Source of the DNA: Deltaproteobacteria bacterium
GTDB lineage: Bacteria; Desulfobacterota; Dissulfuribacteria; Dissulfuribacterales; QOAL01
Assembly: GCA_024275145.1 (NCBI GenBank)
Contig: JAJRZR010000010.1
Coordinates: 1 to 41,379, forward strand
Length of the DNA: 41,379 nucleotides
Direction: 5' to 3'
In this document: in pieces, positions 1-41,379 of the stretch
Position numbering within the stretch: position 1 is the stretch's first letter
Layout of the letters: every line of letters starts with the position of its first letter
Position numbers and translations under genes: made by a program
The notes under the pieces: generated by a model
Seen by the model: only the letters and a program-made list of their open reading frames with translations
Database searches by the model: none
What the model was told of the DNA's origin: nothing

Positions 1-392
1 AAAAGAAACTGGACCAGATTATCGACAATATAGCTGGCCATCTCCAGGAACGGGGTGTGGATCTCGCAAGGGCGGGTCTTGACGAAGGCAGGTTAAGGGA
101 AAAGATGAAGAAAGACGCCCTGACCCAGGTCAAGATAGAGCTTATCCTTGATAAGATAGCTGAAAAAGAAGGGATAGACATACCTGAGGGGGAACTTGAA
201 CAATATTCTAATTACGTCGAGAACCACTATGACAGTCTGCACGTGGATAAGCGTCAGCTTCAGTCCGCTGTCTTTGACAGTGTCATTCCCAAGCTCAAGG
301 CACAAAAGACCGTGGATTTTTTACTTGAACAGGCGGACATCAAGACCGGTGGCAGACAAGACGCCGAGAAGGAACCCGTGAGCGAATCCTGA
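1..392 (+). CDS. tig: Trigger factor, C-terminal part (5' end outside window)
   Basis: The reading frame is open from base 3 and ends at TGA 390-392, giving about 129 residues. The sequence is helical and charged and resembles the C-terminal, substrate-cradling domain of trigger factor, the ribosome-bound peptidyl-prolyl isomerase and chaperone. The partial protein shows no catalytic motif, so the call rests on the style of the helices (KMKKDALTQVKIELILDKIA) and on the order tig-clpP-clpX-lon, which is a common bacterial arrangement. A GTG at 57 is internal to the frame and is not a likely start, because the same frame continues upstream of it. The acidic tail after about residue 110 is typical of trigger factors. 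Confidence is high from context. Confidence 0.85.
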   Translation, partial: KKLDQIIDNIAGHLQERGVDLARAGLDEGRLREKMKKDALTQVKIELILDKIAEKEGIDIPEGELEQYSNYVENHYDSLHVDKRQLQSAVFDSVIPKLKAQKTVDFLLEQADIKTGGRQDAEKEPVSES

Positions 393-446
393 GCCATTTT
401 TGAAGTATTTTTGCCGGAACGATTTTAGAATAAGGGGTTGAAAAAA

Positions 447-1061
447 ATGCCGTTAATACCTATGGTTATAGAACAAAGCCCAAGGGGTGAAAGGGCGTAT
501 GACATCTATTCACGCCTTCTCAAGGAAAGGATCATCTTCCTGGGTGGAGCGGTGAACGATGAAATCGCAAATCTCGTTATTGCCCAGCTCCTATTCCTTG
601 AGGCTGAAGATCCCAAAAGGGATATCACCATGTACATAAATTCTCCGGGGGGACTGGTAACCGCCGGACTCGCCATATACGATACCATGCAATATATAAA
701 GGCAGATGTCAGTACATTGTGCCTGGGTCAGGCTGCTAGCATGGGAGCGCTGCTATTGGCGGCAGGCACTCCGGGGAAGAGGTATTCCCTGCCCAATTCC
801 AGGATATTGATCCACCAACCCATGGGTGGATTTCAGGGCCAGGCCACTGATATCGATATCCACGCCAGGGAGATTCTGAAGTTGAGGCAAAGGCTGAACG
901 AGATCCTTTCAAGGCATTGTGGTCAGCCAATGGAAAAGGTCCAGGCAGATACCGAGCGGGATTATTTCATGGGTAGCCATGAAGCAAAGGACTACGGCCT
1001 GATAGATCAGGTCATTGAGAAAAGAGAGCTTAGCAGCCAGGAGGACAAACCGGATGGCTAA
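447..1061 (+). CDS. clpP: ATP-dependent Clp protease proteolytic subunit
   Basis: This is the serine peptidase of the ClpXP/ClpAP barrel, which degrades unfolded and tagged proteins in the cytoplasm. With the start at ATG 447 it has 204 residues, a normal ClpP length. The catalytic triad is visible: Ser98 in GQAASMGA, His123 in ILIHQPMGG, and Asp172 in TERDYFMG. The MYINSPGG segment that forms the oxyanion region is present. I chose ATG 447 over TTG 438 because AAGGGG at 432-437 is well spaced for 447 and too close for 438, and homologues begin near [10 protein letters not shown]. The stop codon overlaps the clpX start by 8 bases, which suggests translational coupling. Confidence 0.97.
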
Positions 1062-2328
1062 TGACAACAAGGACTTTGAAAACCAGGGGGATCTGAGCTG
1101 TTCATTCTGCGGCAAGGGCCAGGGTGAGGTCAAGAAGCTTATCGCCGGGCCCAATGTCTACATATGCGATGAATGCATAGATCTCTGCAATGATATTATC
1201 GCTGAAGACTACGAAGGCGAAGAGGAAGGCGGGCCCCAGGGTTCGCGTATACTCAAGCCTGCCGGGATAAAGGCGCTTCTGGATGAATATGTGGTTGGAC
1301 AAGAGGTGGCCAAGAAGATCCTCTCGGTGGCGGTCCACAATCACTATAAACGGATCGATTCCAACCTTAAACTTGAGGATGTCGAGCTTCAAAAGAGTAA
1401 CATCGTCCTCATAGGTCCTACAGGAAGCGGCAAGACCCTCCTGGCCCAGACCCTGGCTAAGATACTCAATGTTCCCTTTACGATCGCCGATGCTACCACC
1501 CTCACCGAGGCTGGTTACGTGGGCGAAGACGTTGAAAATATCATATTGAACCTGCTTCAGGCAGCCGATTACGATGTAGAGCTCGCAAGCCGTGGAATTG
1601 TATATATAGACGAGATAGACAAAATTGCCAGGAAGTCTGATAGCCCTTCCATAACCAGAGACGTCTCCGGAGAGGGGGTCCAGCAGGCCCTTCTCAAGAT
1701 CATCGAGGGCACCATGGCAAACGTGCCGCCCAAGGGGGGACGCAAGCATCCCCAACAGGATTTCGTGAAGGTCGATACTACTAATATCCTTTTCATCGTG
1801 GGCGGTGCCTTCGTGGGGCTCGATTCCATCATAAAGGCCAGGCTGGGAAAATATTCTATCGGTTTTGGTGCCGATGTCCAGGGGGCACGAGACCTCTCCC
1901 TTGGTGAGGTTCTGAAGCAGGTACAACCTGAAGACCTTATAAAATATGGCCTCATACCTGAGCTTGTGGGACGTATTCCGGTCGCGGCCACCTTGGAGGA
2001 ACTGGAGGAAGAAGACCTGGTCAAGATCCTCAGGGAGCCCAAGAATGCCCTGATAAAGCAGTTTCAGAAGCTTTTTTCCATGGACAATGTTGAACTTCAT
2101 TTTACGGATGACGCCGTGCGTGCCATTGCCAGGGAGGCGATAAAGCGCAAGACAGGGGCCAGGGGGCTTCGGGCAATCCTTGAGCAGGCCATGCTTGATG
2201 TAATGTATGAGCTTCCATCCAGGGAAGGGGTAAAGGAGTGTGTAATAAGTGAAGAGGTCATACTGAACAAATCAGAGCCCATACTCTTATTTGAAGGTGA
2301 TCACGAGGCAAAGGCAAAGGCATCCTAG
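1054..2328 (+). CDS. clpX: ATP-dependent Clp protease ATP-binding subunit ClpX
   Basis: ClpX is the AAA+ unfoldase that recognises substrates and threads them into ClpP. The 424-residue protein has the N-terminal zinc-binding domain (Cys16, Cys19, Cys38, Cys41), Walker A GPTGSGKT at 121-128, Walker B with Asp186-Glu187 (VYIDEIDK), the GYVGEDVE pore loop, and the Ile269-Gly270-Phe271 loop that docks on ClpP. ATG 1054 is preceded by CCAGGAGG at 1038-1043. The longer frame from 1015 only adds sequence overlapping the end of clpP. The gene ends in TAG, which looks like a genuine terminator here because family members end at about this point. Confidence 0.98.
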
Positions 2329-2410
2329 GTTTGTGACCGGTTGTCCTTTCAGGGGCCATCGTAGAGATCAACCTTCGAGGTGGATAAAGAAGCAGGCGAA
2401 ACAGGATTTT

Positions 2411-4837
2411 ATGAGTAGAGAACAAAAAACCGTAACATTACCTTTGCTACCCTTGCGGGATATAGTCCTATTTCCCCATATGGTTGCCCCCCTTTTTGTC
2501 GGCCGGGACAAATCTGTCCAGGCGATCGAACGGGCCATGTCTGAAAACCAGGAGATATTCCTGTCAGCCCAGAAAGATGCCAAGGTGGATGATCCCAAGG
2601 CAAAGGATATCTATCCGGTGGGCACTATAGGTAATATCCTGCAGCTTCTGCGCCTCCCTGATGGTACGGTCAAGGCCCTTATCGAAGGGAAGCGCCGTGC
2701 GAGGATCAAACGTTTTGCCTCTGGAGACAAGTATTTTGTGGTCGATGTGGAACCCTTTCCACAGGTATCCGTGGCAGGTCACGAGATCGAGGCGCTGATA
2801 CGTCTTACCATTTCCGCTTTTGAAGATTATGTGAAGCTCAATAAGAAGGTCCCGCCAGAAGTCGTGCTTTCCATATCCTCCATCACCGATCCGGCGCGCC
2901 TGGCGGATACGATAGCATCGCATGTTTCCCTGAAGGTGGCCGATAAGCAGTCGGTGCTTGAAGAGCTTCATCCTGGAAAGAGGCTCGAAAGGCTCTACGG
3001 GCTGATGACATCCGAGGCACAGATTGCCCAGATGGAGCAGAGAATCAAGGACCGGGTCAAGAAGCAGATGGAAAAGAACCAGAAGGATTACTATCTGAAC
3101 GAGCAGATCCGGGCCATACAGAAGGAAATGGGCCAGAAGGATGATGCCCAGAGCGAGATACAGGAGCTCGAAAAGAAAATCAAGCGAAAGAAGCTTTCAA
3201 AGGAGGCCGCTGCCAAGGTCAAATCCGAGCTCAAGAAATTGAAGATGATGGCGCCCATGTCTGCTGAGGCCACGGTGGTAAGGAATTACATAGACTGGAT
3301 ACTGGCCCTTCCCTGGCATGAAAAGACCAGGGACAAACATGACATAGTAGAGGCCGAGCGTATACTAAACGAGGATCATTATGGGCTTGAAAAACCAAAG
3401 GAGAGGATACTGGAGTATCTGGCCGTCCAGAGCCTGGTAAAAAAGATGAAGGGGCCCATCCTGTGTCTGGTGGGGCCACCTGGTGTAGGCAAGACCTCCC
3501 TGGCAAGGTCCGTGGCCAGGGCCATGGGAAGGAACTTCGTGCGGCTTTCCCTGGGTGGGGTCAGGGACGAGGCCGAGATCCGCGGTCACAGGCGCACCTA
3601 TATAGGGGCACTTCCAGGAAAGATCATCCAATCCCTCAAGAAGGCCAAGAGCAATAATCCTGTATTCTGCCTGGACGAGGTGGACAAGATGAGTTCTGAT
3701 TTCCGGGGCGATCCGGCATCTGCCCTCCTCGAGGTGCTTGACCCGGAGCAGAATTTTGCCTTCAATGACCATTACCTGGATCTCGATTATGATCTTTCCG
3801 AGGTCCTGTTTATAACGACGGCCAACGCCCTACATACCATCCCGCTACCGCTTCAGGACAGGATGGAGATTATAGAGATACCCGGTTATACCGAGGAAGA
3901 AAAGCTGGAGATCGCCAAGGGTTTCCTGGTACCACGGCAACTTGAGGCCCATGGTCTCAAGCGTGAACAGATGCAGATCACAGATGGCGCCATACTTGAG
4001 ATCGTGAGGTCCTATACCAGGGAGGCCGGGGTCAGAAACCTGGAGAGGAAGATTGCATCGCTTTGCCGGAAGGCTGCCAGGGAAATCGTAAAGGATAGGG
4101 AAAGGAGGCGTCTCATAAGGATAAGCCGATTGTCCCTGAATAAATACCTGGGGGTTCCGCGCTACCGGCATAACCAGACAGAGGACAAGGCACAGACCGG
4201 GGTTGCCACAGGACTTGCCTGGACCGAGACCGGGGGTACCCTGCTTCAGATAGAGGCAGCGGTTATGCCAGGGAAGGGAAGGTTGACCATTACCGGGAAA
4301 TTGGGCGACGTGATGCAGGAATCCGTTCAGGCAGCCATGAGTTACGTTCGTTCACGGGCCCATCAGTTCGGTCTACCCTGGGATTTCTATCAAAGGGTGG
4401 ATATCCATGTGCATGTCCCGGAGGGCGCCATTCCCAAGGATGGGCCGTCGGCTGGGATAACCATCGCCACTGCATTGGTATCCGCCTTGCTGAAGGTGCC
4501 GGTAAGACATGATGTGGCCATGACCGGAGAAATTACCCTCAGGGGAAGGGTTCTGCCCATTGGTGGACTGAAGGAAAAGCTCCTTGCCGCCAGGCGAAGT
4601 GACATGCGGCAGGTGTTGATTCCCAAGGAAAACGAAAAGGATTTGAAAGAGATCCCTGCAAAGATACTTCGGGCGGTCAAAATCGATTTCGTGGATCACA
4701 TGGACCAGGTGCTGAGGCATGCTATGGAATTCGAGGATCCGGACAAGTTGTTCAATGATCTGGCAATGAGCGAGGCCCCTAACTGGTTTGACATAAGGGG
4801 GCCCCAACCCCAGGATGAGCCCCATGCTACCCATTAA
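2411..4837 (+). CDS. lon: ATP-dependent Lon protease
   Basis: Lon is a single-chain AAA+ serine protease of the cytoplasm that removes damaged and short-lived regulatory proteins. With ATG 2411 it has 808 residues. The order is: N-terminal substrate domain from about residue 10 ([15 protein letters not shown]), a central coiled coil around 190-290, Walker A GPPGVGKT near 353, Walker B CLDEVDK, and the C-terminal peptidase with the catalytic pair Ser680 (PKDGPSAG) and Lys723 (GLKEK), spaced 43 apart as in E. coli Lon. The frame is open upstream to 2291, but that part is unlike Lon and overlaps clpX. An AGGA near 2402 precedes the chosen start. The stop is TAA. Confidence 0.97.
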
Positions 4838-4860
4838 TGCAGTCACAGATAACCAGGTTG

Positions 4861-4866
4861 TATAAT
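4861..4866 (+). promoter_or_regulatory. Possible -10 element upstream of the RfaH-like gene
   Basis: A perfect TATAAT lies 24 bases after the lon stop codon. The hexamer at the usual -35 distance is poor (TGCAGT), so the assignment rests on the -10 alone plus its place between an operon end and a separately regulated gene. Confidence 0.3.
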
Positions 4867-4912
4867 ATAGCGAGAATACGCTTAAAAATGGTCTGTGTTC
4901 GTGTCATCCAGG

Positions 4913-4961
4913 TGCGGCATATCCTGGGTTATGCATTTATCCCCAAGGGTTACGTGCCGCA
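4913..4961 (+). promoter_or_regulatory. Two-part RNA hairpin in the leader of the RfaH-like gene
   Basis: TGCGGCA (4913-4919) pairs with TGCCGCA (4955-4961). Inside it CCTGGG (4923-4928) pairs with CCCAAGG (4942-4948) with one bulge. The hairpin lies about 150 bases before the start codon and has no U-tract, so it is not a classical terminator. A leader control element is an inference from position only. The rest of 4838-5108 shows no gene. Confidence 0.3.
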
Positions 4962-5108
4962 TGAAGAGTTCGGTTAAAGCATGCCGGTCATTATGTCGAT
5001 AGTTTAAAAAGGTCATATTCCAGGATTGAAGGACTTGATGACAAGTCTATAGGGTCGTCGCAACGCGGCAGGGTAGTGTAGTCGTGTTTTTCCCAGGAGG
5101 TAAACGGC

Positions 5109-5654
5109 TTGAAGGGGAGATGGTTTGCCATACGAACACAGCCCAGGAAGGAGCACCTCGCGCGCACTCACTATCTGCGTCAGGGTTTTCATGTCTATTT
5201 CCCAAGGATATTAAAGCTCAGAAGGCATGCCAGGAAGGTGGACTTCGTCCCCCGTCCCCTTTTCCCAGGTTATCTGTTCCTGAATCTCGAGAGCCATCAG
5301 GAGGATTGGATAGCCATCAGCAGCACCATAGGGGCAGTAGGGCCGGTGCGCTTTGGCAGTTTTTCCCCACCAGTCCCGGCATGGTTTATCGATCTGTTGC
5401 GCAACAGGGAAGATGGTGAGGGATTTATCCGTCTTTCCCTGGAACAAAGGACCGGTTTGAAACCGGGTGCCAGGGTGAAGGTAATCTGTGCCGATATGAC
5501 GGCGATCGAAGGGGTATTTCAGGGCCTAAAGGGGAAGGATCGGGCCCTTGTCCTGCTTGATTTGCTCAAAAGGCAGATCCCTACGGTAGTAAGCCTCAAT
5601 GCATTGGAGACAGTTCAGGGAGATGGATATCCTATGCTCTCCAACCTTCCTTGA
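5109..5654 (+). CDS. NusG/RfaH-family transcription antiterminator
   Basis: The 181-residue protein has the NusG N-terminal domain (WFAIRTQPRKEHLA, then RPLFPGYLFL) and a C-terminal KOW-type domain from about residue 125 (LKPGARVKVI). The first part binds RNA polymerase across its cleft; specialised NusG paralogues such as RfaH let polymerase read through long operons, often those for surface polysaccharides. It starts at TTG 5109, with AGGAGG at 5095-5100 at ideal spacing. It sits just before the EPS region and far from rplK/rplA, where housekeeping nusG usually lies, which favours a specialised paralogue acting on the downstream operon. The target operon is inferred from position. The stop is TGA. 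Confidence 0.85.
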   Translation: MKGRWFAIRTQPRKEHLARTHYLRQGFHVYFPRILKLRRHARKVDFVPRPLFPGYLFLNLESHQEDWIAISSTIGAVGPVRFGSFSPPVPAWFIDLLRNREDGEGFIRLSLEQRTGLKPGARVKVICADMTAIEGVFQGLKGKDRALVLLDLLKRQIPTVVSLNALETVQGDGYPMLSNLP

Positions 5655-5664
5655 TCCACCATGG

Positions 5665-5718
5665 TTGACAAAAGGCGGCCGGTGTAGTTTTATCTAAGGT
5701 CTGTTCATTGATTGAACA
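5665..5718 (+). promoter_or_regulatory. Putative sigma-70 promoter with overlapping palindromic operator
   Basis: TTGACA (5665-5670), 17 bases, then TTTTAT (5688-5693) form a plausible promoter pointing to the EPS genes. The perfect palindrome TGTTCA-N5-TGAACA (5702-5718) covers the expected transcription start, as a repressor operator would. No gene follows until 6272, so the transcript would carry a leader of about 560 bases containing repeat copy A. The bound regulator is unknown. Apart from this site and repeat copy A, 5655-6271 shows nothing I can support. Confidence 0.45.
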
Positions 5719-6008
5719 TGCCCTTTTGAAACAGCCAGGCATGTATCCTCTGGGTAAGGGAAAAGTAACCGGTTGAAAGTTTGCCCTTTCACCCCAATGG
5801 CGGTAGCATGCCCACATTCACGCCGTCCCTTTTCCATTGAGGGCTTTCCTGTCTGTTCCCAGGATATCTACGGCGGATCCAACAGAGGTAAAGGGGGTCT
5901 TTAGAGTATCCTTTGATCAATCCTGCAAGCCCGCAGGTTTGCCAAAGGTCATATTCCCTGTACTCCAAGTGCTGGGAATGCAGCAGATGTATGCCTGGTG
6001 GCCATAAT

Positions 6009-6250
6009 CTCAAAATATGCACTTCAAGTGCCTAGAAAAAGATTTTAAATATTTAGCTACGACTTCTTCAACCATTCATTCACCTAAAAGGCATGGTCTC
6101 ATCCAACCTTATATCTCAGGTGCTTGAAGCCGCAAGAGGGCTCGCGATTTTACCGAATCTGCTGCGTTGCCGGGAACTTGAAGTACCAAAGTAGGTCTGC
6201 GTGTCCTTCGCCTTTCAGCTTTGATAAATTTGCGAGCTGCATAGGTTGGG
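6009..6250 (+). repeat. Family-1 MITE-like repeat, copy A (most diverged)
   Basis: About 242 bp, in the orientation opposite to copies B (18579-18833) and C (11638-11849). Shared blocks include TATGCACTTCAAGTGCC near the left end, TTCACCTAAAAGG, CTTGAAGCCGCAAG, TTACCGAATCTGCTG, and GCTGCATAGGTTGGG at the right end. The flanking 5-mers are ATAAT and ATAAA, a near match that fits a decayed target duplication. It separates the promoter-like site from the MarR gene. Confidence 0.8.
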
Positions 6251-6271
6251 ATAAATAGCTACGAGCAATAA

Positions 6272-6601
6272 ATGTTAGACGACAGCCTTCAATACAGACT
6301 CTTCAACCTCCTCCATTCCAGGCCAGCTATAAGCCAGAGGGCAGTGGCCAATTCCCTGGGCATAAGCCTGGGGAAGGCCAATTATTGCCTTCGCGCCTTG
6401 ATCGAAAAGGGTTGGATAAAGGTCAAGGAATTCTCGCGGGACGGGAACAAAAGGGCCTATTCCTATATCCTCACCCCAAAGGGTCTTGAGGAAAAGGCAA
6501 GGGTTACCTTGAGGTTCCTCAGGCGCAAGATGGCAGAATATGAAGCCCTGCAAAGGGAAATCGAGGAGTTGAAGCATGAGATAGAAGAGGTGTCCTCTTA
6601 G
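6272..6601 (+). CDS. EPS-associated MarR-family transcriptional regulator
   Basis: A 109-residue winged-helix DNA-binding protein. The HTH is around residues 18-45 (ISQRAVANSLGISLGKANYC), followed by the wing (IEKGWIKVKEF...NKRAYSYILTPKGLEEKA) and a C-terminal coiled coil (RRKMAEYEALQREIEELKHE). This pattern matches the small MarR-type regulators found with exopolysaccharide loci (family usually named MarR_EPS). It lies 31 bases before manC and probably shares its transcript. The shine-dalgarno is weak. The gene ends in TAG, and the same frame runs without another stop through ten codons into the manC ATG, so readthrough would fuse the two proteins. Its binding site is not known. Confidence 0.88.
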   Translation: MLDDSLQYRLFNLLHSRPAISQRAVANSLGISLGKANYCLRALIEKGWIKVKEFSRDGNKRAYSYILTPKGLEEKARVTLRFLRRKMAEYEALQREIEELKHEIEEVSS

Positions 6602-6631
6602 AGATACCCCTTATATAAGGACACGTTTCCC

Positions 6632-8056
6632 ATGATACTCCCGGTTATCCTCGCCGGCGGGTCTGGAACCCGTCTGTGGCCTCTATCTAGAAAACTGTAT
6701 CCAAAGCAACTCATCTCCTTTTCCGATGATGGCAGGAGCCTTCTGCAAAAGACGATACTTCGTGTAGGTAAGGTGGAAGATACGCTTGCCCCGGTTGTCA
6801 TTTGCAACGAGGAACACCGCTTCATGGTGGCGGAACAGCTTAGAGAGCTGGGCATGGAGGAGGCACGTGTAATACTTGAACCGGCTGGCAGGAATACGGC
6901 CCCGGCGGTGGCAGTAGGCGCCCTTTTCGGGCAGGATGAATGGGATGACCCTATACTCTTGGTGCTTCCGGCTGACCACAGGATTTCTCAAGAAGATACC
7001 TTCAGGAATGCCATAGGCCTTGGAGCGGGGCCGGCGGCTTCGGGAAGGCTGGTTACATTTGGCATCGTTCCTGACAATCCCCATACAGGGTTTGGCTACA
7101 TCAAGAAGGGAATGCCCCTTGAGGGATTTCCCGGCTCCTTTGAGGTGGATGAATTCAGGGAAAAACCCGACAGGGATACTGCCATGAAATATATCGAGGA
7201 TGGCGGTTATTTATGGAACAGCGGTATCTTCATGTTCAGGGGAGGAAGGTTTATCTCGGAGCTGCGCCGGTATGCCCCTGGGGTCATGGATGCCGCTGCT
7301 GCTGCCTATGCTGGTAGAAGGACGGATCTTGATTTCGTTCGCCTGGGCAGGGACGATTTCCTGTCGTCTCCAGGCATTTCTATCGATTATGCCGTGATGG
7401 AGCACACGGCTTCGGCCGCAGTGATTCCGGTATCATGTGGATGGAGCGATCTCGGCTCCTGGTCCACCCTTTGGGAAACAGGCAAAAAGGACGATAATGG
7501 AAATGTCCTCAAGGGGGATGTGATCTCAAAAGACACGAAGGGCTCCATCGTCTTTTCCACCAACCGCTTGGTTGCCACATCCGGCATTCGTGACCTGGTA
7601 CTGGTTGAGACAGCCGATGCGGTGCTCGTGGCATCAAGGAAGAATGCACAAGATGTAAAGGAGATCGTAGCCCACCTGAAGGGGGCTGGACGGGATGAGG
7701 CCATTCTTCACAGGCGTGTATATCGGCCATGGGGCTCCTATGAATGTATAGATAGTGCCGAGCGTTTTCAGGTAAAGAGGATAACCGTAAAACCAGGTGC
7801 TTCCCTTTCCCTGCAGATGCATTACCATCGGGCAGAGCACTGGATAGTGGTCAAAGGGACCGCGAGGATCCAGAGGGGTGATGAGACCTTGATTCTTACC
7901 GAGAATCAATCGACCTATATCCCCTTGGGGGAGGTGCATCGATTGGAGAATCCAGGGGTTATCCCCCTGGAACTCATAGAGGTCCAGTCCGGGAGCTATC
8001 TTGGTGAGGATGACATCGTAAGGTTTGAGGATAACTACGGCAGGGATGCAGGTTGA
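6632..8056 (+). CDS. manC: Mannose-1-phosphate guanylyltransferase / mannose-6-phosphate isomerase
   Basis: This bifunctional enzyme makes GDP-mannose for capsule and EPS: it isomerises fructose-6-P and mannose-6-P and transfers GMP to mannose-1-P. The 474-residue length fits the AlgA/CpsB type. The nucleotidyltransferase signature GGSGTRLWPLSR is at residues 9-20. The FREKP active-site segment follows at about 178, and the C-terminal cupin isomerase domain has RPWGSYE and the metal-binding QMHYHRAEHW. AAGGA at 6617-6621 precedes ATG 6632. It is the sugar-nucleotide supply gene of the EPS block. The stop TGA lies inside a small hairpin (8054-8076). Confidence 0.95.
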   Translation: MILPVILAGGSGTRLWPLSRKLYPKQLISFSDDGRSLLQKTILRVGKVEDTLAPVVICNEEHRFMVAEQLRELGMEEARVILEPAGRNTAPAVAVGALFGQDEWDDPILLVLPADHRISQEDTFRNAIGLGAGPAASGRLVTFGIVPDNPHTGFGYIKKGMPLEGFPGSFEVDEFREKPDRDTAMKYIEDGGYLWNSGIFMFRGGRFISELRRYAPGVMDAAAAAYAGRRTDLDFVRLGRDDFLSSPGISIDYAVMEHTASAAVIPVSCGWSDLGSWSTLWETGKKDDNGNVLKGDVISKDTKGSIVFSTNRLVATSGIRDLVLVETADAVLVASRKNAQDVKEIVAHLKGAGRDEAILHRRVYRPWGSYECIDSAERFQVKRITVKPGASLSLQMHYHRAEHWIVVKGTARIQRGDETLILTENQSTYIPLGEVHRLENPGVIPLELIEVQSGSYLGEDDIVRFEDNYGRDAG

Positions 8057-8076
8057 CTGTGACGGTTTGACAGTCA
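8054..8076 (+). promoter_or_regulatory. Inverted repeat at the manC stop codon
   Basis: TGACTGT (8054-8060) and ACAGTCA (8070-8076) form a perfect 7-bp stem with a 9-base loop. No U-run follows, so it is not an intrinsic terminator. It could be an RNA-stability hairpin or a protein site between manC and the ACP gene. Confidence 0.35.
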
Positions 8077-8234
8077 TAGCCTGGTTGAAAGGGATGAAGC
8101 CCGGGACCCGTGACCAGCCAGGGGAAAATCGTACATGGCACAGGGCATGCTGCAGTCGATCAGCTCTTGCATCCAGGGCGGGGTATGATAAACAACCAGA
8201 CATGTAGAATAGGTAAATATGGGTATAGCATAGC

Positions 8235-8480
8235 ATGGCGTACAGAGATGAAATCAGGTCCTTTATAGTGGAAAATTTTTTGATGGGTGAGGATTCACCA
8301 TCGCTCAAGGATGCCACATCGTTTCTGGAAGAGGGTATAATTGATTCTACAGGTGTTCTTGAGCTTGTGGGGTTTCTCGAAGAGACCTATGGAATAAGGG
8401 TCGAAGACGAGGAGCTTATCCCGGAGAATCTTGACTCTATAGAGAATATTGCCCGCTATCTGGAACAGAAGAAAGGATGA
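8235..8480 (+). CDS. Acyl carrier protein
   Basis: An 81-residue acidic helical protein of the ACP fold. Ser38 in EEGIIDSTGVLELV is the expected attachment site for 4'-phosphopantetheine. It is not the housekeeping fatty-acid ACP, since there is no fab cluster nearby and the DSL motif reads DST. Its stop overlaps the start of the acyl-CoA ligase gene (ATGA at 8477-8480), so the two are translationally coupled and the ligase probably charges this carrier. Such ACP-ligase pairs are known in exosortase-linked EPS loci. The substrate acyl or amino-acyl group cannot be read from the sequence. The RBS is weak. Confidence 0.88.
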   Translation: MAYRDEIRSFIVENFLMGEDSPSLKDATSFLEEGIIDSTGVLELVGFLEETYGIRVEDEELIPENLDSIENIARYLEQKKG

Positions 8481-10000
8481 CTTTGCTGGATCTAATCCAG
8501 GAAGCGGCTTTTCGTTTTCCTTCCCGTATTGCCGTAAAGGATTCATCAGGGGCGTTGACATACAGCCAGCTCACCAGCCTTGCAGGTGGTGTGGCCAGGG
8601 GGCTGTTGTCTCGAGGCATCTCAAAGGGGGACAGGGTTGGACTCCTGGTCGAGAATTCGACCCGGTATGTGGTTGCCTATCTTGGGATATTAGGTGCGGG
8701 TTGTGTGGCCCTGCCACTTAATACCGACAATACGCAAAAAAATTTACTCTATATCCTGGATCAATGCAGGGCAAGCGCCCTTATTGGCCAGTCAAGATTC
8801 ATAAGGAAATACGATCTGTGGGGCATTGCCAGGGGAGGGAGGCTGTTGGTTGTAACCGCTGGCAAGGCTGATTACCCCATTAACGACGAACGCATAATCA
8901 CCTGGGACGATCTTTTAGGGGAATCCGACAAGGCATTGTCATCGCTTTCTGGTGGTGATCTTGCATGCATCCTTTATACCTCAGGCACTACAGGAAGGCC
9001 AAAGGGGGTGATGTTGAGCCATGAAAACCTGAGGAGCAATGCCGAATCTATCATCTCGTATCTGAAACTCAGGGCTTCAGATAGCATTTTGGCCGTCTTG
9101 CCCTTTTTTTATTCCTACGGCAGTTCACTATTGCACACCCATTTGGCCGTAGGTGGCACTATACACGTGGAGAATAACTTTGTTTATCCGAACAAGGCAC
9201 TCGAAAGGATGGCCAGGGAGCAGGTAACCGGTTTCGCCGGTGTGCCCTCTACCTTTGCCATGCTGCTTCATCGTTCAAACTTCAAGAGAATGGAATGGCC
9301 CTATCTTCGTTACGTGACCCAGGCCGGTGGGCCCATGCCCCCTGCGATTACAAGGGAACTCAAAGAGGCCTTGCCGAATACGGATATCTTCATCATGTAT
9401 GGGCAGACAGAGGCTACTGCAAGGCTGTCCTACCTGCCTCCAGATCTGATTCTGAAAAAGGCAGGCTCTATAGGAAAGGCCATTCCTGGTGTTGAATTGA
9501 GGTGTGTAGACAAGGCAGGACGCCGCGTGGCACCTGGTGAAACCGGTGAGATCTGTGCCCGTGGACCGAATATCATGAAAGGTTATTGGGACATGCCTGA
9601 AGAGACCAGGAAGGTCTTGAGGGATGGATGGCTTTACACCGGCGACCTCGCCACTGTAGATGGAGACGGTTTCTTTTATATCGTGAGCCGGAAAAGTGAA
9701 CTCATAAAGAGCGGGGCCCACAGAATAAGCCCGAAGGAGATAGAAGAGGTTGTCGTCGAGCTTCCGGATGTCCATGAGGCCGCAGTGGTCGGCGTACCGG
9801 ATGAGATACTAGGGGAATCCATCTGCGCCTTTATAGTACCAAAGGGAGAGGAACTTGATAAAAGGGCAGTTATCAGGCATTGCCGTAAAAATCTGGCATC
9901 CTTCAAGGTGCCCCACAGGGTGGAGACGATCGCCAGCCTCCCGAAGACCTCTTCGGGGAAGGTAAAGAAGTATCTGCTCAGGGACTTGGTTGCTGTGTGA
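8477..10000 (+). CDS. AMP-forming acyl-CoA/acyl-ACP ligase (exosortase-system type)
   Basis: A 507-residue ANL-superfamily adenylating enzyme that activates a carboxylic acid with ATP and passes it to a thiol. Visible core motifs are the P-loop YTSGTTGRPKG (about residue 167), YGQTEA (about 312), GWLYTGD (about 388), and the C-terminal lysine motif SSGKVKK near 495. The stop TGA overlaps the possible GTG of the next frame. Its coupling to the ACP gene and nearness to an XrtA-type deacetylase and an exosortase match the acyl-CoA ligase subfamily described as exosortase A system-associated. I infer that it loads the adjacent ACP for modification of the polysaccharide. The exact substrate is unknown. 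Confidence 0.92.
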   Translation: MTLLDLIQEAAFRFPSRIAVKDSSGALTYSQLTSLAGGVARGLLSRGISKGDRVGLLVENSTRYVVAYLGILGAGCVALPLNTDNTQKNLLYILDQCRASALIGQSRFIRKYDLWGIARGGRLLVVTAGKADYPINDERIITWDDLLGESDKALSSLSGGDLACILYTSGTTGRPKGVMLSHENLRSNAESIISYLKLRASDSILAVLPFFYSYGSSLLHTHLAVGGTIHVENNFVYPNKALERMAREQVTGFAGVPSTFAMLLHRSNFKRMEWPYLRYVTQAGGPMPPAITRELKEALPNTDIFIMYGQTEATARLSYLPPDLILKKAGSIGKAIPGVELRCVDKAGRRVAPGETGEICARGPNIMKGYWDMPEETRKVLRDGWLYTGDLATVDGDGFFYIVSRKSELIKSGAHRISPKEIEEVVVELPDVHEAAVVGVPDEILGESICAFIVPKGEELDKRAVIRHCRKNLASFKVPHRVETIASLPKTSSGKVKKYLLRDLVAV

Positions 10001-10128
10001 TCGGTTTACTGATCCATCCCGATTTGCCGTGCAAATATCGTTCGAGGGTAGGCCGTAGGTTCATTCCATGTCCCGGGGCAAATGGATGTGCGGATTGCAT
10101 GGTGGCTCGAGATCAAAGGATAAGACGT

Positions 10129-11124
10129 ATGAAGGTATGTAGCAGATGTATCCTGGATGAAAAATTTCCTGGGATCTCTTTTGATGACCAGGGTGTATGT
10201 TCGCTTTGTCAAAGGGCCCAGATGGTCAGAGACCGTAACCAGTTGATGGCAGAATACCGTGCCAGGTTTGAAGAGCTTCTGGAAAAGCGGCAAGGAACAG
10301 GTCCCTATGATATCTTAATGGCCTATAGTGGCGGTAAAGACTCTACCTATACCCTGGAGCTGTTCATCAAGAGGTATGATCTAAGGGTCCTGGCCCTTAC
10401 CTTTGACAATGGCTTTATCTCCCCCTTTGCCATAGAAAACATCCAGTGTGTTACGGACCAGTTGGGCGTTGACCACATATTCATACGCCCTAATTTCCCT
10501 CTACTAAAGAGGATATTTGCCACTGCTGCCAGAAGGGACCTGTTCCCGCCAAAGGCCATGGAACGGGCAAGCTCTATCTGTACATCTTGTATAGGCTTTG
10601 TGAAGTCCATACTCCTCAAGACTGCCATGGAGAAGGGTATACCATTTGTGGGCTTTGGATGGTCTCCTGGGCAGGCGCCTGTCCAGTCGTCCGTCATGCA
10701 GACCAATCCGCGCCTGGCATCCCTGACGCAAAAGAGTTTCTGGCCCAGGATGGAGAAGGTTGCGGGGGAAGACCTGTCACGTTTTTATCTATCCAGGCAG
10801 GAATTGTCCCGTCCGGTTGCTGATTTTCCCGTGAATGTGCATCCCCTTGCCTTTTATCCTTATGATGAAGAGGCCATAAGGACCCGTATCCAAAGGCTAG
10901 GCTGGCAGGAGACCCCGGATACGGATCCTAATTCCAGCAATTGTCTTCTTAACGCCTTTGCCAATCAGGTCCACCTGCAACGTTGGGGTTTTCATCCCTA
11001 CGCATGGGAAATGGCGGGCATAGTCCGCGCAGGAGGGATATCCAGGGAGCAGGCGCTTGCGAAGATCCATGAACCGCCAAGTGGGCAGCTCGTGGAAAGT
11101 GTAAGGGCCAAGCTTGGCCTTTAG
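10129..11124 (+). CDS. PP-loop ATPase, N-acetyl sugar amidotransferase-like
   Basis: 331 residues from ATG 10129, preceded by AAAGGA at 10115-10120. It opens with a Cys-pair ribbon (MKVCSRC...GVCSLC) and has the PP-loop ATP pyrophosphatase motif SGGKDS at residues 67-72. That layout is typical of WbpG/PseA-like enzymes, which adenylate a sugar N-acyl group and replace oxygen with ammonia to form an amidine. The middle (SICTSCIGFVKSILLKTAME) carries another Cys pair. The frame is open back to a GTG at 9997 that overlaps the ligase stop, but this extension of 44 residues is unlike the family, so I prefer 10129. It probably modifies an amino-sugar in the same EPS. The stop is TAG. A related PP-loop role, such as thiolation, cannot be excluded. 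Confidence 0.78.
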   Translation: MKVCSRCILDEKFPGISFDDQGVCSLCQRAQMVRDRNQLMAEYRARFEELLEKRQGTGPYDILMAYSGGKDSTYTLELFIKRYDLRVLALTFDNGFISPFAIENIQCVTDQLGVDHIFIRPNFPLLKRIFATAARRDLFPPKAMERASSICTSCIGFVKSILLKTAMEKGIPFVGFGWSPGQAPVQSSVMQTNPRLASLTQKSFWPRMEKVAGEDLSRFYLSRQELSRPVADFPVNVHPLAFYPYDEEAIRTRIQRLGWQETPDTDPNSSNCLLNAFANQVHLQRWGFHPYAWEMAGIVRAGGISREQALAKIHEPPSGQLVESVRAKLGL

Positions 11125-11201
11125 GATTTTTACCCGAAATCCGGGGCCAAGAGGTGGCTCAGCACTTTTTTACTTACTTGAAAAATTGTACTGGTTCAGA
11201 C

Positions 11202-12482
11202 TTAACCTGACACTTTTCCCATTGGCAAAGGTGTCTGTCTGGCATCCAGCATTTTTTCTTTGGCAATATGTAACGAATCCAGAAAGGTCTGCATAGGGAT
11301 TTTGCCAAAACAGTATTTTCCTGAATGAGTTTTTTCTTGTTATACCATTTCAACCACTGGTTCAAGTCTTCCTGTAGTTCATCCAGCGAAGAATATACCT
11401 TTTTTCGGAAGGTAATCTGGTAAAACTCATTCAGTACGGTTTTATGGAAGCGTTCACAGATTCCATTGGCTTGAGGGCTCCTGGCCCTGGTTTTTGAGTG
11501 ATCGATATATTCAATGGCAAGATAAAGCTGGTATTCGTGTGTTCCCTGTTCCCGCAATACTCTGTTCCCCTGTCTGTGAGAATTCTGAGAAGCGGGATCT
11601 CATGCTTTTCAAAAAATGACACAACGATATCGTTTAACCCAGATTATGCAGCTCGAAAGTTTGCCGGAGATGCAAGACATCAGGGGCGCAGACATACTTA
11701 AGTATTTCAAGCCCCTGATAATGCAGCAGATTCGGTAAAATTTCGAGCCCCTTGCACCTTTTAGGTGAAAAAAAACGGCCTCTTGCTTATAACATCTTGA
11801 AATTTAAGGAACAATATTTTTGATCGGCATTTGAAGTGCATAATTTGGGTTTAAAAGATCAGCGGCTACAAGGGCATTCTTTCTATCATACAGCTTGGCA
11901 AAAGCCACCTTGGAGTAGATATCTATAAAGGTCTGTTGGTAGATTCTTCCAACTCCCTTTATGGTTCCAACATAATAGGTGTCCTGAGCTCCCAAATAAC
12001 CAGGATGCTCTGTCTCAATCTCTCCAAGGGCCTCCTTCTCTTGCCTTGCCTTTTCCAGGGCTGCCACCTGGCTTTCGGTTAATACCAGGTTTTCCTGAGC
12101 AGCTTTTGCCTCCAGTGCTTCTAATCTTTTCTTAAAGGTCTCAAGATCATGTCTAAGCCAAACTCCCCTGCCCCCTGCAGGAGATATAAAGATTTCTCTT
12201 TTTTTGAGTTCATTGGAAGCCCAGAGCTGTCCAAGGATACTCAAAGGCGACATCAACCACAGCCTGTTCTACTTCAGGAGCTACCCTGTTTTTAAGGATA
12301 GGTTTTTTTCTGTTGATTGCCTGGAGAGCAGCTTCACCGCCAGTCTCGCAAAGTTTTTTAAATCTATAGAAACTGTCACGGGAATATCCCATGATCTTAC
12401 AAGCCCTTGAGACATTACCCAATTGTTTGGCAAGTTCCAGAAGGCCCAGTTTGTTTTTAATGATCTTTTCCTGAGTGTTCAT
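11202..12482 (-). pseudogene. IS481-family transposase, broken
   Basis: Read on the minus strand from ATG 12482, the N-terminal HTH ([20 protein letters not shown]) is followed, after a frameshift near 12235, by the linker [15 protein letters not shown] and the DDE integrase core (GYLGAQDTYYVGT...FIDIYSKVAFA). The core breaks at AADLL because of the inserted repeat. It resumes as ND-IVVSFFEKHEIPLLRILTDRGTEYCG. A one-base loss near 11545 and another shift near 11325 move the frame again through SPQANGICERFHKTVLNEFY, and the true end is GKYCFGKIPMQTFLDSLHIA with TAA at 11202-11204. No full-length protein can be made, so the element cannot move by itself. Confidence 0.88.
11638..11849 (-). mobile_element. 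Family-1 MITE-like repeat, copy C, inserted in the IS481 transposase
   Basis: A 212-bp element starting CCCAGATTATGCAG and ending GCATAATTTGGG, so its ends are inverted repeats. It is flanked on both sides by TTTAA (11633-11637 and 11850-11854). Removing the element and one TTTAA restores the transposase codons for Leu-Leu-Asn-Asp-Ile exactly, which shows real insertion with a 5-bp target duplication. Compared with copy B it lacks about 40 internal bases around CGGCTTCAAATGCC. A stem ATCAGGGGC/GCCCCTGAT encloses a small ATACTTAAGTAT palindrome. It carries no gene. Confidence 0.9.
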
Positions 12483-12611
12483 CTGACATTCCTCCTTGTT
12501 TTGGGGTCCGCCTTCGCACTAGCCTTTGGCGGCGCTCGGCAGGACCCATATCTTGATTCTTATCAGAATGTCAGATTAAATCCAGGCTATTTCATGGGGA
12601 GGATTTGAGCC

Positions 12612-13457
12612 ATGGGCACTATCCTAATCACTGTTGATCTTGAAGACTGGTTCCAGGTCGAAAATCTCCGTTCCCATTTTCCCCGTTCAACCTGGGATTC
12701 ATGCAAATTCAGGATAGAAGCACCTACCCATGCCCTCCTTGACCTTTTCGACGAATTCGATGTTACTGCCACCTTCTTCGTGCTTGGCTGGATAGCGGAA
12801 CGCCTGCCTCACCTTGTAAAAGAGATAATGGCGCGGGGCCATGAGATTGCATCCCATGGGTATAATCATGAACTGTGTTCCAGGTTATCCAGCAAAAACC
12901 TTCACTGGGACCTGTATCGAAGTAAGATCCTGTTGGAGGACATAACCGGTCAGCAGGTTTATGGTTACCGTGCCCCCAGTTTTACCATGACCAGGGTCCT
13001 GGTGAATCTCCTTGCTGAACAGGCATATTATTATGATTCAAGCTATAATAGTTTCAGCCTGCACGATCGTTATGGCAGTCTGGAGGGATCATGGGAAGAG
13101 AATCCGAATGGAACGCTGATGTCGAAAGAAGGCATACGGGAAATCCCGATCAGCAACCTGACGTTGTTTGGCAGGTCTTTTCCTTGGGGTGGCGGCGGTT
13201 ATTTTCGCCTGTATCCGTTTCCAATTTTCAGAAACGGGGTGGCCGCCATATTGAGGCGTCAAGGATATTACCTGTTTTATTGCCATCCCTGGGAATTTGA
13301 TGCTGATCAACCCAGGGTTGGCTCTTTGCGGCCGGATCTTCGCTTTCGCCATTATGTAGGTATTGAGAAGAACCTGGACAAATTGGTGTCGTTTCTATCT
13401 GTTTTCTCGGATCATAGTTTTACGTCCTGCCGTGCTTATGTCTCCAATGGCTTTTGA
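12612..13457 (+). CDS. Polysaccharide deacetylase, XrtA/PEP-CTERM-associated type
   Basis: A 281-residue NodB-fold carbohydrate esterase that removes N-acetyl groups from an amino-sugar polymer. It begins with the metal-binding DVEDWF-like motif (TVDLEDWFQVEN). The histidine motif HGYNHEL is near residue 81, and a conserved arginine segment YGYRAPSF is near 120. The C-terminal part (FPWGGGGYFRLYP, YYLFYCHPWEFD) is the DUF3473-type extension seen in deacetylases of exosortase EPS loci. ATG 12612 follows GGGGAGGA at 12596-12602. No signal peptide is apparent, so it may act on the cytoplasmic face of the membrane. The stop is TGA. It was probably the next gene after the amidotransferase before the IS inserted. 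Confidence 0.92.
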   Translation: MGTILITVDLEDWFQVENLRSHFPRSTWDSCKFRIEAPTHALLDLFDEFDVTATFFVLGWIAERLPHLVKEIMARGHEIASHGYNHELCSRLSSKNLHWDLYRSKILLEDITGQQVYGYRAPSFTMTRVLVNLLAEQAYYYDSSYNSFSLHDRYGSLEGSWEENPNGTLMSKEGIREIPISNLTLFGRSFPWGGGGYFRLYPFPIFRNGVAAILRRQGYYLFYCHPWEFDADQPRVGSLRPDLRFRHYVGIEKNLDKLVSFLSVFSDHSFTSCRAYVSNGF

Positions 13458-13669
13458 GATGGGTTCTGTTGTGGGCAATGATAAATGCTCGCAGGATGCT
13501 AGCTGCCTGTGAAGTACGGGGACACAGCCTTCATGCCTTTGCCTTGCATCTATGGTACCCCGCGACCATTTTACAAAATAGCGGTTTACATTAAAATAGT
13601 TTGGGTGAAGCCTATGATCAGTTACCGTATTCCGTGTAGCGTGCCGGTCAAAAATGAAGGTTCGAGGCA

Positions 13670-14364
13670 ATGATAGATACATTCAGCATATATAACGACT
13701 TCAAGGATAGCTTTGGGGATGAACCCGCCCAAAAAATGACCCGTGTGATCGGGCAGATATATGAAGAACTCAGGCAGTCGGTAAGAAGGGAAGATTTCAG
13801 TGATCTGAAAGATGTTGTGGCAGAGCTTGCCGAGGCCCAGCGTCAGACTGAAAAAACGCCTTGATTCACTCACCAACAAGGTCAAAGAACTGGCCGAAGC
13901 CCAGAGGCGCACCGAGTTAGAGGTTCAAAAACTTGCCAAGGGTCTCCGGGAAACCAGGAAGATGGTCGGAGGGCTTTCAGACAGTATAGGATACGGCCTG
14001 GAAGACAGGGCCATTGCATTACTTCCTCTATTACTCAAGGATCGCTTTGGCATAGAGCCGGGCAACGGCTTTGTCAGAAAATTCATAATCCTCGATGATA
14101 GGGAAGTGGAACCGAACATGTTCGGCACTGGTCATAAAGGTGAGGAGAAATGGTTTGTGATAGGAGAAGGCAAGACCAAACTCTCCAAAAAGGACATAGA
14201 CAATTTTTTGAACCCCCCGGACCCGCCTCAAACTTTCCAGTGTAGTAGGGGATAGGGTTCTGCCCCTGATGGTGACCTATTCAGCTCGTCCTGCAGTGCA
14301 GAAGTATGCGGAAGAAAAGGAAATAAATATCATTTGGTCATACAAGCTGGAAAAATACAGATAA
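13670..14364 (+). pseudogene. Coiled-coil PD-(D/E)XK nuclease-like protein, two frameshifts
   Basis: Three frames join into one protein. Frame 1 (from ATG 13670) gives the N-terminal helices up to AEAQRQTEK. A shift at the A6 run near 13852 continues as KRLDSLTNKVKELAEAQRRTELEVQKL, then a globular part with a Glu-x-Lys motif (VIGEGKTKLSKKDIDNFL). A second shift near the T6/C6 runs at 14205-14218 leads to LPLMVTYSARPAVQKYAEEK and the stop TAA at 14362-14364. This is the layout of the DUF3782-type helical-plus-nuclease-like proteins common in prokaryotes. Both shifts are at homopolymers, so they could be mutations or sequencing errors. The function is unknown. It is not obviously part of EPS synthesis. 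Confidence 0.75.
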
Positions 14365-14386
14365 TCCGGGATAAAAGGAGCTCCAA

Positions 14387-15283
14387 GTGAGGTACCTTGT
14401 TTTTGTGCTGATAGTTTTTTGTGCAGGCTGCACCCAGCAGCCGAATCAAACTAGTTCAGTTGAGGTGAAGAAAGTGAAGGCCTTAGATCTTTCCCAATAT
14501 TCTGCAACCCCTCCATCAAAACACCTGAATCTTCTCTTCATACATCATTCCTGTGGAGGGCATTGGCTGGCTGACAAAGGACCTGAAGACTGCAAGGACT
14601 GCATCTGCAAGACCCATCCAAACGGCGGAGGCCTGAGAAAGCTGCTCGAAGAGAACAACTACACCGTCCACGAAGCCTCCTATAACTCCATCATTGGAGA
14701 CAAGACGGACATCCACGACTGGCCGCCAAAATTCAAAAAACAAATGGACCGCATTCTTCGCACAAAGATGCAGGACGAGCTCCTTCCGGAAGGCCAGAAG
14801 AACGATATCATCATGTTCAAGTCATGCTTTCCAAACAACAATTTTCCAGACAACCGCTCGGTTCAAAAGGCCATGGAAGCCTATAACAGCCTTCTTCCCA
14901 TCTTTGAAAAATATCCAAATACTCTCTTCGTGGCCGTAACGGCGCCTCCGCTCGTACCACCCTACGAAACAAAAAATCCCTTAAAGGCATTCATCAAAAA
15001 AATGCTGGGACGTTACAGGGATGTTCCAGCCATAGGCCAGCGTGCCCGCCGATTCAACAACTGGCTCAAGGATGTGGATTCAGGCTGGCTGAGCAGTTAT
15101 CCCTTGAAAAATGTGGTTGTTTTTGACTATTACGACATCCTTACCAGGGAAGGAAAATCAAATTGGGCGGAGTATCCCACCCGTAACGGGAAAGACAGCC
15201 ATCCAAGCAGTGAAGGAAACACCATTGCATCAGAAAAATTCATCCCGTTTCTGAACAAGGCAGTCCACCGACTTGGTTATTAG
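14387..15283 (+). CDS. SGNH-hydrolase-like lipoprotein
   Basis: A 298-residue protein from GTG 14387, with AGGAG at 14374-14379. The N-terminus is a lipoprotein signal peptide (LVFVLIVFCAGC), with the lipid-bearing Cys at residue 15. The mature part resembles the SGNH/GDSL fold: a first block FIHHSCGGHWL where the nucleophile Ser would sit, an Asn block FKSCFPNNN, and a C-terminal DSHPSSEGN block giving the Asp-x-x-His pair. Such enzymes often add or remove O-acetyl groups on polysaccharides. A role in EPS modification at the cell envelope is inferred from its neighbours. Codon use here is richer in A and AAA than in the clp genes. It ends in TAG. Confidence 0.65.
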   Translation: MRYLVFVLIVFCAGCTQQPNQTSSVEVKKVKALDLSQYSATPPSKHLNLLFIHHSCGGHWLADKGPEDCKDCICKTHPNGGGLRKLLEENNYTVHEASYNSIIGDKTDIHDWPPKFKKQMDRILRTKMQDELLPEGQKNDIIMFKSCFPNNNFPDNRSVQKAMEAYNSLLPIFEKYPNTLFVAVTAPPLVPPYETKNPLKAFIKKMLGRYRDVPAIGQRARRFNNWLKDVDSGWLSSYPLKNVVVFDYYDILTREGKSNWAEYPTRNGKDSHPSSEGNTIASEKFIPFLNKAVHRLGY

Positions 15284-15306
15284 ATTCAGATCTAAAAAAC
15301 AACCCG

Positions 15307-15511
15307 TAATCAGCCATGGATGAACACGGATGCACATGGATGTAAAGCTTTTCTTGCCTGCCGGACGCGCTAAGCAACAAACCCCATGGGAAAGATATAG
15401 CCATATTTTGGTGTTCCATGGCGTAGCCATCATGGGTTTTTTCTTCATGTCCAGTCGGGCATGAAGAAAGAAGCTTTTATCCACGTTAATCCACGTTAAT
15501 CCACGGCTAAT
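15307..15511 (+). repeat. Family-2 palindromic repeat, copy F (upstream of exosortase)
   Basis: About 205 bp. The left end (TAATCAGCCATGGATGAACA...) matches the reverse complement of the right end (ATTAGCCGTGGATTAACG...) over roughly 40 bases as an imperfect inverted repeat made of GTGGATTAAC-like units. Inner segments (CCCATGG / CCATGG; GCCGGAC / GTCCAGTCGGGC) are also complementary, so the whole element can fold into one long hairpin. It is nearly identical to copy G at 18275-18469 and lies just before the exosortase ATG. Confidence 0.85.
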
Positions 15512-15524
15512 AAAAACCACTCCA

Positions 15525-17042
15525 ATGATCCGAACCCATCATAAATTCTATCTGCCCATATTCCTCTCTCTCCTCCTGCTTTCATTCATGTACCATGACA
15601 TCGTTGCAAAGCTCGTTTCGGACTGGTGGAACGACCCGAACTACTCTCACGGCTTTTTAATCCCCATCATCAGTGGTTACCTTGTATGGTCCAAACGCAC
15701 AAAGTTGCAACAATCACAGGCCACACCCTCTCCATGGGGCATGCCTCTCCTCCTCCTCGGCGGTCTTTTGTTCCTTCTGGGTCAAATTGCAGGAGAGCAG
15801 TTCACCCAGCGCCTTTCCTTGATTATCGTCATTGCAGGGCTGGTATTGATGGTTGCCGGAAAAGGCTGGTTCAAAATCCTCGGATTTCCCTTGGCTTACC
15901 TTGTCTTCATGATCCCGCTTCCGTATATAGTTTATGACTCCGTTGCCTTTCCCCTGAAACTTCTTGCAACCAAAATCAGCACAATCATTTTACACTTGCT
16001 CGGCTCTACTGTTTATACAGAGGGAAACATCATCTTTCTTCCTAATACTACCCTTGAAGTGGCAGATGCGTGCAGCGGCATAAGGTCTCTCATCTCCATA
16101 CTGGCCCTCTCCGTTGTTATGGCCTTTTTTACCCAGCGCACAACTTTCAGCCGCATCCTGCTTGTAGGTCTGTCTATACCAGTAGTACTTTTTTGCAACA
16201 TACTTCGAATAGTCATCACCGGGATTTTGGCTGCAAAAAATCCTGCCCTGGCAACAGGTTTTTTTCATTCCTTTTCCGGGGAGGCCATTTTTCTGCTGGG
16301 CATCGTGTTGATCCTGATTTTCTCTTTTTTCATAAAAAAACTGGACCGCAACCCGCTTGCACCAGTACTCACCAGTCCTTCTCTCCCGGATACAGGCAAA
16401 AAACCGCAAAGAGCCCTTTTGATATGGACTGCCCCTGTGATCCTTGCCCTGCTGTCTGTTTTTTCCGTGTATCTAAGCCAGGTAGAGGCAGTTCCACTTA
16501 ACAGGCCGCTTACAACCTTTCCTGGAAAAATCGGTGAGTTCCACAAGGTTAAAGACGACATCCTTGATGAAAAGGTGCTTTCCATACTCGGCGTTGACAA
16601 TTACCTCTTCAGGGCCTACACGGGGCCCGGAAATTACCATCTCTGGCTATACATCGGCTATTTCCAGGACCAGAAGGAAGGGGAAATGATCCACTCCCCC
16701 AAGCACTGTTATCCTGGCGCCGGATGGAACCCTGTTGAATCCACCACGGTTCAGCTATCAATCCCGGGCATGGAGAAAAAAATCGTTGTTAACGAACTTG
16801 TAGTACAAAAAGGCCGGGAAAGGCAACTTGTATATTACTGGTACCAGTCAAGGGGAAAAACCATTGCCAGTGAATACAGGGATCGCATCTACATGGTAAT
16901 CGATTCCCTCTTGAGAGGCCGCTCAGACGGAGCGCTTATTCGCATATCAGGGCCTGCGGATGATATTGAACAGGCCAGGAGGACACAGCGCGCTTTTATC
17001 AGGAAACTTTACCCTACATTGCAGGATTACATTCCGTCATGA
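15525..17042 (+). CDS. Exosortase fused to EpsI-type domain
   Basis: A 505-residue inner-membrane protein. The first 290 residues are a polytopic exosortase, a predicted cysteine transpeptidase that processes PEP-CTERM-like sorting tails. The expected catalytic residues are Cys183 (ADACSGIRS), Arg228 (NILRIVIT) and His248 (FHSFSGEA). From about residue 300 comes one more membrane span and a periplasmic EpsI/DUF3485 domain (HSPKHCYPGAGWNPVES, VYYWYQSRGK). A fused EpsI domain is a known variant of the family. It shares an ATGA overlap with the downstream epimerase gene. No protein in this window has a PEP-CTERM-like tail, so its substrates must be elsewhere. Base composition differs from the flanking housekeeping genes, consistent with transfer. 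Confidence 0.93.
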   Translation: MIRTHHKFYLPIFLSLLLLSFMYHDIVAKLVSDWWNDPNYSHGFLIPIISGYLVWSKRTKLQQSQATPSPWGMPLLLLGGLLFLLGQIAGEQFTQRLSLIIVIAGLVLMVAGKGWFKILGFPLAYLVFMIPLPYIVYDSVAFPLKLLATKISTIILHLLGSTVYTEGNIIFLPNTTLEVADACSGIRSLISILALSVVMAFFTQRTTFSRILLVGLSIPVVLFCNILRIVITGILAAKNPALATGFFHSFSGEAIFLLGIVLILIFSFFIKKLDRNPLAPVLTSPSLPDTGKKPQRALLIWTAPVILALLSVFSVYLSQVEAVPLNRPLTTFPGKIGEFHKVKDDILDEKVLSILGVDNYLFRAYTGPGNYHLWLYIGYFQDQKEGEMIHSPKHCYPGAGWNPVESTTVQLSIPGMEKKIVVNELVVQKGRERQLVYYWYQSRGKTIASEYRDRIYMVIDSLLRGRSDGALIRISGPADDIEQARRTQRAFIRKLYPTLQDYIPS

Positions 17043-18205
17043 ATAGAAATACATTGACTCTCATGTCCATAGCAGGTGCCAGGCCCAACTTCATGAAAAT
17101 AGCCTCGATCACCAGGGCAATCGCTGCTCATCAGAAGACAGGCGAGGCTCCCGGGCTGAACCACATCCTGGTACATACAGGTCAGCATTACGACAAAAAA
17201 CTGTCCGAGTGTTTTTTTGACCAGCTCGAACTTCCCAGGCCTGATGTAAACCTTGAAGTGGGCTCTGCATCCCATGCGGTCCAAACAGCAGAGATAATGA
17301 AACGTTTCGAGCCGGTAGTCCTGGAACGAAAGCCAGATGCCATAATCGTAGTGGGCGACGTCAATTCAACCATAGCCTGCGCCCTTGTAGCCTCAAAAAT
17401 GGTATTTGATACACCAAATGCCTATGGCCTTCATCGCCCACTGATTGTACACGTGGAGGCAGGGCTTAGATCTGGAGACCGTACCATGCCTGAGGAGATT
17501 AACAGAATCCTGACAGATGCGATCAGTGATCGCCTCTTTGTCACCGAAGAGGACGCCATCTCAAACCTCCAGAAAGAAGGAATTCCCAAGGAAAAGATAC
17601 ACTTCGCAGGCAACGTGATGATAGATACCCTGATGGCCCATATAAAAAAGGCAAGACAAAGCAACATAAGACAACGACTTGGCATCAAGAACCATTACGG
17701 GCTTGTAACCCTTCATCGTCCGAGCAACGTGGATGACAAGGATAAACTGATTGCTCTTCTCGAATGTCTGGCCAGCATTGCCCAAAGAATTCCCCTATAT
17801 TTTCCCGTGCATCCCCGCACCAGGGCCAACATGGAAAAATTTGGTATCCTGAAACGGATTGAGTCCGGGAGTAACCTTAGCTTCATTGAGCCTCTAGGCT
17901 ATCTCGATTTTTTAAATCTTCTGGAACATGCATCCATTGTCCTGACCGACTCCGGGGGAATACAGGAAGAAACAACCGTTCTCGGCGTGCCATGCATCAC
18001 CATGCGGGAAAACACGGAAAGACCGGTCACGGTAAAAATCGGAACCAACTTTCTTGTTGGCACTGATACGCAAAAGATTTACGAAACAGCATCATCAGTT
18101 CTGGAAGGAAAAGGGAAAAAGGGGGCCATACCTCCATATTGGGATGGCAAGGCCGGAAAAAGAATCCTCGACACACTTCTGGAGAATTGGGACCAATCAG
18201 CCTGA
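17039..18205 (+). CDS. wecB: UDP-N-acetylglucosamine 2-epimerase (non-hydrolysing)
   Basis: A 388-residue enzyme that interconverts UDP-GlcNAc and UDP-ManNAc, supplying ManNAc for surface glycans. Family motifs are clear: GARPNFMKIA at the N-terminus, HTGQHYDKKLS, VGDVNSTIA, HVEAGLRSGD followed by MPEEINRILTD, HRPSNVDD, and the UDP-binding DSGGIQEE with TMRENTERPVT near residues 302-325. The start ATG 17039 overlaps the exosortase stop by four bases, so the two are co-translated. The pair is bounded by family-2 repeats F and G. No wecC dehydrogenase is in the window. The stop is TGA. Confidence 0.95.
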   Translation: MNRNTLTLMSIAGARPNFMKIASITRAIAAHQKTGEAPGLNHILVHTGQHYDKKLSECFFDQLELPRPDVNLEVGSASHAVQTAEIMKRFEPVVLERKPDAIIVVGDVNSTIACALVASKMVFDTPNAYGLHRPLIVHVEAGLRSGDRTMPEEINRILTDAISDRLFVTEEDAISNLQKEGIPKEKIHFAGNVMIDTLMAHIKKARQSNIRQRLGIKNHYGLVTLHRPSNVDDKDKLIALLECLASIAQRIPLYFPVHPRTRANMEKFGILKRIESGSNLSFIEPLGYLDFLNLLEHASIVLTDSGGIQEETTVLGVPCITMRENTERPVTVKIGTNFLVGTDTQKIYETASSVLEGKGKKGAIPPYWDGKAGKRILDTLLENWDQSA

Positions 18206-18221
18206 GAGAAGTTATCCTCGT

Positions 18222-18245
18222 TTATCCACGTTGATCCACGGCTAA
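18222..18245 (+). repeat. Solo right end of a family-2 repeat
   Basis: ATCCACGTTGATCCACGGCTAAT-like sequence matches the right end of copies F and G but has no left partner. It lies 17 bases after the wecB stop, just before copy G, and suggests an earlier element or a partial deletion. Confidence 0.6.
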
Positions 18246-18274
18246 TGAAAAGTTTTTAGATTTGTTCCAGGCTC

Positions 18275-18469
18275 TAATCAGCCATGGATGAACACGGATG
18301 CACACGGACGAAAAGCTCTTATTGCCTGCCGGACGCGCCAGGCAACAAACCCCATGGGAAAGATATAGCCATATTTTGGTGTTCCATGGCGTAGCCATCA
18401 TGGGTTTTTTCTTCATGTCCAGTCGGGCATGAAGAAAGAAGCATTTATCCACGTTAATCCACGGCTAAT
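18275..18469 (+). repeat. Family-2 palindromic repeat, copy G (downstream of wecB)
   Basis: About 195 bp, in the same orientation as copy F and identical to it over most of the centre. The differences are a few substitutions near the left arm and one fewer terminal iteron. F and G are direct repeats 2.8 kb apart bracketing the exosortase-wecB pair. The 18206-18834 gap holds only this element, the solo end, and family-1 copy B; no gene is supported. Confidence 0.85.
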
Positions 18470-18578
18470 GAATATCTTTAATTTTATTTCTTGAAACCAC
18501 CATTCTATGGTTTATTGTTAAAGATATTCTACACGAGCCAGTCCAAAAAATATGATAGACACCTTTTCCATATATAAA

Positions 18579-18833
18579 CCCAGATTATGCAGCCCGAAAG
18601 TTTGCCGGAGATGCAAGATATCAGGGACGCAGACATACTTAGGTATTTCAACTCCCTGATAAGGCAGCAGATTCGGTAAATTTTCGAGCCCCCTGCGGCT
18701 TCAAATGCCTAACAACTTCATTGCATTTTGCTTGCACCTTTTAGGTGAAAAAACGAAAATGGTTTCTTGCTTATAACATCTTGAAATTTAAGGAACAATA
18801 TTTTTGTTCGGCATTTGAAGTGCATAATTTGGG
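18579..18833 (-). repeat. Family-1 MITE-like repeat, copy B (longest copy)
   Basis: A 255-bp element beginning CCCAGATTATGCAG and ending GCATAATTTGGG on the plus strand, with inverted terminal repeats. It is highly similar to copy C but keeps about 40 internal bases that C lacks. Flanks are ATAAA on the left and ATTAA on the right, so any target duplication has one mismatch. The right flank holds the stop codon of the metallo-hydrolase gene (TTA at 18835-18837 on the plus strand). The nested stem TCAGGGA/TCCCTGA around a TAAGTAT core is conserved. Confidence 0.85.
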
Positions 18834-18834
18834 A

Positions 18835-20244
18835 TTAAATCTTGAAGGTTTCTCCAAGTGCCGGTACCTCGACCTTGGCATGTGGTAGTGATGCCCTGAG
18901 TGCCTGGGCCAGGCTGGCGGCAGCGGCAGGTTCTCCGTGGACCACAAAAATACGTTTGGCCTTGGTCTCTTTGGCGAAGTTGACCAGATGCTTACGATCA
19001 GCATGGGCGGAAAATCCGTTTATCGTATAGACCCGGGCCCGAACAGCTACAGGCTCTCCAAAGATTCTGACAGTATCTGCCCCTTCTATTATCCGTCTTC
19101 CTAACGTGCCTTCGGCTTGAAAGCCTACTATTACAAGGGTGGTGGATTCCTTCCATAGCAGATGCTTCAAGTGATGTTTTATCCTGCCGCCAGTCATCAT
19201 TCCGCTTCCTGCCATTACTATCTTGGGGCCTGGTATATTGTGTATCGCCTTTGATTCCTCCGGGGTCTCTGTGAAGTAGAGACCCGAGAATGTAAAGGGT
19301 GAACGATGTCTGTCCATGCCTTTAATGACCTGGGCGTTGCAGTAGTCAAGGTGCTTGAGATAAAGCCTGGTCATGTCAATGGCCAGGGGGCTGTTGAGGA
19401 AAACTGGTACCCGCCTTGGTAATAGGCCGGATCTTCTCATGTTGCCCAGATGGAAGAGGAGTTCCTGGGTACGTTCCAGCGCAAAGGTGGGGATCAATAC
19501 CGTGCCCTTGCGTTTAATCGTGCTTATTATTGCCTCCTCCAGTTCCGCAACCGAATCTTCATAGGATTTATGAAGCCGGTCCCCATAGGTGGATTCCATC
19601 ACCAGGACATCCACCGGCCGTTCAGGACGGGCCGGGTCATTGACGATAGGCCTGTCCCCATCGCCAAGGTCCCCGGTAAAGAGCAGACGCCTGCCAGGTC
19701 CCTTGGGGGCAGGATAGTCCAGGTATATTTGGGATGAGCCCAGGATATGTCCTGCATCCGTGGTATGGAAACGCAGGTTTACCTTGGGGGCCAGCCGTAT
19801 TTCTTCATTGTATCCGACCGTCTTGTCGAATAGATCCAGACAATAATATACGTCTTCAAGTGAATACAGCGGTTCAACGGGTTCAATGCCTGCCCTGGTT
19901 AGCCGCCTTCTTTTCCAGAGGAATTCCTCCTTGAGTACATGGGCCGAGTCCATCAGGATGAGCCGTGCGATGTCCCGGGTTGGCGGGGTGCAATAGATGC
20001 TGTTTTTGAAGCCGTTTCTGGACAAGACCGGTATCCTGCCGCAATGATCCAGGTGCCCATGGCTCAGTATCATGGCATCTATTTTATTGGGGGAAAAACC
20101 AAATGGCCGGTAATTTAACCTCTCTATGGCCCACGGGCCCTGGAACTGTCCAGAATCCAAAAGGAATCTTTTCTTTTGTATCTGAAGCAGGTGACAAGAT
20201 CCAGTGACGGTTCCGGCTGCGCCGAAAAAAGAGATGTTGGCCAT
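18835..20244 (-). CDS. Metallo-beta-lactamase-fold beta-CASP hydrolase (RNase-like)
   Basis: A 469-residue protein of the beta-CASP group, related to CPSF-type RNA-processing nucleases. The metal site HGHLDH is at residues 62-67. Further ligands are in TDAGHILGSSQIY and FTGDLGDGDRP, followed by the beta-CASP insert (ESTYGDRLH, IPTFALERTQE, VMAGSGMMTGGR) and the C-terminal RMMBL segment GFSAHADRKHL and VVHGEPAAA. ATG at 20242-20244 has AAAGGAG just upstream. It is divergent from hemL. The likely role is RNA cleavage in the cytoplasm, but substrates are unknown for most bacterial members. Repeat copy B abuts its stop codon, which lies in the repeat's flanking bases. Confidence 0.92.
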   Translation of the reverse strand: MANISFFGAAGTVTGSCHLLQIQKKRFLLDSGQFQGPWAIERLNYRPFGFSPNKIDAMILSHGHLDHCGRIPVLSRNGFKNSIYCTPPTRDIARLILMDSAHVLKEEFLWKRRRLTRAGIEPVEPLYSLEDVYYCLDLFDKTVGYNEEIRLAPKVNLRFHTTDAGHILGSSQIYLDYPAPKGPGRRLLFTGDLGDGDRPIVNDPARPERPVDVLVMESTYGDRLHKSYEDSVAELEEAIISTIKRKGTVLIPTFALERTQELLFHLGNMRRSGLLPRRVPVFLNSPLAIDMTRLYLKHLDYCNAQVIKGMDRHRSPFTFSGLYFTETPEESKAIHNIPGPKIVMAGSGMMTGGRIKHHLKHLLWKESTTLVIVGFQAEGTLGRRIIEGADTVRIFGEPVAVRARVYTINGFSAHADRKHLVNFAKETKAKRIFVVHGEPAAAASLAQALRASLPHAKVEVPALGETFKI

Positions 20245-20258
20245 TTGTTTCTCCTTTA

Positions 20259-20287
20259 TTGAAAGATTTCTGTACAGAGACTAATCT
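20259..20287 (+). promoter_or_regulatory. Putative sigma-70 promoter of hemL
   Basis: TTGAAA (20259-20264), 17 bases, TAATCT (20282-20287). It lies in the 112-bp divergent region between the metallo-hydrolase and hemL genes and points to hemL. Confidence 0.45.
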
Positions 20288-20356
20288 ACTGTCCTGTAAT
20301 CATGCGCCTTCACTATAACAGCAAAGAAGCAGATCAGACAATGAGAGGAGCTAAAC

Positions 20357-21652
20357 ATGCCCCATCATAAATTATCGTCACTTTTCTTTGAAAATGCACA
20401 GAAGGTCATACCGGGAGGGGTAAACAGCCCTGTCAGGGCATGCAAATCGGTTGGTTGCGATCCAATCTTTGTGGAGAGCGCCTGCGGTTGCCGCCTGCGC
20501 GACGTGGACGGCAATACATATATCGATTATGTGGGGTCATGGGGGCCGATGATCCTCGGCCATTGCCGTAGAGAGGTCAATGCGGCGGTGGAAGAGGCAC
20601 TGCAGTCAGGTACCAGCTTTGGTATCCCAACCTGGCAGGAGGTGGAGTTGGCCAGGATGATCGTGGAATGTGTCCCTTCGATAGAAGAGGTACGGTTGGT
20701 CAATTCCGGTACCGAGGCAACGATGAGTGCTATTCGCCTTGCCAGGGGGGTTACAGGGCGTAAGAAGATTGTCAAATTTGACGGTTGCTATCACGGCCAC
20801 GCTGATTCCTTCCTGGTCAAGGCAGGTTCAGGGGTGGCCACCCTCGGGATACCCGGGAGCCCTGGCGTGCCCGAGGAGGTGGTGTCTGGCACCTTAACGG
20901 CCCCTTTCAATGATCTGGAGGCTTTTAAAAAGGTGCTTGAGCAACATGGGGATGAAATCGCTGCCGTGATCCTTGAGCCGGTCCCTGCCAATATGGGGGT
21001 CGTCCTTCCCAGGGAGGATTTTCTTCCGACACTCAGGCAGTTGACGAGTGACAGGGGGATAATCCTTATATTTGACGAGGTCATTACAGGATTCCGCTTG
21101 GCGCTGGGGGGCGCTCAGGAATATTTTGGGGTAACGCCGGACCTCACGTGCCTGGGCAAGATCATAGGGGGAGGCCTTCCCGTAGGCGCCTACGGGGGCA
21201 GAAGGGAGATCATGGATCAGGTGGCACCTGTGGGCCCGGTTTATCAGGCAGGGACCCTTTCCGGCAATCCCTTGGCGACTGCGGCCGGGCTTGCCACGTT
21301 GAGGGTCTTGAGCCGTCCTGGAATCTACGATGTCCTGGAGGAACGGATGGCCATGCTTGCAGCCGGGCTTGAGGGACTGTCTGCCCGGTACGGGATAACC
21401 AACAGGATACAGAGGATCGGTTCCATGATGACCGGTTTTTTTGGCCATAACAGACCGGTTTTGAATTTTGAGGATGCCTTGAAGTCCGATACCAGGCTGT
21501 ATGGGAAATTTTTCAGGGGCATGCTGGAAAAAGGCGTCTATCTGGCACCGTCTCAATTTGAGGCGGCATTCATTTCTTTGGCCCATTCTGACACGGATAT
21601 AGAGATGACCTTGCGCGCGGCTGAATCGGTATTCAAAAGTCTTGCACAATGA
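20357..21652 (+). CDS. hemL: Glutamate-1-semialdehyde 2,1-aminomutase
   Basis: A PLP enzyme of the C5 tetrapyrrole pathway that turns glutamate-1-semialdehyde into 5-aminolevulinate. The 431-residue length is normal. Lys268 in CLGKIIGGGLPVGAYGG is the expected PLP lysine; IFDEVITGFR supplies the cofactor-binding Asp; NSGTEATMSAIRLAR and GCYHGHADSFL are family signatures. GAGAGGAG at 20342-20349 precedes ATG 20357. It supplies haem and, in an anaerobe of this kind, sirohaem and corrinoids. It has its own promoter-like site and is followed by a 200-bp gap before atpB. The stop is TGA. Confidence 0.97.
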   Translation: MPHHKLSSLFFENAQKVIPGGVNSPVRACKSVGCDPIFVESACGCRLRDVDGNTYIDYVGSWGPMILGHCRREVNAAVEEALQSGTSFGIPTWQEVELARMIVECVPSIEEVRLVNSGTEATMSAIRLARGVTGRKKIVKFDGCYHGHADSFLVKAGSGVATLGIPGSPGVPEEVVSGTLTAPFNDLEAFKKVLEQHGDEIAAVILEPVPANMGVVLPREDFLPTLRQLTSDRGIILIFDEVITGFRLALGGAQEYFGVTPDLTCLGKIIGGGLPVGAYGGRREIMDQVAPVGPVYQAGTLSGNPLATAAGLATLRVLSRPGIYDVLEERMAMLAAGLEGLSARYGITNRIQRIGSMMTGFFGHNRPVLNFEDALKSDTRLYGKFFRGMLEKGVYLAPSQFEAAFISLAHSDTDIEMTLRAAESVFKSLAQ

Positions 21653-21707
21653 TCCATTGTGTGCTATTAAATTTCTGAAATTCCCTTAGTGGTGATTCGA
21701 TGGTTTG

Positions 21708-21730
21708 CTGGCCGAAGAAAATGAGGCCAG
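21708..21730 (+). promoter_or_regulatory. Hairpin between hemL and atpB
   Basis: CTGGCC (21708-21713) and GGCCAG (21725-21730) form a perfect 6-bp stem with an 11-base loop, 56 bases after the hemL stop. There is no U-run, so a weak terminator or processing site is possible but not shown. Confidence 0.3.
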
Positions 21731-21850
21731 ATTCATTAAAAGGGGAGGGAGAGCACGAAATATTCCATGGCAGGTATGCTTAAGCCAAAGGCAGAAGCTG
21801 ATCTGCGCAGGAATGGCGTTTAGACAGTCGCTCAAGGAGGCTAATTGGCA

Positions 21851-22567
21851 ATGGAACATCCTTTATTGTTTTTGTCCATCTTGTTGAATGCGCTGGGTTT
21901 GCCTGCACACGGAGGAACCACACCACTGGCAGAGGTCTTGGCTCCCCACATGCAATACAGCTATCTGGCCATGATAATTTGCCTGATCCTGGCCAAGGTG
22001 GCGACTTCCCGCATGGAGATGATCCCAAGGGGAATGCAGAATGTGATGGAGGCATTCGTGGGGGGATTGGAAGATTTTATGGTGGAACAGCTTGGCGACC
22101 GTAGAAAGGCACGGATGATCTATCCCATGATAGCGACGTTTGGCTATGTTATCCTAGTATCCAATTATATGGGGCTGGTGCCAGGGTTCATGTCTCCTAC
22201 TGCCAACATCAACGTGACGCTTGCCTATACCCTGATAGCGATTGTCACCTACCATGCCCTGGGTATACGGTTCCATGGTTTTAAGTATATCAAACATTTT
22301 ATGGGGCCCATTCCAGTTATGGCGCCTTTTTTCCTTATCGTAGAAACATTTAGCCACCTGGGGCGTATCGCTTCACTCTCAATTCGACTTTTTGGAAACA
22401 TGATGTCTAAAGAGATGTTGCTAGGGCTGCTATTCATGATGGCCGGGCCGTATCTGGCACCGCTTCCAATCATGCTTTTGGGTACCTTGGTATGTCTGCT
22501 TCAAGCATTTATATTTGTTGTATTGCCTGTCACGTACTGTGCTGAGGCAATGGGCGAGGCACACTAA
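21851..22567 (+). CDS. atpB: ATP synthase F0 subunit a
   Basis: A 238-residue polytopic membrane protein forming the two ion half-channels next to the c-ring. The essential arginine is in [15 protein letters not shown], and the last helices ([20 protein letters not shown]) match the family. I chose ATG 21851 because AGGAGG at 21835-21840 is 10 bases upstream; the TTG at 21845 would be only 4 bases away. It is co-transcribed with atpE and the pair ends at a strong terminator. The F1 and b-subunit genes are not in the window, so the F0 and F1 genes are split, as seen in several deltaproteobacteria. Confidence 0.96.
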
Positions 22568-22604
22568 TAATTTCTCGAAATTAAATAAAAAAGAGGAGGA
22601 TTTT

Positions 22605-22958
22605 ATGAAAAAGCGTACTTTGGTAATTTCCGTATTGACAACCATAATGGTATTGGGAGTGGCAGCGTTGGCCATGGCAGCCGGTGAAGGGGATGCAGCG
22701 GCAAAAAGTACCACAGGGTTGATCATGGCGGCTTCGGTCATCGCAGCCGGAATAGCCGTTGGCGGAGCAGGTGGAGGATGTGGTGCTGGTATGGGTAGCT
22801 GTGCAAGGGGTCTGTTGGAAGGAACGGCAAGGAACCCGGAGATGGCAGGTAAGTTGACCGTTTCGATGTTCATTACCTTTGCCCTTATCGAAACATTTAC
22901 AATTTATGCCTTGGTTATTGGCCTGATTGCCCTTTATGCTAATCCTTTCCTTGGATAA
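22605..22958 (+). CDS. atpE: ATP synthase F0 subunit c
   Basis: The 117-residue rotor-ring proteolipid is longer than the usual 75-90 because of an N-terminal hydrophobic leader of about 26 residues ([18 protein letters not shown]...AMA) that looks like a signal peptide. Helix 1 is glycine-rich ([17 protein letters not shown]), the loop is ARNPE, and the carboxylate is the Glu in [12 protein letters not shown]. Na+-coupled c-subunits carry a Gln in helix 1; here that position aligns with Met, so proton coupling is more likely (my alignment by eye). AAGAGGAGG precedes ATG 22605. The frame open to 22515 overlaps atpB and is not used. Confidence 0.95.
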
Positions 22959-22997
22959 TAGGATTTTTAATTCTTAAGAGGAAAATTCAAATTCAAG

Positions 22998-23035
22998 AGA
23001 GTGACTTCGGGGCTACCGTTGTCACTCTTTTTTTT
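22998..23035 (+). terminator. Intrinsic terminator after atpE
   Basis: AGAGTGAC (22998-23005) pairs with GTCACTCT (23021-23028), with a 15-base loop, followed by seven T residues (23029-23035). It is the clearest terminator in the window and separates atpBE from atpZI. Confidence 0.9.
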
Positions 23036-23132
23036 CATTGCCAGGAAGGCCCCTTCTTCCTTATCTTAAGAAACAGGTTTTTAAAAAGGACCTGTGACAG
23101 GCAGGCGCCTGTTCGTCCCCTTCCAGGGTCTT

Positions 23133-23435
23133 ATGGATAAACCTGAAAAACAGAACGTTTTCCACGAGGTACTGCGGCAGTTAGGCCATGTATCCACCAT
23201 GGCCGCGGCCATGGTATTTTCTACATTCGCAGGGGTATGGTTCGGATACTACCTGGATACGAAGGTCTTTGAAAATCGTACCCACCCATGGTTTACGATA
23301 ATTTTTTTTCTTTTTGGTCTTGCAGGTGGGATCCGTAACCTGTTTATATTAGGTAAGAGGATGAAGCGGCAGGAAGAAGAGAGAGAGAAGGCCGCTAAGA
23401 TGAAGGGTATACCGAAGAAGGAGAATACGAAATAG
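23133..23435 (+). CDS. AtpZ/AtpI-family ATP synthase accessory protein
   Basis: 100 residues from ATG 23133, with two membrane helices (MAAAMVFSTFAGVWFGYYLD and WFTIIFFLFGLAGGIRNLFI) and a charged C-terminal tail. This is the AtpZ/small AtpI pattern, whose members assist F0 assembly or Mg2+/Ca2+ handling. A GTG start at 23094 is possible but adds an unlikely N-terminus. The stop TAG is directly followed, in the same frame, by the ATG of the next gene. In related genomes this protein usually precedes atpB; here it lies after atpE, behind a terminator. Confidence 0.8.
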   Translation: MDKPEKQNVFHEVLRQLGHVSTMAAAMVFSTFAGVWFGYYLDTKVFENRTHPWFTIIFFLFGLAGGIRNLFILGKRMKRQEEEREKAAKMKGIPKKENTK

Positions 23436-23867
23436 ATGTTGATGTGGTCTGGTAAATTGGAAGAGGGGTTGGGACCACGTTTCATCATAGGGAACTGGCT
23501 CATGTTGCTGGTTTTCTTTGCCTTCGGTAATCTCATCGGTACGCCTGAAATTACCAGGGGAATCCTGCTCGGTGGTGTGGTCTCCAATCTCAATTGTATG
23601 GGCATCCTCCGGGATATCAAAAGATTGGTGCGCTGGCGCAGGCAATTTGTATATTTCTTCGGCATGCTCACCCGTATGCTCCTGATAGCCCTGGTGATTG
23701 GAGCCGTGCTGGTCAGATTTTCAGGGAAGGTATCGGTAGTCGGGGTGTTCCTGGGTGTATCCGTAATCCCTGTCACCTTCCTGGTGTTGCTCTGCCAGAT
23801 CCAATTGCTGAGACGGTCTAGCAAGGCTAAGAAGGTACTGTGCAAAAAATTAGAGGAGAATCTGTAG
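23436..23867 (+). CDS. atpI: ATP synthase subunit I-like membrane protein
   Basis: A 143-residue hydrophobic protein with about four membrane helices (WLMLLVFFAFGNLIG, GILLGGVVSNLNCMG, MLTRMLLIALVIGAVLV, VVGVFLGVSVIPVTFLVLL) and a basic tail. This is the profile of AtpI, the assembly helper of the c-ring. Its ATG follows the preceding TAG with no gap, so the two are certainly co-translated. ATG 23442 is an alternative start. The family is poorly conserved in sequence, and the call leans on the gene neighbourhood. The stop is TAG. Confidence 0.75.
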   Translation: MLMWSGKLEEGLGPRFIIGNWLMLLVFFAFGNLIGTPEITRGILLGGVVSNLNCMGILRDIKRLVRWRRQFVYFFGMLTRMLLIALVIGAVLVRFSGKVSVVGVFLGVSVIPVTFLVLLCQIQLLRRSSKAKKVLCKKLEENL

Positions 23868-23931
23868 GTCCTTCAAGGGCCTTGCCGATAGGATAGGGAT
23901 GGTACCTTCCTGAAAGCCAATCAGATTTGTG

Positions 23932-23995
23932 CGGCATTTGAAGCCGCAACGGGCCCATATTTTCACCGAATCTGCTAAGTTGTCAGGGGTTGGAG
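23932..23995 (+). repeat. Family-1 repeat fragment D at the 3' end of the UvrA-like gene
   Basis: GGCATTTGAAGCCGCA, then TTCACCGAATCTGCT and GTCAGGGGTTGGA, match the central part of copies A and B. The terminal repeats are missing. It overlaps the last codons and TGA stop of the UvrA-like gene, so the repeat may supply that gene's current C-terminus. TGCGGC and GCCGCA (23930-23948) form a small hairpin. Confidence 0.65.
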
Positions 23996-26466
23996 TCTGC
24001 GCTCCTTTCGGGGGTTCCTTGTGCAATTATATGTCCTCCTTCAGGGCCGCCTCCCGGGCCTAGTTCTATTATCCAATCTGCAACCGATACAAATTGGGGC
24101 TGGTTTTCTATGATTACGAGGCTATGCCCCTGCTCCAGCAATTCATCCAATATGATTAGAAATTTTTGGATATCTGCCAAGTGCATGCCTCTAGTGGGCG
24201 TGTCCATGAGGTAGATACCATGGCTCTCACGGTTGCCTCCCACCAATTCCCTGGCCATTTTAAGCCGTTGGGCCTCTCCACCTGAAAGGCTGACAGAGGG
24301 TTGACCTAGTTGCAGGTAGCCAAGGCCAACCCGTTCCAGTATCTCCAGCGGCTTTCGTATCTTTGGTATCCTGGAAAAGAAATCCGCGGCTTGCCTTACG
24401 GTTAGGCTCAATACTTCTGCCATGTTCAGGCCCTTAAAGGTAATCGACAAGGCGTCCCTGTTATAGCGCATACCTTGGCAGATATCGCAACGGCATGTGA
24501 CAGGTGGTAGGTACTTCAGATTTAGCGATACGGTTCCCTGTCCCTTGCACCTTTCGCATCTTCCGCCCTTGAGATTTATGCTGAAATAGGACGGTTCAAG
24601 GCCACGTGCCCTTGCTTCAGGTGTCCTGGAGAACATTTCGCGGATGTAGGAAAAGATCCCCATGAATGTGGCAGGCATGGAGCGTCTTGATCTGGAAAGT
24701 GGCCCCTGGTCTATGGATATAACCCTGTGGGGCTGTATCTGACCCTTGATCCGTATCTTTTTTGTCTATACTGGTACAGCCCTGCCCCTGGAGGCCTTCA
24801 ATGCCCCTTCCAATTCAGGCAACAACTCCTTGAATATGAGCGAGCTCTTCCCTGCCCCGGACACCCCTGTAATACAGACCAAGCGGTTCAAGGGAATCTT
24901 GATCGTGATCCCCTTTAAGTTCGACGCCGTGGCATCTTTCAATTCCATCCATCCCCAAGGAGGGGGCCCTGTTGTCCTGTTGCGCCTTTCCAGTCTCTTG
25001 GTGCCATTGATAAATGGCCCTGTCAGGCCTATACCCGATCTTTTAAGGGCCGCCGGTGAACCCTCGAAGACTATCCTTCCCCCGGCCTCCCCAGCACCAG
25101 GTCCAAGTTCGATGACGTGGTCTGCCTTTGATATGATTTCAAGGTCGTGTTCCACCAGTATAACGGTATTGCCCTGGTCCTTTAGATTCTGGAGGCAGCG
25201 GCTCAGTGCCCTTCGTTCCCTGGGGTGCAGATCTTGGGTTGGCTCGTCAAGGATATAAAGACAACCAGTCATTTCCTTCCCAAGCTGGGAACCCAGCCTG
25301 AGTCGCTGAATTTCCCCGCCGGACATGGCGGTGAGCGGCCTGTCCAGTTCCAGATAGCCCAGGCCCATTTCTGCCAGCGGAACCAGTCTGCCCAGGATGG
25401 ATTCGATTATACGCATGGCCCCTACCAGTGCCGCCCGCTTTCTGTTAGCGTCTTTACTCAATGCCTTTTTCAGCGCAACGAGCCAGTCAAGTGCCCTTGA
25501 CACGGTGAAATGCGTAAATTCAGGGAAGGTGATCCCACGGATCCTTACATTGGAGGCAAAATCGCCTAATCCGGCCATGTGATGGGGGGCGTTTCCCGAT
25601 GGGCCTTGAGGGTTATTGAGAACCGGTGCAATATCGGATTGCAGGGGGGAAAAGAGTTCGGGTATCAATCTTGGAAAGCCCCTGCCACAGCTCGGGCAAG
25701 CCATATTTTCAGAAAACCTGAGGTCATATCGTGCATTGGTTCCAGGTTCCTGGACAGCGATGACAACGGTGCCATTGCCGGCCTTCAGGGCAAGATTTAG
25801 TGAATCCACGAGGCGTACCATGATACCAGGCTTCAGCACTATTCGATCGATTATCAGCTCGAGAGATATCGGTGACTTATCCATGTCGTCTGCTTGATCC
25901 AGGAAGATCATTCGCCCATCTACCCGTAATCTCAAAAATCCCTGTTGCCTTAGTTCCCCGATCAGGTCCTCAATGGCCATATCTACTGTATTTTCAGAGA
26001 GGGGGGCCAGTATCGTAACCTTGGTTTTGTCCTTCAGCGAAAGGATTTTGTCCGCGATTTCGTCCACCGTGTGGGCATGGATGGGTATCTGGCAGACAGG
26101 GCAGTAGGCAGTTCCATGGATGGCAAACAGCATACGGAGTAGGACCAGGATATCTGAACGGGATGCCAAGGTGGATCTTGATGCCTGTAATGGCCTTTTC
26201 TGTTCCAGGGCAATTGGCGGAGGAAGCGAATCGATGCCATCCACAGCGGGCCGGTCCAGGAAATTTACGAACCTTCTGGGGTTCATCTCCATGGAATCGA
26301 GATAACGTTGTTGCCCTTCAGCAAAGAGGCAATCCAACACCAGGGTAGATTTTCCGGACCCGGACGGCCCGGTTACAACGGTAATGGCCCCTAGTGGAAT
26401 CGCCAAATTGATGCCCTTGAGGTTATGTTGGCGGGCGTTCCTAACGAGGATATATTTTTCTGACAT
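23983..26466 (-). pseudogene. UvrA-like excinuclease ATPase, interrupted by in-frame TAG
   Basis: A UvrA paralogue with two ABC ATPase modules and zinc motifs. Module 1 has Walker A GPSGSGKS, signature MSGGEIQRLRLGSQLG and Walker B YILDEPTQDLH. Module 2 has GVSGAGKSSL, the zinc finger CERCKGQG...CDICQGMRYN, and signature SLSGGEAQRLKMA. A TAG at 24766-24768 cuts the frame about 25 codons after the second Walker A; on both sides the same frame continues (RAVPV-stop-TKKIRIKGQIQPHRVISID), so there is no frameshift. Walker B of module 2 reads YLMDTPTRGMH, lacking the usual catalytic Glu. Start MSEKYILVRN is preferred over TTG 26523. It is either a decaying paralogue or a gene needing amber readthrough. 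Confidence 0.82.
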
Positions 26467-26715
26467 CATGGGGTTGGCCACATCCCGGTTCGTTTTCGGG
26501 AAAGATGCATGATAAGATAACAAATCGGGTGCCCATTGTCCCGGGTTGACATTGCCAATGAAAGATTTTACCGTAATACACCCTGGATAGGGATTGTGTT
26601 TTCTGCCAAGCGGGGCGCATCTCTTGGGCGTTAAGTTGTAGATAACTGTTTAATTATTTAAAATAAGTTTTTGCAAGACGTTTGAGGATCCCAGCAGGTA
26701 TCTAGGTTGGTGATT

Positions 26716-26813
26716 GGAAGCGGAAAGGGCACTGGTGGCCCTCCCGGACTTCAAATCCGGTGTACGGGGTGAGGAGCCTCGTAGGTGGGTTCGATTCCCA
26801 TGCGCTTCCGCCA
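26716..26813 (+). tRNA. selC: tRNA-Sec (UCA anticodon)
   Basis: A 98-base tRNA with an encoded 3' CCA. The acceptor pairs GGAAGCG with CGCTTCC, and G is the discriminator. The anticodon arm CCGGA-CTTCAAA-TCCGG carries TCA at 26751-26753. The long variable arm TACGGGG/CCTCGTA has 7 pairs and an extended D-stem (AGGGC/GCCCT) precedes the anticodon arm, as in bacterial tRNA-Sec. The T-arm contains GGTTCGATTCC. It decodes UGA when SelB and a SECIS element are present. No selenoprotein gene was recognised in the window. Confidence 0.96.
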
Positions 26814-26863
26814 ATATTTCTCGGATCATATAAAACCGCATGGGGGACGGGCAAGAGACGGCC

Positions 26864-27316
26864 TTAGCGTCCCCTGTTTTTTATTTCTACCGTTATCTTT
26901 TCCCCTGTATCAGGATCTTTGTAACGGATCTTTCCTTCCAGCTTGTCCAGCTCGACCCTGTTGTCAAAGCGGACCTTTAATATGAAGTGGCCAGGTCGTG
27001 GTTTTCTGATCAACCATTTTGCCATGCCCTTATCAGGTTCATAACTGTCTGCCCTTGGGCTAGAACCGATCATCTTGTAGCTCTTGGGCATGGTGAGGTA
27101 GAGTATCAATGCCGACGGGGCCGGGGCCTTTATCACCAGTTCCAACGATATCTCCTGCCCGACCCTTTTCATCCCTGCAGAGACACCAGAGGCCTGGGCA
27201 ACGGCATCAATACCCGTACTCATTGAACCAAGCACCAAGACGGCCAATAAGATCATGGACCTTCTTGCCGCCAGGGATCGGAGCGCTGCCCACAACAATA
27301 AATGATATCTCAGCAT
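26864..27316 (-). CDS. Secreted protein of unknown function, beta-rich
   Basis: 150 residues. An N-terminal signal sequence (MILLAVLVLGSMSTGIDAVAQA) is followed by about 100 residues with alternating hydrophobic strands (GQEISLELVIKAP, ALILYLTMP, HFILKVRFDN, GEKITVEI), suggesting a beta-sandwich. I do not recognise the family. ATG at 27314-27316 is preceded on the minus strand by AGGAGG. It lies 129 bases downstream of, and in the same direction as, the HTH/EF-hand membrane protein, whose outer domain also looks beta-rich, so the two may work together. The stop TAA lies 50 bases from the tRNA-Sec gene. Product in the periplasm or at the surface. Confidence 0.7.
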   Translation of the reverse strand: MLRYHLLLWAALRSLAARRSMILLAVLVLGSMSTGIDAVAQASGVSAGMKRVGQEISLELVIKAPAPSALILYLTMPKSYKMIGSSPRADSYEPDKGMAKWLIRKPRPGHFILKVRFDNRVELDKLEGKIRYKDPDTGEKITVEIKNRGR

Positions 27317-27427
27317 GATTTTCCTAGCCTCCTGACCAAAGCATTAACCTGGATCGGTGCCAATAAAGACAGATCCTTAAGGTGAATGCATACGGGTAAA
27401 TATAATGTAACATCTAAGTCCTGTTTT

Positions 27428-27445
27428 GAGCTACATAATTTGGGT
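27428..27445 (-). repeat. Solo family-1 repeat end (fragment E)
   Basis: GCTACATAATTTGGG followed by TTTAA closely matches the right end of copies B and C and the TTTAA flank of copy C. The TTA at 27446-27448 is the stop codon of the HTH/EF-hand gene. No matching left end was found nearby, so this is a remnant. Confidence 0.5.
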
Positions 27446-28408
27446 TTAATCCAAGAGGATAAATTTTTTCGTGACAGGGTCCCATCGATATCCTCCCTTG
27501 GACCAAATTTTCTTTACTTCCTCCAGGCCAAGGGCCGCACCCTTTGTGTCCCCTAGCCGATCGTATACGTCAAGGATTTCATTGTCATCAATCTTTCCGT
27601 CTGAATTCGTGTCTGCCCAGTGATAGGGAGCTATCTCCAGGACCTTGTCACCGGTTACAGGGAATGCGATATTGCCTCCCCTTTTTACCGTAACGTCGCC
27701 GGTAAAGAAGACAGTCCTGTTGAGGGAGGCCGAATCCCTGACCTTGGCAAGATAGCAGAACCTCTTGTTTTTTATTTCCCCCTTCGATATCCACTTTATT
27801 TCGTTATTCTGGTTTAATAGCGCTGTAAAATCTGGGAGTCCCTTAAGGGGAATACACTGGAACGGGAGTTTTTCCTTAAGGATTAGGGCCAGCTCTGCCG
27901 GGTTGCCTTGATTTACCGTAATGATGACAGGGAAGGATTGTCCCGGTGGACAATGAGGGGGCAGGTACCTGGTAGCTGAGATCTCGATCCTTTGTTCGGG
28001 ACGCAGGAAAAAGATGAGGCCGGCGAAGACGAGCATGGATAGCAGGGTTGCCAGAACGATCGATACCTTCTTTTTGTATCCCATTCGGGGTTCATTCGAT
28101 TTGGAACTGTCTTCATCTGGAATGCCTTCGATAGGTGTATCCCTTGTACCTTCGATATCCCTTCCTTTTCCCTCATGTTCGAGGATATCTTCCAGAGAGA
28201 CCCCAAGGACATCCGCCAGTTTCACGGCGTTTTCCCTCTTTATGCTGGGATAGCGCCTGTTTTCCCATCGGGAGATAGTGTCCGTGGTAACTCCAACTGC
28301 AGTGGCCAGGTATAGCTGTGTCAATCCCTGGGCCTCTCTAAGGCTACGGACCTTTCCGCCGTCGATCTTTATCATCAGGGCATTGTTGTACCGGTTGACA
28401 TCCTGCAT
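27446..28408 (-). CDS. XRE-type HTH membrane protein with outer EF-hand
   Basis: 320 residues. An XRE/Cro helix-turn-helix at about 15-75 (LREAQGLTQLYLATAVGVTT, SRWENRRYPS) is in the cytoplasm. After a charged linker comes one membrane helix at about 112-132 (VSIVLATLLSMLVFAGLIFF). Then an outer, beta-rich domain (ISATRYLPPHCPPGQSFPVI), and near residue 265 a calcium-loop motif DTNSDGKIDDNE like an EF-hand or dockerin half. The layout recalls RodZ or one-component membrane regulators, but the EF-hand ending is not usual in either. It could sense calcium or bind a secreted partner, such as the next gene's product. These roles are inferred. The repeat end E touches its stop. Confidence 0.75.
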   Translation of the reverse strand: MQDVNRYNNALMIKIDGGKVRSLREAQGLTQLYLATAVGVTTDTISRWENRRYPSIKRENAVKLADVLGVSLEDILEHEGKGRDIEGTRDTPIEGIPDEDSSKSNEPRMGYKKKVSIVLATLLSMLVFAGLIFFLRPEQRIEISATRYLPPHCPPGQSFPVIITVNQGNPAELALILKEKLPFQCIPLKGLPDFTALLNQNNEIKWISKGEIKNKRFCYLAKVRDSASLNRTVFFTGDVTVKRGGNIAFPVTGDKVLEIAPYHWADTNSDGKIDDNEILDVYDRLGDTKGAALGLEEVKKIWSKGGYRWDPVTKKFILLD

Positions 28409-28746
28409 AATTTTTCCGTGAAGACATATGTCTCCATCAGGGCTGTGTTTTCATGTCCCGGTGGCGCTATTAAGTATACGGGCCACAACAAGATACAGAA
28501 AATTGCCCTCCATGATTTTGGAAATATAACCCATTATCATGATTTTGCTTATTGAAAAATGCCAGTCCTTGCAGGATGCCGTACCATGTTGCCTGCTGCA
28601 GGGCAACATTCTCGGGGTTTTACGCATCATACTTGCTGTACTCTGAAAGACCTGTAAAACGGGTCGCCCCGGATATCTTCTTGTCAACCTTTCGATATTA
28701 AAGGCAATTTATTCCAGATCGGGTCTATGTAGATAGATATGCCCCT

Positions 28747-28823
28747 CTATACCTATAGATGTCTTCTATCATTTTTCAGCCCCGCTGCATAATCTTCAAA
28801 TCAAAGGCGGCCGCCTATTTGAA
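28747..28823 (+). promoter_or_regulatory. Palindromes upstream of the cytochrome gene
   Basis: CTATA-CC-TATAG (28747-28758) lies upstream of a larger symmetric site: TTCAAAT (28795-28801), GGCGGCCGCC (28806-28815), ATTTGAA (28817-28823). These sit 57-133 bases before the cytochrome ATG and look like operator or hairpin elements. No binding protein can be assigned. The remainder of 28409-28879 shows no convincing gene. Confidence 0.4.
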
Positions 28824-28879
28824 AGCACGATGGACGTGAGATGTAAGGAACAAAAACATGGAAAAGAAGGAGTAATGAA

Positions 28880-29398
28880 ATGAAGAAAAGGAAGGATCGA
28901 AGGAAGCGTTATCTTCTGGGAAGGAATGCAATAGGATTCCTTGGTGCCCTTGCCATGGCGGGTGCCCTTATGCTGGGAGGCTGGGTACCTGTCATGGCCG
29001 GCCCGGTCTCGGTGAAGTCAGGTATCCCCGAGACACTGGATCTGAATGTCCAGAAGATGTGCCCCGGGATAAAAGGATTGCCAAGGGATAGAAAACAGGT
29101 CAGGGCATTTTCCCACAGGGCTCATGCACTCGAGTACCTAAAGGGAAACGAACAGTATTCCACAAGGCCTTATACCGATGAATTTACCTGCTCGGCGTGT
29201 CACGAAGGGGCATCGAGTATTGCCGGGATAGAGGGCGTACCTGCCTGTGAACAACTCGAAAAGGAGCTGATGAAGGCAGGAAGTATAAAAAATCCATCTA
29301 AATACTTCCACAAGACCTGCAAGTCCTGCCACAAAAAGATGAAAAAGGCCGGGAAGACCACTGGTCCCGTAAGTTGTAAGGGATGCCATGGCAGATAG
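28880..29398 (+). CDS. Small three-haem cytochrome c, secreted
   Basis: 172 residues with a signal peptide (long basic N-region, then FLGALAMAGALMLGGWVPVMA). Three CxxCH haem motifs are present: CSACH at 104-108, CKSCH at 147-151, CKGCH at 166-170. His79, His82 (FSHRAH) and His144 are candidate distal ligands. Three bis-His haems in a small periplasmic protein recall cytochrome c7/c3-type electron carriers of deltaproteobacteria, though the spacing of about 40 residues between the first two motifs and two extra Cys (61, 123) are unusual. AAGGAG precedes ATG 28880. It ends in TAG and is followed by a secreted protein and a TonB receptor gene, so a role in respiratory or metal chemistry is possible. 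Confidence 0.88.
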   Translation: MKKRKDRRKRYLLGRNAIGFLGALAMAGALMLGGWVPVMAGPVSVKSGIPETLDLNVQKMCPGIKGLPRDRKQVRAFSHRAHALEYLKGNEQYSTRPYTDEFTCSACHEGASSIAGIEGVPACEQLEKELMKAGSIKNPSKYFHKTCKSCHKKMKKAGKTTGPVSCKGCHGR

Positions 29399-29513
29399 CC
29401 CATGGATCTCGTATCTTGTCTGGCTGCCTGTACAGTTCGCCTCACGGACGGGGGAGGCTGTCCCTCTATGCGGCGTTGTATGGAATTCTTGAAGAGAAAA
29501 AGGAGATAATGGC

Positions 29514-30017
29514 ATGAAACACGTATTTATTCCAAGAAGAACGACATTTTCCCTGGTTGTTGCATTGGCGATGATCGCCGGTCTTGCAATGCCAGGCCTG
29601 GCATCCACACAGAGAGGAAAGGTCGTTGCCCTCATGCGTGGTGATAATGGAATCTGTGATGTGATCAAGGGCCTTAAGGAGCCGTGGTCGGATAGGCCCT
29701 GCAATGTTCAAGGGAATACCCCGGATCTAGTGGTAATTCGTGGTGGCCTGCCCGGAAGATTTGAGCCGGGGAAGATGGTTATCCTCAAGACAAAGGGCCT
29801 GAGGAAGAATGTGGCGAAGGTAATTGCCGTGATTGAAAGGATCGATAACCTGGAGGATCTGGCCAATAACCTCAAGGGTAAGAACCTTATATTATGGATA
29901 TGTGAGAAGACGGGAAGGATCGCCGTGCTTAAGGCTGAGAAGGAATACCTTCCCAATGTGGATGCCAAGGTGAAGATGAAACTGAGATCAAAGAGGACCA
30001 TGGTGGAGGGGTGCTGA
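29514..30017 (+). CDS. Secreted protein of unknown function
   Basis: 167 residues. A signal peptide (LVVALAMIAGLAMPGLAS) ends near residue 31. The mature part is basic and contains two Cys early on (GICDVIKG and DRPCNVQG), then a strand-rich segment (RFEPGKMVILKTKGL, VAKVIAVIERI), a third Cys (LWICEKTGR), and a C-terminal Cys. I do not recognise the family. GAGAAAAAGGAGA precedes ATG 29514. It lies between the cytochrome and the TonB receptor, on the same strand, and is probably co-transcribed with them, suggesting a periplasmic partner. The stop is TGA. Confidence 0.7.
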   Translation: MKHVFIPRRTTFSLVVALAMIAGLAMPGLASTQRGKVVALMRGDNGICDVIKGLKEPWSDRPCNVQGNTPDLVVIRGGLPGRFEPGKMVILKTKGLRKNVAKVIAVIERIDNLEDLANNLKGKNLILWICEKTGRIAVLKAEKEYLPNVDAKVKMKLRSKRTMVEGC

Positions 30018-30162
30018 CCGACCGGTAGGTTCCATCATCCAAATTTCCAGGTCTACCAGGGGCAACATGGCCTGCCACAAAATTTTGTGTTTGGCCAGGT
30101 TGCCCTTTTTTGGTTACTATGGGGTCGATATCGATCAAGTATGTGACCTGTCCGTGGTATGC

Positions 30163-31929
30163 ATGAAAATAAGGGGGGGGGTCTTTTGGTTTGTCAAGAA
30201 GGAGGGAGACATAGGAAAGATTCCAGTTGCCAGCCTGATATTTGTTCTGGCCGTATTAATCCCCTGTTCCATGTGCAGGGGCACTGCGAACCGGCCGGAC
30301 GTCATAATCGTTACCAGTCAGGAGATCAAGGCCCTAAAGGTCCATAAGATATCCGACGTGCTTAACCAAGTACCTGGTATAAGGGCAGGTGATTCCTTCG
30401 TGACCATAAGGGGATCACGCAAGGTAAAGGTCCTGTTGGACGGTAGACCAATAAACGATCCAACCTCAAGCCATGGCGGTGTAAAGTTTGACATGGTCTC
30501 AGTGGAAAACGTGGAACGGATCGAGATTTACCGTGGAAAGGGTGGGCTCCAGTATGGCGACGATGCAAGCGGTGGGGTCATAATCATCACGACCAAGGGG
30601 ATGAAGGCCACCCATGGCAATATCAAGTCCTACCTTGGAAATTTTCGTACAAGAGACATCAGTGGAAACATCCGGATAAATCGTGGTGCCATTGGGATAG
30701 GACTTTCGGCTGGCCATGAATACACCAACGGTTATCAGGTTAATTCCGATCGGAAGAAGGAGCGCATAGGTGGGAAAGCGGTGTACCGGTGGCACGGGGG
30801 TGATGCCCTGCGCCTTTCCGCAGGTTATATAGAGGACGACAGGGGCCTTGCAGGTCGGATAGAATATCCCACCCCCCATTCCAGGAAAAGGGGAAGGATG
30901 CTTTCCCTTGCCGCGGGTATGAGTGTTCACGGTGTCGAGAGCGAGGCATTTTATAACCACTCGAATACCAGGAACAGGGACCCTGACAGGGGGATCGACA
31001 GCTTTATAACCGTCAAAAAGGCAGGAGGGGACCTGAGGGCCTCCATGAAGTATGGTAAGTGGATAAGCCTTGGTTACGGTGGGAGCCTTCGTTGGGAAGA
31101 GGGGGAGAGTAGCCGTTTCAAGGCCAGGCAGGAGGATTCATTTTCGGTTTTCGTTGTTGGAAGTCTTCGGCTTGAACGTTTGCCTGTCAACCTTTCTGCA
31201 GGGCTGCGTAAGAGCGTGTATTCGGATTTTCCAAATACCTTGAATCCCGAGATAAAGGCATCGTATCGGCTTAGTCCATGGCTTGTTGCCATATCGTATA
31301 GCCGCACCAACAATATACCATCTTTCTATCAGCGCTTTGACGAAACGAGTGTGAAACGCCCCAATCCTGATCTTGGTATGGAAAAGGCGCAAAATTTTAG
31401 TATATCATTTTCCTGTACCCCTTCCTCCATAATGGATTTTGGGGCATCGTTATTTTTCAATCGTGTAAGGGGCCGCATTACATACGTTCTGGGTGATGAT
31501 GGTATAGGTCGGTACGAGAATTTTGGAAGGGTTACATACAAGGGTGGGGATTTCCTCATAAATTGGAAGGTTGCAAGATGGCTTTCATTGCAGACGACCT
31601 ATACGTATTTGAAGGCAATAGACGAGGGGACCGGCCACTGGATGCCAAGTAAGCCCCGCCACAGGTTGAAGGGTGAGATCAGGTACCGCCCGTACACAGA
31701 TCTGGCTATTATACTGAGCCTGCGATATGATTCCAAGCAATATACGCGTTCAGACAATAAATCATCGGTTCCGGACCGTCTGATTGGAAACCTCAGGGCC
31801 GAATACTCCCTTCCATGCGTTGATTTTTTCATAGAGGCCAAGAATCTTTGGGACAAGAGATATCTCTATGGTGATGGAGGCCTTGCCCCTCCGTTTACAT
31901 GGTACGCGGGGATAAATTACAGGTTTTAG
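30163..31929 (+). CDS. TonB-dependent outer-membrane receptor
   Basis: About 588 residues from ATG 30163. A hydrophobic stretch (VASLIFVLAVLIPCSMCRG) acts as the signal peptide. The plug domain (DVIIVTSQEIKALKVHKISD, VPGIRAGDSFVTIRGSR, VENVERIEIYRGKGGLQYGD, GGVIIITTK) is followed by a 22-strand-type barrel ending in aromatic Phe (YAGINYRF), as outer-membrane proteins do. It is on the short side for the family, like cobalamin or small siderophore receptors. The start region contains a G9 run (30173-30181) in codons 4-7, so length changes would switch translation off. The frame is open upstream to 30067 but weak as a start. The next gene is a ModE-like regulator 4 bases on. Ligand unknown. Confidence 0.9.
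   Translation: MKIRGGVFWFVKKEGDIGKIPVASLIFVLAVLIPCSMCRGTANRPDVIIVTSQEIKALKVHKISDVLNQVPGIRAGDSFVTIRGSRKVKVLLDGRPINDPTSSHGGVKFDMVSVENVERIEIYRGKGGLQYGDDASGGVIIITTKGMKATHGNIKSYLGNFRTRDISGNIRINRGAIGIGLSAGHEYTNGYQVNSDRKKERIGGKAVYRWHGGDALRLSAGYIEDDRGLAGRIEYPTPHSRKRGRMLSLAAGMSVHGVESEAFYNHSNTRNRDPDRGIDSFITVKKAGGDLRASMKYGKWISLGYGGSLRWEEGESSRFKARQEDSFSVFVVGSLRLERLPVNLSAGLRKSVYSDFPNTLNPEIKASYRLSPWLVAISYSRTNNIPSFYQRFDETSVKRPNPDLGMEKAQNFSISFSCTPSSIMDFGASLFFNRVRGRITYVLGDDGIGRYENFGRVTYKGGDFLINWKVARWLSLQTTYTYLKAIDEGTGHWMPSKPRHRLKGEIRYRPYTDLAIILSLRYDSKQYTRSDNKSSVPDRLIGNLRAEYSLPCVDFFIEAKNLWDKRYLYGDGGLAPPFTWYAGINYRF
30173..30181 (+). repeat. G9 homopolymer in the start of the TonB receptor gene
   Basis: Nine consecutive G residues occupy codons 4-7 after ATG 30163. 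Such tracts change length by slipped-strand mispairing and are known switches in surface-protein genes. No other G-run this long was noticed in the window. Confidence 0.7.
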
Positions 31930-31933
31930 TGAT

Positions 31934-32284
31934 ATGAAAAATGATTATCGTGTGGCAGGTAAAATCTGGATTGCAAGGGGCAAGGAGACCTTTTTGGGTT
32001 ACGGACGCATCAAACTCCTTGAACGAATCAGGGAGCATGGATCGATCAGTGCAGCGGCCCGTTCCATGGGGATGGGCTACCGCCATGCCTGGCGCCTAGT
32101 GGATTCCATGAACAAGGCCGCCCCTGAGGCACTTGTAAAGACGGTTACCGGAGGTGCCGGCGGTGGAGGAGCGAAACTTACAGGTGCAGGTGAGAGGGCT
32201 ATAGAGCTTTTCTGGCGTATCTACAAAGAGATGGAAGATTTTTTGGAGAATGAGACAAGGGATGTAAAAGAGCGGCTCAAATAG
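31934..32284 (+). CDS. ModE-like winged-helix regulator (DNA-binding domain only)
   Basis: A 116-residue protein of the N-terminal ModE/LysR-type HTH group: GYGRIKLLERIREHGSISAA, then ARSMGMGYRHAWRLVDSMN, then GGAGGGGAKLTGAGERAIEL. ModE regulates molybdate uptake in other bacteria, but this protein has no C-terminal molybdate-binding (MOP) domain, so it would have to sense something else or act by dimer partner. It starts 4 bases after the TonB receptor stop and probably regulates that operon. The conserved glycine cluster forms the wing. The stop is TAG. Binding site unknown; a TATA-containing palindrome at 28747-28758 is only a suggestion. Confidence 0.85.
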   Translation: MKNDYRVAGKIWIARGKETFLGYGRIKLLERIREHGSISAAARSMGMGYRHAWRLVDSMNKAAPEALVKTVTGGAGGGGAKLTGAGERAIELFWRIYKEMEDFLENETRDVKERLK

Positions 32285-32429
32285 GCTTGCCACGCATCTT
32301 TGTTTCCTGAGAGTACCCGCAAGGTCGTTCCCAAGGAAGGTTCCCCTCCATGTTGCCCGTACAGGCCATAAGGGGAATTTTGATTTTTATGGGTGTTACA
32401 AAAATAAAAAATGTGTTATTAATATAGGT

Positions 32430-33191
32430 ATGGATCGGGAAGCATGGCTCAGGGCAATAGGCAATGGTCAGGTAGAATGGTTGAATACAGGCGTCGATGT
32501 ATCATGTGATCCCCTTGTTCGCTTGCCGATGAGATTCACCTTCAAGGGAAGATGGCATGAAATAGAACAGATAATAGAGGTTGCCCGTGATGATATGGAC
32601 GCGAATGCCGAAACCTTTCTAATAAGGACAGGCTCTGGGCAGGTCTTTGCCCTTTGTAGACGTTTGGACCTGGTCAAGGCCGGCTGTTGGTGGTGGATTG
32701 CTTTCCGGGTACTCGGTTCTGAGGAAGTCATCTGTTTTGATAGGAGAAGGCGCCAGATGTTGATAGATCTAGAATTAAAGCTTCTTGCCGATGGGTATGG
32801 TCATCTGTGCCCTGATTTCGCCATCGGTTGGAGGGTAGGGCTGTTTGCCCGAAGGGTTTTCGGAGAAAATGGTGGAAATATCCTGGCTGGGTGCCTTTCA
32901 TGTGCTTCCGAGGCCCTTGCTGCTATGGGGACCTGGAACCTCAAGATAGATGCCCTCATGGGAAGGCACTTTTACCGGCTTGAGGTGCCAGGTGCGGGAT
33001 GCGTTGAACTCGATGTGCCTGACGAACTTACCTGGCCGGACGGAGATTTTGCTGGTCTTGAAAGACAGGTGTCCGAAAACAGGGCCTCTATCCTTGAGAT
33101 CGCCTCATACCAGATACGGATAGATGAGCAGATAAGTAGAATCCTTGCTGCTACGGACCAGGAATTATTTTCCCCTACGATGAGTAGATGA
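32430..33191 (+). CDS. Protein of unknown function, DUF6504-like N-terminal part
   Basis: 253 residues, no signal peptide. The first 110 residues (MRFTFKGRWHEIEQIIEVAR, FLIRTGSGQVFALCRR, CWWWIAFRVLG) resemble small beta-rich domains of the DUF6504 kind, recalled by pattern only. The rest is mixed, with a Cys-rich helix (GNILAGCLSCASEALAAMG) and a strand-rich tail (FYRLEVPGAGCVELDVPD). I assign no function. AT-rich sequence just upstream (32380-32425) could hold a promoter; the ribosome site is weak. It sits between a ModE-like regulator and an ABC permease. The stop is TGA. Confidence 0.6.
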   Translation: MDREAWLRAIGNGQVEWLNTGVDVSCDPLVRLPMRFTFKGRWHEIEQIIEVARDDMDANAETFLIRTGSGQVFALCRRLDLVKAGCWWWIAFRVLGSEEVICFDRRRRQMLIDLELKLLADGYGHLCPDFAIGWRVGLFARRVFGENGGNILAGCLSCASEALAAMGTWNLKIDALMGRHFYRLEVPGAGCVELDVPDELTWPDGDFAGLERQVSENRASILEIASYQIRIDEQISRILAATDQELFSPTMSR

Positions 33192-33270
33192 GTAGCTGGT
33201 AAAGGGGATAGAGGCTTTGGGCCTTTTGGGGTACCCGCGGCCCTTGACATAGAGGTGTGGAAGGTCATCC

Positions 33271-34134
33271 ATGCTTGATAAGCGTCCTATTTATTCTGTA
33301 AATAAATTTTCATGTAGTCAGTTAAGAGACGACTGGCAGGCAGGGGCGGGTTTCGCCGGGGCAATATGTATAATGTCCCTGGTGGTTATAGGAATGTTAG
33401 GGCCTTATCTGGTGCCTTACGGGCCTGGTGAGATCTCCGGCCCGAGCCTTGATCCACCAAGCCTTGAGCATTTGCTGGGTACCAATGCCCTGGGCCAGGA
33501 TGTCCTGAGTCAGTTGATTTATGGCTGCCGGAACACGCTCGTTGTTGGCTTCTCGGTTGGTATGGGTGCCGGGTCGCTCGGCTTCATCATCGGGGCTGCG
33601 GCCGTTTATAGTCCTGGCTGGATTGGCAGGGCGATTATGGCCACAATAGAGTTTTTCGCTGTTATTCCCCGCCTTCCCGTGGTGGTGATAATGGCAACGT
33701 TTTTGAGGCCTGCCCTTTCAGGGATCCTGGTCATCTTGATTCTGTGTTGCTGGCCGGTTGCCGCGCATGACGTCCTTCGCTCTGGAAACTACCAGTTGAA
33801 GACCGGACATCCTTCGGGAAGAGGAGGCGTTTCCCTGAGGTCTGTCCTGTCCGGTTCATTTCCTGCACTTGTGGCAAGGTTCCTCACAACCGCAAGTTAC
33901 GCCATAATGTCAGAGGCTGCTTTGAGCTTTCTTGGGCTTAGTGACCCGGCCAGCAGGAGCTGGGGTGCCATCATCCGCTCCGCGTTGGATTATCCCGGTA
34001 TCCTGTGGACAGAGGCATGGAGCTGGTGGCTCGTTCCCCCAGCTCTCCTTATCAGTGTCACGGTGATTGGGCTTACCTTGATGGGCTGTGCCCTGGAAGA
34101 AGACCTTGCAGAATACGTTGAGTCCCTTCGCTAA
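33271..34134 (+). CDS. DppC/OppC-type ABC transporter permease
   Basis: A 287-residue inner-membrane permease of the peptide/nickel importer class. It has the N-terminal segment with one helix (GFAGAICIMSLVVIGMLGPY), the DPPSLEHLLGTNALGQDVLSQ signature that follows it in the DppC group, and the EAA-loop motif EAALSFLGLSDPASRSWGAI that docks with the ATPase. The segment before EAA (LRSGNYQLKTGHPSGRGGVS) is altered compared with typical members. No DppB partner, ATPase or binding protein is near, so it is an orphan here and may work with distant subunits or be a relic. With the TonB receptor nearby, uptake of a metal or peptide is possible. The stop is TAA. Confidence 0.82.
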   Translation: MLDKRPIYSVNKFSCSQLRDDWQAGAGFAGAICIMSLVVIGMLGPYLVPYGPGEISGPSLDPPSLEHLLGTNALGQDVLSQLIYGCRNTLVVGFSVGMGAGSLGFIIGAAAVYSPGWIGRAIMATIEFFAVIPRLPVVVIMATFLRPALSGILVILILCCWPVAAHDVLRSGNYQLKTGHPSGRGGVSLRSVLSGSFPALVARFLTTASYAIMSEAALSFLGLSDPASRSWGAIIRSALDYPGILWTEAWSWWLVPPALLISVTVIGLTLMGCALEEDLAEYVESLR

Positions 34135-34489
34135 GTTCATTCTCCCGTCTACTTTTTTATTGAAAAAAAACGGTTAGAAGTTAAATATGATCGGTCTGGT
34201 ACGAATGCCAGTGGCTGCACAATCCGCCATTGTGGATTAATGTGTACTTGCCCGTGAAGATATATCCTGGCGAAATCGTATCTTCAGGTCATGGACAGGG
34301 GCGCTGGGCGCATGGATGCAGCCGATGAAAGGCTATCCTGGAAGGCAGTCCCGGAATGGGATACTTTTTCTGCCCCGCGAGTGCCTGCATAAGCGACCAT
34401 GCAGGTACGAAGGTCGGGTAATTTTGACAGGAAGGTTCTCGATAGTCACGCACGTTTGAGATAATTGCTTACAGAAGGCAGGTGGACAC
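34135..34489 (+). other. 355-bp non-coding gap with an inverted repeat
   Basis: The gap between the permease and glgC has no supported gene. CCTGCAT (34384-34390) and ATGCAGG (34399-34405) form a perfect 7-bp stem with an 8-base loop. A TTGACA at 34424-34429 has no good partner hexamer at 16-18 bases; GATAAT at 34459-34464 is a possible -10 for glgC with a poor -35. I see no known riboswitch pattern. Confidence 0.4.
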
Positions 34490-35758
34490 ATGAGGGATAC
34501 TTTGGCCATGATCCTTGCAGGCGGGGTCGGGAGCAGATTGAATATTCTGGTAAGACACAGGGCCAAGCCAGCGGTTCCTTTTGGCGGCATGTATCGAATC
34601 ATAGATTTTGCACTTTCCAACGTAATGAATTCCGGATTGGTACAGGTTGCAGTCCTGACCCAGTACAAGCCCCTTTCACTAATGGGGCACATAGGCACAG
34701 GGGAGGCATGGGATTTTGCTGGCCGGACCCGTGGGGTCAAGATCCTGCCTCCCCGGACTGGGGAGAAGGATTCGGACTGGTATAAGGGCACGGCAGATGC
34801 GGTGCGCCAGAACATGGATTTTATCGAGTCGAGACCGTCGAGGGATGTCCTGATTCTTTCTGGTGATCATGTCTATTATATGGATTACAAGGACATGGTG
34901 GCCCATCACAGGGCCAAGGAGGCAAAGGTCACAGTGGCCATGATGACCGTTCCGTGGGAGCAGACCCAACAATTCGGTATAGGTATATTGAATGACGACG
35001 GTCGTATCGTGGACTGGGAAGAAAAACCCGATAAGGCCAGGTCCAATCTAGCGTCCATGGGTATCTATGTATTCGATACAGGTTATCTGCTCAAGTTCCT
35101 GAAGGCTACTGATGAGGTGGACTTCGGCCATCACATCCTGCCAAAGGCCATGGCGGATGGTGAGCTATACGGCTATGTCTTCCATGGATACTGGCGTGAC
35201 GTCGGGACCGTGCATGCTTACTGGGATGCCAATATGGATCTTACCAGGCCCGGAAGCAGGCTTGATCCTGAGACGTGGGGCATCGTCACGAACTGGGAAT
35301 ATGAGGGCCTTTCCTTTGACAGGCCTCCAAGCCTCATAGCCCCTGGTGCCCTGGTGTCCGATTCGGCCATAACCCCTGGTTGTGTCATAAAGGGAAGGGT
35401 GGAAAACTCGGTCCTTTCCCCAGGAGTCAGTGTCGAAAAGGACGCTGTTGTAAGGAACAGCGTGATCATGCACGATACGCTGATCGCAGCAGGGGCGTTG
35501 GTTGAGAACACCATTTGTGACAAAAAGGTGAGGATTGGCCGGGGTGCTAGGGTGGGCCACGGGGATGGTTCTGTTCCCAACATCAAATATCCAGGTCACT
35601 TGTCCACCGGCCTGACCTTGATCGGCAAATGGGCCGAGATCCCGTCGGGGGCTAGTATCGGGGCCAATTGTATAATAGGCCCAAGGATCAAGGAGACAGA
35701 TTGGCCCCCTGGCCTGGAGATAGCCGACGGCGGCATAATAGACGTGGAAGAGGGGTAG
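34490..35758 (+). CDS. glgC: Glucose-1-phosphate adenylyltransferase
   Basis: A 422-residue enzyme that makes ADP-glucose from ATP and glucose-1-P, the first step of glycogen synthesis. The nucleotide-binding loop LAGGVGSRL is at residues 9-17, with KPAVPFGGMYRIIDFALSN next and YYMDYKDMV near 125. IVDWEEKP is the sugar-phosphate site, and a left-handed beta-helix (GCVIKGRVENSVLSPGV) makes the C-terminal third. The first arginine-rich segment is RLNILVRHRAKPAVPF rather than the common RLxPLT, so regulation may differ. No other glg gene is in the window. The stop is TAG. Confidence 0.94.
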   Translation: MRDTLAMILAGGVGSRLNILVRHRAKPAVPFGGMYRIIDFALSNVMNSGLVQVAVLTQYKPLSLMGHIGTGEAWDFAGRTRGVKILPPRTGEKDSDWYKGTADAVRQNMDFIESRPSRDVLILSGDHVYYMDYKDMVAHHRAKEAKVTVAMMTVPWEQTQQFGIGILNDDGRIVDWEEKPDKARSNLASMGIYVFDTGYLLKFLKATDEVDFGHHILPKAMADGELYGYVFHGYWRDVGTVHAYWDANMDLTRPGSRLDPETWGIVTNWEYEGLSFDRPPSLIAPGALVSDSAITPGCVIKGRVENSVLSPGVSVEKDAVVRNSVIMHDTLIAAGALVENTICDKKVRIGRGARVGHGDGSVPNIKYPGHLSTGLTLIGKWAEIPSGASIGANCIIGPRIKETDWPPGLEIADGGIIDVEEG

Positions 35759-35836
35759 GTAGGCTTCTGCAATCATATTTGAGTGCCTTGGAGAGAAACC
35801 AGGGTTGAACTGCGGTGGATCTTAGACAGGGAAGAA

Positions 35837-36715
35837 ATGAATATGACATTCCAAGAACTTATCGGCGCTTTGAATGACTACTGGCAGGCCAAGGGGTGTC
35901 TGCTGTTACAGCCTTATGACATGGAGGTGGGGGCCGGCACCTTTCATCCCGCCACCTTTCTCCGGTCTTTGGGGCCTGGGGAATGTAAGGTAGCATATGT
36001 CCAGCCATCCAGACGGCCTACGGACGGTCGCTATGGCGAGAATCCAAACAGGCTTCAGCACTATTATCAGTATCAGGTCATCTTGAAACCATCTCCTGAA
36101 GACGTACAGGACCTCTACCTGGAAAGCCTTGCAAGCTTCGGCCTCAGGCTCTCCGAACACGATGTACGTTTCGTGGAGGATGACTGGGAATCTCCTACAC
36201 TTGGTGCATGGGGGCTGGGGTGGGAGGTCTGGCTCGACGGTATGGAAATCACCCAGTTTACATATTTCCAGCAGGTGGGCGGGATAGATGTAGATTTGGT
36301 TTCGGCTGAAATTACCTATGGGCTGGAACGGATTGCCATGTACCTTCAGGGCGTGGATAATGTTTACGATCTCAAATGGAACGGCCAGGTCTCATACGGC
36401 GATGTTCATCACCGGGATGAGGTCGAGTTTTCCCGGTACAATTTCGAGGCTGCCGGGACAGAGACCCTGAAAGAGCTTTTTAACGTCTACGAGTCAGAGG
36501 GCCTGAAGCTCATAGATGAAGGCCTCATAATGCCTGCCTATGACCAGTGTCTCAAGTGTTCCCATACCTTTAACCTGCTTGAGGCCAGGGGGGCGATCAG
36601 CGTGTCCGAGCGTACCTCCTACATCAAAAGGGTAAGGAGACTCTCAAGGGGCGTGGCACGGGGTTATATAGATAGCCTTGCCGTATCAGGGGAGGAGGTG
36701 AATCAGGATGGATAG
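35837..36715 (+). CDS. glyQ: Glycyl-tRNA synthetase alpha subunit
   Basis: The catalytic (class II) subunit of the alpha2-beta2 glycyl-tRNA synthetase. It has 292 residues from ATG 35837. The family core is exact: [19 protein letters not shown], then [20 protein letters not shown] with HHYYQ-like [15 protein letters not shown], and [15 protein letters not shown]. The frame upstream to 35783 is not homologous. ATG 35843 is an alternative start. The gene overlaps the glyS start by 8 bases, which is normal for this pair. It ends in TAG. It attaches glycine to tRNA in the cytoplasm and is essential. Confidence 0.96.
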
Positions 36716-38816
36716 GGTCCATAACCTCCTGCTTGAGATCGGTACAGAGGAGATACCTGCTGGTTTCATTGCCCGGGCACTTGAGGACCTTGCAAGGCTG
36801 GCCGGGGAACGTCTGGTCGACTCACGGCTATCTTTCAGGGATATAATCACCCTTGGAACGCCAAGGCGCCTGACGCTGGTGGTAAGGGATATGGCCAGCC
36901 GTCAGCCGGACCAGGAGGAAAAGCTCCTTGGTCCGCCTGCTCGCATCGCCTTCGACGAGGATGGCAAGCCCACCAAGGCAGCGCTGGGTTTTGCCCGCAC
37001 GAATGGCGTCTCGGTGGAAGAGTTGGTGGTCAGGGAAACGGAAAAGGGCGACTACCTGGCCATCGAAAGGATCGTTGAGGGCAAGGATACCCTTGATATC
37101 CTGCCCGATCTTCTTCCCGGGATCATACGTTCCATCCCCTTTGCCAAGGCCATGCGGTGGGATGACAAGGACATACGGTTTGCCAGACCCATACGCTGGC
37201 TCGTTGCCCTCTACGGCGAAAAGGTCGTCGGATTCAGCCTGGCCGGGGTATCTGCGGGGAGGCACAGCCGGGGGCATCGTTTCATGTCGCCTGGCCCTGT
37301 GGAAGTGACGTCCAGTCTTGAAGGCTACAGAGGGGCCCTGCGGGACGCCCATGTAATCGTGGATGCAGATGCAAGGCGTGCAAGGCTTCTCGAACAGGCC
37401 GTGGCCGCTGCCCAGGAGGCAGGTGGAAGCCTGCTGGACGATGAAGAACTCGTGGAGATAAACGCAAACCTTACAGAGTTCCCAAGCGCGGTATGTGGGA
37501 GCTTCGACACGGGTTTTTTGCGGCTTCCCAAGGATGTGCTCGTGACGTGTATGCGGGAGCACCAGAAATATTTTGCCGTAGTGGACAAGGAAGGCAGGCT
37601 CAAGGCCAACTTTGTTGCCATCAACAACACGCTTTCCCCCAAGCCGGAACTCGTTCGCACCGGGCATGAACGGGTGCTACGGGCGCGGCTTAGCGATGCG
37701 GCCTTTTTCTTTGAAGAGGATACCAGACGTCCCCTTGAGGCCTTCGTACCTGAACTTGCAGGCATGGTATTCCATGACCGGCTTGGCACCTTGCTAGATA
37801 AGACCATGAGGATAAGGGCGCTTGCCACATACCTTGCTGCCCAAGTGGCCCCTGATCTGTCAGAGGTCCTGGAAAGGGCCGCCTGGTTGTGCAAGGCCGA
37901 TCTCCTCACGGAAATGGTGGGTGAATTCCCTACGCTCCAGGGCATAATGGGTCGGGAATATGCCGTCCTGTCAGGCGAGACGAACGCGGTGGCAATCGCA
38001 ATCGGTGAACACTACATGCCGGTGCGCTCTGGTGGGGAGTTGCCAACGACCCTTCAGGGGGCATTGCTAGGTATAGCGGACAAGATCGACACCATATGTT
38101 CCATGTTTGCCATAGGGCTGAGGCCCTCGGGCACACAAGATCCATTCGGGCTCAGGCGCATGGCCCTGGGGATATTCCATGTGATGCTCGAAAAGGGACT
38201 GTCCATTTCCATGAAGTCATTGATTCAGTAGGCCATATCAGGCCTTTCTTACCTGCTGCCGGAGATCTCCACGGACCTGCCAGGCAATCTTCTGGATTTT
38301 TTCGAGAGGAGATTTGTCAACGCAATGGTCTCCAGGGGGATTGAGCCGGATGTTGTCAACGCGGCTGTAAAGGCGGGTTTTGACGACATGGTGGACTGCG
38401 CCTTGAGGGCGGAGGCCCTCAAGGCCGTCAGTTGCCGTCCGGAGTTCGAGCCCCTAAGCATTGCCTTCAAGAGGGTCATGAACATCCTCAAGGGGTTTGA
38501 AGGGGGGGCAGTGGATAAGGGCCTTTTCGATGCCATAGAGGAAGGGGCCTTGTACGATTCATATATATCCGTGAAGGCCGAGCTTGGTCCATTACTGCGC
38601 AGGGATGGCGGAGACCGCATGCCGACTGCCGGTGATTATGAAAAGGCGCTCATACTGATGTTGTCCTTGAAACCGGAGATCGACCGGTTCTTCGACAACG
38701 TTATGGTCATGGCGGAAGACCAGCAGGTCAGGAGGAACCGCCTGGCCCTTCTGTGGCATATAGCTAGGCTCTTTCTCAAGGTAGGTGACCTCTCCGCCAT
38801 AGCAGTAGCAGGTTGA
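36708..38816 (+). CDS. glyS: Glycyl-tRNA synthetase beta subunit, in-frame TAG at 38229-38231
   Basis: The beta subunit binds and positions tRNA-Gly. Its N-terminal part ([15 protein letters not shown]) and body ([39 protein letters not shown]) match the family. At codon 508 a TAG interrupts the frame (SLIQ-stop-AISGLSY). Downstream, the same frame continues through the rest of the family ([47 protein letters not shown]) to TGA 38814-38816. With one sense codon in place the protein is 702 residues, the expected length. The truncated product would lack the C-terminal anticodon-binding domain, which is hard to accept for an essential enzyme. A mutation CAG to TAG, a sequencing error, or amber suppression are options. 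AGGCC-ATATCA-GGCCT starts at the TAG. Confidence 0.9.
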
Positions 38817-38825
38817 TCCCGGGTC

Positions 38826-40619
38826 ATGAGGGTAGAGTTGGCACAAGTGGCGGGTTTTTGCATGGGGGTCAGGAGGGCCATGGATATGGCGCTTGATGCC
38901 TCCATGCGTTTGGGCGGTCCGGTCTATACCTTCGGACCACTCATCCACAATCCATCTGCCCTGTCCCTGCTCGAGGCCAGGGGCATACGTATCCTCGAAG
39001 AGATACCAGCCAAGGGCCATGGAACTGTCATCATAAGGGCGCATGGTGTCCCCCCTCAGGCAAAGGAACGCCTTGAGCATGCAGGTTTTGATGTCATAGA
39101 CGGTACCTGCGCCAGGGTGGTAAAGGTTCAGATGCTTGCCTATGCCCATGCACGCCAGGGCTATACGTGCGTGCTTATCGGTGACAAGGGCCATCCCGAA
39201 GTCAAGGGTATCATGGGATATGCAGGGGAGAAGGGCCTTCTGATAAGTTCCGAGGGAGACCTTGATGGACTGCCACCGCTTGATAAGTACATCATTCTTG
39301 CCCAGACTACCCAGGATAGGGAACGTTTTGACGATTGGTGCAGGCGCATCCTTGCTCGTTATCCAGGCGGGAAGATCTTTAATACTATATGTAATTCGAC
39401 TAGCAAAAGGCAGGCCGAGGTCAGGCGCCTGGCTAGCAGGGTGGATGCGGTGGTGGTTGTTGGGGGCAGGCAGAGCGCCAACACCAGGCGCCTTGCCGAG
39501 ATAGTTACAGAAAGCGGCAAGCCCTGCATGGCCGTAGAGACCGAGGAAGACCTCGATTTTGGGCAATTGAAGGACTTCAAAAGGGTGGGGGTTACTGCAG
39601 GCGCCTCAACGCCCAACTGGGTAATAAATAGGGTGTTAAGGCAGATAGAGGCATTCCCCAGCAGGAACGAGCCCGTATTCACTAGGTGGCTCCTCCAGAC
39701 ACTGCGATTTTTGCACGAAACCAACCTATGCACCGCCTTGGCAGGGGCGGCCCTTGCCCTTTCAGGGATTTTCATGTCAGGTCCAGCGCCTCTTGCCGGA
39801 GGCATTGCACCGTGGCGTGCCATGGCATCGCTCCTCTCACTGTCTCCTAATGTCTTGTATCCCGTACTGTCTACCCTGATGGCCGCATGTTTTATATTCT
39901 CAATGCATACACTGAATAGGCTGATCGACATGGAGGCGAGCGTATACAATGATCCCTTGAAGGCCCGCTTTCTCGCGGCCCACCAGGGTACATTCATCAC
40001 TACGTGTGTCCTTTCATTGTTGATAAGCCTGACTGCCGCATGGGCACTTGGCCCGCCTTCTTTTTTAATACTGCTGGGGGTCACCATGCTGGGGGTATTG
40101 TATTCGGTTCCGTTCATTCCCGGCTGGAAGGCAAGGAGGGCATTAAAGGATCTGCCTGGTACCAAGGCCATATTCGTGGCTATGGCATGGGCAGTGGTGG
40201 CCTTTCTCGCTCCACTGGGCAGGTGGCCTATCTTCATAGGATTTGCCGACTGGTGCATATTTTTCATGATCGCCGTGCTTGTGTTCATGCGTTCAGCCTT
40301 GCTGGAGGTGATAGATGTCCAGGGGGATAAGATAGTTGGTAGGGAGACCTTGAGCCTTATATTCGGAGAGAACAAGGTGCTTGGCATGGTGAGGCTCCTG
40401 GCCGCCTTGCTTCTGGCCGTCTCTGTTGGAATGACATTGGCAGGGTTGGTTCCGCACCTGGTGATATTGTTTGCTATCCCTGCCGCATGGTTCATGTGGC
40501 TTACCAGGACCTTTGCCGGCCACCGTTTTGGCCAGAATTTGAAGATGGAACTGAAGGTAGAGGCAGGCTTTATTTTCCTTTTGGTGTGCGTTGTGCTGGG
40601 TCGGGTCCTTACGGAATAG
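38826..40619 (+). CDS. IspH fused to a UbiA-type prenyltransferase
   Basis: 597 residues in one frame. Residues 1-280 are 4-hydroxy-3-methylbut-2-enyl diphosphate reductase, the last step of the MEP isoprenoid pathway: the iron-sulphur ligands are Cys12 (GFCMGVRRA), Cys95 (DGTCARV) and Cys189 (NTICNSTS), with conserved His41, His73 and His123. Residues about 295-597 are a polytopic UbiA-family aromatic prenyltransferase. Its first Asp motif contains N364 and D368 (NRLIDMEAS), and the second has D497 and D501 (DVQGD). A fused soluble reductase and membrane prenyltransferase would couple precursor supply to transfer onto a quinone or other acceptor. It starts 10 bases after glyS; the stop is TAG. 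Confidence 0.94.
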   Translation: MRVELAQVAGFCMGVRRAMDMALDASMRLGGPVYTFGPLIHNPSALSLLEARGIRILEEIPAKGHGTVIIRAHGVPPQAKERLEHAGFDVIDGTCARVVKVQMLAYAHARQGYTCVLIGDKGHPEVKGIMGYAGEKGLLISSEGDLDGLPPLDKYIILAQTTQDRERFDDWCRRILARYPGGKIFNTICNSTSKRQAEVRRLASRVDAVVVVGGRQSANTRRLAEIVTESGKPCMAVETEEDLDFGQLKDFKRVGVTAGASTPNWVINRVLRQIEAFPSRNEPVFTRWLLQTLRFLHETNLCTALAGAALALSGIFMSGPAPLAGGIAPWRAMASLLSLSPNVLYPVLSTLMAACFIFSMHTLNRLIDMEASVYNDPLKARFLAAHQGTFITTCVLSLLISLTAAWALGPPSFLILLGVTMLGVLYSVPFIPGWKARRALKDLPGTKAIFVAMAWAVVAFLAPLGRWPIFIGFADWCIFFMIAVLVFMRSALLEVIDVQGDKIVGRETLSLIFGENKVLGMVRLLAALLLAVSVGMTLAGLVPHLVILFAIPAAWFMWLTRTFAGHRFGQNLKMELKVEAGFIFLLVCVVLGRVLTE

Positions 40620-40653
40620 GCCTTTTTTCAAGGACCCTTTCAGGGAGGAGACA

Positions 40654-41379
40654 ATGGAACGTGTACCAGAGCCAGAGATAATGGAAGGCCTCGAGCAGGC
40701 AAGGGCCTACGCCGAGGCGGATTTTGAGGCCCCGCACCAGATGTTCGTGGATCTATTTGAAAGGCGCTTCGGAAGGGATGTGTCGGCCCCGGTGTTGGAC
40801 CTTGGCTGTGGTACGGCAGACATAACCACCAGATTCGCAAGGGCCTATCCTGACTTCATAATACATGGGGTCGACGCATCGAGCGCCATGCTGCATTTTG
40901 CCAGGATCTGTATCGAAGAAAGGGGTTGCCGGGACAGGGTGACCCTCATAAATGGCCTTATCCCGCAGGTTCCACTTCCTCTCTCCCGCTACCAATGCAT
41001 CATTGTAAATAGCCTGCTTCATCACCTGAGTGACCCAATGGACCTGTGGGAGATTATAAAGAGGTTTGCCGCACCATTGGCACCGGTATTTGTCATGGAT
41101 CTTTTGAGACCACCAACCCGCAGGGTGGCCGCCAGGATCGTAGAGACCTATGCCGGCAGGGAGCCGGATGTGTTGAAAAGGGACTTTTATAATTCCCTGC
41201 TTGCTGCCTACACGCCTGGGGAAGTGGCACAGCAGCTGGAGCAGGCAGGGCTGGCGGATTTTTTCAAGATAGAGGTGGTAAGCGACAGGCATCTGTTGGT
41301 TTCTGGCCGTATGGGCCAAAGCGGGTTGTCCGTGGCTGCTCCCAAACCTGAACCGGGACAAGAATGTAAGTGCCGCTCA
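40654..41379 (+). CDS. SAM-dependent methyltransferase, class I (3' end outside window)
   Basis: The frame from ATG 40654, with GGGAGGAG at 40643-40650, stays open to the last base (242 codons). The SAM-binding motif I is VLDLGCGTADITT near residue 49, followed by an acidic motif (IIHGVDASSAMLHFA) and HHLSDPMDLWEIIKRF, typical of small-molecule type-11 methyltransferases. It lies next to the IspH-UbiA fusion, so it may methylate the prenylated product, such as a quinone. That is inferred from adjacency; the sequence itself does not match UbiE/MenG closely. It continues beyond the window. Confidence 0.88.
   Translation, partial: MERVPEPEIMEGLEQARAYAEADFEAPHQMFVDLFERRFGRDVSAPVLDLGCGTADITTRFARAYPDFIIHGVDASSAMLHFARICIEERGCRDRVTLINGLIPQVPLPLSRYQCIIVNSLLHHLSDPMDLWEIIKRFAAPLAPVFVMDLLRPPTRRVAARIVETYAGREPDVLKRDFYNSLLAAYTPGEVAQQLEQAGLADFFKIEVVSDRHLLVSGRMGQSGLSVAAPKPEPGQECKCRS

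Follow-up and report, generated by a model that had tools for sequence, protein, structure and literature searches.

A membrane-tethered XRE-type protein as a predicted regulator of periplasmic multihaem cytochromes in the Desulfobacterota

We propose that a protein encoded in the analysed window (the whole stretch of 41,379 nucleotides, contig JAJRZR010000010.1 of assembly GCA_024275145.1), here called R, is probably a membrane-tethered regulator that activates a periplasmic cytochrome of the PpcA or c3 type, with a secreted protein, S, as its co-component. In this mechanism, the cytoplasmic XRE-type helix-turn-helix (HTH) of R would bind paired half-sites with a 22-bp spacing, lying against the -35 position of the cytochrome promoter. 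A periplasmic signal would be read by the outer beta-sandwich of R, braced by an EF-hand-type loop, and the response would most likely be activation of a small multihaem cytochrome of the periplasm, similar to c7/PpcA or to c3. In many lineages, S would pair with the outer domain of R as a co-component. The proposal is built from what can be read in sequence, namely the architecture of R, its conservation, the homology between S and R, the predicted operator and where it lies, and its association with R and with cytochromes, both in cis and in trans. PpcA-type and c3-type cytochromes are periplasmic electron carriers in metal- and sulfur-respiring bacteria. The features of the window are as follows.

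26864..27316, minus strand: S, secreted beta-sandwich protein of 150 aa, homologous to the R outer domain (adjacency in homologous loci; hhalign)
27446..28408, minus strand: R, membrane-tethered XRE-type regulator of 320 aa, predicted (ORF, Pfam, homologues, model)
27578..27613, minus strand: EF-hand-type loop of R, residues 266-277, DTNSDGKIDDNE (45/45 homologues; model)
27632..27982, minus strand: outer beta-sandwich of R, residues 143-259, Ig/cohesin-like (AlphaFold2 model and Foldseek)
28007..28078, minus strand: single membrane helix of R, residues 111-134 (hydropathy and AlphaFold2 model)
28187..28351, minus strand: helix-turn-helix of R, residues 20-74 (Pfam HTH_3, E 3e-14; phylum-wide conservation of the recognition region)
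28736..28763, plus strand: predicted operator for R, with the sequence GATATG-N16-GATGTC (degenerate relative to the conserved 22-bp pair), ending 117 bp before the cytochrome start
28790..28795, plus strand: predicted -10 box TAATCT, 26 bp after the operator (a 25-26 bp spacing is fixed across loci)
28880..29398, plus strand: C, secreted cytochrome with three CxxCH motifs, predicted R target, divergent from R (Cytochrom_CIII, E 1e-7)
29514..30017, plus strand: E, secreted protein ending in an invariant EGC; probably shares a transcript with C (locus comparison)

The genes for R and S lie on the minus strand where the initial annotation had placed them, and the parts it had given to R, an XRE HTH, one span, a beta-rich outer domain and an EF-type loop, are all present. 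The HTH belongs to the XRE/Cro-CI DNA-binding class, with HTH_3 scoring 53.2 bits against a Pfam cut-off of 23, and hydropathy gives only one hydrophobic span (117-135), with Lys and Arg commoner before it than after it. An AlphaFold2 model of R built with homologues (pLDDT 84.9) contains HTH helices at 17-75, the membrane helix at 111-134, the beta-sandwich at 143-259, the calcium-type loop and then a helix at 275-285. Foldseek comparison with the PDB relates the outer part to Ig-like and cohesin modules. S was modelled as well (pLDDT 88.5), with an N-terminal signal or transmembrane helix and a beta-sandwich at 45-147. The earlier description of S as a secreted, beta-rich protein on the same strand as R stands.

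The initial annotation had also suggested that R senses calcium or a surface, with the EF-hand as the sensor. In favour of this, the loop is no chance match, and its ligand positions are retained in 45/45 R homologues (1, D; 3, N or D; 5, D or N; 8, I or V; 10, D; 12, E), all of which have the form of an EF-hand loop (12 residues with acidic ligands at 1, 3, 5 and 12); the EF-hand_5 match itself, at residues 265-278, has an E-value of 0.15, below the Pfam threshold. However, the loop is invariant whatever the neighbours or partner of R, with or without S. The model contains no helix entering the loop, only the exiting helix at 275-285, and the loop joins the end of the sandwich directly. Because of this invariance and the missing entering helix, the loop is probably structural, as in dockerins, rather than a calcium sensor. 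Calcium in the periplasm is generally abundant enough for such a site to stay occupied, and we regard calcium or surface sensing by R as improbable.

R is found in 30/60 relatives and in 36/395 genomes across the phylum, always in a single copy; the weak second matches in the genome scan are S. All homologues that are not truncated at the edge of a contig have the HTH, and its recognition region, with the consensus VGVTTDTISRWEN, is near-invariant across the phylum. Homologues lacking the HTH or the EF-hand, which the initial annotation had named as evidence against its reading, did not turn up among these complete homologues or among the 45 inspected for the loop.

The order of parts in R, an HTH, one span and a beta-rich outer domain, is also that of RodZ, and a search of this genome with the RodZ_C profile reveals no RodZ elsewhere, as might be expected if R were itself a RodZ-like cytoskeletal membrane protein instead of a DNA-binding regulator. 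We consider this very improbable, since RodZ_C is missing from R, the recognition region is near-invariant and, across the phylum, the presence of a matching operator goes with that of R. RodZ was rejected as the identity of R, with RodZ_C (PF13464) having no match in R or anywhere in the genome, and so was a ToxR/CadC-type identity, the winged-helix domain Trans_reg_C (PF00486) not being among the Pfam matches of R. HTH_3 is clear in R, and the earlier suggestion of a membrane one-component regulator unlike RodZ and ToxR is supported.

The initial annotation overlooked the gene divergent from R. This multihaem cytochrome and the conserved operator in front of it point to a regulated target. 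The arrangement S-R / C-E, or its core R / C-E, recurs in 17 of the 24 compared loci with the cytochrome divergent from R, and in 9 distant loci, one of them from a Geobacter isolate, the gene divergent from R likewise encodes a small cytochrome, with three or four CxxCH motifs. The genes outside the four-gene cassette (CstA, oligopeptidase, GlyQS, molybdopterin enzyme) differ among loci and were not considered part of the system.

The predicted operator, GACATCGGG-N10-CCCGATGTC, lies between R and the cytochrome, roughly 100-130 bp before the cytochrome start. The words CCCGATG, CGATGTC and CCGATGT occur in 12-13 of the 24 R/cytochrome intergenic regions, against about 0.5 expected. Half-sites of the form GAYRTC are spaced 22 bp apart, or two helical turns, in 13/24 of these regions, whereas shuffled sequences gave at most 2; the same pair is found in 1.6% of control tiles from the same loci. 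A stricter, order-specific form of the operator occurs in 14/47 genomes, once per genome, and 13 of these sites are beside R; in the fourteenth genome (G044) R was not found, and the site is near a contig end. In L117 and L128, the half-sites upstream of R are 32 bp apart (three helical turns) rather than 22. An expectation-maximization (EM) motif search returned GC-rich words and was set aside.

The geometry of these sites bears on how R might act. Of 20 loci, 13 have a TAnnnT box at offset 25 or 26 from the proximal half-site, where 0.9 would be expected, and 3 further loci have a TATA box at 25 with the final T missing. Since this TATA-like box lies at a fixed distance from the proximal half-site, the operator would abut the -35 position. 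We infer that R binds this operator, and the box about 25 bp downstream, together with an operator against the -35, suggests activation. Activators such as lambda CI at PRM sit against the -35 likewise. Alternatively, R could bind the same predicted operator and repress the cytochrome promoter until a periplasmic signal releases it. XRE proteins are often repressors, and the divergent gene layout would also suit self-repression by R. However, the predicted site abuts the -35 instead of extending over the -10, and in all but one family the -35 hexamer is a poor one. Repression is in our view a minority possibility, and activation of the cytochrome by R is the more likely reading.

We scanned 395 genomes across the phylum with the pattern GACATCGG-N12-CCGATGTC, allowing at most one mismatch. 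Matches were found in 14/36 genomes with R versus 17/359 without it (Fisher 1.9e-8); the strict pattern is missing from 22 of the 36 genomes with R. Eleven of the 14 matches in R-containing genomes lie no more than 450 bp ahead of a small cytochrome with at least three CxxCH motifs, compared to none of the 16 matches inspected in genomes without R (all except that in G130), and in ten of these 11 genomes the centre of the site is 96-124 bp from the cytochrome start codon. A caveat to this comparison is that 7 of the 11 cytochrome-linked sites adjoin R, and several of those loci helped define the motif. The remaining four cases (G303, G341, G358 and G375) are in trans: no cytochrome is beside R, and the operator is elsewhere, 103-121 bp before a cytochrome. 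These cases played no part in the motif definition and come from two genera only (Fisher 5.9e-5). Because in them the site follows the cytochrome and not R, R would act in trans. One of the cytochromes concerned matches solved PpcA/c7 structures with E-values down to 9e-19. In loci L119, L124, L126 and L129-L132, R lacks both a cytochrome neighbour and a site upstream of it.

S is encoded directly downstream of R on the same strand, separated from it by 129 bp in the window, and the same placement is seen in the other loci of the order, where the L029 copy is strongly diverged. No family or PDB sequence match was found for S, and its fold matches are Ig-like and weak. Profile comparison shows what the first reading missed, that S is homologous to the outer domain of R (hhalign probability 96.5, E 9e-10, 90 columns); the S profile also matches R in many distant loci. 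As a secreted relative of R's own sensor domain, encoded next to it, S has the expected look of a co-component, and it would most simply act in the periplasm by pairing with the outer domain of R. The conserved pairing of the two genes anticipated by the initial annotation is found in every locus of the order, but it is lost in Geobacter-like and other lineages, and S is present in only 6 of 21 distant loci. Its absence from the Geobacter-like lineages indicates that S is not essential to the basic mechanism.

A different partner for S has to be considered. Among the 21 distant loci, those with an EGC-tailed secreted protein all have S (6/6), and none of the others does (0/15) (Fisher 1.8e-5, for a co-occurrence noticed post hoc among loci whose related genomes are not independent), and the S of L125 itself ends in EGC. 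S might then work with the EGC-tailed E or with the cytochrome and be merely co-encoded with R. Against this are the homology of S to the R outer domain, its position just 3' of R on the same strand, and the fact that, among 60 relatives, S without R is seen only at a broken contig end in G037, aside from a weak match (E 0.004) within an unrelated long ORF in G017. We therefore judge this arrangement somewhat unlikely and favour S as a co-component of R. Even so, the co-occurrence is a hint that S goes together with the EGC-tailed protein, and that what is sensed relates to the electron-transfer machinery of the envelope.

The EGC tail has a distribution of its own. A hydrophobic residue followed by EGC ends 30 ORFs with a signal-like N-terminus versus 0/3912 without one, and permuted EGC tails number 0 among the signal-bearing ORFs. 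EGC-tailed secreted proteins are encoded at 29514-30017 of the window and in L062, L064, L080, L115, L117, L123, L125, L128 and L133. The tail is also carried by unrelated proteins beyond the E family: a VWA-like protein and S in L125, a cytochrome in L062 and a lipoprotein in L169. EGC has the appearance of a C-terminal tag for sorting or attachment. The small EGC-tailed proteins of L115, L117, L123, L125, L128 and L133 resemble ExtJ (NF040942), with E-values of 5e-5 to 1e-12, all matches scoring below the curated cut-off. ExtJ is a protein of unknown function from the Geobacter ext electron-transfer cluster (PMC5877670), and the small E proteins that resemble it in these distant loci would be targets or neighbours of R.

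More tentatively, R, S and E could together form a sensor of the envelope electron-transfer state, in which the twin domains of S and R would read an anchored EGC-tagged partner and switch on the periplasmic cytochrome. If true, R/S/E would be a co-component system with an origin separate from that of ToxR/ToxS, and the EGC tail would be a new C-terminal sorting tag.

The closest known concept is that of the co-component systems ToxR/ToxS and VtrA/VtrC (Kinch et al., 2022; PMC9214523). As in those systems, R is a tethered protein with a DNA-binding domain and, within the order, an adjacent gene encodes a candidate periplasmic partner. Unlike them, R has an XRE-type HTH instead of a winged helix, its outer domain is an Ig/cohesin-like sandwich with an EF loop instead of the VtrA/ToxR fold, and its predicted target is a cytochrome rather than virulence genes. 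S differs from VtrC, a lipocalin-like partner, in being a sandwich homologous to the sensor domain of R. With CadC-type regulators, R shares a cytoplasmic DNA-binding domain, one span and a periplasmic sensor in one polypeptide; its DNA-binding and sensor folds differ from theirs, and in many lineages it has S as a candidate partner. The XRE-type HTH, single span and beta-rich outer domain are shared with RodZ, from which R is set apart by the missing RodZ_C, the EF loop and the predicted operator. The genes preceded by the operator include homologues of c7 cytochromes, the predicted targets. Literature searches of open-licence papers returned no earlier description of such a regulator, and the open papers searched name no dedicated membrane regulator for PpcA- or c3-type cytochromes. 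The comparison suggests that pairs of a regulator and a co-component arose more than once. The conserved, predictable operator makes control of the cytochrome directly testable in cultured relatives.

On either side of the cassette in the window, a TonB-dependent receptor gene (30067-31929, plus strand) directly follows E and is outside the conserved four-gene unit, and a UvrA-like frame (23983-26523, minus strand) is broken into two ORFs (231 and 585 aa), corresponding to one 848-aa ORF in L061 of the same genus.
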